A DNA stretch of 64,000 nt from Tetrahymena elliotti 4EA (Eukaryota; Ciliophora; Oligohymenophorea; Hymenostomatida; Tetrahymenidae), in NCBI GenBank assembly GCA_000231825.2, contig JH720308.1:820110-884109 (forward strand), given 5' to 3'. Under the pieces are notes generated by a model. It had not been told where the DNA came from and ran no database searches. It worked only from the letters and a program-made list of their open reading frames with translations. The position numbers were made by a program, and so were the translations under genes. Shown here one piece after another: positions 1-64,000 of this stretch (the stretch's first letter is position 1; each line of letters begins with the position of its first letter).

Positions 1-173
1 TCAATAAAATGAGTGATTCTTATGACAAGGGTATTTTTATTTCAATTGCTTCTTATTAGAAACCATTTAACCTTGAGAATTTGCTTGAAGCTCATGCTTT
101 TAGCAAATCTGGAAAAGCTATTGGCAAGTACATTTTAACAAATATTTAAGATTTCTTCAATCATCAAAACTGA
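1..173 (+). CDS. 3' end of an unknown gene
   Basis: An open frame runs from the window edge (codons starting at base 3) to a TGA at 171-173 and gives about 56 residues, with one TAG and one TAA read as Gln. The composition is protein-like rather than the Lys/Asn/Phe/Ile mix of the flanks: it includes the stretches SDSYDKGIFISIASYQ and LLEAHAFSKSGKAIGKYI. I do not recognise a family. The start lies outside the window, and the beginning of this fragment could be an intron end. Confidence 0.55.
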
Positions 174-903
174 CCAGATAAATATTCTTAATATTTGGAA
201 AATCAAAATAGCTTGTCTCTATGAATGGATTTATATTTTTATGATTATTTTTTAATTTTTTGTAATTCCTTTTTTGTTAAATTGGATTATATTATATGTG
301 CTTCTTTGAAAACAATTTTAATTAAAAAGTTTAATTGATTGATTTTATTTATGTAGAAATTAAGAATAGAAAATATAGTTGATAATTTATTCAGAAATTA
401 GAATATCAAATTTATTCAATATAAATTAAAAAACGAACAATTTTAATTTATTAATTTATGTCTTCAATTTTTATTTATTTTTTTTCTTCTTTTAAATATG
501 AAAACACTACTTTTTTTAATTTCACACTATTTTTTTATTTGAAAATGTATGTTTAATTTAAAATTTTTTTGGAATGTGTGATTTTATTTTAAATAAGTAT
601 GAAAATTGTTGTAGAGGCTTATTTAGCTTTATATTAATATTATGATATTAAAAAAGTAGTTTAGTAAGTTATGACTTTATAAATATCTATAAAATACAAA
701 ATACATTACTATAAACTTAAAATCAATTTTGCTGGTCATAATAAAAATTATCTTTTTTCAATTTAAATTTTTTTAAGTCACTTATATTTAATATATCAAA
801 GTTTTTTTATATTGATAGCAATTTTGTTTTAGGAAAGTAGTAGTAGCACTTAAGTTAATTAGAAAATTCAAGTTATAAGTTAGATAGCTTTCTAGGAGTT
901 GAT
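174..903. other. intergenic, AT-rich
   Basis: Nearly pure A/T between the upstream gene and the CLASP-like gene. It should hold the 3' end of the first gene and the promoter and leader of the second. I see no RNA gene or repeat, and no reading frame with convincing composition. Confidence 0.6.
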
Positions 904-3900
904 ATGAGAAAAAAACCAGCAGATGATGAGGTAAAAGCTATTTCAGTAAATACAGAAAGGGAGTTGTAGTAGTATTTTGACTCATTTTAGAAAACATTAA
1001 TAGATACAAGTATATTAATTGATTAGCTTAAATTTTCTTTATAAAATAGAAAATTTCTACATTAATTAATTTTTTATTCTAAAAATTTTACTTTTAAATT
1101 ACAGGTGCAGATTGGAATTAGCGTTTGATGAGTCTAAAATAATTTTAAGGCTTGATACTTGGTGAATGCTACCATATGGGTAGCTTTGATTAACATATGA
1201 TAAATTTAATTCCAAATATGATAGCATAGGTAAGATTATAAAAGATTAGATAATTTTTGTGTATTAAATCCAATAGCGAGAGGTTTGTTTAGTTATCAAT
1301 ATAAAAATTATAAAATAGGTTAATGATCTTAGATCTGCAATTTAGAAAGAAGCATGTAAAAGTTTAGTATTGGCAAGTGAAAAAATGGGTACAAAATTTG
1401 AAAATGCAGCACTTTAACTTTTTAAATGGGATGGAATGCTGCATTTGCTGGGTAATGGAAAGAAGGTATGTTTGAATTTGTAGTTATTAGAAGTTAAAAT
1501 TAGCTTTTTTAAAATTAAATATAGATTTTAGCTGATACAGCTCATGAGTGTATTGAAAAGATTATAACAAATGTACCTTCTTCTTAGTATTTTAATGTAA
1601 TAAATGATGAAATAAATAGTAAAAACAATAATGTTAGAATTAGGCTAACAGGATATTTAAATTAGATGCTTAGATCATATGAAAATAAATACAAAGAAAA
1701 AAATTTAAATATTATTGAGGGATTAATTATAAAAACATGCAAGGATGCTTCATCTGAAGTTAGAGCTAATTCTAGATAAGCATATAATTCTTTGACAATA
1801 GAATATCCTGAACTCTCTGATATAATATACTAATAATTTGATAATACTACAAAGAAACTGCTAGCTCAAAATACAAGCTGTATACCAGAAGGAGATTCAA
1901 GTGCAATTAGTGGAACTAGTTCTGTAAAAAAATTATCTTCTTCAAAGAGAAGCTTATCATATGTTAATTAAACTAGTGCTAAAAGCATAAGATCTAACTC
2001 AAGCATCGCTGTTGAAGAAAAGAAAGATTAATCGTCTGTAGGGAAATAAGAGAAAAAAAATCAAACTCCTGCACAAAACAACTTAGTAAAATCTGCAAAC
2101 AATAAGAATGTTCGTATTGCAGATAATAGAGTATCAAATAGTGTAGGTGGTGTAAAGAGAACAAACTCAGTGACAAATCCCGTTCCAGCTCCTAAAACAG
2201 GTTATTCAAAAGTTGGAATAAAATCTGCACAGTCTTCTCCAGGAACTTCTTTATCTAGACCCTAAACAAATTAAAAGCCTTCTAATTAGAATACTTAAAC
2301 AACAGATGAAAAAAGTAGTTTTTTTAAGAAAACAAGTCAGAAGCTGCATTAAAATAGAATGAATGAAATCAAGGTAAATGATTTTAGCATTGATGAAAAC
2401 TAAGAGTATAATCTAGAAAGCGTAAAGAGCTAAGCTAATGTTGATAAAATTGATTTCTTTAAAAATGAAAGTATTTGTGATCAGGATAATTAATCCTCTA
2501 TTCTTTAGCATCCAATAGCAGCTGTAACACCAACATCTGCACCTCCAACTACCTTGATAAGTAATTAGCTAAGCTTACACTTACCTATAAGCAGCAATAC
2601 TTCATTAGGAAGCTAGATTTTTAAGAATAATATATTGGCTAATGAAAATAATGTAATTAATTAGGATTCTCTATTTAAGAAGGTTTAAGAAGATGACTTA
2701 TTGTTAGTTACTAAAGAAAGCAGTGATGAGGATGAGTCTAAAAAGTAGTCTCTTCAAAATGTTTAAATTCATAAATCAGATGATGTATCTCATTAGTTGG
2801 CTTAAATAAACAAATTTCATTCTGAAGAGTTAAGCTTTCAAGGTGACTTCAAACCTTAATTATTAAGTGGAGCTAAGTAATCATAGAATACAAATGAAAA
2901 TAATTTAATTGATAGCAATTATTCTAAAGAAACACCAACGATAAAACCTTCTTAAAAATCACCAAAATATGATTTTTTCACAAATCAAAATGCAGTAGTA
3001 GAATTTGATCTTCACCATGAAGATCTTTTACTTGATGAGCTAAATGAATTAAATGAAAACTCTTTAGAAAACCCAAAATTTTTAAGTTAAAATTTCCTGC
3101 AAGATGATGATTATAGCTCTTCATAAATTTAGCAAGAAATTAGGATGCTGACCTATGATCATAATAATCAGGAAATAACTCCTATTAATAGCATTTAAGT
3201 AGACAATTTATAATTTTCTCATTTTAACAAAAATAATTCAACTAATTTTGCAAACTCATAATTAAATTAGCTTGGTTCAAATCAAACATCAAATAATATA
3301 ATTCATCCTTTGTTAAATTTAGATAAAATAAGTATGAATAATATCTCATAAAATGTTATTAACCCAGGTACTGGAAGAAATTCTGGTTCACCTGTTTTAA
3401 TATTAAGTTCTCGTTCTCGTGAGAAATCAATAAGCTAGATATATGAAGGTACAGATATATAAGGATAAAAAGATTTAAATTTAAAAAGCATAGCTTAATC
3501 TGTAAAATTGGTTGCTCAATAAAGAGTATAATCAGTGGCAGAAGGAAGTGAGAGTAAAAATGAATAAATTAACAATTAAATGAATTAGCTTGAAAAATAA
3601 AGCTCTAAAAATGAATAAAATGTTGATGAAGCTAACAAGCAATAAGATTTAGAAAGGGAATTAAAAGAATTGACTGAAAGGTAGAAACAGAGAACATAAG
3701 TTAGTGAAGCTAAAAGTAAGATTTCTGACAATAAATAGAGCTAACAAAAATAAGAAAAGTAAGACAAAGCTTTAGAAAAAAAATCAGTGGTTGTTGATAA
3801 TGATAAAAATAAAAGCTTATAATAGAGATCTGCTAACAGGTCTTTGACAACTTCTGTAAGTAAAGCCAAGGTAAACTCTCTTAGCCTAAAAAAAGAAGAA

Positions 3901-6900
3901 TAGTCACCTTTGAAAAGTAAAATATAAGATTCTAGTAAAAATAATGCTACTCCTTAAACAGCTACTTAGACTACGAAATAGAAAACTCTCTCTTTGAGCT
4001 TAAAGCAAACAGCTTAAAAATAAACAAACACTAATAAAGCTAACACCAGTTTAGCTTAATCAGAAGTGAACAGCTCTAAAATGAGTCATTCTATAAAAGG
4101 GTCTTAAACAAATTTATAATAGGCAAGCAACCTTAAAAAATCTAAACTTAATGAAGAGGTTAAAACTAAAGAAAAGAACTTGTCGAATAAAACTGAAAGT
4201 CCATAAAAAACTAATAAAAAAGTAGAAGGATATGGTAAAAGCTCAAAAAATGATCAATAAATAACTAAAGCTGAACCTTCTTATAGTTTAACACCTAATA
4301 AAAATAGCTAAGCAATAAATATTATTGATAATTCATCAATATCTGCATCAAATTCTATAATAACTCACCCAGATAATATCTCAACAGATAAAAAAATAAT
4401 TAAATAATCATCAAATTCAGCATTAACAAATTTGAATTAGAGGAGGATATCTTAGGAATAAGAAGATTAAGTAGTTGTTGATTAGCTAACAGCTAAAAGC
4501 ACAAAATCTCAATTTATACTCTAGCAACCAAAATCAGTAGAAAGTTAAAACACAATGATATCTTCAAAGTCACAAAATGATGAAAATAAAATTTAAACAT
4601 TGTACTCATCAAACCAAGATGGGTCTACTCCTAATAAGAAAAGTAATTAAATATCTAAAATCAATTAAGATAAGAATAAAAGTCCTAAAATATAATAAAC
4701 ACAATATAGCAAAGAGAAAAGTTCTCCAATTTAAATATAAAATCAAAGCTCAGTTTAAAAATAAGAATCAAGCTAAGTTAAATATGTTGAATCTTAACCT
4801 AAACAGTAATAAAATGAACTTAAATAAGAATAAAATGATCCTTTTTAACTAAATTTAAATTTAAAAAGTAAAGTTTAAAGTTCATAAAAATAAGAAAATT
4901 CAGATTTGTAAACACAAGTTAGTCCTATTTCAAATTCAAATGTAAATAATTAAAATAACTATTATAATAATAAAAAAGTGTAAAAAAACCAAACAAGTAC
5001 TAACCAATAAAATAATTTATTTGGTAACGACTAATAAAATTTAATTGAACCTTAATCTTAACAGAATTCTGAAAATTTAAAATATATAACTGATCAATAA
5101 AATAAATTAATTTAATTTTAATAATAGCAATTATAGTAATAATAAAATTAACTCCTTTAGTTATAGTAATAGCATTAGCAAATATCACTTCAATAGTAAT
5201 AATATTAATAATAAATTTTATAATAGTTTTAATAATAGAAACAGCAGGTCGAACAATAACCTCAAAATTAACAATAAGTTTTATAAAATGAAAAAGGAAT
5301 AGCAATTAATCAACAAATCTAATAAGCTGAACAATAATAATAATAATAACAGTAATTAAATAATTTTAATAATAAACAAAGTTAATACCCATCTATAAAT
5401 AACTTTGAGAGCTACTTACCTATCAGTTCTTACTCTAATTTAAACTAAATTTAATAAACAAATTAAACAGATTATACCAATAACAATAATTATATAAATA
5501 GATAATTGAGTCCTTAATCTATTCATAATGGTATGTTTTTTGCTAAGTAACAAAACTCTTATTTCCCATAAAATGTGTTTACTACTCACTCTCATAAAAA
5601 TAGCAATGAACTACCTTAATATAATACTTAAACTTTTAATAATAGTTTAAATAATACAAGACCTAGAAATTGGCAAGACAGCAATCATGAAAGGGTTAAT
5701 TCAGAATAATTTTACCAAAATTAAAATGAAGGAGAAGAATTCTATTAAAGACAAAACTATTTTATTTAATAATAACTAATACAATAGTAGGCTTAGCTAA
5801 AATCATACTATGAAGAAATGCTAGCCAATCAATATGAAAAGTTAGCTAAGGGATTTTAGGAATAATTGGAAAAATCAATAGTATTAATATAGGATAAAAT
5901 ATAATCAGTTAAATCATAAGATAAATCTCATAATGAAGAACAAAGTAACATAACTTAAGAAAATAAAAAGAAATCAAAAAAGAAGTAAAGTAAATCAAAG
6001 AGCACCAAGAGAAAAATAGTTTAAAATGAAGAAATATTTTCAGAGGATGAAAGTAGTGAAAATGTCTCTTCATCTAGTTTTAACATGAATAAGTTTTTAG
6101 GATCTTTTAATCATAGAAACAAATCATAATAAATACCATCTAATAGCAATAACTCTTCAAAAAATTAATATAATAACAGATAAAATTGGCATTAAGCAAC
6201 TAAATCTAATCCTACTTACAGCTAAAATAGATTGGGATCTGAAGACTAAATCAAAACTGATAATCTATAGATTGAAGAGTTAGTTGTGAATATGAATCCA
6301 TTATAAATAATTAAAATTGAGATGAAAAAATTAAAATCGCACAACTGGGCAACAAAATTAGAATCTCTAAGACGAATTAATAATGTACTGGAATAATATG
6401 AATAGATTGACGATTTATAAGTTATTAAGAATTTAATTGAATTAACACTCCAATTATTTTCAACTGAGACTAATATTTAGATTATTGCGTAATTACTGAC
6501 ATGTACATCTTTGCTGATATAATATTATTCAGATCATTATTAAAATTACATTGACAAAGCTGTGAGATTAGTAAAATAATTAATTATTTAAATACATTTT
6601 TTGATAAAAATTTTATGGAATTAGTTTATAAAAGTTTAGTAGAGCAAAAAATAATCAATTTCTGTTTAAGCAGAACAGATATTAAAATAAATTACAGACT
6701 CTTATAGTATAACTGAATACTTAGATATTCTCTTGAGTGTGGCAATAAGTGAAAGAGGAATAGAAAATAAGTTGTCAATTATTTAAATACTTTTCCCAGT
6801 TTTGAGAAGGTAAAATGAGATTAAAAGTATGTTAAAAAGTTGTTCAATTAAACCAATTTTTTTAATAAAACTAGAAATCAAATTCATTTGCATGAAGTGA

Positions 6901-8272
6901 ACATAATTTAACAGATTTGCTTGGGAATGAGTACACTTATCTTACAGAATTAAGAAATTAAATAAATTTAGATGAGCTGCTTTGCAATATTAAATTATAC
7001 ATTAGAATTTGGTAGAGATACTTGTATAGAGAGCATAGTAAAATATAACTCATAAAACGAAGATGACCTTGTAAATTTTCGTTTTCTTGCTTGCATATAT
7101 TCACCCCAACTTGAGTGTGTCATGAGAGAATATACATAGTTTAATTGTTTGTTGAACTCAAGCACTGTTGATCCAATAGAAAAGAATAGTATACAAAATA
7201 AAATAAAGTAAAGATATAGTCCTATCAGAGTGATTCCGACATCTGAGTCCTTACAGATAAAACCTGTATTAATTCATATAAATTTTGTTTATTTCTTGAA
7301 AGATTTTAGATTTTTTAGATCTAACTTACAATATTTTTAGGTAAGAAAGGAAGGAACAATAAGGAAATAGATAAATAGATCAAGCATAGAAGAGAAAAAT
7401 ATTTATAACCAAAGAAATAAAAATAGTTTAGAATAAACAGCTTTTTTAATTGATAACTTTACCAGCAATGAAAATATTATTCAAGAAAATATTAATGAAA
7501 TAATTGCCTTGATTACCTAATCTATTCAAGATTTGTCATAAAATCAACAAGACCACCACTATCCTCTTTAGATTCTTGAAAAATTGTTTTAAAATCAAAT
7601 ATATTTTCATCATATAACCAAGACTACAATTAAAAAAATCTTAAATTTATATTACTTCTATCCTCATAATCAAATGGTATTTTCTTTTTTTTCTATTAAA
7701 ATCTAATTTTTTTTCTATTATTTTAAAAAATATTTGTAAAAAAAATTCAATTCAAAAAAATTATTTTATTTTGAGAGTGACTTTTATTAATTTTTTTTCA
7801 TTAGGAGTTTCTGGAATTAGATGAAATAGTCAGTGAGTTAGAGTATGTGTAACCAACAAAAAAATTACTTATATAAAGTTTGATAGAAAAGATAGCTGAA
7901 AAAACTTAATCGTTTTAGCAGGGGATAGTGAAATCTCATTTTATAAAATTGCTAAACAGATAAATAAGAGATGAGAGAAATTATTCTATAATAGTAGAGA
8001 ACATGGAAGTAGTCGCAAGAATTTCAAAAAAAGTAAATTTGATTTTGTAACAGCTTTAAATTTGTTTGCTTTTGTTCTAAAAATAGATAATAGAAAATAA
8101 GGATTTAGAAGAAAATTAGTCCAACAAATAATGTAGAAATCGAGCTTTAAAGTGCCTATCTTTATTATATTTTTGTGACTAAAAAGAAATGAATTAATAT
8201 TGGTAATAGTTTACAGTTAATCAGCAGAAAGAAATAGCCCTTAAAATTAAGGAATATGCAGAAAAAATTTGA
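904..8272 (+). CDS. CLASP: CLASP-type TOG-domain microtubule protein
   Basis: Predicted 2,267 aa in eight exons (904-1009, 1105-1229, 1319-1465, 1525-6809, 6875-7265, 7341-7676, 7805-8032, 8087-8272); phases match at every junction. Residues about 35-235 read as a CLASP TOG domain: DWNQR, then DLRSAIQKEACKSL, then a third helix pair, followed by Ser-rich linker. A second helical repeat block starts near residue 1,730 (SHNWATKLESLRRINNVLEQ) and runs to the C-terminus. The 5.3 kb exon between is Ser/Gln/Asn-rich and disordered, with a poly-Gln core near residues 1,310-1,400. CLASPs bind microtubule plus ends and lattice and suppress catastrophe; here a cortical or ciliary microtubule role is inference. 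The intron at 8033-8086 is a multiple of three and open, so it could be retained. A TOGARAM-like ciliary protein is the main alternative. Confidence 0.82.
4960..5560 (+). repeat. Gln/Asn codon-repeat tract inside the CLASP gene
   Basis: Dense runs of CAA, TAA and TAG codons with AAT make an almost uninterrupted Gln/Asn stretch, the densest part being about 5090-5350. Gln is written mainly with the reassigned stop codons. Such tracts are common in ciliate disordered regions and could drive self-association; that is inference. Confidence 0.7.
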
Positions 8273-9333
8273 ATTATCTTGGAAAAACGCTTTTACAATT
8301 GAATACTTAACAACAAAGTTTATTTAAAATATATTTTTATATATTTAATGCAATTATTAAATACTTATTTATTTATTTCACTCAAAATTTGATTTTTAGA
8401 AGATTTTCTTATCTCTCAGTATCTAAATCAAAGAAGAAAAAGATAATAGAACATTTGTTTAAGAAGAAATTAATATTTTTTGTTTTTTATGTAAAAATGA
8501 CAGATAACTTTAAATTTTATTCTTGCTAGCTTTTTGCTTGGGAGATCAAAATTTTTGTAATGTACCAATATTTTGTTGAGTAAAACAAGAGACAAATTGA
8601 AAAATATTGAATTTTTTTTTCTAAATTTCTAAAAGAAGTAAAAAATTTTGCATTGCTTTGGGAAGAAATAGATTAGTTTAGGGATAATACTAAAATTAAC
8701 TTTTAGATTTTCGTTTTTACATAGTTGTGTATTTATTTTTTCTAATTAATTAACCAGCCAGCAGATTTTATCTAAGTAGCAAAGATACGATAAGAAATTC
8801 AAGCAAGTAAAGTGGATTGTTTCTTTTAAAACTTGTGATGAATATAGCATTAAGCGAAAAAAATTTTTACAATAAAATTAAAAATGTGAATAAAATAAAA
8901 GCAAATCAATTAAGATTGGCTATTTCATAAAGCATTATGAATGACTAAATAAAAAATTATTTAGTTATAAAAATAATTGATAGAAACAAAGGGAGTTTTT
9001 AATTTATGAGCAAAAATTAAATAAACGATACTTAAGTAGCTGTGATTTCTTTGCACAGGAAACCAAAAAAGAAAATAGTAAAGACCTATGCAAATGCATT
9101 CATTTAGTATATCAAAATAAAAAAGGATGATAAGATAAAGAAACTAACAAACAAATAAACAAATAGAAAGTGATATATTGAAAGTAAAAATATATAAATA
9201 AATAAATAATTAATTGTTTAATTTCAAAGTGATAATTATTAATTAATAAATTGAAATATATATTGTTAAAAAAATAAAAAAGTAGAGTAATAATTACTTT
9301 TTATTTACAAAAAATTACAAAAGAAAGAGAGAC
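8273..9333. other. intergenic, with an A/C-rich leader near 9141-9166
   Basis: AT-rich spacer between the CLASP and kinase genes. Just upstream of the kinase start, positions 9141-9166 carry repeated ACAAA/ATAAACAAA units, a composition often seen in ciliate 5' leaders. No ORF here has convincing composition. Confidence 0.5.
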
Positions 9334-12139
9334 ATGTCAAATAGTGAAGAAAAGAGCTGGACCAATAAGAAAGTTGATCATTTCGTAGTAGTTAACAACA
9401 TCCTTGGTAAGGGAGCCTTTGGTAAGGTTTACAGAGGTTTCTGTGTTGAAGATGAAAATAAATTAGTTGCAGCTAAGGCCATTCCTATAAAGTCAATTAG
9501 CGATTCAGGCAAAATGCTTGAATTGATCAAAAGAGAAATTGCAATTCTTTAAAAAGTTTCTTCTCCTTTTATTGTAAGCTTGTATGATGTTGCTAGAACT
9601 TCCAATAATCTTTACATGTTCTTAGAATACTGTCACGATGGTGATCTTAAGGAGTATCTTAAAAAAAAGGAAGGTACCAAAAAGCGATTATTCTTTTGAC
9701 AATTTTATTAGCTTGTTTATTTTTTATTTAATTTTCTATACAAAACAAACAAATACTCATTCAATCTATTGATTGATCTTTTTTTCTTCTAAATTATAAC
9801 TCTTAACTACTGCAAAAAACCCATTTTTCTCTCTTCTTTTTATTGTAGAGATGATCTTAGCTTTTTCACATAATACAGTAATAGATAAACTTTAAAAAAA
9901 CGCTTTATTTCTAACCAAAATCTTAATAAAAATGGATGAACTGTGAATTAATGTGTTCTCTCAAATGTTTAATTATTAGTTATTCTAATTGTAAATCATT
10001 ATTCTCAAACACAAAGTAAATTTATTTAACTTATCACTTGGTGCACAAAAGATAAGTCAAGCAAAAATATAGAATAAAGAAAAACAAGCAAAAAAATTTC
10101 CATGCATATCATTTAGGTAGGTACATCCATAATAGTAAAGAAAGAAAGAAAAAAAAATAATTGAAAAATTATCTAAAGGAAAATAAGTGAAAATGGATAA
10201 AATTTGTAATAATACATAGAAGCAGATAAAGAGTGACATCTAAAATATGATTTAATTTAAAGCAAGCTAATTAAAATCTAATTGATACTTTTGTGTTTAA
10301 ATTTGCATTACCACTTACTTATTAACTTTTTTATTATGAAAGGTAAGAGACTCAGTGAACCTGAAGCTTTGATTTTCTTCAGACACATAGTAGAAGGTTT
10401 CAAGGAGTTATAAAAGCATAAAATCATCCACAGAGATATTAAACCTGCTAACATTATGCTTAGTAATGGTGTTGCAAAGATCTCTGATTTTGGTTTCTCA
10501 AGAGTTGTAGAAAAAGATGATCCTGCTTTACTTTCTAGATTAGGTTCTCCCTTGTACATGACTCCTTAAATTCTTGATGGTGTTCCTTTCAACTACAAAT
10601 GCGATGTTTGGAGTGTTGGTGTCGTATTTTTTGAAATGCTTTATGGTACCACTCCTTGGATTGGTGATAGTTAAGTCAAGCTTCTTTAAAATATTAAAAA
10701 TATTCCTCTCAAGTTCCCTGAAAATCCTATCAGAAGCAAGGTAATATAAAGAATTATAACATAAATTTAAAAATAAATTATGTAATTAAATTAATTACTC
10801 TAAAGAAAGTGATGAATAAAAAATAAATAGATTAATATTGAAATAGAAAATTTAATTGCAAAAAGTAGTTTGAGAAACAACTTACCTTTAAAGCCATAGA
10901 ATAAAAAAAATTTTCCATTAGTTTATTAAGAATAGCAATAGATTATTCGAAATATTTGTTATATTCTATCAATTTTAATTAACATAAATTCATACAAAGA
11001 GCATGCCTAAAAATTAATGAATTAATTAATATATTTATTCATTTTTTTTAAATCAATAGGAAGTTAAAGATTTACTTAGAGGTATGCTTAAAGTTAAAGA
11101 AGAAGAAAGAATGAGTTGGGAAGAGATCTTCAACCATCCTCTTATCAAAGACTACACTACTCCTGCTTTAGTTAAAGAACCTGCCCCTAATAAAGATGAT
11201 TTAGAATAAAGCGTCTCTCTTAATGATAACTATATCAAAAAGAATTTGGTTGCTGGTTATCTTACTAATCCTGACACTGTATAAACTAAAGTTCCTGATG
11301 CTATCTAACAAAATATTTTAAAAAAATAAGAACAACAAACTACTAGCTCTACCTAATAGTCATCATAAATGACCTCAAAGATGGAGCAAAGCAGTTAAAA
11401 AGTTAATGAAATTGTCAATAAGCAAAAGGAAAATGAATAGACCAGAAAGAATATTTTAAAGATAAACGAGTATATACTTTATGAGCGTAATATTGCCTTC
11501 TTCTCTAACTTTGTCATTTAGAAATTGATTAAGGCTTATAATGATTCTAAGTTATAAGTTCCTGCCGATCTCTACTTCCGTATCATTTTCTCTATCTGCA
11601 AGTATTAAAATATGCAATTAGATAAAATGAATGAGTTCTTGAACCAATCTAAAACTGAAGGGTTTAGTGAACAAGTCTGGTAGAAATACAAAGAATCTAC
11701 TGAATACCAAACCACCGTTAAGCTTATAAGAGCTGATATTGATCACTCTAAGAACTTCTTTGATGAACTCTTCAAGAAGACTAAAGACGTTGTTACACAT
11801 TCAGTCAACAAAGAAACCAATAAAGATAAGCAAGAAGTCTTAAACAAATTTTTAGGCATTATTGATAAAACTTTCACTCTTGACAATAAATTCAAAAGCA
11901 TTTTTAAAGCTACTCTTAATGAAATGATTGAAACCCTTAAGCCCTTAATAGTTAATGGTAAACCTGACAAAGAAATTTTGGTAATTGCTCGTTACTTAAT
12001 AGTTTGCAATAACCCTTATCTTGAGTTCAAGATCTCTTCATTTGATTTTAATAAATTCTATGAAGACATTGAACATATTTCTGAAGAGGAAATTAGAAAC
12101 CAAGTTCTTGAAAAGTTTAATTAAAAATCAAGCAAATGA
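9334..12139 (+). CDS. Ser/Thr protein kinase, ULK/Atg1-like
   Basis: Predicted 605 aa in three exons (9334-9673, 10343-10740, 11060-12139). The kinase domain occupies residues about 15-270: glycine loop GKGAFGKVYRG, catalytic Lys in AAKAI, HRDIKPAN catalytic loop (about 146), DFGFS metal site, and GSPLYMTPQIL where most kinases have APE. The GSPLYM signature fits the ULK/Fused group. A helical C-terminal half (residues about 330-600), largely charged, resembles the extended tails of ULK-type kinases but shows no named domain to my eye. All catalytic residues are present, so an active enzyme is expected. The APE Glu is Gln (TAA codon), which I think is recurrent in ciliate ULK-like kinases (from memory). 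Start chosen because it is the first ATG after an A-rich leader. Ciliates have many ULK-like paralogues, so an autophagy role should not be assumed. Confidence 0.88.
9674..10342 (+). other. unusually long intron (669 nt) in the kinase gene
   Basis: It begins GTACC and ends GAAAG and splits a Gly codon between subdomains V and VI of the kinase. It is about ten times longer than most introns in this window. It contains several in-frame TGA codons and no sign of a gene of its own. Confidence 0.75.
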
Positions 12140-13133
12140 AGAACTTAATTTAGAGAATTATTTTAAAATAAAACACTAATAAACTCAACTAACTAACCAA
12201 CTATTTACTTTTCTTTGTCTAAACTATTTTTAAGCTGTTAGTTGGGTTGCCATACATATGCACACATATATATATCCATTTTTTAATCTTATTTTGTAAC
12301 TGATAGATTTTAACTTTCTGTAATAAATAGATTCACTAAAATTAATTTCCTTTCATTTAATACAATTCTTTACTTATCTTTTAACTATCTAATATTGAAT
12401 TTATTTTACAACTTTCTTAATATTCTCATATTAATTGTATTTATCAAAAAAATCTGAACAAAACTAGTTCCGTAAAACATAATTAATTTGATGTCTTAAA
12501 TTAATTCTAATTAAATACTATTATAAAAGTGTTTATGATTAGCATAACAACCAAATATCATACTAGTTATGACAATAAGAGAAAGCTATTGTATGTATTT
12601 ATGAATATTTATTTTTTTAAATTCATAATCTATTAATTTTTTAAATATTGCTTTATTTAATATATATTACTATCAATAATAGTATAATTAATAAAATAGA
12701 AAAGCAAAAAATTATGAATGTAACTTGTCTAAAGGATTGTCAATCATAGTATTTTTAAATTAGATTTTTTATTTAAAAATATGTTAAAATAAATATAAAG
12801 TTTATTTTTAAGCCTTAACTACCTTACGTCATTAGATTTGATATTAGAATACGTATTAGTCTTTAAAATTGAATATCAGTAAGTACATTCCTTAAAATTG
12901 AAAAAGTAATTGTTAAACATTTTAAATATTTATCTTATTGTATCTATCTATATATCGTCACTTGACAATTTAATTATTAAAGTTGATAAATAAATCAATA
13001 ATACAACACACTCATCTGTTTTACTTGATTTAAGATTATCAAAATTCAATCCAATAATTAAATAAATAATTAATTAATAAATTGAGAGTCTTTTTAATTA
13101 TATTTTAAGCAAGTTTAAGTAAATAAGTAGAAA
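12140..13133. other. intergenic, AT-rich
   Basis: Spacer between the kinase and the lipase-like gene. It contains a short TATATA run near 12265 and otherwise monotonous A/T. I see no gene. Confidence 0.6.
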
Positions 13134-14772
13134 ATGGAAGTCAAGGTTATAAAGAATACCAGTTTTCCTATTGATCTCAATACAGTTTTTAATGATGATG
13201 ATAAATTTTTAGGGACATTTGAATGTAAGGAGTATCGCTTAACAAGAAAATTTATTGAAGGAAAAGGAATAGCAATGAGATTATACTACAATCATATGGA
13301 GTCTATTTTAAAACCTAAAAAAGCAACTTTAATTATTGTTCATGGTTTTGGAGAACATTCAGGCAAATTTTTAGATTTTGGGGAGTATTTTGTTTTGTAA
13401 GGTTATGATGTTCACTTCATCGATTTAAGAGGTTTCGGGTAAAACTTTAAAAAATATATTTACCTTTAACTACTTAACAAAAATCTAATATACTATATTA
13501 TAATTTGTATTAATGAATTTTTCTATAAAATTATTTATAGTTATTCAGGAGGTGCTAGAGGTGTCTCAATCATTGAAGGTACATTAAATTAAATTGAGAA
13601 GGTTAACATAAAATGATATGAAATAAAATAATTTAGATATGATTTCAGATATTGAAATGTGTATGAGAGAAACTTAAGAAGGGTTACCGCTTTTCTTATT
13701 TGGTCACAGCTTAGGAGGTTTATTAGTAACCTCTCTAGGTGCTAGAAATCCTCATTTAAAAATAGCTGGTATTATTGCTAATGCTCCTCTTTTGGGATTA
13801 CCTAAAGATAGAAATATTGATATTTTTAAAATGTTTACATTGAAGTTAGTTGGTGATTTTTTAGGAGTAATGAATTTATTAAATTAATAACATTAAAATT
13901 TTGCTTAATTTTGATATAGATTTTTGATAAATTTAGATTATTTAATATTTATTATTTTATTATTCTAGGATATAGTTGCTAACTCTATGATTAATCTTAC
14001 AGCTTTAACATAGAATGATAGATTCTTAAGAACAGCTCTTGAAGATAAGCTTATGATACCATTTTTAGGGTATTGTTTATATTTTAATAATTTGTATTTA
14101 ATATTTTAAAAACGCTATTAAAATTTTAGAGCTAAAATGGCCAAAAGTATGCTTTGGGCTATCGAAATGATTTAGCAATAAGCAAAAGAATTCAAATATT
14201 CAATTTTTATTATGCATGGAAACAGTGACTTTGTTACAAATCACTTTGATTCAATTAACTTCTATGAAAACTGTGCAAGGTAAATTAAAAACTCAAAAAT
14301 TAGGAAATGAAAACTAAATTTTTTTATTAAAAGCAATGACAAGAAAATAAAACTATTTGAGGGTGGATATCATCAAATGTAACATGATATTTAAGTTGGT
14401 GAAATATAGAAGCTAATGGTGGAATGGATGGATGAAAGAATTCCTCATGGAAATAAATTTGATAAGAACTTTAAGATGAATTATAAATCTCACTTACAAG
14501 CGAATTTTGCTGTACATTTTATTTCAAAAATATTTTTTTAAACATATTAATTAATTAATAAAAAAAGAGATCAATTAAAAGAAATATAACAATTGCAGTA
14601 GTTCTCATTGTTTATTTAGTCCTACTTAAAAAGTTAATTTATTTTTTATTAAATATTTATTAAATTAATCTTTTTTAAAATTAGAATTTAATAAAAATTC
14701 CCAAGTGCTCCTCTTCTTTAAAAAATATTATTCCCTCTATTTTACTCAACTCTCTAAAATTTAAAGCAATGA
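13134..14772 (+). CDS. alpha/beta hydrolase, monoglyceride-lipase-like
   Basis: Predicted 420 aa in six exons with introns 13439-13540, 13579-13636, 13867-13968, 14070-14129 and 14280-14333. The fold is clear: IIVHGFGEHSG oxyanion region near residue 62, DLRGFGYSGGARG, nucleophile elbow FGHSLGG near residue 137, acid segment MHGNSDFV and the final His in GGYHQM. This is the layout of monoacylglycerol lipases and lysophospholipases (hydrolase_4 family), so it probably cleaves an acylglycerol ester. The last 80 or so residues beyond KSHLQANFAVHF are Gln/Phe/Ile-rich and may include an unrecognised intron or read into the 3' flank. Therefore the true C-terminus is uncertain although the frame stays open to TGA at 14770. 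Confidence 0.85.
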
Positions 14773-14994
14773 AACTAAGGAAAACCCAAAGAAAAAAAAA
14801 GCTAATTAAAATGATTTACAAATTTAAAAACTTAAAACAAAAAAATACAGATAAATAAATTACAAAAAATTAAATTCTAATTACAAGTTCATCTCTGTTT
14901 TATACTTCTTCATATTAGATCAACAATAATATTTTAGGAAATCTTCTGTCTTTTTTCATGAACATTTTATTTGTTTTAGATCAAGAGTATAGAA

Positions 14995-16605
14995 TCATAG
15001 ATTTAGATTTAATTTGTTCAAAAGTTCTTATGATATCTCATATTTCTATTCAGATGAAAAAATTATTTTATTTTTCATTAAAGATTATAAATTTTCATCA
15101 ATAACCTTTCCTGTTTAATTTGTTACTTGTTTCAATTTAAATAAAAATAAATAAATAAATATTAATTTTTAAATTTTTACAATGAGAGAAAGCAAAGAGT
15201 AAGATGTCAAACTTAGCTTTTAAATAAGTTAAATTCATCTATTTTTTAATGACATTGTCTTCTTTAAATAAAATTTCTTCAAACGAAGTTTATTTGATTT
15301 CTTTCCTTTATTCAGCTTTCAGCTATTCAAACAAATCTTCAATCATTTTATTCTGCTAATTAATAAGCTCTTAATCAATTTTTTGCTTTTCCTCTAAAAT
15401 AGATAATTTTTTCTTACATGCTTTATGATCCTGTTATTACTCTTAGAATAAATCAGCATGATAATTTTATGGATTATACTTTGTACAAAAAGGTTAAAAT
15501 ATATCTGAGTTAACCTGCTTATTTTATTCTTAATAAGCCAGAGATTAGAAAATATTTTATTCATTTTTTAAATTCTTAAACTAATTTTAAAATAGGTCTT
15601 TTTAGTCAAAATCTCCATTATTACTAAATTTAAGCATTCTTTAAGTAGATAAAGTGTTGAAACTAGCATTGGTGCTTGCAGCAGATAATCTTCTCTTAAA
15701 GGGAGAAATAGATTCTCTCTAGCTCTTTTTAGTTATAGCTGATCCATTTTTACTATTTTCTATTTTCTAGGTCTTTTTACTTTAAGAAGATTAAGGAGTT
15801 GTGCTTCTTTATTAAGTGAGGCATAGATAAGTGATTTAAGGTAAAATCTTATTTAGAATTTGTTCACATTTTTATGTGTTTTATCTTAAAAAATATATAA
15901 ATAAAAAAAATGTTCTCTAATTTTTAATTTACTTAGAGATTAAATTTGATGAAATATCAAGCTTTCTAACCAAACATCCTTCTAACTGTGAAAGTACTTT
16001 AAAGTCAGTAATTTTGTTGTGGCTCAAGTTTAATCTTTAATTTTAATTAATAAAAACAAATTTTATTTTTTTAATTGAGAAAAAATTTACTAGGCCAAAT
16101 AAGGAAGTTTAGCAAAGCATTCTAATTAATCAGAGATTTTGTTGTGAGAAAAATCTATATGAGTCAATTGTTTGCTTGTTTCAAATAAGTTAGGGGGCAA
16201 TTTAGAAATATTATTTTTTGAAAGGTCAATAATAGCTAGATTTATCATTTAATCAAAGCAAGAAAGTGATTAACTATTCTTTATGCTAAATATTTCGTCT
16301 ATTTTATTGCATGATGCATTTAGCTGTGTTAAGGTTTTAGGTAATCCATAAATCTTTGTAAGTAGATTATTTGAGATATTCAAAGCTTTTAGGTTTGTCA
16401 AATGTGATAAATTGTCAGTTGATTCAATATTATTATATGAAAGATTTAACTCTTCAATATCTTTTATATCACTTGATTTCTATTAATAATTTTAAATCTA
16501 TTTATTCAAAACAATTTTAAATGAGTTTAATACTAGATGAAGCTTGTTGAAGCCCTTGAGTTCTTTTCTAGAGAGATTTATGTTCCTACTTTTGTTTAGA
16601 TCCAT
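14995..16605 (-). CDS. leucine-rich-repeat protein with C-terminal coiled region
   Basis: Predicted 457 aa in four exons (16605-16091, 16034-15933, 15806-15181, 15125-14995). Residues about 45-215 carry LRRs of the SDS22/CCDC type, for example LNLSYNNIES, LNISNNLLTKIYGL, IDLSKNNISKLPPNL and LNLSHNKITDF. A Ser/Lys-rich linker and a charged, Gln-rich helical segment follow (about 330-440). This layout is common among ciliary and basal-body scaffold proteins, so a structural role is a guess. A TGA lies in frame just upstream of the chosen ATG. The acceptor of the second intron (15807) was chosen because it alone keeps the Ser-rich downstream frame; 15848 is an alternative. Confidence 0.75.
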
Positions 16606-17790
16606 TTGCTTTTACCTTTTCTTTTTATCAAATTCTAATTTATTATTATTATTATTTATTAATTTAAGTCATTTCTTTTGTTCTATTAAATCTTTCAAAA
16701 TTGTGTCTCTAATATTTAAAGATTTTTAAAATTTAATAATTTTTTAAATTAAATGTAAATTCTTTTTTGATAATGATTCAACACAAATTTTAGAATATTG
16801 TCATGCATGAATATTTAGAGTTTATATAATATTTTAAATTGCGTTATTTGAAAGTAATTTCAACAAAACAAGATAAATGTTAAATTTAAATATCTAAAAT
16901 AAAAATATAAGCTTATATCTATTACATATTCATCAAGTATTTCCTAAAGTGTTTTTATTTTAAACAAACTTTAATGAATCAGCTTCAAATAATTGGATAT
17001 TTACAATTTGAGAAATAAGTATTTGTGATTAAAATAAGAAATTAATTTCTTTAATATCACTTTTTTATTAACTATTGGCTTGAATCTTCAAATAAAAATA
17101 AAATTTATAAAATAGATTTCTCAAAATTCGAAAATGAGCTTGTAAAGAAAGTATTTGAGGGAATAAACTAATCTCATAAGAACTGAAATTATATTTAATC
17201 ATTATTTATTTATACAAACAACAATAATCAGATAAAGATTCTCTAAATTAAATAATCAGTTTACTCATATTCCTTTTAAAGGTACAACCTTAAACTTTTA
17301 TTTTCTAAAAGGCATCCACAAATAATTTGAAATAAAGAAATCAGACAAAAAAATTTTTTTACATAAAGCTTTTGAGATTGAATATGAATTAGAATTGTTG
17401 ATTGTAATCTTTATTTTTTGATCAATCCTATCTGATGTAAAAAAAGTAGATTAACTATTTTATTTCTTATAATATCTTGTTTAAATAAAAAATATATTCT
17501 TTTAATATATTTTCTTTTAATTTAAAAGTTTAAATGACATAAATATTGAAAATATATAGATAGCTCTTTCTAAAAATCTTCTTTAAAATTCGTAAAATAT
17601 TTCAATTAGATTTTAAGTGATATGTTTATTAAAAGTACTTTCCTAAAATTATCAAAGTATTTTTAAAAAAATCTAATGAGTTAAAAATTAGATTATAAAT
17701 ATAATATCTAGTAATAATTTCAAGCATATAATGTAAAATACAACAAATAATAAAAAATTTTATTTTAACTATTAATTTTAAATACATATT
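16606..17790. other. intergenic, AT-rich
   Basis: About 1.2 kb of A/T between two minus-strand genes. It should contain the LRR gene promoter and the AHA1 gene's 3' flank. I could not support any exon. Confidence 0.55.
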
Positions 17791-18404
17791 TCAATTATCA
17801 ATAGGATAGCCACAAATGGAACTCATGGGTTCAAAGATTTGAGACATCCATCCCTTTCTTAAGTTTTCGCAATTAACTTCATGAGGAATATCGCTTTAAA
17901 CAATTTAGAGAGTGCATTCATCCTTTAAAATATTTAATATTTTCAAAAATTAAAACATTGCTTATAAAAGTATTAATTACATCTCTGTCAATAAAGGTAA
18001 AATTAACCAAGGATTCACTTTTCCAATCCTTCATTTTCCAACTCATTTTGATTGTCTTTTTAGCATTGTCCTTATTATAATAATAAATCGAAATTAGAAA
18101 ATAAGAATTAAACCTGCAAAAAAAAAGTTTACGACTTCGAGGAAAGTACCAGTAATTCTACCATCTAAAATAGAATATTTGCCTTAGGGTTTAGGTTCAA
18201 CAACAGCAGGGGATCTAGTATATTTCATAACTTCGCTTTTATTATTTATTAAATTCCATTAATATGATTACATAATGAATAATTATAAAATGCAATTATG
18301 AATTTTCGAAATAAGAAAAGCACTTACAATTGTTCGGTTAATGCTTAAAAGATGCATTTAGAAGGGACTTCAAAAGTGACTTCAAACTTTAATTCTTAGT
18401 ACAT
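17791..18404 (-). CDS. AHA1: AHA1-domain Hsp90 co-chaperone-like protein
   Basis: Predicted 133 aa in four exons (18404-18328, 18235-18133, 18070-17981, 17922-17791). The entire protein is one AHSA1 (START-like) domain: TRSPAVVEPKPQGKYSILDG, then GRITGTF, IKMSWKMKDW, SLVNFTFIDRD, and the C-terminal helix LRKGWMSQIFEPM ending SSICGYPI. These are the hallmarks of the C-terminal half of AHA1, the activator of Hsp90 ATPase. The AHA1-N domain that binds the Hsp90 middle domain in yeast and animals is absent. The N-terminal MYQELKFEVTFEVPSK is the first strand of the domain, so the start looks right. It may act as a minimal Hsp90 co-chaperone or as another START-like protein. Confidence in the family is high; the role is inferred. 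Confidence 0.87.
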
Positions 18405-18954
18405 TTTTGCTAACTAAAATAATCTATATTATGTAAAGTAAGTTTTTTCTTTTTAATAATCAGTGTTAATTAATAATTACAAAAAAAGGATACGTAAAAT
18501 TGAATATTTATACTAACTAATAACTCCAAAAATTCATAGAATTTTAGAAAAAATTTTAATTTTCTTTTTATAATCAATGTTTGTCAGAAAATTCGAAATG
18601 GCGAAATAGTGTATCTATCTTCTACTTCTAAATTTAAATATAGAATTATCTTAGATACTTAGTTTAATTAAAGTTATGCTTTTAATATTTTAAATAATCT
18701 ATCAATCAATTAATAATCTTATTAAATTTAACTTCATATTATCAAAAAAATCATTTTCAAAAGAATAAAAAACAAAATTAATAATTGAAATAATAAATTT
18801 CAACTTATAACTGGATAGTTTACTTTATTAGGGGTATTTCAATAATTTTTATTTTCAAAATAATAAAACATTCTTTTAAAACAGAAAAATTAATAAAAAA
18901 AATAATTTTAAGGAAATTAAACATGGTATGTTTAATTAAGATATCCAAAATATT

Positions 18955-19172
18955 TCATTAAAAAATGTTTAATTTACTTGATTTTAATTCTATTAAACTA
19001 AATCTGTCAGGAGAGCCTGTTGCTATATATTTACAATCTTGAGTATGAAGATCTACTAAAAATAATATTTAGTTTTAAATTCTTAGATTGTAAAAGAATT
19101 AATGTCCGATTATTTACCTTAAAAGCTCTGTAATAAAGAAGTGTAAAGTGTTATATTTTATGTAAATTTCAT
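18955..19172 (-). CDS. candidate tiny two-exon gene or WD40-like remnant
   Basis: A 51-codon frame in two exons (19172-19118 and 19055-18955) with a 62-nt GTAAAT...TTTTTAG intron. The second exon is clearly richer in G/C than its surroundings and reads VDLHTQDCKYIATGSPDRF, which resembles the end of a WD40 repeat (TGS.D pattern). A GTAAAT donor lies before the TGA, so the frame could continue into further exons I cannot find. It may be a small gene, one exon of a larger gene, or a decayed WD40 fragment. Confidence 0.35.
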
Positions 19173-19514
19173 TAATTGGAGATTAAAATAGGTTTTTTTC
19201 ATTAAAAAAAGTGTATTTTCTTTTAATTTAGAAATATTCTTTTGTAGAGTAAATATGTTTGATTTATTTAAGTTTTGAACTATTAAAGAAAAGAATGATT
19301 GACTGATTTTAAATTAATTTACAAACTTTTTTTAAAGTATTATCCTTAATTATTATTAATAATAAGAAGAGAACAGAAAATATAATACTAAATTTATAAA
19401 TATTTTTTGAAAGAAGGTAATTATATTAAAGAAAAAGTTAAAATTTTTTTTTCTAGTTGATTTTATTGAAGGGAAGTTATTGTTTGTAGTTTAAAGTAGT
19501 TTTGTGGAATTAAA

Positions 19515-21135
19515 TCATAGACGATTTAGCCAAGATAAATCGTAAAAATTAGAATTGATGTTTTTAACTTCTTTATTATAGATGTCTTTGTAATATCTAG
19601 CTAAAAATGGTTTACAATCTTCTGGATATGATCCGTTCATACAGAATTATTTAGCTTCTTCTCTTTTTAATTTATCAGTGAGTTTGGAAAAATATCTAAG
19701 TTATTAAATTCTTTAAGCATTCACTTTTTCGTTCTAATCTTTGGTTATAAATAATTCATATGTAATTTATTAATTTGTTATAAGAAGTTGTTTATGATTT
19801 TGGTCTAAATTTTAATCAATATCAAGATTGATATTATACTATATCCTTTTTCCTTAGCATTGTATGCGAACATTGTCAAGAGTTAAAAAATCAAAGTTCA
19901 TAATCTAGTTTTAAATTTATTAATCTTTCCTTTCATTTTTGTTAACAAAAAAATCTAAAGTATATTCCATGGAATTAATGTCATTAAATATGGTTAAAAC
20001 TCCTAGTCTATTAATTAAATTAGACATCTCCGACCTCTCAATCCCCTATAAATTTTATTTAAAATTAAAATATTCTTATTTATTTATTAATTACACTTAA
20101 TATATAAAAAATAGAATGTAAAAATATTTACAAACATTTTCAGCCCATGAAAAACTCCAATTAAATCTAATAACATTTCAGAATAATAAACAGATTCCAG
20201 TGATACTTAATTATTTTATTGGTCAAATGACCTCTAAAGAATGAAAACATATTTATTTTCAAATTGTGTTTAGTTTATTGTACTTTCATTTTATCCCAAA
20301 AAATATTTTACTAACCTCTCACTATATGTTTAGTCTTTTTAAAAAATATTTTCCTTCAATTTGTACTAGCCAATAGAGTACTACTCATATTATTTTAAAG
20401 GTATTATGCATTAAGCATATTAACTATTTTATAGACTCGATAACTAATATAGCATTAGCGAATAATCGTAAACATATTTTTACTTTGTTTCTAATTGAAG
20501 TCGCACATAAGATCTCTTTTAATTCCATTATATTTACTTTACATTCTTAAATTAGTTTATCATCTAGTGCTAATCTTCATAACTCTCCTTGTTAAGTATC
20601 ATATCTAAGTTAATATATAGATCATTGCTTAGCAAGTAGCAATTATCAAAGTAATTTAATGAGCGTATAATAGGTATCAACTACTTGTTATCCTATATGT
20701 CTAGCAATTAATTTTAACCAATTTAAGTTTGATGTTATTGCTTTTCAATGTATTCATACTCCACATACTTATAGTTATTTTCATTGCTATCTTCTTAAGA
20801 GTTTGTGGTGTCGAGGTACTAATTATTCTTAAACATACTCTCTTAATTTGTTATTTAATACTTTAAAGTAAAATAATTAATTATTATCCTTTTATGTATT
20901 TAATAATATGATTATTATCAATAACTTAAATAGTCCAATTTAAAAATCTTACTGCCTTCACTTTTTAAAATGTCTATCTGAATGAAGTTAAGGCTAGCTC
21001 AGATTCAAAACTTACTAAAAAATACAACTATGAAAGTTATTATGCTTGATACGTTTTCTTTTTTTTGTTCAATTTAATTTGAATAATTTTTTAATTCTGA
21101 TTAGATAAAAGAATAATTAATACATATTTGGGCAT
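19515..21135 (-). CDS. unknown 452-aa protein
   Basis: Four exons (21135-20953, 20860-20316, 20231-20132, 20045-19515) join in consistent phase with short AT-rich introns, including a classic GTAAGA donor at 20952. The 545-nt second exon and 531-nt last exon lack TGA and have balanced composition. Residues about 75-110 are acidic and Gln-rich (YKYVEYEYIEKQQHQ). The rest looks helical, with YYSEMLLDLIGVFHGLKMFG and a Cys pair near the C-terminus (FCMNGSYPEDCKPFL). There is no signal peptide or clear membrane span. I do not recognise the family. The first exon is the least certain part. It could be a ciliate-specific conserved protein. Confidence 0.55.
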
Positions 21136-21463
21136 TTCTTATCATAAGTGAAATAATTTAGAATAATAAGATTATCCAACAATTAAGTATAGAAAAAATG
21201 TAGATTATTGATGATGTATTTCATCTATTTGTATTGTTTTAATGAAGATAGTAGAAATATGATGGTATTCTGAGATCAGTATAGGCTTGATAAAATAAAA
21301 AAAATAGATACGCATTGATTTTATATAAAATTTAGGTGATGACTTAACCTTGCAAAACAAGATTTAGAGATTGAGAAAAAAAAAGATATTGTAATAAATT
21401 AAAATAAATTATTTAACAAGAAATTTAGTATTTTTTTTTAGCTCTTTTTAATTTTTAAGTAAA
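21136..21463. other. short divergent intergenic region
   Basis: About 330 bp of A/T separate the start codons of the unknown minus-strand gene and the GOLD-domain gene, so both promoters should lie here. No motif stands out. Confidence 0.45.
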
Positions 21464-22304
21464 ATGAAATTATCTTAATTAATTCTATTAGCTACTTTAG
21501 TGATTAGCTGTTCATATGCTCTAGAAATTATCATACACAGTTAAGAACCTTATTGCCTATATTAAGAGATGAAGCAAAATGAGCAATTAGTTATTAAATA
21601 TGATGTCACAGGATAATAACCTAAAGAGTTTGAATTATCTGTAAATTATTGGATTTAGTTAAGGTTGTTTTATTATGCAGAATATAATAGTCTTATTGGA
21701 TAGTTTTTAACCTAAATAATTCTATTATCGATGAATTTAAAAAAAAGTTCATCTTTCTTTTTCTATTATGATTCTGATAATATTAACTTCGAATGAAAAT
21801 TATAATCTAATTTTGTTTGAAAAAAAGGTTTATGAAGACTTTTCTCTACCTACTTCTCTACCTATATATTATTTAAACAGTGAAAAATCTCATATTTATA
21901 ATATCACAGCTCTTAAGTATAATGAATACAAAATTTGTTTCCAATCTCTTGATAATTCTCGAAAAGTTTTGCAATTTGAGCTTAATAGAATAAATGGTGA
22001 AGTTTATGAAAGCTATGTAGATAAAAGTAAATTTCTTTAGATTTCTACTTTTTTACAATTTTCATTCATTTCACTATTTGCTCATTCAACAAAAAATGGA
22101 GTTTTAGAATAAAAAAATAATTTTTAATCCAATAATTTGTTTTAACTTAAAGGTTAAAGATAGCTTATATTTAAGATACACCTAACAAAAGTTATAAATT
22201 ATCTAATTAGATATCTTCAAATAATCAATTTAGATAAAATTTACTTTGAAGATATATCAAATAATAAAGATAACTAACTAAATATGTGTTTTAAAAAATG
22301 TTGA
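21464..22304 (+). CDS. p24/GOLD-domain-like secretory cargo receptor, structure unresolved
   Basis: The first exon starts MKLSQLILLATLVISCSYALE, a good signal peptide, and continues EPYCLYQEMKQNEQLVIKYDV, matching the start of a GOLD domain (the conserved early Cys of p24/TMED proteins). A second coding block around 21768-22040 supplies the later strands: NLILFEKKVYEDFSLP, then YNEYKICFQSLDNS with the second conserved Cys. p24 proteins cycle between ER and Golgi as cargo receptors. I could not find a junction that joins the two blocks in phase: the GTAAAT donor at 21641 is phase 0, but the nearest acceptor (21747) needs phase 1. The coiled-coil and transmembrane end are probably in further exons up to about 22550. 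Coordinates given run to the TGA of the second block. Confidence 0.45.
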
Positions 22305-23123
22305 TAATTTAACTTAAATTTTTTTAAAAATTATTTAGAAAAATTATAGTTAGTATACTAATAATCTGTCTAAACTTATTATGATATAGATAATATTTAC
22401 ACTAATTTGAGATATAGGTTGTTGAAACTTGAAATGTCAAATAAAAGTAATTATAATTATTAAAACTACTTTTACTTAATTTTTATCCTTTTTTTAATTG
22501 AATAGTCTTAGTGTCAACTGTAAATAAGGTTAGATGGTGCAGTATTATTAAAATGGGGTTAATGATAGCAATTGTTACTATTTAAATACTTTTTTTAACA
22601 GGACTCTTTAAAAATTCAAGCTATTCAGGAATTTGATTTTAAAATCTTCAATATTTCAGCTTTTAATCTCAAAGTTTGAAATTACTTTTTTCATCTATCT
22701 TATTATTAAAATTTCAAAAAATTAACTAATTGTTGATCAACTTTTTATTATCCACTACAAATATTTTTCCAATATTATATTTATTTTTTTATGCTTTTTT
22801 TGTTTTAAGAAATTTTCAATTATTTTTTACACTTTAAAAAAATTCAAATCTAAAAATTTTTGATATTTTTTTACTTGTTGTTTTTATTTTTAAAGAATAA
22901 TGAATATGCTTAAAGCTTTAAATTTCTACATAATTTCTGAATATTTTTTTAATCAGGTTAGAATTAAAATAATTTACAGAATTAACATTTTGTTAATTTA
23001 TTTTATTCTTAATTTTGATAAGATAATTAAAAATTAATTTTGCAAATTTCAGACTTGTTTTTTTATATAAATTATTCACTCTTTTAGTTCACTAAAAGAA
23101 ATATTTTTCATAAGAAAATATTT
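22305..23123. other. AT-rich region, may hold the end of the GOLD gene
   Basis: Positions 22320-22560 contain patches of plausible coding sequence, including a hydrophobic run YFYLIFILFLI near 22470, which could be the missing transmembrane exon of the p24-like gene. From about 22570 to 23120 only monotonous A/T is visible. Confidence 0.35.
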
Positions 23124-23631
23124 ATGATGGAGCAATAAATCTATAGAATTTATACTAAAAGTAATGGGATCACATAAGATCTATATAAAAAGTACTGTTA
23201 AAAGATGAAAATAGGAAAGACAACAAGGACATGCTCAGTATGTTTTGTAAAATTGGAATAGGGTAAAATGTTCTACTTAATTTATTTAGATCATAATTCA
23301 AATTATTACCAATAATTAATTCCTATCAATATTTTTGTTTTAAAAAGGTGATATAATTAGCTAGTTGCCTTGTAAACATATATTCCATAACAAGTGTATA
23401 AAACCATGGTTAAAATTAAGTCCTTGCTGCCCTAATTGTAGATTGGATATTAAAAAATATGATTTAGAATAAAAAAAAATTGCAAAAAGTAAATTATGTA
23501 GTAAAAGCTAGTAATAAAATAACCCAGATATAGATGAATAACAAATAGACTAAAATTCATCATCAAATTAAATTTAAGAAAATCAAAATCCAGATTTAAA
23601 TAATGAAATATAATCTCCAAATTCAATATGA
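23124..23631 (+). CDS. RING-H2 zinc-finger protein, probable E3 ubiquitin ligase
   Basis: Predicted 140 aa in two exons (23124-23262, 23348-23631). The RING-H2 finger spans residues about 37-83: CSVC, then LPCKHIFHNKC with the C-x-H-x2-H-x2-C core, IKPWL with the usual Trp, and CPNC as the last pair, with a 10-residue gap between the sixth and seventh ligands. All eight zinc ligands are present, so E2 binding and ubiquitin ligase activity are likely. The C-terminus is Gln/Asn/Ser-rich and disordered. There is no transmembrane segment. Two ATG codons occur in a row at the start. The intron splits a Gly codon within the finger, between the second and third ligands. Confidence 0.87.
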
Positions 23632-24186
23632 AATATCTCTCATTTATGAATGAAATAAGATAAACATTTTTATGAGTTCCTTAATGATAATCTATTAATT
23701 TACTTATTAAAATTTGTTAAAGAAAAGAGTTATTGATCAGTAATAATAAGAACTTAATTATTTTAAACACTTTAATAAAATTATAGGTAAAAATTTGAAT
23801 AGAGATATATTAAAATTTTAATTAAGGAAGAATAAGGAGGAGTTACTTATTGACAAATAATTCATTTAAAAATCAAGTATATTTATTAAATAATGTGTAT
23901 TTTTTCAAATATCTTAATTTGTATATATCAATATTTAATTACTTCTTTACAACAAAGCAAAACAATAGAGAAGCTAAGACTAGATATTTTAGCAAAATTT
24001 ATAATTATTTTAAATTTACAAATTAACTGAAATTCTTGTTTTTAAAAGAAAAATATTCAATAAAGAAAATGATTTCCTATTTTTCAAAAATAATCAAGTT
24101 TTTACATTTTAACATCAAGCTTGTTATGGTGAAACATAAATAATTTAAATTTGAAAATAATTAAAGACATAATAGTCTTTGATCTC
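23632..24186. other. convergent intergenic region
   Basis: Spacer between the 3' ends of the RING gene (+) and the helicase gene (-). A/T-rich; I see no gene or strong terminator hairpin. Confidence 0.55.
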
Positions 24187-27100
24187 TCAACATTGTGTAG
24201 ATCTATAAATTTTGTATTAATCGAAATGTAATTCTATTTTATCGACAAATGTTTAGAATGGAGCCTGCATATTGTAACAACTATTATGTTCTATTGAGTA
24301 GTCTGCAAGACCTTTCCACAATTTAGAAAATTTAAGTTGTTTGAGATCACCAACAACTATAACACAAAGCCTAGCTCTACTTAAACTAACATTCATTCTT
24401 CTTCTGTCATTTAAGAAACCAATAGTTTTCTTAGTATTTTTGTCTCCATTTACTTAACTTGCTCTCACAGTAGAGAATATAATTATATCTTTTTCTCTAC
24501 CTTAGAAACCATCAACAGTGTGAACTTCAACCATACACTTCTCTGTTTTATCATGAGCTTTAATTTTCTTTTCTATTTCCTTAACCTAACGAGAGTAAGC
24601 AGTAATAATACCCAATTTGTTCAAATCGAAACCTGGGAAAGCAGTTCTTAATTTATTGTAAATTTCAACTATTGCCTTTGCTTCGTCTTCATTCTTGTAA
24701 GAAGATTTTTCAAAGATTTCATTACCCTATTAGTTAAATTAAATTTAAAATTTATTTCTTTGAAACAAAATTTATTCTTTTTACCTCAACATTGAAGAAA
24801 ACAACAGGCTAAAATAATCTTAACTAATAAATTTCAGGTTATCCTACTAACTCATTAATCTTTTCAGCATCTGAAATTTTATCCTAGTAAAAAGTCTAGG
24901 AGATAAACTTACTAATAACTGGATTCATTCTATATTGTTACTAAAAAAATTAATAAAATTGTAAATGGGTATTTGTTGAAAATAAAACTTACATTCAACA
25001 TATGAACTTCTACTTTACACTTTTCAAAACGTTCGAAAAGACTCTAATGATAGTTGAACTTTTCACATTTTTTAGAAAATATAGTAGCAGGTAATTAATT
25101 ATGATCACCAATTAATATAAGTCTACTACATTAGTATTATAATGGAATAAGTGTACTAATTTCTGTTGATTGAGCTGCTTCATCAACTACGACAGTATCG
25201 AATTTCTTATTTTTATTTACATTTTTATAAAATCGATTTGCTTATTAAAAATTTACAAAGTTTGCTGAGGCTAAAATTTATGAACCAGTTGAACTGAGAG
25301 TACCGCAAATAATCTTAGCTTCTTTTAATATTTTCTTTCTAACCTCTTAGGCATCATCAGGTCTAAGATTTAATTCACTTATCTTTTACTTAACTAAATA
25401 ATCTAAGGAAACATCTTCTAATTCTTTATCAAAATTTTCACCAATTCTGACTATAATTTTAGAAGGATCATAGATGTTACCATTTTTGTCTAACAAGCCC
25501 TTTTTCAAAAAAAGACATTTGAATAAAATCTTTAAATTGAATTAAATAAATATAAATTACTTCTTTTTTCATTTTACGAACAATTTCATCAATAGCAGCA
25601 TTAGAAGGACCACAAATTAAAATCTTTTCAGGAGGTGCATGCTCTTCTTAAGCTTTCAGAACAGGAATGACTTTATCAGTATATTCTGCAGTAATGTATT
25701 TTTTAGTTTTAGTAAAATTGGAAAAATCATTGTGTAAGTGATCAAATGTACTATCTCTCCAATCAACATAATTTGGCTACATCCAAGGCATAGCTCTAAT
25801 TTAAAAAAACCAAAATATAGTTTAGGAAGGAATATTTTACGAAAATTACATTTCAAAATGGAATTCTCCTGATTGTTCAACTAACTTTGATTTATCTTCT
25901 ATTTCCATTTAATTATTTTACTTAAGTTAATCTTGATTAAAAGAGTTAATTAGCACTGAAACTGTACCTAAAACAGTACGGGTTTTACCAGTACCAGGTG
26001 GACCTTAAATTAAAGTAACACCTTACTTCTTAAGGGTAGAACTAATAGCTTGTATTTAAGAAGGATTATAAATTTGGTTTAAACGAATTGAAAGCTATTC
26101 AGGAATTGCAAACTTCTCTTCTTTCATTTAAGTTAATTTTTCAGGGTTAAGTATAAAATCCTTAAGCTATAAATCATTAAAATTATGCAAAGCCTTTTAT
26201 AAACAAAAATTGTTTTAATTATCTAAGAATAATATGATTCAATTATAAAATATGTATAGTCTAATAGACAAATTTATAAATAAAACCAATTACTTCATAT
26301 TCTCTTTGTATAGTAACTATACTGCAGAACTTCTTTACATACCAATTTCTCCATACACTTTCATCTTGTTGCATAACTTTAAGTATTTTTTAATTACGTG
26401 GATCGCTGCTATTTTCATCAAAAACAACTTTGACAATAATTTCATTTCCTTCAGCTCTTTCTACAAGACCTAACATATGTTCTCCTGATATTACTTTAGA
26501 AGGCTTTTTTTTTGAAAAGTAAAAGCAACATTAAATTAAAAATCAGACTTTCTACTTAAAAACAAAATGGAATAATTCATGTAATAATTGATTTACATCT
26601 TATAAACAAATCACAATAAAATCATGAGTTCCATATTTTGTTTCTGAATCAGATATTTTCTCCATAGTAAATCTTCTAAAAAAGAGTTCAGAATTATTTT
26701 TTAAAGTTATCACTTAAGAGTTTTTTAATCTCATAATTTCAGGAGGTCTCGACTATATTATTTATCATTTTATTTATTTTAATATTTTTTATCAGAAATT
26801 ATTTTAAAAGAAACTAGCTAACAAACAACTTACTTCTGTAACTTAGGCTTTTATAATTTATGCTTTTGCTTCAGAAAATAAATGTTGCTCAAATGTTTTA
26901 ACATAATCTTCAGCATCATTAAAAGAAAGAGGAATATTTGCTAAATTTGTAAAGCTCAATTATGGTTGCTATTTAGTATTTTCTTGCTCAATCTATTCTG
27001 CATTTTTATCTGTATTTTCCTCAGGAATCAAGTTATTTATATCACTAGTTTTATTTTCATCATCTCCTTCTACATTTAAATTAATGTTTTCTATAGTTTC

Positions 27101-27205
27101 ATCAAAATTGATATTATAATCTCTAGAACACAAATAATAATGAAGTCCATCTAGTATTCTATTATCCTTCTTTTCTGTCTCTTCTTAAGTTCCCTTATTA
27201 CTCAT
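24187..27205 (-). CDS. SF1B helicase, Sen1/UPF1-type
   Basis: Predicted 818 aa in eight exons (27205-26834, 26752-26597, 26503-26357, 26193-25850, 25795-25561, 25499-24993, 24940-24785, 24726-24187). All helicase motifs are present: Walker A GPPGTGKT (about 288), GPSNAAID, Walker B DEAAQ (about 523), GDHNQLPAT, QQYRMNP (587), TVDGFQGREKD (about 711) and the arginine-finger segment VSLSRAR. Upstream of motif I, NPSQIQAI is the Q-motif of this group. The family unwinds RNA or RNA:DNA hybrids; Sen1/senataxin act in transcription termination, UPF1 in mRNA surveillance, SMUBP2 in translation. The acidic N-terminal 120 residues show no UPF1 zinc domain, so a Sen1-like assignment fits best. The intron 26194-26356 was set by phase; a nearer GTATG donor would create a TGA at the junction. 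Confidence 0.88.
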
Positions 27206-27396
27206 GGTATTTGAATTTCTATTTATTCTCCTTTTGAGTATATTTAGCTTAAATATATTAATTTAGTTAGATCAAAAAGTGTATCTTTAAATAATATATC
27301 AAGATTAAAAAATAAAATAAAAAATTTCTATTTAGTCCATTCCTTAATTATTATTATAGGGTCTATTAGATTGCTATAAATATATTACCCCAATTT

Positions 27397-28421
27397 TCAT
27401 TCATCCTAACAATAAAATCATAATTTTTTATATTTAAGTAGAATTATTGTCATGTTTTACCTTTCTAAATTGTTAAAATTGTCTTTCTGAGAAAAAAAAT
27501 TATTTTTATATAAATGTTAAAATGCTTAAAAATTCATTTTTAAAATTATTTAATTGATAATAATTCTAATTTGTTGAAATAGAAAATTTCTCATCATTTA
27601 TAGTTTGATTCTTAAATATCTTTTATTCTTTAAATTAGATATAGCACCTACTATTTTATGCAGATAAAGATATTATCTTGTTTAAAATATTATATTTTAT
27701 AAAATAATAACATTCCTCATAGTTAAAAAATATAACAATATTTTCTTAATTGTAGAATATAATCTACTTTGAAATCTGTTCAAAGACTTCTTTCTTCTAA
27801 TAAGTTATTTTTTTTCTTTATTAAACAGGAAATAACTCCAACTAAAAATTGTTTTATTTTCAAAAAGTAAGAATAAATAATCTCATTTTCATCTAAATTA
27901 ATTTTTTATTTTAAAATTTGTCTTTTTTGGTTTAAATAAATCCATAACTAATTTATGAAATTAGTTAGACTCAATCTTTCAAAAATGTTATTCAATTTCA
28001 TGTATTTTATCAAAGTTTAGAGCTTGTAAATCGTCTTTACTAATCAATTATGGAATCATATTTTTAAACTTAATTTCTAAAATTTTTATTCAAATAAATA
28101 AGAATCTTTCTTTTTTATTGTTAAAATGTTAAAAATTAAATTTTATTGTATCAATAAGATGTCCGAATATACTGCTTTAATTTCTAAATGAATGATTTAC
28201 AATATTTAAAATTGAGAGTAAGTAGTACTTACCATTTATAAAGGCTTTATTCAATAATGGAATAATATTATATTTTCTAAAATGTATAGAAAATATGATG
28301 AATCTTTAATGATGCTAAGTTAAAAAATACAAATTTTTATCCAATAATAAGATTCAAGTTTTACTGTAAAGATAATAGAATTTTACAAATTAATAAATTA
28401 ATCAATAGAAAAACCATTCAT
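27397..28421 (-). CDS. low-confidence candidate gene, 226 aa
   Basis: Five exons can be joined in phase (28421-28365, 28314-28233, 28039-27843, 27796-27461, 27405-27397), including one excellent GTAAGT donor at 28232. The middle reads as helical protein, for example LTNFINQLWIYLNQKRQ and EVFEQISKQIIFYN. Against it: the composition is rich in Ile/Asn/Phe/Lys as expected for non-coding A/T, one donor is GTTGGA, and the start codon would lie only 8 bp from the divergent actin-like ORF. No family recognised. It could be a real fast-evolving gene or an artefact of having only one stop codon. Confidence 0.3.
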
Positions 28422-28429
28422 AGAATTAA

Positions 28430-29797
28430 ATGCGTAATTTTTTGCATAAAAGAAAATAAAGCTCTACTTCTATTTCAGATAATGATGCTCTGCCTTATAT
28501 AAAATCTTAGGACAGTCTAGTATTTAACTCAATTAAAACAATAGAAATAGAAAAAGGAAGCTTTATCCATCCAAAGTAATAATCTACTCTATTTAAATCT
28601 TCTAAATTATTAAATAATCATGTGAAATTTGCTAGTGATACTTTAATCAGTCCATTCGCAAACACCTTATCAGAAGATGTTTAGTAATCAAATAATAAAT
28701 TAAGATCATTGATAAGTACTAAAGATACTTTAGATAATCCTAGTTAATCCATAAGCTCAATGCCTTTAATACCTCAACAAAATAAAAATTAATCTAGTGT
28801 TTAAACTATTAACAAAAGTTCTTCTAAAAGTCTAGTTGATTTGTTTAGCAAAAATAAAAAATAAAAACCTGAAAAGGAAATAAAGGAAGAAAATAGCTTC
28901 TAAACAGCCAACACTAGGTATTAAGCTAAAAAGAAATAATTTTATAGTGAAGTAAAAGAATTAGAATAACTAATCAAAAGCACCCAAGTTAAGAGAGAAA
29001 ATAAAAAACTTAATAGTCTTGTTAATAGAAGAGATTCTAATCTATTTCACTTTTTCTAACCACTTATATAGTTATCTGTATTAAATGAAGACTATCACTA
29101 GTTTCAAAAATACTAAGGAGTAAGTACTATTATCTTAAAAGAGTTTTCAAATAAAACATATCTAAATAATATTTTGTAAAATAATGGAACTGGATTAATA
29201 TTAGTTGAAAATTATGGAGCTGTATCTGTTCTCCCTTCTTTTAATTTCATAGTTAAAGAAAATGATTGCTATAAGCATCCAATAGACACAAATTTTTTAG
29301 CTAATATAATGTAAGAACTCATAATATGTTAGTTTTAAATAGCTAGTTTTACTGATCAAGAAATAAATGATATGTGCAAAGAAATTGTGTTAAAGAATTG
29401 TTATTTTGCATTAAATTATAAATCTGAAAAAGCTGATTTTATATAAAGTTATATTCATTGGACAGTATTTAAAAAACCTTTAGAATAATTGAGAGATAAT
29501 GGAAGAAGTTTTAATGACTTATTACTCACAATTTATTTAGGACATGAAAAGATAGACTGTCCTGAATAAATTTTCAACCCCATAAGATAAAATAACTGTT
29601 TACCTAGTATGTAGGATATAATTAGATCTACACTAAGAAAATTTTCTCATGAAGAGATTGAACAGATATTGAGCAATATAGTTTGTGTAGGTACTTATTT
29701 CAATTTAAAAGGATTTCAAGAGAGGATGAGCTAAGTTTTAAAAAGCATGTACAAAACAATTAATATATAACCATAAATAAGAGTTTTTTAAATATGA
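28430..29797 (+). CDS. divergent actin-related protein, C-terminally truncated
   Basis: A single exon of 455 aa. Residues about 30-50 (NSIKTIEIEKGSFIHP) match the first actin strand and phosphate loop in a degenerate form, somewhat like ARP8. A Ser/Lys-rich insert follows to about 210. From residue 230 the fold is clearer: LILVENYGAVSVLPSF, KEIVLKNCYFALNY, GHEKIDCPEQIFNP (the actin LG.ERF..PE.LF.P segment) and IVCVGTYFNLKGFQERM (actin IVLTGG...PGF.ERL). The usual GG is replaced by VG, and the nucleotide loops are poorly conserved, so ATP binding is doubtful. The protein stops where actin continues with the W.GGS.L helix. It may be a nuclear ARP in a chromatin complex or a ciliate-specific cytoplasmic ARP. 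Confidence 0.72.
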
Positions 29798-30356
29798 ACA
29801 CTAGTTAGATCATTTCCTAATTTCAATTATTTCAATTAATTTTCAAAATATATTTGTGATTATATTAAAATCAAATTATTTCTCAAAAAAAATCTATGTT
29901 TTTTTTCAAATTTAATCGATTTCATAAGTAACATAGTTTTCATTATTTGCAATCATGAAAATATCTTAACTTTTAAAAATTTACAGGCCAATAAAAAATT
30001 AAATGAAATATTTTCAATAGTAAATTTACAATAGTTTATCAAAACTTTGCACTTAAAGACTTGACATTTTTTGAAAAAAATATATAATGAAATCTCTCTT
30101 TACAAAATTGTTATATTCTTTATTGTATAGAAAAAAAAATGCCAGTGGTAGAATATTGAATAAAAACATAAAAGTGTATAATTTTAAAAATTAACTTTTT
30201 ATAAAAGATATTTAAAATAACTTTAATTATCGTTTTGTCTTTGAATTTAAAATTAATAACAAACAATATACTGGTCTTCTCTATTTAATTTATTAGTTAA
30301 GATTTAGATTTTATTAAATACTTTTTGAAGAGATTATAAAACTAGGAGAATTAAAA
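29798..30356. other. intergenic, AT-rich
   Basis: Spacer between the ARP-like gene and the micro-exon gene. I looked for exons that would continue the truncated ARP (a W.GGS segment) and saw none. Confidence 0.5.
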
Positions 30357-33300
30357 ATGTTTGACAATTAAGAAGTAGATCCTATGAAGGAAAAAATATC
30401 AAATGCTATTAAAAATATGAGATCTCCATTTAGGCATTACCCTAGATGTAACAAGTGCCCTCTTTCTAAAGACATGAGTTTGATGTGAATAAATTAATTA
30501 AATATCATTTAAATAACTATTAAGTTAAAATGTTTAAAAAATTTAAGATGTCTAAACCCTGATTGTGGAGAAAACTATTTTAAATTGATATGTCCATATT
30601 GCCATAGAAATGAGCACCAAAGACATGAACTAAAAGTTGAAGATGATCTTGATTTAGTTCTACAAATGATAGAAGATCATACTAGGTCAAGGTATATTAA
30701 TAAGCAAGTCACAGATTAAGATGTTGGATTTATTGATCTACTTTTAGATTCATAAAAAGCTTTGAATAAGCTACTAAACAAGATACAATAGGTTTGAAAC
30801 TATTAATTAGATTTAATTAGAACGATAAGTGATATTAAATGATATAGGTCAAGTTCATATTAGATGATACCTTGAATGGTTATAAGAGAAGAATGAGAGA
30901 ATATGAAGAGGTCATAAGAATGATTAACAATGCATAAATGTCTTCTAGCTAAGCCATTATTAATGAATAATTATTTAAAATTAAAGACAAAATTGTTTAT
31001 AATTGTAATGAAACAGATGTTTATATTGAGTGGAATTTTGAGAAGACTTACAATGAAATGGAAAAAAAGAGAAGAGAGGGATACAGTTAATAGTGTCTTA
31101 AAACAATAAGTTAATGTGAAAAATCATTTAAAAATTTAGTAAATATAACATTTAATTATTTATATTTTTTGCTTATCAATAATAAAAAAATGTAGCTCTA
31201 GAATTTCCGTGATGTAGTCAATCCAATATTAGAGAAAAGAATAGTTCAGAAGGTTTGTTTGGATAAATGCAATTAGATGCTTGATAGACTCAATATTTCA
31301 TGGAGAGTATTAACTTAAATTAATAACTGATAAGTTTTTTATGAATTTTTTAAAATTATAAAAAAAGTGGGAAAAATATGTAAATTAAATTTAAAACAAT
31401 ATTGCTGATTGATAAACGTTAAAATAACTAATCAAAATATTAGGAGGACATTGTAATATTTTACATTTAATATAAATCTAATTCAGATATTTTATTAAAT
31501 AATATAGGAAGTAAGTTTAGTTTTTGGAGAAATTTTTAAGTAACGAATATGCCTATAATGATAGATCGTAAAATATTTACGTTTTCAATATTAATATTAA
31601 TTAACACATATTATTTTAACTAAAGAAAGTAAATACATATATTAGATGAGTAGGAATAGTTTAATATTATTTTATCTAAAATAAAATAGAGAGTAAATTA
31701 TAAATTAAAAAAAAGCTAATATGATATTATTTTCAATAAAAATAGATGGTAAGTTTATTTTTCAAAATTAAACTGAAAGTGATGAAAAAACAAAATAATT
31801 AGAATGTAAGATAATTTAGCAACACTTGGCAAAGATTTAATTTAGTTTATTTTTTAATTAAACTCATAAAAAAGGCAGTAAAATTATTTGCTAAAATTTA
31901 AATTTATATCTAATTTTTTTAAATCAAATAAGTATGTAAGTTTTCTAACTAAATAAAGAAGCCTAAAATAACAATTTTGGAAATTTTAAAACAAACTAGC
32001 AAGTAAATTTGAAAATAAAATATTTATGACCAAATTGATACTATTTAACTTATTAATAAAAAGAACGTAAATAAAATATTACTTTTTTTTGTATAATTAA
32101 TTAATATTTTTTAAAAAAATAGGGAGTAATTTATTTCTTACGATAAAAGTGCAAATGATAACTAATTTTTTAATTTTTTAGAAAGTAAAATTGCTTCAAA
32201 ATAATTTCTTTAAATTAATTTTATCACTTTTATGAACACCTAAAAGAATGTAAGATTATTTAAATCATTTTAGTATTTATTATAAATTATTTTTTTAAAA
32301 GTACGTAAATCAATAAATTATCTTTGATGAATCATTCATAAGATTATCTAAATTTATTTATTTAGAGGGTATATTTTTTTTCAGGAACTTATTTTTCATT
32401 AAATGAATTATTTGTAAAACAGCCAGTAAAGTTAATTATTTAAGATATCATTTAACTTATTTCACTTTAATAATATTAAAAAGTGCGTAATTAATTAAGG
32501 TTGAATAGAATTAGATTAAAAATTACTCTAATTGGTAATATAGATCGTAAATATTTAGATGGAGATAAAAGAATATTAATTTTGTTTTAGAATGTAAATT
32601 CTTCTATTTGGATTAAATTAAAAGTAAAAAAATTTTTTAAAGTTGGTAAAATTTTAGTTTGCGAACAATAAAGGCTTATGTTGTACTCTTATAAAAGACA
32701 GTAAATTTATTTTAAAGCTTAAATAAATTAAAGTAGATTTTTTAAAATAGAATGTAAAAAAAATTAAATTAATGGTGACATGAATTTATTTTCACAAAAT
32801 AAAAGAAAGTAAAATTCAATTATTAAATCAAAGAATCTTAACTTAATATCTTTAAAATAGTTCGTAAAAAAATTATAAAGAATTTTTATTGTTAAATAAA
32901 AATTATTATACCTTTACTTAATTTAGGAAGTAAGATATCTATAAAAACAGCAAGTTTGAAAAAATTATTTACTAACTAGGAAGTAATTATCTTCATTTTT
33001 TAGAATAAAATAATTAATATTAATATTACAAAAGATCAACATTTATGAATTTGTGAGTGGTTCAACTTCAAAAGAGACCTAAAAAAAAGAAATCGAAGTA
33101 TTTATCCATTTACTTATTTTGAATCAATAAGTTTAATTAATATAATTTTTAAATGTTAAAATATAAGATGGTAAATTAAATGATTGATTGATGAAGATAA
33201 AGATAAACAAATATTTTTATTTTAATAGCTAGTAAAACATAATTTGAATAGTCAATTTACTTAACAACATTCAAACTTATTAGATAGTAAAATCTTTTTA

Positions 33301-33696
33301 AATTTCAATTTATTTCAAATAAAATAATTCATTTTTCAAAGGATGTAAGTTTATTAATTGCTTGGAAAATAATGTTCATTAACACTTAAAACACAAATCC
33401 AATAGAAAGTAAATTTTTTAAGGATTTATAGCTTTAAATTAATTAAATTTTTTTATTTCAAAACTTAAAAGTGGGTAAAATATTTAGTCAAAGTTTATTA
33501 ATTTAAATATTTTTTCAAATGAATCCATAAATAATCCTTAAATAGACAGTAAAATTATTTTTTCACCATTCATTTTTAAAGATGCTAAAATTAAAAAAAG
33601 CATGCAAAAGAACTTTTAGAGATTTTCTTAAGTTTCTAAGAAAAGATTTAAGAATCTAGTAACTTTTAATAGATACTACCAGATAACATAAATTGA
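30357..33696 (+). CDS. micro-exon gene: zinc-binding/helical protein with 33 single-codon exons
   Basis: Predicted 350 aa from 41 exons and 40 introns. Normal exons: 30357-30484, 30548-30791, 30848-31138, 31196-31306. Then 31368-31379 (12 nt), 31444-31452 (9 nt), 26 exons of exactly 3 nt (31508 to 32982), 33035-33097 (63 nt), seven more 3-nt exons (33168 to 33548) and the last exon 33601-33696 ending in TGA. Total coding length is 1,053 nt, all in phase. Residues 25-75 hold a B-box-like zinc cluster: PRCNKCPLS, CLNPDCGENYF, CPYCHRNEHQRHE. The rest is helical and charged. The last exon reads AKELLEIFLSFQEKIQ. The intron 31139-31195 is a multiple of three and could be retained. I do not recognise the family. 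The 5' half is secure; the array is inferred from splice signals and phase, with no RNA evidence. Confidence 0.72.
31508..33548 (+). other. tandem array of 3-nt phase-0 micro-exons
   Basis: First bases of the 3-nt exons: 31508, 31565, 31626, 31690, 31746, 31803, 31875, 31933, 32000, 32064, 32123, 32182, 32247, 32302, 32366, 32423, 32484, 32544, 32591, 32643, 32698, 32751, 32806, 32861, 32927, 32980, then 33168, 33229, 33284, 33342, 33406, 33472, 33546. Every one is preceded by AG and followed by GTAA (GTAT once, at 32369). Introns between neighbours are 44-71 nt. Codons 1-13 give EIKRMNAYQNGKN, codons 14-26 give YRPCINLTNKFEE, and the last seven give MLIDKWT. The introns share no sequence beyond splice ends, so this is not a DNA repeat. 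Confidence 0.8.
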
Positions 33697-34268
33697 TGAA
33701 TTTATTAACTTTGTTTGTAATTTTATATTCTTTTATACTTGTTTTATTGAAATTTAATTAAAAATAATAAAAGATTTTAGCTTTTTTTGTTTGGTCTTTT
33801 AGATTTTCATATCTTTCTTTTTTTCAAAGTTTTTGATTCTGTTTAAATTAATGACAAATAGTATTTAACCAGTCGATTTTATTAAAAACCTTATCTATTT
33901 TTCTTTTAAATATCTTAAATCTTACAGTAATTATTATATGAAGGAAATTAAGTCTAGATCATTAACTTGTATATGCACTTAAAGTAATAATAGAGAAGAA
34001 ATAATTTATTAGCATATTAAAATAAATAAGTTGATCATTTTTAAGTTACAGAGACTTCTTTTTGAACAAGTTTTTATTCTTTTATTTCGAATATTTTTAC
34101 AAGACTTTTCCAAATAATTTTTGATATTGATTAAGAAAATTAATAATAAAAAAAAATCTAAATTATTTATCAATTTAAATCTTTAGGCAAGTTCTTAGAG
34201 GAAAAATAAAATTTCTGAAATTTAAAATATTTACAAGCTTAGAATAAGAGTAAGTCAAATTAGCTTAA
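33697..34268. other. intergenic, AT-rich
   Basis: Spacer before the large membrane-protein gene. AG-NNN-GTA units stop at 33548, so the array does not continue here. No gene seen. Confidence 0.55.
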
Positions 34269-37200
34269 ATGATTCCAAAGAGGGGGTGGTTGAAGACATC
34301 TACCTTTCTTGCTATTTTTCTCTCTCTGTGTATTGCTTAAAATATTGAGAAGATTCATCTGAATAATGTGTATTATTTCAACATTACAGATATGAAGGTA
34401 GGTAAAAAATACTACACAGCATAATTTGTAAACAAGAAAAAAGATGTTGATCTCATTGTTCAGCTAAATAATCTCTCTATTGATAGCGATCCAGATCTTG
34501 CAGTATTTATAAATACAGATAAAATTCCTGAATCAAACGTTTAACCTCACTGCACTTCTGATTAAATAGGTTATGATGTGTGCTTAATTAATGATCAGGT
34601 TATTGAATAAAATAATAATTTCGTTGTTGAAGTTAAATGCAGCACCCCTTGCAAGTACTCCCTTAACTTAGTATATAAAGAAAAAATTGAATATGATGCA
34701 GAAAGTAATTTTAAAAAAATTCAATTTATCAATTAAGATTCAAAATAAAATATAATTATAATAAATTTAATAAAGAGGGTGGAAGCATCGATATTATTCT
34801 TAAAAATGAAGAAGTTAGAGAAATATTAGTAAAGATTCCTAAGATGAATAAAGGATTTTCAAATATGCTTTTACAAGCAGAGTTTAAGAATATGTACAGC
34901 TTTGAGTATGATGAATAAGCAAAATTTGATTTCTATGGAAATAAAGGAGATAGATAACCTTCAAAATAAAATAGTGCTTAGTACTAAAGTATTTGGATTA
35001 GTGATTATATTAAAGTTATCCCTCTTTCTCAAGAAAAGAGAGAGATGTGTAATGATTGCTCATTTTCATTAGAAGTTAAAGGACCTAAGAATGCTATTAT
35101 CTAATTTAGTACAATTTTATATGATAATGATAGAGAACTCAAACTCTCAGAGAGCTTTAATAATGGAGTGGTAGAATAAGGTGAAACACTCTTCTTTACT
35201 ATAGACTTTACTGATCTTTTGGATTATGAAAATGAAAGAATCTTCTAAGGTGAAAATAGAAAAAGAAAATTCTTTGCTGATTTCCTTTTCAATTTGATTC
35301 CTTATAGTGGTGACCCTGATTTATATATTCATTATGGTGAGACTAGACCAAAAGAATTAGATAATTATGAGTGGTAGTCAAAAACAGGTTTTAGAGAAGA
35401 TCTTATTCTCATCATGAGTGATGAGTTAAATAAAAAAGGGTATAGTCATGATAAAAAAATATTTGTAGCCATCTATGGAAAGTTTATTAGTGCCTTTTAA
35501 ATTAGAATGTAAATATTGATTTTGTTTATTCAACTTAAATATTTAAAATTTATAAAATAGAGATATTTACTCAAATAACTAGAAGTCAGGCATTGAATTA
35601 AAACTTAAATAGCCTGTCACCAGTTTTGTAGAAAAGCAAAAATTGACTGTTTATCAATTAAGAGTTGATGGTAATATGAAAAGAGAAATTGAGATTATTC
35701 TTACTGCACTCTAAGGAAATCCCGATTTGTTTGTTTCAACCTGGAAATACGTAGAAGGAGGAAAGCAAACTATTACTTTAGAAGATATCAATAAACTTAT
35801 CAATAATGATTATGCAGATAAAGAAAAGTTTTTCATTGGTTGGAGTGTAAATAAGTAAGGAGTAGATTCAATCAAAATATAGTATGATCCTTCTAAATGC
35901 AATCCCGATTATAATTAAATTAAAGGTGATGATAAAGATTAAAGAAAGATAATCCCTGATTTATTTTATAATTATTGTAATTTTAGCATTGCAGTTTTGG
36001 GTAATTTATAGCTTAATTTGTGAATTATTTTCAATTTTTTTATCACTTAAAATAATAGGTAATGAAGAAAAAAATAGATATATTTTGAAAGCAACTTCTA
36101 ATGATCCTTCCAGTATTATTCCTATGAGAGAAAACTAAATTGAATATACCTTTTTGGCTTAATCTGAATCGAAGGTCTATTCATTTTAACCTATGACACT
36201 TGATCTTGATATAACAGAAATCAAGTTTTAACTTATGTATAATAGTGGCTTTGCAGTTATTCGAGGAGATAGAAATTATGAAAAACTTAAAAGTAATAAG
36301 CCAGAAAAAGATCTTGCATATTCATCCATTAAAAATTAAATTATTTACACAGCAGAAGATATTGAAAAAGGTAAGTCACTTTCTGACTTCACTTACTTTA
36401 TATAAGTAACATCTATTGATAACACAAATGGCTAGCTCATTGTTCATGTTTAGAGAAAAGGATAAAAGAAACTAGAGTTTAGAGAAATTATTTAAGGTGT
36501 TTCAACAAAGATTAACATTTAACCTAAAAGCTCAGGTCATTTTAAATTTGGACTTTCTTATGGAGGATCATTAACAGTTCTAGCCAAAAGCGAGGAGCAA
36601 ATTAAGTTATATATTGGAGATGATAGAAATATTGCTCCCTCTAGTATTTACAATAAATACAATGCTGATAATTATATTGCTTCTACAGCCACTGAAAAGA
36701 GAATCAACATTGATGAAAATTTTTTCACTGATGAAGGATACTTATATGGAACAATAGAAAATGTAAGAACTTTTTGAAGTTAATATGAATTTCTTGAAAC
36801 AAATTTTTAAAATAATTCAGGTAAGTGATAAAGAGATAAGCGTTGTAGTTTATGTGTAGTCAGAAAAAGTAGGTCTCAATATTAACGAGAGCTTCTAAGA
36901 TATTTTGGCACCTTACTTGAAAAGGACTTACTACTATAATTTTTATAATTATTTTATTTAAGATATGGGTGATAATGATAAGATCTATGCTTATGTCTTA
37001 GGAAGTGGTACAAATTTAGAACAAAAGTTGTAAGGATCCTTTTCATTTAATAATAAGGTTATAGTAGATTTTTAGGATTATGAATCAACCAAATTTATTT
37101 CAGTAAATAAGACTGATATTATTTCACAATGTCCTCTTCTTCTTGATGAAAATATTTATTAAGATTGCTAGTTCTAGATTTAAGTATAGTCCCCTCAAGA

Positions 37201-40200
37201 AGAAAGGATTAGCATTTCATTTACTTATCCTGAAAAACCAACATATTTAACCAGCTATGGCAGTTAAATCGTTTCTTAATTCCCATTTTAAGGAGAAGTT
37301 AGAAAATTTATATATTATTTGTAAGAAATTAAAGAAGTTATTTTAACTATCTAATCTTAAAGCTATGAATTTTAGGTTTTAGGTAAGGTAATATCTTATA
37401 GCTAATTCTCATCAATGGGTGTTTCTCAAGGTTAAGGGTTTCCTACTTTTAATGATAATCCCAAAAAATTAAGTATCAACACTCGCCCTAACATAATTTA
37501 GCAGATTAGAATACATCCCGAGACATATAAGGGAGAATCTTGTGAATCAGGCTGCTTCCTTTTGGTGTCCGTCATGTAGCCAAAAGAGTAAGAAATAGCT
37601 TACAATAAAATTTTGGGAAATTTTATTAAGCTTTAAGTAAGCGGAGATAGATTATATGATTTATTTGAAGGTTGATTTATTTTTATAGCATAAATTTCTT
37701 TGAAAGCTAATTTAACATTTATTAATAATAGGTGAACTTATTTAAGGAAATGTAAGTAAAGAGGAAATGATTTATTACAGACTTTATGTACCTCAAGAAA
37801 AGGCAAATATGAAGATGATTATTAATTTAACTCCTTTAGATGAAGGAGATCCTGATTTATTCTTAAATAAAGATTCAATAAAACTCCCAACAAGAACTGA
37901 ATATGACTTTAATTCTTAAGACTTAGCTGGTGATTTCATTTTAATAAATAACCGTACACTAAAGAATTCTACTTCAGGAATTGCAGGTTATTATATTGTT
38001 GGTGTTTATGGTAATTCTAATTGCACCTACTAAATCTAATACTCAGTTGGAAATAATAACATTTTCAAGATAGACAAAAATTAAATTCAATAGGCTTACT
38101 TACCTCCTAATATCACATCCTACTACATTTATCACAAGAAAGAAAAAGGTAAATTTACTGTAGTTACTAATATGGTTTAAGGAAACTCTGGAGATTCATA
38201 TATGTTTATTAAAGAATACAAAAACTCTGATAAATCAGCCAAAGACTTCTTGAGTAACTTAGCTGATCCTAACAGTGCTGATTTTACTACTAAAGATGAA
38301 CCTCATAAAGAATATATAAGATGGGAAGATGAAAATTGTGATGATTGCACATACGTTATAGGTATAAAATCTATTGATAAATAACTTTTATTCAGTATTT
38401 CAATCAATTTTGATGGTGGAGTTGCTCAAATCTAGAATAATAAGAACTAATTGATATTCCTAAAGTAAAATGTTACTTCCAAATTACGTTTCTTCTCTTA
38501 AGATGATTTTAACATTTATTTATCTTCTTATTCTGGTATTTGTGTCGATATTACTGTAAAGGGAGGCTTTGCTCCATAGAAAGTCCTTACAAAAGCTGAA
38601 TGCATTAATGGTGATTCTTAAGGCACAGGGTTTAATACCTAAAGCTTTTTCGTATAGCACATTTACAAAGAAGAAGGTTAACCACAAACTGGATTAGCAT
38701 AGTAGAATACCTTTACTATTGAATTGAATTCTAAGTTTATTGATGAAAAGGTATTAGTTTAAGTAGTTTCAGGAACAGTAAACAGACTCATCAATCCAGG
38801 TATTCCTCTTGAATAAGAAATTGATTCGAATTCTGAAGTTAGATTTATTTACTACTCATCTCATGAGGGATTATAATCATTGACAGTTAACCTTTCTGCT
38901 GAAGATGGATAGGAGTACGGTTTAGAAAATACTGAAATCGATATGGAACTAATAAGCAGAATAGAAAGACCTGTTATAAGCAAGCTTATTAGCAAAACAA
39001 AAGATGTTATTACTATGTAATTCTAAACTTTTAGAAGCTAATCATATCACTTGGTAGTGAAATACAAAGGATTAAAAAAATACAAATTCAGCATTTTGAT
39101 CAAGGAATCAAATACTAAAAACATCCCTATTCTAAGTGGTTATGTTTTAGATGTTCTCCCAATCAATGATGTCTCTAACTATCAAGTTAACATGTAGAGT
39201 GGAAGTGCTTTACTGATTTAAAACTTCAATTGTGTCTCAGACTAAAACATCTTTATTTACTCAAATGTTTTTGATATGATATGTAAATTTATTATTTTAT
39301 TTCTAACACTTTACATATTAAATTTTTGAAAAAAGAGAAAAACGACAAAGCCATCAGAGTCACTAGAAGAGCAACATCAAATCATGAAATTCAAATTATT
39401 AAGGATATAAATCCATAAAATCCCAGTAATACTGCTCTTTACATTTAAAAAAGAGCCAATAAATAAACAAAAGAAAAAGTATCTTAATCGATTATCATGA
39501 CAGAAGTTTTCAAACCTGAAGAGCCTATTATTTATGATTATATTTAGATAGGAGATTCAGGTATTTTAGAAATCAAGTAAAATTTATTAAATTATTCAGT
39601 TGCTTTTTCATAGCTCGAATGTGTAGAGAGTGATTGTTGGAAAATAAATGGATTAAAGCTATTAGATATAAAGTATTATCTACATGTTAGCAACACAAGA
39701 GAAACACTACAAAGACATACCTATTGTCAACTATTTGTAAATAAATATCTTTATAAAATATTATTTTATTCTCATTTTTATTTTTTCTATAAAGGATCCA
39801 AAAGACTTTAAGATAGCCCTAGAACCTATGTAAAGAGATATAGATTCACTTAAGGATCCCACTAGATAGGCATTTTATATTGAAAAGAACTTAATTCCTG
39901 ATAATTTAGATAAAATTTATGTAAGTGTAGCAGCTAATGTTCTAGTTGAAACCGAGTCCTACACTAATAAAGGATTCCGCTTTATTTATGGATCTAATTT
40001 GATAGAAGTAAATAGAAACTACGCCATCAAAGAAGGTGAAGATAGTAATTCTAATCTAGGTGTTATTGTTGTAGTTTGTGTATTAAGTATTGCCATTTTA
40101 ATCCTTATCATAGTTTAGCTCTATAGAAGATATAAAAGCGTGCATAAGAAGCTTTAATATGAAATGAATGATGTAAGAAATGTGGCTCACAGTGATATAG

Positions 40201-40283
40201 AAAATGAAAGTATTCCATAAGGTAATTAATATAGTACAATTATTTAAGAAAAAGGCTAATCTGAAATGATTGAAATGAAATGA
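34269..40283 (+). CDS. large type I membrane protein with DPDL beta-sandwich repeats
   Basis: Predicted 1,867 aa in eight exons; introns 34705-34775, 35509-35560, 36001-36058, 36763-36820, 37671-37731, 39283-39335 and 39737-39794. The N-terminus has a signal peptide (hydrophobic core TFLAIFLSLCIA). The ectodomain is about 1,770 residues, mostly beta-rich, with a recurring motif: DPDLAVF (about 75), GDPDLYIHYG (about 323), GNPDLFVSTW (about 443) and GDPDLFLN (about 1,094). This resembles the PPC jelly-roll, where G-D-x-D-L-Y-x is the signature strand. Cys pairs such as CNDC and CDDC are scattered. A single span LGVIVVVCVLSIAILILIIV lies near residue 1,791, followed by a basic stop-transfer and a tail of about 50 residues. 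Likely a surface or endosomal adhesion/receptor protein; the ligand is unknown. Confidence 0.82.
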
Positions 40284-41246
40284 AATTTTAATTATTTTAA
40301 ACATGTGAAATTGTACTTCAATGTATTTTTCATATTTTTGTACTTTTTAAAACAGCAAATGGATAAATAAATTTGATTATCTTTCTTTTGTTAATTTCAC
40401 AATTATCTTTCTAATAGTTTAATTTTGATCAGCTATTTTTAAGAAACAGAAAATCATTAAAATAATTGCTTTTGAGTCAAATAAACTGAATAATTGATAA
40501 TATTAATATTGATTTTGTGTGTGATTATTTTTATTTTTCATAAATTGATTTTATTTCGAAATAAAAAGTTTTAATCTAGCTCATTTAAAATTAAGAAATA
40601 AAAAATTACTGTTTCGATTAAAAATTGAGTTATTATTTTTTTATATTTATTTAATAAAAGCAAATTTTTTACGCAAAAAAGTTACGAGAAACATTTAAAT
40701 AATTAAATTTGTTAATATGTGTTGTTAGAATTTAGATACTTTATGATGATTCTCTATTTATGCGAGAACTAAAAAAATAAAAAATAATTTAGGTTAGAGA
40801 TTATGTTTATAAGATTTAAAATTATTTATTCAGTTATCCTATTTATTAAATTTGTATTTTTAGAAATGTAAGTAATGAAAGATTTAAAAATAAAAGACTG
40901 AAAACAATAATTAAAAATACTAGATTTTTTTAGTAAAATGTTAAAAAATACTATTTTACGCAAGTTAAATTTACATATTTACATGTTTTAAGATATAAAG
41001 AATTAATGCAATTAAGATTTTAACTGGATTTAATTTAAATAATCCAAGTAAAGATCCATTTACATTAAATAATATAAAATGATTGAGTAAGTTTGGTTTG
41101 AAGATTTCTTTTATATTTGTTTGTTATTTCTTAGAATTAAGTAAGAAATGTTAATTTATATTTAAAAGCTGAGATTTAAGTTAATTTTTATTTTTCTTAT
41201 ATAAAGAGGAGTATTTTTTACTATTGTATTTTATAGATGAATTTAT
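40284..41246. other. convergent intergenic region
   Basis: A/T spacer between two converging genes. Nothing recognisable in it. Confidence 0.6.
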
Positions 41247-42650
41247 TCATTTAGTTTTATCTGTTAATATACATTTTTTTTCTATTAGATCAAAAATATT
41301 TAATTTATGGATAACTTAATTCAACATAAGTTTATATTATTTTCTTTATTCTTTATTACTTTCTATTGTTTCTTCACATTCTTATATTTATTCATCAAGC
41401 ACTTATAATGCCTGATTAACTCTTATTTTAAATCCACTTTCATCCTCCATAATTAGTACTCTGCTGTACTGATTATATATATTTATGTGCTTGTTACTAA
41501 AAATATGAGATACCTTACTGGCACTATCATCAAGTGTATCATTTATATTTTAATTATTCATACTGTTAGATTCCATAGGATTAAATTCCTTTTATATTTT
41601 ATCTAATTTAGAAAAGAGATATTCTAAATTCTTTTCATTTACTTGTTTTTTTAAAGAATGGATCTCTTTTTTTTATGTATTTTTCATGTAAATAACCTCT
41701 TCGATGGACTTAAGAAATTATGGGATTGTAACATTTATTTAATTGCTAAATTCCTCTTATTCATTTAAGAGTTATATTTTTACTTCCTTATAATCTATTT
41801 TATCACAGCCTAGTGTTTCAGAGAGTTTATTAAATATTTTTATCAGCTAAACTACTCGTGTTTATCCATAGGCAATTAAAATTGAATTGATATATTTATA
41901 GCGAAACTTATCAAGTTCTTCTATTTATTTATAATTTAATGAAGCTTCCATATTATCTTACAATCTTACCAAATGTGAGCTATTTGCAAATTGATCTTCA
42001 AAGTACTGTACTTAAATTTCGTGAGCATTTCTTAGATTTTTAGAAAATTTAGAGTACACATCATTGCCTGATGGCTAAACAGTTGAAATTCTGGCTAAGA
42101 GTCCATCCAAGAGTTAGTGAAATAAGAGAAAATAGTATTTTTTATAAAGCTAGAATATATCCGTTTTGCTTAAAGAGACAAAATGTATAATAATAATGTG
42201 GATAACTGAAAATTTAAGTAACTCAAAATAGAAGTAGAATGGATATGTAAAGAATAATTCTTTTTTGAAAATTAACATCTGCATAGCTTCAGTAAACGCA
42301 TCCTCTATCACTGATTAAGATTTTATTTTTTTTTAGCTCAATAGGAGAAGTATAGTTTTCAATGCAACTTTATATCGAAAGAGGTTTTCATTATAAAAAA
42401 ATTCATTTTTATCTTCATCTAAAGTGACCTTTAGCCTTTTTAAACACTCCTCTTCTATGCATATGTTTTACAGTAGTTTTTCAAGTATTTTTAAGTGAAT
42501 TTGTTTTTTATCATTGTAATAGTATATAAAATCTTCTAATATCATAATAGTAGATGCAAATTATTCATTTATGAGTTCGTCGCAGTACTTTTATTTGCTA
42601 AACTTTTCTATTTAAACTCCATTTTATATGATACTTTTAGATTATCCCAT
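41247..42650 (-). CDS. unknown 467-aa helical protein, possible N-myristoylation
   Basis: One uninterrupted exon of 468 codons with balanced composition and many TAA/TAG Gln codons. It starts MGQSKS, so Gly2 with Ser at position 5 or 6 could be myristoylated. The body is helical and charged. A hydrophobic stretch around residues 130-165 (FFTYPFYFYFELLKFSVIHI) could be buried or membrane-associated. A coiled-coil-like segment follows at about 330-365 (KKEIHSLKKQVNEKNLEYL). No family recognised and no catalytic motif visible. Lack of introns over 1.4 kb is less usual among the long genes here. Confidence 0.65.
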
Positions 42651-43910
42651 TAAAGTTTTCAATATATAATTACTAAAAGTAAATACAATATCACTTTAAA
42701 ATATAATTTTCATAGAATTCTTAATTAATAATTAATTAAATACAATTGCTAATAAAATTTGATAACATCATATAAACTAACAAAAAAACTACTATGAAAT
42801 ATTTATTTTTAAGATATTTCCAGTAATATTTTACTTTTTGCATATTTATTTATCATCATTTTTATTTTTATTTTTATTGACTAAGTATTTCTTACATAAA
42901 AAAAAGTTATTTCAATTTTTCTATATAACTAACATAGAAATAAAATTCACTTTTGTTAATTTAATGTTTGATCTAACTTTTAAATCATCATTAACTCTTG
43001 AAAAATTTAATCAAAAAATATCAAGATTTTAAAATTAATTTTTCTGGAAATATGATTTAAAAGAAATATAGAAATATTTTATCATAAGTTGATTAATTTT
43101 AATAAAATTGCTTAAAAAACAAAATTAAAATATCAAATATCTTATTAACAATTTAGATACCTATTTAATGATTGAATATTAATCGTCAAAGAATATTTAA
43201 TTCCTTCTAAGTTCTTTTATTTCTTTCAAAAAATACTTTGCCAGCCAATCATATAGGTTATTTATTAAAAAACTAGATGAAAATTTAAAAAAATTAATTT
43301 TCTAGATTCTAATTAGAAGGGTATTTTTAAGGATGAAAATATAATTTTAGTTTTTTTATTATTTTTATTTGATAAAATACAATTAAAAAATTAAAAAATG
43401 ATACATAATAGATATACAACAAAATGATTATCTTGATTCTTTCTGTTTAACAAAATATGGAAGCAAATAAAACAAAAACCTTTTTTTAGGTAAATTTTAT
43501 TTTTCAAATACAAGATTAAAAAATGAATGGTAGAAATATAATTCAATGATTATCATTACAAACAATTAACAAAAATAATAAAAAATAAATTCAAAAAAGA
43601 ATGGCTTCTAATCTCTCTTTTATTAGTTACCATTGACAAAACAATTTAATTACATTAAATATAACTCAAATCTAAGATTACCAATCTCAAAGTTCATATC
43701 ATGCATATATGCAAGCAAGCAAATAAACAAATAATCAAACAAATACTTAATTGATTTTTACCAATAAATAAATATCTTTAGAATAATATTTGGCTCAAAA
43801 ATCAATACTTAGAAAAAGAAAAGAAATATTGACCCATTTTATAATTTTCTTAAAAATTTAATAAATTATATAAATATAAAACTCATAATATAGCTCCTTA
43901 TTTTTATATT
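42651..43910. other. divergent intergenic region with A/C-rich leader at 43711-43745
   Basis: About 1.26 kb between the divergent start codons of two genes. At 43711-43745 there are GCAAGCAAGC followed by AAATAAACAAATAATCAAAC units, the kind of sequence expected in a 5' leader of the plus-strand gene. The 64-codon ORF near 42838 has non-coding composition and is not called. Confidence 0.5.
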
Positions 43911-46900
43911 ATGATCTTTTCAGATCGTGGTAGAAAAAAAACTAATTTTTTTTCTAAAGATCCAATGTCTTATAGTCCTGACGGAAAATATATTAAGCAT
44001 TTTGAGGTACCATCACCTACTCAATTTAAACCCTATGATGGTTAAAAACAATACTCTTTAGAAAGGCAATAACCAGGAGGTTTATTTTTTGATTAAGACT
44101 CAAGAAGAAAAGAGCATGATAAAATGAAATAAGAATATTTTGATTATTGCTAATATATGATGTCTCTAGGTAAACAACCAAAATCATAGCAGCAATATCA
44201 TAATGACATTATGAATTTAGCTGCAAGACCTTCAACTAGAGATTTAAAGCAGGCAAAATAAAAATTCTATGCATAAGAACTATAAAGATAAGTAAAAAAT
44301 TAAATATTTTTGTCTTTTAATTTTTTAGAATAAAAAAAAATTCTCAAATCAATAGACATTTTATATTACAAAAACAATTCAAAATTCAAATCTCTAATTA
44401 AAAAAAAAGATAGATGATAAAAATCAGCAAAGGTTTGCAAGTTAAGGAGATAGAAATCTAGGTAGTTAAAAGTATATAGAGGTAGATAAAAATAATGAAT
44501 TGAAAGTATTTGACTTACAGAATGCATCGAATCGATTATTGACTCCTATGAAAAAAATTTTGTAATAGATTGAATAATTTTATTTGCTAACTCTACATCT
44601 GGAAAAATTAATTTATATTTTTAGAGATTAATTGGTTATGTTTGATTTGATTTTAACATTCTGAAAATCAAGAAAAGTCTATTAATTTATAACACTTTCC
44701 AACATATTTTGATGGACTTAAATTTATGCCATTATTAGTTTTATCTAAATTAATAGTCTTCATTTTTTATTTAATATGTTTTATTAAAAAATAAAGTGGG
44801 GGTTCTGGAGACCCTATTTATGATGAATATGGAAATATCAATGCTAATATTAGAGGGATTAGTGAATAACTACATTAAGGAAATTCAATAAGCTATTCGC
44901 CAATGCGCAATAATAATAAAAATATAAAAGGTTCAAGGACTACTTTAGGGGAAGGATATTTCTAAGAACATAAAGTATCAAATTTGAAATCTTAAGTAAA
45001 AAAATAGTAGTAACTACAATATTAAATGGAATAAGAAAGTAAGAGTATTATGGATAAGATGTTTGATAGATAAGAAGAGAGACAATTGAATAGATTACAA
45101 AGACATAATGAATATATGAAAGATATAGAAAGATAAATACAGAATGATATGAATATCTTTTCAAGTAATCTCACTTAGCAAGACAGAATGATGAAAATGG
45201 CAAACGATTATCATTTATATCACTAAGACAATAATAATAAGCCATAGCAAAAGAGCATATTTTAAGAAATGTCAGATGAAAACTAAGTAAGAAAAATGAA
45301 GAGAGACATTCAAAAAGAATAGTATACTAATGATCTTTAAGAATAAATAGAGCTTAGAAAGCAATAAAAGAAGATGTAAAATGAAATTGATAAAATAAAA
45401 GAAAAAAAAGAAGAAGAGAAACTTCAAAAAGAGAGAGATGAGATTAGAAAATAAATGGATGCTGAAACAAAAAAGAGAAAGAAAATTATTCAAGATGCTG
45501 ATAGTGAAAATTAAAAAATCTTAGAATAACAAAAAAAGCTCTAAAAAAATTAATAAAAATTGTAAGAAAAGTAAAATCATCTCTTACATGAAGCTGTTGA
45601 AATGTAAAATAAGCTTAAATAAAACACTAATACTTAAAGTAGAAAATTATCTCAGCCAACTATTGAAGTTCCATCACTAAATTCTTTTGAAAGCTAATAA
45701 AGATGGAATTAAAATTAAGGAAATGTTTCACCAACTTATTAACAAAATTAATAATAGGCTATTATCTAATCTCCTTAGAAAATATTTCCAATTAACAGTG
45801 ATTAATTTAATTAATTAAAATAAAAGCCATCCTAATACCCTCCAATAAGTGTTGTTAATCCTATGCAGAAATTGTATGACAACTCATAGAAATTGAAAGA
45901 GGCTTAATCAAATCCTTAAAATGAAGATTTATTAAATTTGAGAAAAGAATTGTAAAATTAGACTTAAAAAATCCAAAAAGATCTGTAAAAAATAAAGGAT
46001 GAAATGGGTAATTAGCAAAAAGAATAAGATAAAAAGTAACTGAATATGCTATAATCTTAAGAGAGATTAATAGTAAATGAAATTGCCAAAGTAGAAAGCT
46101 AGATCAAATAGCAATTAGAAGAGTAAAAGAAAGCTCTTTTGTAGTAATAATAATAGTAGCCTATTCCTTAAATCCCTAATACTGAAAGAGAAAAAAAATC
46201 AAGATAATCTAGCAAGGATTTTTTGAAGGAAGCTTAGGATGAAATGCTGAAGTAACTACAAGAATAGCAAAAATTGTTTTTGGAGGAGCACAAAAGAAGG
46301 ATGAGAGAAGAAAAATAAAAACGCGAAGCAGAAAAATTATAACACACAACTGAAAAGATGATTTAAAATTTGGGTGTTGAGATACAAAAAAAAGATCTCA
46401 AAGAAGAAATGAGATATAAAATTCTTAAAAACAAAATAAAAGATATGGATAAAGCCCAAAATAATGCTTTATTTTTAAAAACAGCTTTAGCTACTATGTA
46501 ATAAACTCCTCAAGCACTAAACGAAGAATTTACAAGCAGATAACCAAAACATAACTTGACTTACCATGAAGGAGATAATGATTTCAGGAATCTCCCTATT
46601 TTAGAATAACACTTTCATCACAGCACCAAAGATTAGTAAAACTATTACACTCATAGATCCTAACAATCTCCTTAAAGCCCTAATCTATCTTAGAGTGAAG
46701 GTAACAAAACAGAAAGAAAAGAGAGACAAGGAATAATTACATAGTATTTTCATTATGATTAATTTTCAACACCAAGAAGACCACTTTCATCCCAATAAGG
46801 AAAAAAAAATAGTCTAAAATAAAATATTATGATAAGCAGTTCTATTTAAACTAACCCAATAAATTACAAAGACTCAGGATTCTAAGTTGATTCTAAAATG

Positions 46901-47821
46901 TTTGTGAAAGAATTGCAATCTTTACCTCAATCTTCTTGTAGAAAAAATAGATCATGTTCGAGATAGAATATGGCTTAATCTTAATTGAATTACAATGGAA
47001 GGCCTTCTCCAAAAATAACTTTACCTTTAATGAAGAGGAGAGAAAGTCTTGATTTAGGACAATATGATAACAACATAAAACATAAAATGAATGGTACAAA
47101 ATACTAAAATGTTGATTAAAGCTACATAGAAGCATGGAATAGTAAATAAATAAATCAGCAAGGCCTTCCTATCGATAATAATAACTTAACTAGCAAAACT
47201 ATGAATGACTACTTAAATAATACTCTTCTACCATCTTAACCTTAATTTAATAATAAAGATTAATACTCAAATAAAAAATATCCTCATTCATAGTATTAAT
47301 CTATTTAAAATAATAACACAAAATTAAGGTCCTCTTCTTTACTAACTGATAGGGACTAAAGATAGACAGAACCAAACTAAAACATTTTGCTAGAGAATAG
47401 TAATATTATAAATTAAAATTTGGATATTCTTGATGCTATAGTAAAAGCAAGTAATCACAATCGTACTAAATCTTCTTAAAAAAGATCTGTAAATAGATAC
47501 TATGCCTTAAAGTAGAAGGAACTAGAAAAAGAGTAAGAGTTCTCTTCAAATCTTTACTCTCCCTACGGAAATGGTTTTGAGTCACCAGAAACAGGAATAG
47601 ACTTATATTCAAATAAATCATAGTCTCCTTACCAACCTTAGTTTAGGAGTAGTTAAGTTAGCACTTAAATTCGAACTACTCCTTGGAATAGTAAGTCGAT
47701 GAGGCAATCTCCACAAGATCCAAAAATGGGATCAGCAGAAAGTGTAATAGATAAGCTAGATGGAGTTCTGAAAGATATTAAATCAGGAAATTTACTTTCT
47801 AAAAAAGAAGATATTTTTTGA
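43911..47821 (+). CDS. large coiled-coil protein, possible centrosome/basal-body component
   Basis: Predicted 1,212 aa in three exons (43911-44291, 44329-44561, 44797-47821). The N-terminal 130 residues are ordered-looking (MSYSPDGKYIKHFEVP, KMKQEYFDYCQYMMSLG). Exon 3 begins GGSGDPIYDEYGNINANI, followed by long charged coiled coils at about 260-480 and 640-860, rich in Lys/Glu/Gln (for example MQNEIDKIKEKKEEEKLQKE). The C-terminal third is Ser/Asn/Gln-rich and disordered. The mix of short conserved N-terminal motifs and broken coiled coils resembles CSPP1/CCDC66-type centriole-cilium proteins, but this is only a resemblance. The second donor (44562, GTAATA) was chosen for phase; the intron is 235 nt. 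Confidence 0.75.
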
Positions 47822-49126
47822 GAATAAATTATTTAGTTTATTTCTTGTATAATATACTAATCAACTAATAAACTTCCTTAAAATCAATATAATAATAAAA
47901 TGTAAATTATGAATAATTCTTATAATATTAAAATTTTAATAAAGAAAATGTGAATAAATTTAGATTACATACAACCTATCACTAACAATTATATTTTCGA
48001 TTTGATAAAATGTTAATTTCTTTACAAATAAAAAAATTAGTTTAAATTCGTACAATAAGCTTCAATGTAATGACATTATTTTTTAGGAAACATGAAAATC
48101 TTAAATAGAGAACATGTAGTGTCTTTTTTATTATTTATTTCTTTGTAAAAATATGGAAATGATAATAATATTTGTTATTTAATTAAAAATTTTGTTTTAA
48201 ATTTCTTTTAAGTTTATAAATAATATTTATTTTATTTTTTAAGAAATATCAAATTAAAATTTTATAACAGTCATAATAGAAGTCATAGAGTAATTGTTAA
48301 TTTTTTTGGCTTTCACAGACTAATTAATAAATTTAAATATATGAATATAAAAAATAATTGCAAAATATTTTACTTTGGAGAAAACATTAAAGTAAAATTG
48401 ATGATAGTGCTTAAATAGTGTTTTTATTTTTACCCCTACAACAAATTGCTAAAATAAATAGGTGAAAAAAATAAAAACAAATAGCATCATTATGAAATAA
48501 AAAAGATTCCATAATTTTGTAAGAAATATGAAAATAGTAGAAATGGTTAAAAATTTTTTATTCATAATTTTTTTGTCTTTTTTTTATACCAGTTTTTAAA
48601 ATAAATTTTTTTTTCTTGAATTTTTTATAAACTCTTTTTTAATTGGCATGCTAACTTTTCTATCTTTTTCACAGTCAAATCTATTGAAAATTCCTAAAAT
48701 TCATTTAATTATGTAATGTGCCCTGAAAAAGAAATTATAAAATTGAATATTTTATTAAAAAAGATTTTCTATGCTATTTTTCATTTAAATTTTTTTCCGT
48801 TTATTAATTTATTTGAAACACAAAATAAATAGCTAATTTTTTTATTTTACAGTAAAATTTGTTGTTAAAAATCAATAGAGTTACTGCTTTTTTCATTAAT
48901 TTTTAACTATTTTTGAAAGATCTTAACGAAAAAAAAAAAAAGTAATAATTTGAACACATTAAATCAAACATATCAATATTTATAAAAAAATAATTGATTG
49001 TACTAAATTCATCAAAAAATTGAGTTTTATAGACTAAGTTAAGTGAAAGACATTACACTGGAAAATTCATAAACATTCAATTGCATCTTTAAATACAATC
49101 CATAAATAGATAAATAATCAACTTAG
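47822..49126. other. intergenic, AT-rich
   Basis: About 1.3 kb of A/T with long T and A homopolymers. It separates two very long genes. No gene visible. Confidence 0.6.
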
Positions 49127-52100
49127 ATGAGTCAAGCATATAAAGAACCTCCAAACTACTTTGGAATCAGGTTTTGCTCAATGGGGTGTAATGACTCTTA
49201 AACACAAAATGAAATCAGTGGAAACTAAGATGGAAGATTACAAATGATGTAAAAAGTAAATGAAAAATAAATGAAGCATCAAAGTAACTTAAATGATTCA
49301 AAAGAAAGTGATATGTTAGATGATTTATCTGAAAAATTAGAAGATTCTGCTTAAAAAAAGGATTTTGTGTAGCCCTCTTTATCTTAGAAAAATACATTAA
49401 GCTCTTTAAAAGTAAATTTGTTGAAAGTAGATTAAAAATAATTTTAAATTGAAAACATTTATTAAAGTAAAAAGGAAATTTATAGAGCACTCATAAAACA
49501 GGAATGGGTTATAATGATACATTAAAACAAAACTCATATTAAAATGATCTTTCTGCTTAATAGTCATTAGTTTACTAATAGTATCAAAAACCATAATTTT
49601 AAAAAGATCCCAAACCTATAGCAAGAGTTTTGGGATATGAGTATTCTGAAAATGCAGAATCAGGAGATGATGAAGATGTTCAAAAATATCATTATGAAAA
49701 TGATAACATTGTTAAGAAATTTGAATAGAGATTTTAATCTGATAAAAACGCTTCTTTAGAGAATAAAGCTGCTATTAATCAAAGCGAGTAGAATATCTAT
49801 AATGCAAATTAGTTTTTACAATATTTTTCTGAAACACCTTAACAAGATAATTTAGAGAGCACAGAAAGATTTAATGCTTAAAATTTTAGCTATGGAAATA
49901 TGAACAACACATCAAATAAAAAAGATTATCAGCATTAATTTATAAGTTAAGATCCTTCATTTAAGAATTTATAAGAAGAGCAATATATCAGCCCTAGGTT
50001 TACAGAGGATACTGTATTTTACAATAATGGATAAATGCATAAGATACTATAATAAAAAATTGAGTAAGACTTATTCCTTATAGATTAAATAAAAAACTAG
50101 AATAATCAATAAATAGCTTTTAACTAGGCTCAATACTAAAATGCATCAAACCTATTTTAGCGAAATAATCCTTCATAAAATCAACAACATCAATAAATAT
50201 AATAGTAATTATACTCAGAAGGATAAGAAATATAAGATAAGTATTCATAAATGATGAACGGTATATGTATCACGACTAAGAGAAGCTAATAATCTAATCA
50301 TGATAATAACTAAGATGATTAGCAAATATTAAATAATAATAATTAAATTAATTTAAATTATCCCAAGCAGAATTCTTAAAGAGCAGAAAACAGTTTATAA
50401 AACATGAAGCAAAGTAACAGTAAATTAGATAATTCACACAGGAATAGTTCATTTGATAAAAATCAGTTATAATATCAAGAAAATAAAAATCAGTTTTAAC
50501 ACATTAACTATCAAAATGTCTCCAAATATAATCAGTAAAAAGAAAGTGAATAATTTAATCTTAGCAAATAAGGATCATAAACATATTCAATTCCTTAAGG
50601 GTATGATGCTAATTATAATTCTAATAAATCAGAATAAATAGATAATTTAAGTTAAAACTAAAAAATAAAATAACAGGATGGAGATAGGCCAGCTACTATA
50701 GAAAGTAGCCATGGAACAGAATACACTTCATATTCATAGAAATAGTTAACTAAGGCATCAAGCAACCAAAATAACATCAACAATAACAATAATAATTAAA
50801 AATTACTGATGAATGCTTAACCTAATCCTTAAAACCCTTTGAATTCTTACTTATTTATCAACTCAGCACCTCTTGAGAATCTATCTTAATTAAATAATTT
50901 GAAAGATTAAGAATATTCTGAGGATATTAAATGTAATTATTCTCATAGCATTAATGAAATAAATCCAACAGATTAAGAACAACAAACAAAGCATTATCTA
51001 TTGCATTAACATGATAAAAAGAAGAAGAGAGGTCTTGTTACAGATTCACATCTTTTTAATAGCTTTAACAACACAAATTTCTTTTAGAATTAAACTATTC
51101 AAAACAACAGTACATTATAGAATAGTCATCTATATTAAAGCAATTAATAGTTGAGTGGGTTATAAAAAAGTAATTAGAATAGAATAGTCAATCTATCAAC
51201 AAATAGTGAAGTTCATGAATATTCTAAATCTAAAACTCCTATCAATGACATACCTGTTATACAATCTAACATTAATACTAACAATTTTACATCTTATATT
51301 GCTCCACAGGAACAAGATAGCTGCATAAATTAAAGTGCAGAAGAATAGGATAGCAATAGAGGAAGTGTGAATTCAAACTATACAAATTAAGTATGTAGCA
51401 TTTAGAATGGTCAAATTGATATGTCGCATATAATGAAGAAGGTTAAGGATATTTAAGGGCTAGAATAGAAGGACTATATTTAAAATTAATTGATGTTAAA
51501 TAGTTTTAACACATAAAGTATTCCTATAGCTAGTTTAAATAACTATGCTTCAATCAATTAGTTTGCTTCTATCAATTAAAATAATTATACAGGAACTTAT
51601 GACACTGCTAGGACTATATCTCAAGTTAACTTAAACAGTAATCATTTTGTTGATGCCATTAGTAGCAATTAATAACTTAACCATATAACTACACTGACAA
51701 ATTCGATTGATGGTCGCAAAAAGAGTGAAAACATATTCACTCCTAAAAATTAAAAAAACGGGATAATATCATCAAACCCTAACTTGCAATCTCAATACAC
51801 TTTTAAGTAGTCAGATACACCAGATCCTTTTTCTAAAGATTTAAATGGTAATTAGCTACTACAATCAAATCAAAACTAAAATATTATCTAAGAAACTGAC
51901 AGAGCTCTGGAATAAACTCTTCTTGATTAAACTTAGACAAATAAAAATAATATAGCCTTGTCACTTTCACCTGGAGATTAATCAGATTTATTTATATAAA
52001 ATCAATAAAATGTAAACTTAGATACTATGAGGGAAAATACAGAAGAAGGAGGGATACCAGATGATGAAAATAAGCATTAAATTATTGAAGGAAGCATTGA

Positions 52101-55100
52101 TATTGATCCATAATATAAGTTAAGTCCAAAGGTAAAGTCTTCAACATAATAATCAAATAATTAGATTTTCAATGAAAATGCTTTGAAAAATCTTGTCAAT
52201 AGCATTTAATAGTTAAGTAATCACTCTTTAAATCCATCTAAATAAGCTCAAGAAATTTCTTAATATTATTCAAACAAAGATTTAAATTTTACATAAAATG
52301 AAAAAAATTAATATGCTTCTAATTCCTCTCGCTCAACAAGTCCCTTTAACAAACCTTCTCTTTATTTGGATAAAATAGAACAAATTTCTTCTCCAATGCT
52401 TGTAGACCCCTCACCAAAGTAATCAGACTTAAATTCATAGTCTTAATTATCTATGAAAGCTAACAGTGTCAGAGAAGAAAAGTCAAAATATTCTGGAAGA
52501 TAAAATTCATAAAATTTGAGCAATACAAATTACGATTTATTCTAATAAATAGATAAATAAAAGATAGAAGCCTTGCTCATGAAAAAAGATGATGAAATAG
52601 AAGATAATTAGAAATTAATCTAAATCATTTAATAAACGGAATAAATGTAGCAGTAGTAGCTCTATTCTCAGCGTTAAGAACCTATGAAAAAATCTGAGAA
52701 TAATTAAGATATTTAGGATTTAAATCATGAAATAGAGGAAAAGATATTTGAGCACTTTAACAATAAGGCTAATTAAAATAGTGTTTAGAGTAATGAAAAG
52801 CATTACAGTAATCAATATTATAATGCACAATATCCTAATTAACCTTAAAATTTTATGGTTAGCAATCCTTCTAAATAATATGAAAACACACCTAATTTTG
52901 ATAATTCTATTCAGAGTAGCCAAAACACTAATTAATTTAGTAGCAAATATAATTAACATCAAGTGTATATACCACCTCAAGATTTAAAATAACAAAGGAG
53001 CTAAGAATAAGAAATTAATTAAAACAAATAAAGACCATACTCTTAGATATAAAATAGTTAGCAGCTTCATGCATAATAAATGAATTAAAATTAACCTTAA
53101 TATATTTAATAAAATAATTAAAACTAATATTTTTTAAACCCTGATTATCAAGCAGAGAATTAAAATTCTGTGATAAATCGTGACAACTCTAAGAACTTAT
53201 CATAAGCCAGTTCTATCAGATTAAATAAGTCTTTGTAACAAAAGTTTATGGAAAATAATTAAGATTGGAGTTAAAATAATGATGGTACTATTATTCTGAC
53301 AAGAGATGGTTTGGAGTTTATAAATTTTGAGTCTACAAATGATAATTAATTTTTTAACTAATCGAAAATGCAGAGAGAATTATAACATCCTTAGTATTCT
53401 TAATTTGAATCAAACTAATAGCTTTCAGATTAAAAGAATTAATAATTTTAGCTTTAGTAATAATAAAATGGTTTTTAGGATAAATAATTTTAGAATCAAT
53501 TGAATCAAGAACCTGAGGGAAAAAACTTTTAGAAAACATCACCAACAATTTAAAGAAAAAACCGCTCACCAAGCCCAGTGTAAATAAAAATGACTAAATC
53601 TAGTGAATTAAAATTTTAGGTTTCTCAAGAAAGAATTAAGCAACTAAATGATAAAGTGTAAAAAAAGAAAGATTTGATAAGCCAAAGAGAATAAGAATTC
53701 TAAAAGAAAATTGAAGAAAAAGGCTAGAAGTAAGAACATTAAGTGAAGGAATAAAATAAATAATTGAGAATATAAAACTTAAGACTTAAAGAATAAAATG
53801 AATTATTGAAGAAATAGATGGAATGTATCATAAATGTAAATCAAAATGTTAACACTATTTAATCAAGTTTAAATGGTTATAATTCAACTTCAACAAATAA
53901 ATAGTTTGATTCTGCTATAGCATCATCAAGACTTAATTCTACTCCCCTTAAAAGCTCTTAAAAAAGTCCAATTAAAAATCAAAAATATTCTTTCAAAGTA
54001 AAGTCTCCATCTTTACACTAACTTAATAATTCATCTTACCATAGCTTAAACAAAAGTAATGGTGTTTAACCCTCTTTACCTGTTTTATCCATTTAAATGA
54101 ATTTAAATAGCAATTAAAACACATATTAAGATCTAGATAATCATTAAAGAAATGGATAAAATATACCAGTAAACTTGTTGTTGAATCAAACTAAAAGTGC
54201 TATAAAAACAAGTACTCCTAACAACAACAATACATTTTATGTAGATATATCTAAAACCCTTCAATTAACAAAAAAACCAAGTTAAGATATTATTTAAAAA
54301 GATTAATAATCAGTTAGATCTAACCCTAGTAATATTGCCAGTAACTATGATAGCTAAAAATCTTCTACTTTTGATTTGAATAATCAAGAACTACCTTAAA
54401 TGTTGTATTCTCCTAAAAATAATTATAATTTTGACTCAAATAAAGAGCAGTCAGAGTAATCTCAAATTTAAAGTTAGAGAAATTAAAAAATAGCTTAACC
54501 TTTGGTCCATGATGATGATCTCTAAACCAATCATATTCATCCATAATTTCATCATATGGAGAATGAAAATATTATTATAAATAATCAAATTCAAAATTAA
54601 AATTTTAATAATCTAGAAATACCTAACAACTAAGCAATTCCTATTTTCTCTAAAGTGCATTAACCAGCAAAATTATTTGATTCTTATGGTGGTAGTAATA
54701 GTTTAGGAGATACTAATCATTTTAACAATACAAAAGATACATTTTAATAAAATAGCCCTTAAAATTAACTAACAGTTTCTAGTAAACATTTTAGATCTTA
54801 ATCAACTGCAGCAGCCAATTAAACTAAATCAAGTATTACTTCGAAGCCTAATAACTAATTGTTTGATTCTAAAAATTCTCTCGCCTTTGAAAAATGTTAG
54901 CCTTATCTTAATGAATCATAAAAACAAAGTCAAAATGATATTGATTTAAGAGCTAATGAAATCATAAACAGATAAAACGAGTTGAATTCTAATAAATAGC
55001 TGTAAAATAATTAATTTTATTCCTCTAAAGAAAGCTAAAATGGTAATTATAATACAAATAACTCTAGAAGCTTGTACAATTCTCATTCTACAACAAGCAC

Positions 55101-56041
55101 TGCTAGGTAAAGTTTTTAATTTAAATGAGCAAATAATTAATTTTTTTAATTTTTATAGAAAACTTGATTCCAATAAAAGATCTAATGCTGATGAAAACAA
55201 AAATAAAAATGAATTCATATTAAGTGCTCACTTAGAAAATTAAAAGAATAGTTAATAAGGAATGAAATCATCAGGAGGTATTAGGGAAAAAGTTGATTAA
55301 GAATTAAAAAAATAAAATGTAAATGGAAAATATAAATTAGTATAAAATATTGATAATACCTATTCTTTAATGTAAAAGAGTACAAAGCAACCTCTTTAGC
55401 CAAGCAAAATATCTTCCATTGAGCTCACCAAGAATTAATATAAAAATAACTTTATGCGTAAATTATTTTTTTTTAAATTTTTATTTATTTATTATATATG
55501 TATCTTAACAGCTCGTCAATATAACCCTGAAGAATTCAAAAAGAAGAATAAAAATGGCTTTAAAAATGAGAATTTGGATTAAATGTAACTAAACTAGCAA
55601 TAAATTGAACTAAAGCAATTAGAATAACCAGAACCAAGTAAAGAACCTATTAAATAAATTCTTAAATCTTAACAGGAAGCTAGTCAATAAAACAATCAAT
55701 ACTAAATTGTATAAGAAAATATATATTAATCATAGTAAAATGATAGGTTCAGTGTATCTACATTACAGAAGAAACACTCATCACCTGCTTTAACTTTACC
55801 AAAAACAAATAGTAATCTTTCAATAGGCCTTAAGAGTAATAGAAACATCTAATAAAATACTCAGGCTGAATTGTCTAGTAATTTTCTTGGTTAAAATATG
55901 AGCAATACCAGCAACAATAGTAAGAATCAGTAATAGCAAAGCTTAAACTAATTGAGTAAAGCTTATTCCTAAAGTTAATTAAACTCTTAATAGAACATCA
56001 ATAGTGCATAGGCAACTTTTCGTAATCAATATTATTTTTGA
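49127..56041 (+). CDS. giant Gln/Asn/Ser-rich disordered protein
   Basis: Predicted 2,250 aa in four exons (49127-49411, 49468-55106, 55159-55457, 55512-56041), phases consistent. Gln, Asn and Ser dominate throughout, with most Gln written TAA or TAG. The only strongly structured part I see is a coiled coil at residues about 1,480-1,545 (RIKQLNDKVQKKKDLISQRE onward, then LRLKEQNELLKKQMECI). An acidic patch GYEYSENAESGDDEDVQKYH sits near residue 150. No enzyme or membrane motif. The composition is prion-like, suggesting a scaffold or condensate protein; that is inference. The N-terminal MSQAYKEPPNYFGIRFCSMG contains two Cys and could be a short motif. No family recognised. Confidence 0.75.
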
Positions 56042-57529
56042 AATGTCATTTTAATATTAAAATATTACTAAATTAGGCTAAAATGCATAGTAATAAAGTG
56101 GAGACACAAGCTATTTAATAAATAATGCTATGAACTCAATATTCTAAAAAATAGAAAACTGCTACGATAATATTTAAGCAGGATACTACGAGAGTGTGAA
56201 TGCTTTAAAAAAAGAAGCAAAATGAAAATTATAAAAAAATATTAATTAAAATCTTAAATAAATATATAAAAAAACTATTATCTAATTCATTTAAAATGTA
56301 ATTTCTAAATAAAAAATATATATAATTATTGTATTTACTGCGTTTATTAGATTAACTTAATAACTAAACAAACAAAATTATTAATATTTTATAAAATAAT
56401 GATTCAACATATAATGTATTTACATAAATGATAAGAATATCTTAATATTTAATCTTAGATTTTCAATTTTTATATTGTCTCACTGGAAGAAGCGCCCAAT
56501 CGCTAGTGGCTATTATTGTTCACCAGTCCTTGATTAAATTATTCTAATTTATTATTCAGGATTAAAATACTATCATCAATATTCTAAAATTATAATAAAA
56601 TACAGATAAAAAATTCTTCTTTTCTTTTAAAAAATTTAATAATCAATCAAATTTTTAATTAACATCATCAAAAATAATTATTTGACAAAGTGAATTTAAA
56701 AAAATGATTTGTTACTTATAGTAATCTAATTAAGACTCTGCTTTGCTAAAATTATAAGAAAATCATGCCATTATATATTTTCAAAATATTTATGCATAAA
56801 TAATTTTTTTTGTTTTAATGAAAGTTTCTATAAAATTAATGACTTTTTTAATTAAAAAAATTGATACCACCTCTCTAAAGAACTAAATTTAATTTTAAAT
56901 GTTAAAAGGTGGCCAATTATTTTTTATTTAAATAAGCTTCAATATCTTATTTTTTTAAAAAAAGTTGCCAAAAATTAAATAAACAATGTCATTTTAATTT
57001 TTCAAAATTTATAATTTTGCTATTTTAAGCTGATCATATATTATTTATTTTTTTCCAGCAAAGATTTAATTTTATGGTTTTAATAGAAAATTGAAAGACT
57101 TACCGTTTAAATTTAAATAGGTTATTCTTAGTTTTTGAAAACTGTCAATAATAGTAAAAAAAATATCTTAATTTAATAAGCGACAAATGTAAAAATGTAA
57201 GAGATCCATTGAATAATTTTTATTTATTCTAGAAGAGAGGGTCTTTCTTTACTTTTAACGTAATAATGTTATCATAAAATTGTTCATTTTGATAGTTGAA
57301 TTGTTTTTTATAAGAACAATTGCTCCAGACTATTTATAAACTTCACCACTAAATACATACAGTACATAGAGAAATTCTTTAAGACCTCGATATCAAAATT
57401 TTTATAAACATTAATTCAATAATTTTAAAAACAAAAGCTTGTAAAAACAAGAAGGTAAAAAATACAAGGCTTAACCATTAAGTCTTTGAAAGCGAAACTA
57501 AAATTAATTAATTACAAGATTATCTTATT
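56042..57529. other. intergenic, AT-rich with one G/C-rich patch
   Basis: About 1.5 kb without a convincing coding exon. The only departure from A/T is the patch at 56480-56532, listed separately. The 3' part before 57530 should contain the promoter of the hydrolase gene. Confidence 0.5.
56480..56532. ncRNA. possible small structured RNA (G/C island)
   Basis: About 53 bp of roughly half G/C inside 1.5 kb of A/T. An outer 5-bp pairing ACTGG (56482-56486) with CCAGT (56523-56527) encloses a small hairpin AGCG-CCCAAT-CGCT (56491-56504). It does not fit a tRNA (no B box), and I cannot match it to an snRNA or SRP RNA. On the minus strand a TGATGA box and a CTGA occur nearby, at about 56570 and 56556, which could suggest a C/D snoRNA. 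Strand and ends are unknown. Confidence 0.25.
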
Positions 57530-59339
57530 ATGGATTAGGTTTACTTTGTTTTCAATTAATTCATATTGAATTTCAAGAGTTATTTAGGTGATAAAAAGGC
57601 ATCATGCTTTTAGGTATTACAAGAAAATCATAGTGATAATACTAATGCAGTTGCAGTCCCAACTAATGATGCTGCGATGACAAAAAAGTAAAGACATGAA
57701 TTGTAAAGATCTCTCCATGAAATAGCTAGGGATTGTGAAAGATAAGTATTACAGCACTCAGGTAATAATCCATTTATTAATTTAAAATAAAAAGGAAGAT
57801 TAATACAACACAATCCATAACAATCTTTGAATTTTTTTTCAAGTATTATTCAAATGATTCAAGACAAATTGATATTATTAATTAATCTAGCATATTCAAT
57901 ATAACAGAATTTTTTATCTTGAGAATAAACCATAAAGGCCTTATTAAATAAGAAAATAGTATTTATGAAAGAAATTAAATGCAAGATAATAGAATAATTT
58001 TTTGGTTATTCTTAAAAATATTATTAAAAATTTCTTATTTATAATACATAAACAAATAAAAAGGTCTAGATATTTCTAAGGACTTAGAATCATTTGATGT
58101 AACTTTGAAAAATGAAGACGAGGATGAATAATGGATTCATACTCTTGCATGTGGCAAAGATCCTAAAAAACCTAAATTAGTACTAGTTCATGGATTTGCT
58201 GCAAGCAGCCTTAGTTACTACAAAATGCTTATGCCTCTCTCTAAGAAATATGAAGTTTATGCAATTGATTTACCAGGTATGGGCCTCTCTTCTAAACCTG
58301 AGTGGAATTTTTAAGGACCTGAGCCAGTTATCAACTTTTTTGTTGACAGCCTTGAATAATGGAGAAGAAAAATGAATATTGAAAAGTTTACTCTTGTTGG
58401 ACATAGTCTTGGAGGATATATCAGTGGAAATTATGCTTTACAACACCCTGATAAATTAGACAAAATAGTATTACTCTCTTCTGCTGGCGTAACAAGACAG
58501 ACCGATGAAGATATAAAAAGACACATGGAAACTAGTCCTTTACATTATAAGCTTTGGTTTAAAGTTTTTGATTACATATGGACAAATTAACTAACATTTA
58601 ACAAGTAATTCATTTTTATTAAAATTTCATTTTCATATTGAACCAATCTCAAAAACAAGCTCTGCTTTTTTCTGTGATTTTTTTTCTTTTAATCCAAAGA
58701 TTAAAAAATTAAGAATTCAAAAAAGACTACTAAAAATCTAGTGAATTTAACTTAATTACATACGAGTTACTTTTTTTTTCATACTTTTAAGCATATAAAT
58801 TATATATTACATAAGTTTTATCTCTTAATAGTGGCAAATTTTTATCCTGCCTTATTATTATGTCAAATAAATTCATGATTTAATTTTAGAAATTTCTTTT
58901 AGAATATTCCATTTTTTAATTTTATTAATATATTTTAAATATTAGGATGTACTCAGAAACTAAAATTTTACCAGCTGAACTCATTATGAGATAATACATG
59001 AAGATGCTAAAACTTCCTCATGAAGAATATGAATCTTGGTCTTAATACATGGATAAAATGCTCAAATTACCAGAAAGTGGTGAAAAAGCTGTTTATAACA
59101 TGCTTCAATTCCCTCGATGCAACGCTTTCTTACCATTAGAATAACTATTCCCTGGAAGACTAAAAGTTCCAGTTCACTTCTGCTATGGTGGTGATCTTGA
59201 TTGGATGTGTAGTGATGGAGCTAAAAAGCTGATTCAAAACAAGCTTGTAGAAGGTACATATACCTAGTACAATCACTTTGATCACTAATTTACATTCTTT
59301 AATCCTTAAGAAACAGCAGATTATATCTTAAACCTTTGA
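57530..59339 (+). CDS. alpha/beta hydrolase, ABHD4/ABHD5 (CGI-58)-like
   Basis: Predicted 388 aa in three exons (57530-57761, 58064-58604, 58946-59339). Strand and loop LVLVHGFAASSLSYYKML lies near residue 118, DLPGMGLSSKP follows, and the nucleophile elbow GHSLGGYISGNYAL starts near 189. The C-terminal part has the GRLKVPVHFCYGGDLDWM acid segment and His in NHFDHQF. ABHD4 hydrolyses N-acyl phospholipids; ABHD5 acts as a lipase co-activator and lacks the Ser. Here the Ser, Asp and His are all present, so an active lysophospholipase-type enzyme is likelier. The N-terminal 75 residues are extra and partly low-complexity; a later ATG in exon 1 (AAMTKKQRHELQ) is a possible start. Two introns of 302 and 341 nt are longer than the local norm. 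Confidence 0.85.
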
Positions 59340-59995
59340 AAAAAATAAATACTTTAGTTATAATTTTATTAGTTATAAATAAGGTAAATTTAAATAATTC
59401 ATAATCAACAAATAAAGAATTAAACAAAAATCTTTTATTTGTTGAAAATGAAGATTAAATAATTGAATTTATCTTATTATTAGTTACATTTATTATATAT
59501 ATTATCATTTATATTTAGTTTAATTATATAAAACTTTTAAAAATTAAATCTCCCAAATATTAGTATCTAAATATTTAAAAAATATACCAAATACATAAAG
59601 GAAAGAAAGGAAGCAAGCAAGCAGTAAATCAATTTTAAGAAGAATTACGTTTTTTCAAAAATGATTAATAAAATAATAATTCAAAAATAAAATTTTTTGA
59701 ATTATTTCTATCTAAAACAATTTATTAAGGTTTTTAAAGATAATTAGAATACTTGAATTTAGAAAAATAAGAAAAATGCTAATAATTTTAAATAATGATT
59801 AAAATCTTATTTTTATTAAAAATAATGTTTTAATTTCTCATTTGAAAAAAATAAAGCATTTTTGGATTTATTTATGTTTGTTTTTGGAAGAATATCACTA
59901 CTAGAAGTTAAAATAAAAAATCTTTAACTTGAGGTTTTAATTAAAATACTTAAGACAATATATTAATTTTAATAAAATTTACTTTTATCTAAAAT
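59340..59995. other. intergenic with GAAA/GCAA repeat
   Basis: AT-rich spacer. The short repeat at 59601-59624 is the only visible structure, and it lies in the presumed leader or promoter of the cysteine-synthase-like gene. Confidence 0.5.
59601..59624 (+). repeat. short GAAA/GCAA tandem repeat
   Basis: Two GAAA-type units followed by three AGCA/GCAA units. A similar GCAAGCAAGC core occurs at 43711 and, on the other strand, at 61576-61595. These sit near presumed 5' ends and are probably leader or promoter composition rather than a mobile element. Confidence 0.5.
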
Positions 59996-61381
59996 ATGGA
60001 AAGTCAAAAATTAAAAGATATTGCCCTAATTGCAACAGGCGCATTCACAGTTTATTCAATAGCAAAAAGGATTTATGAATCTACTAAGAAAAAACAAATA
60101 GAAAAGAAAAAATTAATAGATTTAATTGGAAATACTCCTCTCATTTATCTAGAATCTCTATCCAAGCTTACGGGATGTGAAATATATGTATAGATTTGTT
60201 ATTAATTTATAAAAATATCTTAATTGTTATTTCAATTTAGGCGAAATGCGAATTTATGAATCCTGGAGGTAGTATCAAAGATAGGACATGTAAATAGATA
60301 ATATTGGATGCAATTAAGTAATTATTTCACTGCAAAACATCTCATTTTATATTTTTTATCTTACTATTTTGGATCATTTTTAGGGATGGAGAACTTAGTT
60401 CAGAAAACAAAAACATTTATGAAGGCACCTCTGGAAGTACAGGAATAAGTCTAACACAATTAGGAAATTCTATGGGATTTTAAACTAAGATATTTTTGCC
60501 TGATGATCTTGCTTAAGAAAAAGTATCAGAATAATTTTTAACAAAAGGTAAGTCATATTTTACATATTTATTTTTTAAGTATTTAATTTTAGAAATAATG
60601 AAAGCAATTTTGGTTAAAGTTAAGCCATGCTCAATAGTAGACAACTAGCATTTTTGTAAATTAGCTGAAAATTAGGCAGAGAAAGATGGTGCTTTTTTCT
60701 CTGATCAATTTGAAAATTTATCAAATTTCAAAGTTCACTATAATACTACTGCTTAAGAAATATATAAGTAAACTCATGGATAAGTAATATTCAATATTTT
60801 AATTAAAATTAAATTAATAAAAAATCTAATAAATATGTCTTTAGATAGATATTTTTGTGAGTGGCTCAGGAACTGGAGGAACTATTGCTGGAGTTTCAAG
60901 ATACATCAAATAAAAAAAACCATCAGTTTAAGTAATTTTAGCAGACCCTTAAGGATCTTCTTTAAGAAACAAAGTTAATTATGGAATTTGCTACACTGGA
61001 GAAGAAGCAGAAGGACATCGTTTAAAACATCCTTTTGATACTATCACTGAAGGAATAGGACTAAATAGATAGACAGATAATTTTAATGAAGCTTAGATAG
61101 ATAAAGCTTATTTAGTTACTGATGAAGAGGCTTTGGAAATGGCTCATTTTTTGATTTAAAATGAAGGTTTATTCTTAGGAAGTTCAAGTGCAGTCAATGC
61201 CTGTGCTGCAGTAAAATCAGCTAGATAATATGGAAAGGGTAAAACTATTGTAACTATCTTTTGTGATAGTGGTATGAGATATCTTAGCAAGTTTTATAAT
61301 CCACAATACCTGGAAAGCAAGGGAAGATAATATACCCCTAAAGATTATTCTATAGAATTTAATTTAGATTTTGTCTTATGA
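59996..61381 (+). CDS. membrane-anchored cysteine-synthase/CBS-like PLP enzyme
   Basis: Predicted 386 aa in five exons (59996-60187, 60241-60317, 60384-60547, 60593-60783, 60845-61381). The PLP fold-II motifs are all there: NTPLIYLESLSKLTG (about 45), Schiff-base Lys in NPGGSIKDRT (residue 77), TSGSTGISL phosphate and carboxylate loop, GSGTGGTIAGV, and the Ser near the pyridine nitrogen in FCDSGMRY. The N-terminal 40 residues form a hydrophobic helix (IALIATGAFTVYSIA) followed by a very basic stretch, a tail-in anchor similar in layout to the yeast mitochondrial outer-membrane cysteine-synthase-like protein. It could make cysteine from O-acetylserine or act as a beta-replacing enzyme. There is no CBS regulatory or haem domain. 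Confidence 0.88.
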
Positions 61382-61800
61382 AAATACAAATAATTTATAT
61401 CGATATGTCTAATACTGTTTTTATAAATAAAATCAATATTTTTCATGCTTTAAATTTATAGAAAATCTTTACTTTTTTTAAAAAAACTTAAAAGAACGAA
61501 AAATTTTCTTTTAGAAAATGACTGCTAAAAATAAGTTAAAAATAATTTATTGAATATTTTTTAGAAATTAATTAATTCTTTCTTGCTTGCTTGCTACATA
61601 ATTTAGATAAAAATTATAATAAATAAAGAATTATCAAATAATTGGATGTAGACATTATAAACCGCGCTTGAAATCTGATTAAGTATGCAAAAAAAAATAA
61701 TCATAAAAGTTAAAATTTCAAAATTTATATTTTTTTATAATATTTATTACCAAACGAACACACTTTATAATTTAATTACAAAAAATATTATTCAAAAGAG
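61382..61800. other. intergenic, with TTGC repeat at 61576-61595
   Basis: Short AT-rich spacer between tandem genes. A (TTGC)n-type run at 61576-61595 is the reverse strand of the GCAA runs near 43711 and 59615. No gene. Confidence 0.5.
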
Positions 61801-64000
61801 ATGGAAATTTTAGAAATAAGAGAATCATAGGAACAAATTCAAACCTAGCATTATGCTAATCTTAATTTATTATAAGACTTAAAAAATGGACCAAGGGCAG
61901 GAATTTTTGCATTATAGTATAGTTAGAATAATAGTAATTTAAGAGGAAAGGATGAAGATAGAGAAGAAGAAAAGTAATAAAATGGTTCGTAAAATAATTC
62001 TAGTGATGAAGATAGGTCAAATGATGAGCTAAAGATGGCAATCAAGTTTAAGCAAGATAAATACAGAGTTGAAATAAGAAATAAAAAGAATAAGCAAACT
62101 TTATAAACTAAAAGAAAGGCGATGATGAAACAATTCTAATAACACTTATAAAATATTCAAGGAGTTAGATAATAAAGCGAAGCTAGCAAAGAAAATGAAT
62201 ATGGTTCAGCAAGTGAAGAATTTAAGCAAAACAAATTTGAAAGCAGTATCAAAAGTCTTTATGAACTGTATTAATAAGGGGATTTCGATAAAATAGAAGA
62301 AATATTGGAGGATATTTACATTTTGATGAGAATTGATAATAAATTTGCAGGAAGTACTAATCACATTCAATTTAGTTATTATTTATTAGAAATATTAAAA
62401 AATGAGAATTCTAAAAGCAACTGTTAAATTAAGTGTATGCAAATTATTTGCTCAATCTAAGACTATTTTTAATTAGAGCTTAATTAGCCTTCTATTATGA
62501 CTACTGTCTTAAATCATTAGCATTTTATTTAGATTTTATCTTCTTTGGTTTCTACTTCCATTACTTCTTCTATCAGTGTTCACAATAATGTAATTTTTGT
62601 TTTTGTTTTTTTTTAGATTTTGCTGACGCAAATTAATCATTAAAAAAACTTTGGTTTGAGAAAGAATTTATTAAGAAAGTATTAATATTTATTAATTAAT
62701 TTACAAATAATTTTGAGTTAATAGAATTTAATTCTACTACTTTAATTAATAGATTCTTTATAGCTTATATGTGTTTACTGAAAGAGATAGCAAGTTTATT
62801 GATGATATCATTAGTGAATAAATTATAGAAAAGTGTGTCAAAAACTTTGATCTTAGTTAGCAAGCGAATTTTGATTAGCAATTTGATGACACTACTTGGA
62901 TTTACTTGATAGCTGTCTATTCGAATTTAGCCTAGCATTGTAAATTCCCCAAACACCTAAATTATGTAAGTAGCTTTAAGAGTTAATGAAATGAATTTAT
63001 TTTTATTTTTTTAATGAATTAGTTTGCTACAAATATAAATTTATTCATCAATATGCTTAGACTTTAAATTGAAGATCCATAGTCAGAATAAATTTTTAAA
63101 TATTAAATTTTAAAAAGCCTTTCATTTTTAATGAGAAAAGAAAATAACTTTGTATATTTATTCAAGAATGATAATGATTATATATCGCTTATATAAGATT
63201 AAGCGAAGAAATACAGTAACAATTATTTATTGTTTTCTGAAATAATTGACATAGTTAGCTGTGTAACAAGTATTGATGATAATGAAGATTTAATATATAG
63301 ACTAATATTTAATTTTTAAGACAATACCTAGAATTAATAAAATAATTTAAATGAGTTTTTCTTATTAAGTTCAATGATGTCATGCCTTCATGAAAAGGTT
63401 GATATCAATATTGATCAAAAAATTTATTTAACCATTTTAAATATTTTGCTTTCTGGTAAAAAATGTCTTGAAAAATGTTAAGAATTCAAAATATGTAACA
63501 AATTAATTAAAATATTACAGTCTGAATAAAATGAGTAGTCATATAATACTTGCCTTGATGTTATTAGATCATATGTAATTCTTTTAGATGAAAATTAAGA
63601 ATATTAAGAAATATTTGAATTAGCAAATACAACAGAGCTACTTCTAAATTACTTTAATTAAACACATAATTTCTAAAAATAAACAATCTTACTCTAACTA
63701 TGTTTGCTTCAGCATTTCCTGTATGCTGGTGATAAAATAAAATAGTAATAAACTCACTAATATTAAGATAATCCTATAAAAACAATATTATAAAAGTACC
63801 ACTAATTAGAGTATTTAAATGAATTTTAGTATGACTCAAGTAAGTAAATATATCAAATATGCTCCTAGATAATAACCCAGTATCTTGATAATAGCTTAGA
63901 GTGATAACTATTCATAAATTTTAATAATTTACTTTATAAATAACAAATTTAATTTTACCAAATTTATTAAACTTCATCCAAAATTATAAATATTTTTACT
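61801..64000 (+). CDS. importin-alpha-like ARM protein, 5' part (runs off the window)
   Basis: The first exon (61801-62589) encodes an acidic N-terminus and an IBB-like basic segment: KFKQDKYRVEIRNKKNKQT then KRKAMMKQF near residue 90. The rest is helical in an ARM-repeat style, including LYVFTERDSKFIDDIISEQI and TTWIYLIAVYSNLAQH, which resembles the conserved TWTLSNL segment. Introns: 62590-62660, 62679-62752, 62966-63022, 63840-63894. Between the first two is a possible 18-nt exon (62661-62678, KEFIKK). A rival reading uses a GTGTTC donor at 62577 and keeps a longer exon. Importin-alpha carries NLS cargo to importin-beta. The sequence is divergent, and the repeats beyond residue 350 are hard to register. 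The 3' end is missing. Confidence 0.65.

Follow-up and report, generated by a model that had tools for sequence, protein, structure and literature searches.

The window analysed here, a 64,000-nucleotide stretch of contig JH720308.1 of Tetrahymena elliotti 4EA, contains an array of splice-site-like units, which raises the question of whether 33 codons of one gene are carried by separate exons of three nucleotides each. Splicing models treat single micro-exons as special cases, and arrays spliced codon by codon would be an extreme test of RNA cutting and joining. Judging by its sequence, the locus is a protein-coding gene in which the 33 codons are likely spliced in order and constitutively as three-base exons, with a probability of roughly 0.9.

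Between 31506 and 33552 there are 33 AG-NNN-GTA(A/T) units, 32 with GTAA and one with GTAT, the latter following the AGG triplet at 32366. The first 26 form a single unbroken run (31508-32982), as the first-pass annotation of this DNA had proposed. That annotation placed all the units at intervals of 47-74 bp; the count and the motif stood, but it left unmentioned the one exception, a 188-bp gap (32978 to 33166), which fits an ordinary phase-0 exon of 63 nt (33035-33097). The introns of the array are 44-71 nt long. TGA, TAA and TAG are all absent from the 33 triplets, and the triplet list thus bears out the earlier remark that no micro-codon is TGA. The region 31307-33600 holds 32 copies of AGNNNGTAA, compared with a mean of 0.77 and a maximum of 5 in 1000 dinucleotide shuffles, in line with the earlier estimate of about one by chance; the longest run was 26 units, against no more than 2 in the shuffles. 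Across the whole window and both strands, 72 unit matches were found against 34 expected, a number reached by none of 100 shuffles. When intron triplets were drawn at random 5000 times, one draw was as codon-like as the array. A tRNA scan with the bacterial setting found none.

The gene model comprises 41 exons on the forward strand (30357-33696; 350 codons), of which 33 are single codons (Table 1). Gene-finder runs were mended by hand at exons 2 and 3, and with this hand-corrected total, 35 of the 41 exons do not exceed 12 nt, including the 33 of 3 nt. A micro-exon was defined as a coding exon of up to 30 nt, and the candidates in the window are very short segments, each lying between a canonical 3' and a canonical 5' splice site. 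Exon 4 was single in one gene model and split in another; the orthologues match it as far as ...SWR. Exon 2 encodes the remainder of a Cys-rich, possibly zinc-binding motif and the start of a helical-looking part. A Pfam search with the window protein returned no family above the cut-off.

Two analyses showed that the reading frame is kept open through the micro-exons. A coding-blind chain over the array, which was limited to exons of 24 nt and took just the 3' 21 nt of 33035-33097, contained no TGA in phase 0 and two in each other frame. The phase-restricted gene model scored 194 in phase 0, compared with 158 and 164. Together with the codon-likeness, these results support the earlier reading of the triplets as phase-0 single-codon exons. 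The insert predicted for cDNA between 31196-31306 and 33601-33696 had been given as 171 nt and is corrected to 183 nt (12 + 9 + 78 + 63 + 21).

Table 1. Exons of the window gene (positions in the window; pattern, AG-NNN-GTA(A/T) unit; chain, coding-blind chain)
Feature	Position	Strand	Basis and remarks
Exon 1, ATG start	30357..30484	+	128 nt; gene model; aligns to TTHERM_00189380
Exon 2	30548..30791	+	244 nt; hand-corrected (model split differently); orthologues match corrected reading
Exon 3	30848..31138	+	291 nt; hand-corrected; orthologues match
Exon 4, last long exon ahead of array	31196..31306	+	111 nt
12-nt exon, WEKY	31368..31379	+	gene model, chain; residues in T. thermophila P0001
9-nt exon, EDI	31444..31452	+	gene model, chain; residues in T. 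thermophila P0001
Single-codon exon 1, GAA (E), opens 26-exon run	31508..31510	+	pattern, chain
Single-codon exon 2, ATC (I)	31565..31567	+	pattern, chain
Single-codon exon 3, AAA (K)	31626..31628	+	pattern, chain
Single-codon exon 4, AGA (R)	31690..31692	+	pattern, chain
Single-codon exon 5, ATG (M)	31746..31748	+	pattern, chain
Single-codon exon 6, AAT (N)	31803..31805	+	pattern, chain
Single-codon exon 7, GCA (A)	31875..31877	+	pattern, chain
Single-codon exon 8, TAT (Y)	31933..31935	+	pattern, chain
Single-codon exon 9, CAA (Q)	32000..32002	+	pattern, chain
Single-codon exon 10, AAC (N)	32064..32066	+	pattern, chain
Single-codon exon 11, GGA (G)	32123..32125	+	pattern, chain
Single-codon exon 12, AAA (K)	32182..32184	+	pattern, chain
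Single-codon exon 13, AAT (N)	32247..32249	+	pattern, chain
Single-codon exon 14, TAC (Y)	32302..32304	+	pattern, chain
Single-codon exon 15, AGG (R), then GTAT	32366..32368	+	pattern, chain
Single-codon exon 16, CCA (P)	32423..32425	+	pattern, chain
Single-codon exon 17, TGC (C)	32484..32486	+	pattern, chain
Single-codon exon 18, ATC (I)	32544..32546	+	pattern, chain
Single-codon exon 19, AAT (N)	32591..32593	+	pattern, chain; absent from gene model
Single-codon exon 20, TTG (L)	32643..32645	+	pattern, chain; longer exon in gene model
Single-codon exon 21, ACA (T)	32698..32700	+	pattern, chain
Single-codon exon 22, AAT (N)	32751..32753	+	pattern, chain
Single-codon exon 23, AAA (K)	32806..32808	+	pattern, chain
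Single-codon exon 24, TTC (F)	32861..32863	+	pattern, chain
Single-codon exon 25, GAA (E)	32927..32929	+	pattern, chain
Single-codon exon 26, GAA (E), closes 26-exon run	32980..32982	+	pattern, chain
Ordinary 63-nt exon, INIYEFVSGSTSKETQKKEIE	33035..33097	+	gene models; T. malaccensis P0002 has INIFQYIAGSTSKETQKKEIE
Single-codon exon 27, ATG (M)	33168..33170	+	pattern, chain
Single-codon exon 28, CTA (L)	33229..33231	+	pattern, chain
Single-codon exon 29, ATA (I)	33284..33286	+	pattern, chain
Single-codon exon 30, GAT (D)	33342..33344	+	pattern, chain
Single-codon exon 31, AAA (K)	33406..33408	+	pattern, chain
Single-codon exon 32, TGG (W)	33472..33474	+	pattern, chain
Single-codon exon 33, ACA (T)	33546..33548	+	pattern, chain
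Last exon, TGA end	33601..33696	+	96 nt; two gene models; other settings gave different 3' end

A protein search with the window protein gave two matches only (E up to 0.01, 973 candidates), both from Tetrahymena. T. thermophila and T. malaccensis both conserve the coding flanks of the array, and these public orthologues confirmed coding exons before and after the 26-exon run, as had been claimed. That the array is a decayed pseudogene or a chance AT-rich pattern therefore has a negligible probability: gene-finder runs required hand correction and related arrays in part diverge quickly, but the shuffles never approached the observed array, the frame is intact across 350 codons and the flanks are conserved in two other species. 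In the T. thermophila protein P0001, the residue that follows the EDI of the 9-nt exon is V, whose codons are GTN. In the T. malaccensis annotation (ABPG74_014180, protein P0002), SWR is joined directly to the 63-nt exon (31306 to 33035), which reflects either an annotation gap or a genuine long intron. All five orthologue models found in public data end at the arrays or leap across them, and the protein ends they give are therefore probably incorrect.

The T. malaccensis join is consistent with recursive splicing that removes everything up to 33034 as one long intron, beginning at 31307 or 31453, with the triplets as non-coding splice-site relics or ratchet points. Recursive splicing, in which a 3' site is followed directly by a 5' site and the two are used in steps, is a known process, and Drosophila work on it is cited in PMC4674806. 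Zero-nt ratchet sites subdivide long introns without contributing to the mRNA; unlike them, the window array is predicted to keep 3 nt per step, and each of its introns is very short.

The window array is one of many in the genome and not a lone oddity. A three-unit pattern had 549 genome-wide matches, compared with 26 for a control pattern read backwards, and these group into at least 29 clusters, the window array and at least 28 others. The AGC-first and NNC-first subsets of this pattern gave 126 against 4 and 48 against 1, respectively, and a two-unit pattern gave 1324 against 920. Twenty-two array stretches were fetched, and six loci (L002, L003, L006, L007, L010, L011) were excluded from the group tests, three being without a chain and three having chains of 6, 11 and 7 codons. 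Gene-finder models of the array loci were used for gross structure only, with statistics taken from coding-blind chains, in which any exon length of 1-21 nt was allowed and splice-site profiles were trained on pattern-defined introns. In the unrestricted gene-finder models, introns were retained in places and phases were mixed; even phase-2-restricted models overran the motif stop in several loci.

Spacing across 20 loci and the array was counted as AG-N(k)-GTAA. A k of 3 dominated, with 664 sense and 46 antisense matches. The other multiples of three gave 121/24 (k = 6), 66/32 (k = 9) and 52/28 (k = 12), and the remaining lengths 30/24 (k = 4), 34/35 (k = 5), 49/39 (k = 7) and 34/32 (k = 8). 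Zero spacing, with 89 sense and 36 antisense matches, showed a smaller residual excess, explained only in part by 3-nt exons with a terminal AG (17 of 669); the arrays are not built from zero-nt recursive sites, in which AG is joined directly to GT. In the coding-blind chains, 580 of 602 exon lengths were multiples of three and 479 were exactly three; the antisense strand gave none.

Marks of 3' splice sites were also present. GAG stood at the 3' site of 1 of 458 pattern-defined introns, compared with 7 of 67 antisense pattern sites, and AG density in the same introns was 0.019 per 10 nt at -12 to -3 against 0.369 at -32 to -22. The median array intron was 59 nt (44-72, a range bounded by the 45-75 spacing used for picking introns). 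This exclusion of AG and of G at -3 is evidence against the idea that the spacers are internal eliminated sequences, cut from DNA during nuclear development, which is highly improbable. Ciliates do remove such elements, and four contigs lacked telomere repeats in their first 200 bases, so the macronuclear origin of the assembly is not proven. However, all 33 units have GTA...AG borders and intron-like lengths, the T. thermophila orthologue carries a macronuclear label, and its protein passes from the 9-nt exon to V as if a GT border remained. Among the exon-interrupting candidates for such elements tabulated in PMC3276166, 4 of 10 have TTAA within the junction and the rest differ.

With the other arrays, reading frame and exon order could be tested more strongly, and the outcome again favoured the earlier reading. 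In a set of 12 loci (812 codons) with introns after the second codon base, grouped by phase after the frames had been seen, internal TGA counts by frame were 33/1/26. Shuffling the exon order gave a mean of 10.3 TGA in the low frame, and none of 2000 shuffles was as low as the observed 1. Six loci without near-duplicates had 0 against 5.7 (P = 0.0008), and one of the 12 loci reached P = 0.05 singly. A stricter test, in which the best frame per locus was taken in both data and shuffles for the 20 loci with chains, gave 1 against 5.2 (P = 0.02). At junctions of exon i with i+1, there was 1 TGA in 497 (6.5 expected), compared with 9 in 445 at i to i+2 (5.9 expected); TGA is thus avoided between neighbours and not one exon further on, which indicates that neighbouring exons are joined. 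As a point against, i to i+3 junctions also lacked TGA (0 in 393, 5.4 expected).

Of 66 locus pairs, which are not independent, 57 (one of them tied) scored best as protein in the low-TGA frame, and nine favoured another frame. Among pairs scoring at least 45, with two near-duplicate pairs omitted, the low-TGA frame was best in 20 of 20. Phase 0 and phase 1 readings of this set were ruled out by the TGA counts and pairwise protein scores. The related arrays share a peptide motif, at which eight of the nine chains ending in TGA stop; in the ninth (L017, 6627-6997), the TGA lies upstream of the motif, as does one internal TGA in L020. Three loci (L008, L009, L015) have two open frames each, so their phase is not fixed by TGA. 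In the phase-0 genes, including that of the window (5 loci, 197 codons), TGA counts were 0/3/9, with 3.1 expected in the first frame from column shuffles (P = 0.03); taken alone, this absence is weak. The exon-order test is inapplicable to the window gene because phase-0 codons never span junctions.

These results make it very unlikely that the triplets are non-coding stepping stones in one long intron. Frame- and order-specific TGA avoidance, the ending of eight loci at a shared motif and the existence of one best-conserved reading frame all require translation; a non-coding ratchet gives no reason for strict 3-nt spacing with the other lengths mostly multiples of three, and the window triplets are codon-like.

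A combinatorial gene, in which micro-exons are mostly alternative and their inclusion or skipping yields very many protein variants, is an improbable account. Since all exon lengths are multiples of three, no combination would shift the frame. In places, the related arrays have diverged no more slowly than their own introns, with exon identity of 0.77-0.78 and intron identity of 0.79 for L019 or L020 against L022, and PMC10526429 describes variants produced from schistosome micro-exon genes (MEGs) by alternative splicing. However, TGA was not below chance at i to i+2 in the phase-2 set, and its near-absence from neighbour junctions suggests that selection guards full inclusion and not single skips. 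Some skipping is possible, above all in phase-0 genes like that of the window, where skips create no new codon. Substitutions by exon position between related arrays (41/37/29) did not discriminate; synonymous changes were more frequent in the phase-2 frame, where they made up 24 of 74 changed codons, than in the other two frames (14 of 94; 16 of 80), in pairs that are not independent.

Under constitutive inclusion, the array introns, short like many others in the genome (the splice model that picked the ordinary introns had been trained on those of the arrays, so the comparison is not independent), would likely be recognised by intron definition. Adjacent introns lie 3 nt apart and two spliceosomes cannot sit together, so removal would have to be stepwise: one intron out, then the 5' site just past the new junction serving the next. 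We infer that the transcripts are spliced in this way and that the protein is produced. Each array gene appears to keep a single intron phase, 0 in the window gene and 2 in the related set. It is likely that the arrays represent a separate regime of gene structure, with whole protein domains put together one codon at a time out of tandem 3-nt exons that keep a fixed intron phase, and in the phase-2 set nearly every codon, the stop included, is probably split by an intron. Such a regime would need a spliceosome working along a ladder of very short introns by pure intron definition. Tandem 3-nt exons provide no target for exon recognition, and adjacent complexes cannot fit side by side, so that one could test directly how fast, how accurately and in which order introns are removed, in a relative of a standard laboratory ciliate. 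The fixed length and phase also raise a sharp question of intron gain.

Tetrahymena leucine-rich-repeat genes have tandem 90-bp exons, resembling the arrays in fixed length, single intron phase and genus; those exons are thirty times longer and repeat one sequence, whereas the window triplets differ as protein codons do. As described in PMC10526429, Schistosoma mansoni MEGs consist largely of very short exons, 10-20 per gene, which are hard to annotate and have lengths that are mostly multiples of three; most are of 15 bp (the text gives a minimum of 6 bp, the abstract 3), and the introns are 0.1-5 kb long. The window gene likewise has many short symmetric exons. Unlike in MEGs, the commonest exon length in the arrays is exactly 3 nt, with 26 such exons in one run here, and array genes appear to hold one intron phase each; the arrays have neither mostly 15-bp exons nor introns of 0.1-5 kb, theirs being about 59 nt. 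The window-protein search (E up to 0.01) and the Pfam search gave no sign of MEG homology, the matches being two Tetrahymena proteins. Splicing in vivo extends to exons as short as 1 nt (Arabidopsis APC11) and 3 bp (Drosophila homothorax), and RPS24 microexons are a further case of isolated tiny exons (PMC4674806, PMC7392893, PMC12686416). In these accounts, tiny exons occur singly or few amid longer ones, unlike the long tandem array of the window gene; for APC11, the authors propose stepwise removal combined with intron definition (PMC4674806). No description of tandem 3-nt exon arrays was found in the open-licence PMC literature, in agreement with the first-pass annotation, and we judge the arrays to be a real, seemingly undescribed extreme of micro-exon genes.

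With regard to the encoded proteins, the C-terminal alignment of the related arrays gave nothing meaningful when searched against PDB and NCBIfam. One search for public proteins resembling the micro-exon-coded end of L016 (14 candidates) found none, so that the C-terminal domain of one array gene set had no public match in the single search made. Pfam analysis of seven array-gene proteins gave only kinase domains above the cut-off, in one protein (L016); the phase-2 set thus includes at least one locus with a protein kinase domain. Gene-finder models of array genes reached 84-98 exons. The chain of one excluded locus, L010, ends in TGA in the phase-2 frame.

The window gene contains a tandem array of predicted single-codon exons. 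The gene-finder model comprised one gene, which was corrected by hand using orthologues and the unit list to 41 exons and 350 codons (see table). The analysis identified 33 AG-NNN-GTA(A/T) units, the first 26 in an unbroken run, bearing out both counts of the first-pass annotation; its interval of 47-74 bp held for all but one spacing, a single gap of 188 bp. In the region 31307-33600, AGNNNGTAA was observed 32 times versus a mean of 0.77 and a maximum of 5 in 1000 dinucleotide shuffles, and the longest run was 26 versus 2 in the same number of shuffles. The G+C content was 29% in the array triplets versus 17% in the introns. The triplets encode 17 different residues (random intron triplets averaged 12.0, with 17 reached in 11 of 5000 draws), and their codon-versus-intron log-odds was 7.8 versus a mean of -7.2 in random draws (1/5000 as high).

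Features of the window gene, selected array loci elsewhere in the same genome (G000; C, contig) and public proteins
Feature	Location	Description
Window gene	30357-33696	ATG to TGA; four ordinary exons, 12 nt, 9 nt, 26 x 3 nt, 63 nt, 7 x 3 nt, 96-nt last exon
Window array	31506-33552	AG-NNN-GTA(A/T) units
L005	G000:C3:1777901-1787900	Kinase-like frame (by eye) upstream of long phase-2 array
L012	G000:C17:139001-148900	Kinase-like frame (by eye) upstream of long phase-2 array
L016	G000:C23:143001-152900	Kinase frame upstream of long phase-2 array
L008	G000:C5:279501-288500	1.8-kb first exon followed by a milder array
Public proteins ending at or skipping arrays		TTHERM_00189380, TTHERM_00070870, ABPG74_014180, ABPG74_021285, ABPG72_012292

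TAA and TAG encode glutamine in this organism, given the long open frames under table 6. Single-phase models of the window gene scored 194 in phase 0, 158 in phase 1 and 164 in phase 2, consistent with the first-pass reading in phase 0; all the array introns of the corrected model are in phase 0, and no stops were present among the 33 triplets, in line with the first-pass statement that none is TGA. The nearest public proteins were from Tetrahymena thermophila and T. malaccensis, with 86% identity over the alignment. A Pfam scan of the window protein showed no family above the cut-off. A Cys/His-rich motif in its N-terminal part looks zinc-binding.

A genome-wide search (90 Mb, 134 contigs) for three consecutive units gave 549 matches versus 26 for the pattern read backwards. 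By hand count among the matches listed, there were at least 29 clusters of two or more matches, including the window, and at least nine single-match places beside them, some of which may be chance. Twenty-two array stretches (L001-L022) were fetched. In the first 20 and the window array, AG-N(k)-GTAA at k = 3 occurred 664 times in sense versus 46 on the other strand, and was likewise raised at k = 6, 9 and 12. The rise was smaller at k = 0 (89/36) and k = 1 (94/43). AG begins 46 of 669 3-nt exons, accounting for most of the k = 1 excess, and ends 17 of 669, accounting for only part of the k = 0 excess; the latter may reflect exons of zero length, or longer ones that end in AG. No CCCCAA or TTGGGG telomere repeat lay within the opening 200 bases of contigs C1, C3, C16 and C24, which thus gave no sign of a telomere-capped macronuclear origin.

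Exons were also chained without coding information, using splice-site profiles. With any length of 1-21 nt allowed, 580 of 602 chained exons were multiples of three and 479 were 3 nt, versus no chain on the other strand. A second set, restricted to multiples of three, comprised 62 chains and 804 exons, 669 of them 3 nt. Among 458 introns defined by pattern alone, G was present at base -3 in one, versus 7 of 67 antisense pattern sites, and AG was almost missing over the final 12 nt and still rare as far as -22. The median array intron was 59 nt, and that of 110 ordinary window introns 66 nt, although the ordinary introns were identified with a splice model trained on array introns, so the comparison is not independent.

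In 12 related loci (L004, L005, L012, L013, L014 and L016-L022; 812 codons), internal TGA codons by frame numbered 33, 1 and 26 with the last two codons per chain left out, and 39, 10 and 27 with them counted. The open frame is phase 2, in which each codon read from 3-nt exons is divided between two of them. When exon order was shuffled within chains, TGA averaged 10.3 in the open frame (0/2000 as low as 1), these loci having been grouped by phase after the frames had been seen; a six-locus subset had none versus 5.7 (P = 0.0008), and 1 of 12 single-locus tests reached P = 0.05. With the best frame picked per locus in both data and shuffles, the 20 loci that yielded chains (1033 codons) showed 1 versus 5.2 (P = 0.02). 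When the 12 loci were compared pairwise, protein scores were highest in the phase-2 frame for 57 of the 66 pairs, counting one tie. TGA was the last full codon in nine chains, in eight (L004, L005, L012, L013, L019-L022) after the end motif EYELF or a variant. In L017, a TGA-ending chain lies upstream of the EYELF-type motif, which is either evidence against the model at that locus or a chain error.

In the same 12 loci, TGA occurred at 1 of 497 neighbour junctions versus 6.5 expected, but at 9 of 445 i to i+2 junctions versus 5.9, showing no avoidance. This difference argues, at the sequence level, that adjacent exons are joined, with inclusion as the norm. TGA was also absent at i to i+3 junctions (0/393 versus 5.4 expected; five distances tested), which is unexplained. 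In the five phase-0 loci (L001, L008, L009, L015 and the window), TGA by frame numbered 0, 3 and 9, with a second frame likewise open in three.

The T. thermophila protein TTHERM_00189380 covers the 12- and 9-nt exons (WEKYEDI), followed by V and then six further residues; valine being encoded by GTN codons, this fits an annotation reading into the next intron. In T. malaccensis ABPG74_014180, SWR is joined directly to the 63-nt exon peptide, followed by V and a few residues. The orthologue models of L015 and L001 (T. thermophila, T. utriculariae, T. malaccensis) reach the array entry, then V, and end soon after; in the two L015 orthologues leucine precedes V, and the first single-codon exon of L015 is TTG (leucine). 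The array was thus broken off at or bridged in all five public relatives found, with V at every break. As these annotated proteins end at or skip the arrays, their C-termini are probably wrong. A public-protein search with the micro-exon-coded end of L016 (residues 503-603) gave no match among 14 candidates at E up to 1.

With 3-nt exons and ~59-nt introns, recognition across the exon would hardly be possible, and neighbouring introns would leave no room for two complexes at once; these lengths point to intron definition with stepwise intron removal. The same model has been put forward for Arabidopsis APC11, which has a 1-nt exon (PMC4674806). In T. thermophila, intron retention outnumbered cassette events almost sixfold, which the authors read as intron definition (PMC3274533). 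Isolated 1-3 nt exons, and genes built of numerous short exons, are already known. Searches of open-licence PMC papers found no tandem arrays of single-codon exons, in line with the first-pass remark that no description was known. Such arrays would represent an extreme of micro-exon genes that changes the splicing problem.

Among the three kinase-type loci, Pfam was run on L016 and identified Pkinase (E = 1.1e-29); the upstream frames of L005 and L012 were read as kinase-like. The first exon of L008 has many Cys/His motifs that look TRAF- or RING-like on inspection, and the 3-12 nt exons of this locus were modelled in phase 0. The arrays of L004, L005, L012, L013 and L016-L022 have in common a C-terminal peptide motif that ends in CEYELF or a variant; in eight loci a TGA comes after it and is itself intron-split. 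The members scanned had no significant hit for this C-terminus in Pfam, PDB or NCBIfam. L019 and L020, ~28 kb apart on C24, carry near-identical arrays, with 98% intron identity across 49 aligned exons, a recent duplication of a micro-exon gene as judged from sequence. Either compared with L022 showed similar exon (0.77-0.78) and intron (0.79) identity, so a large share of those arrays evolves like introns. Around the C-terminal motif, exons were 79-90% and introns 60-77% identical (pairs such as L012-L013 and L017-L021).
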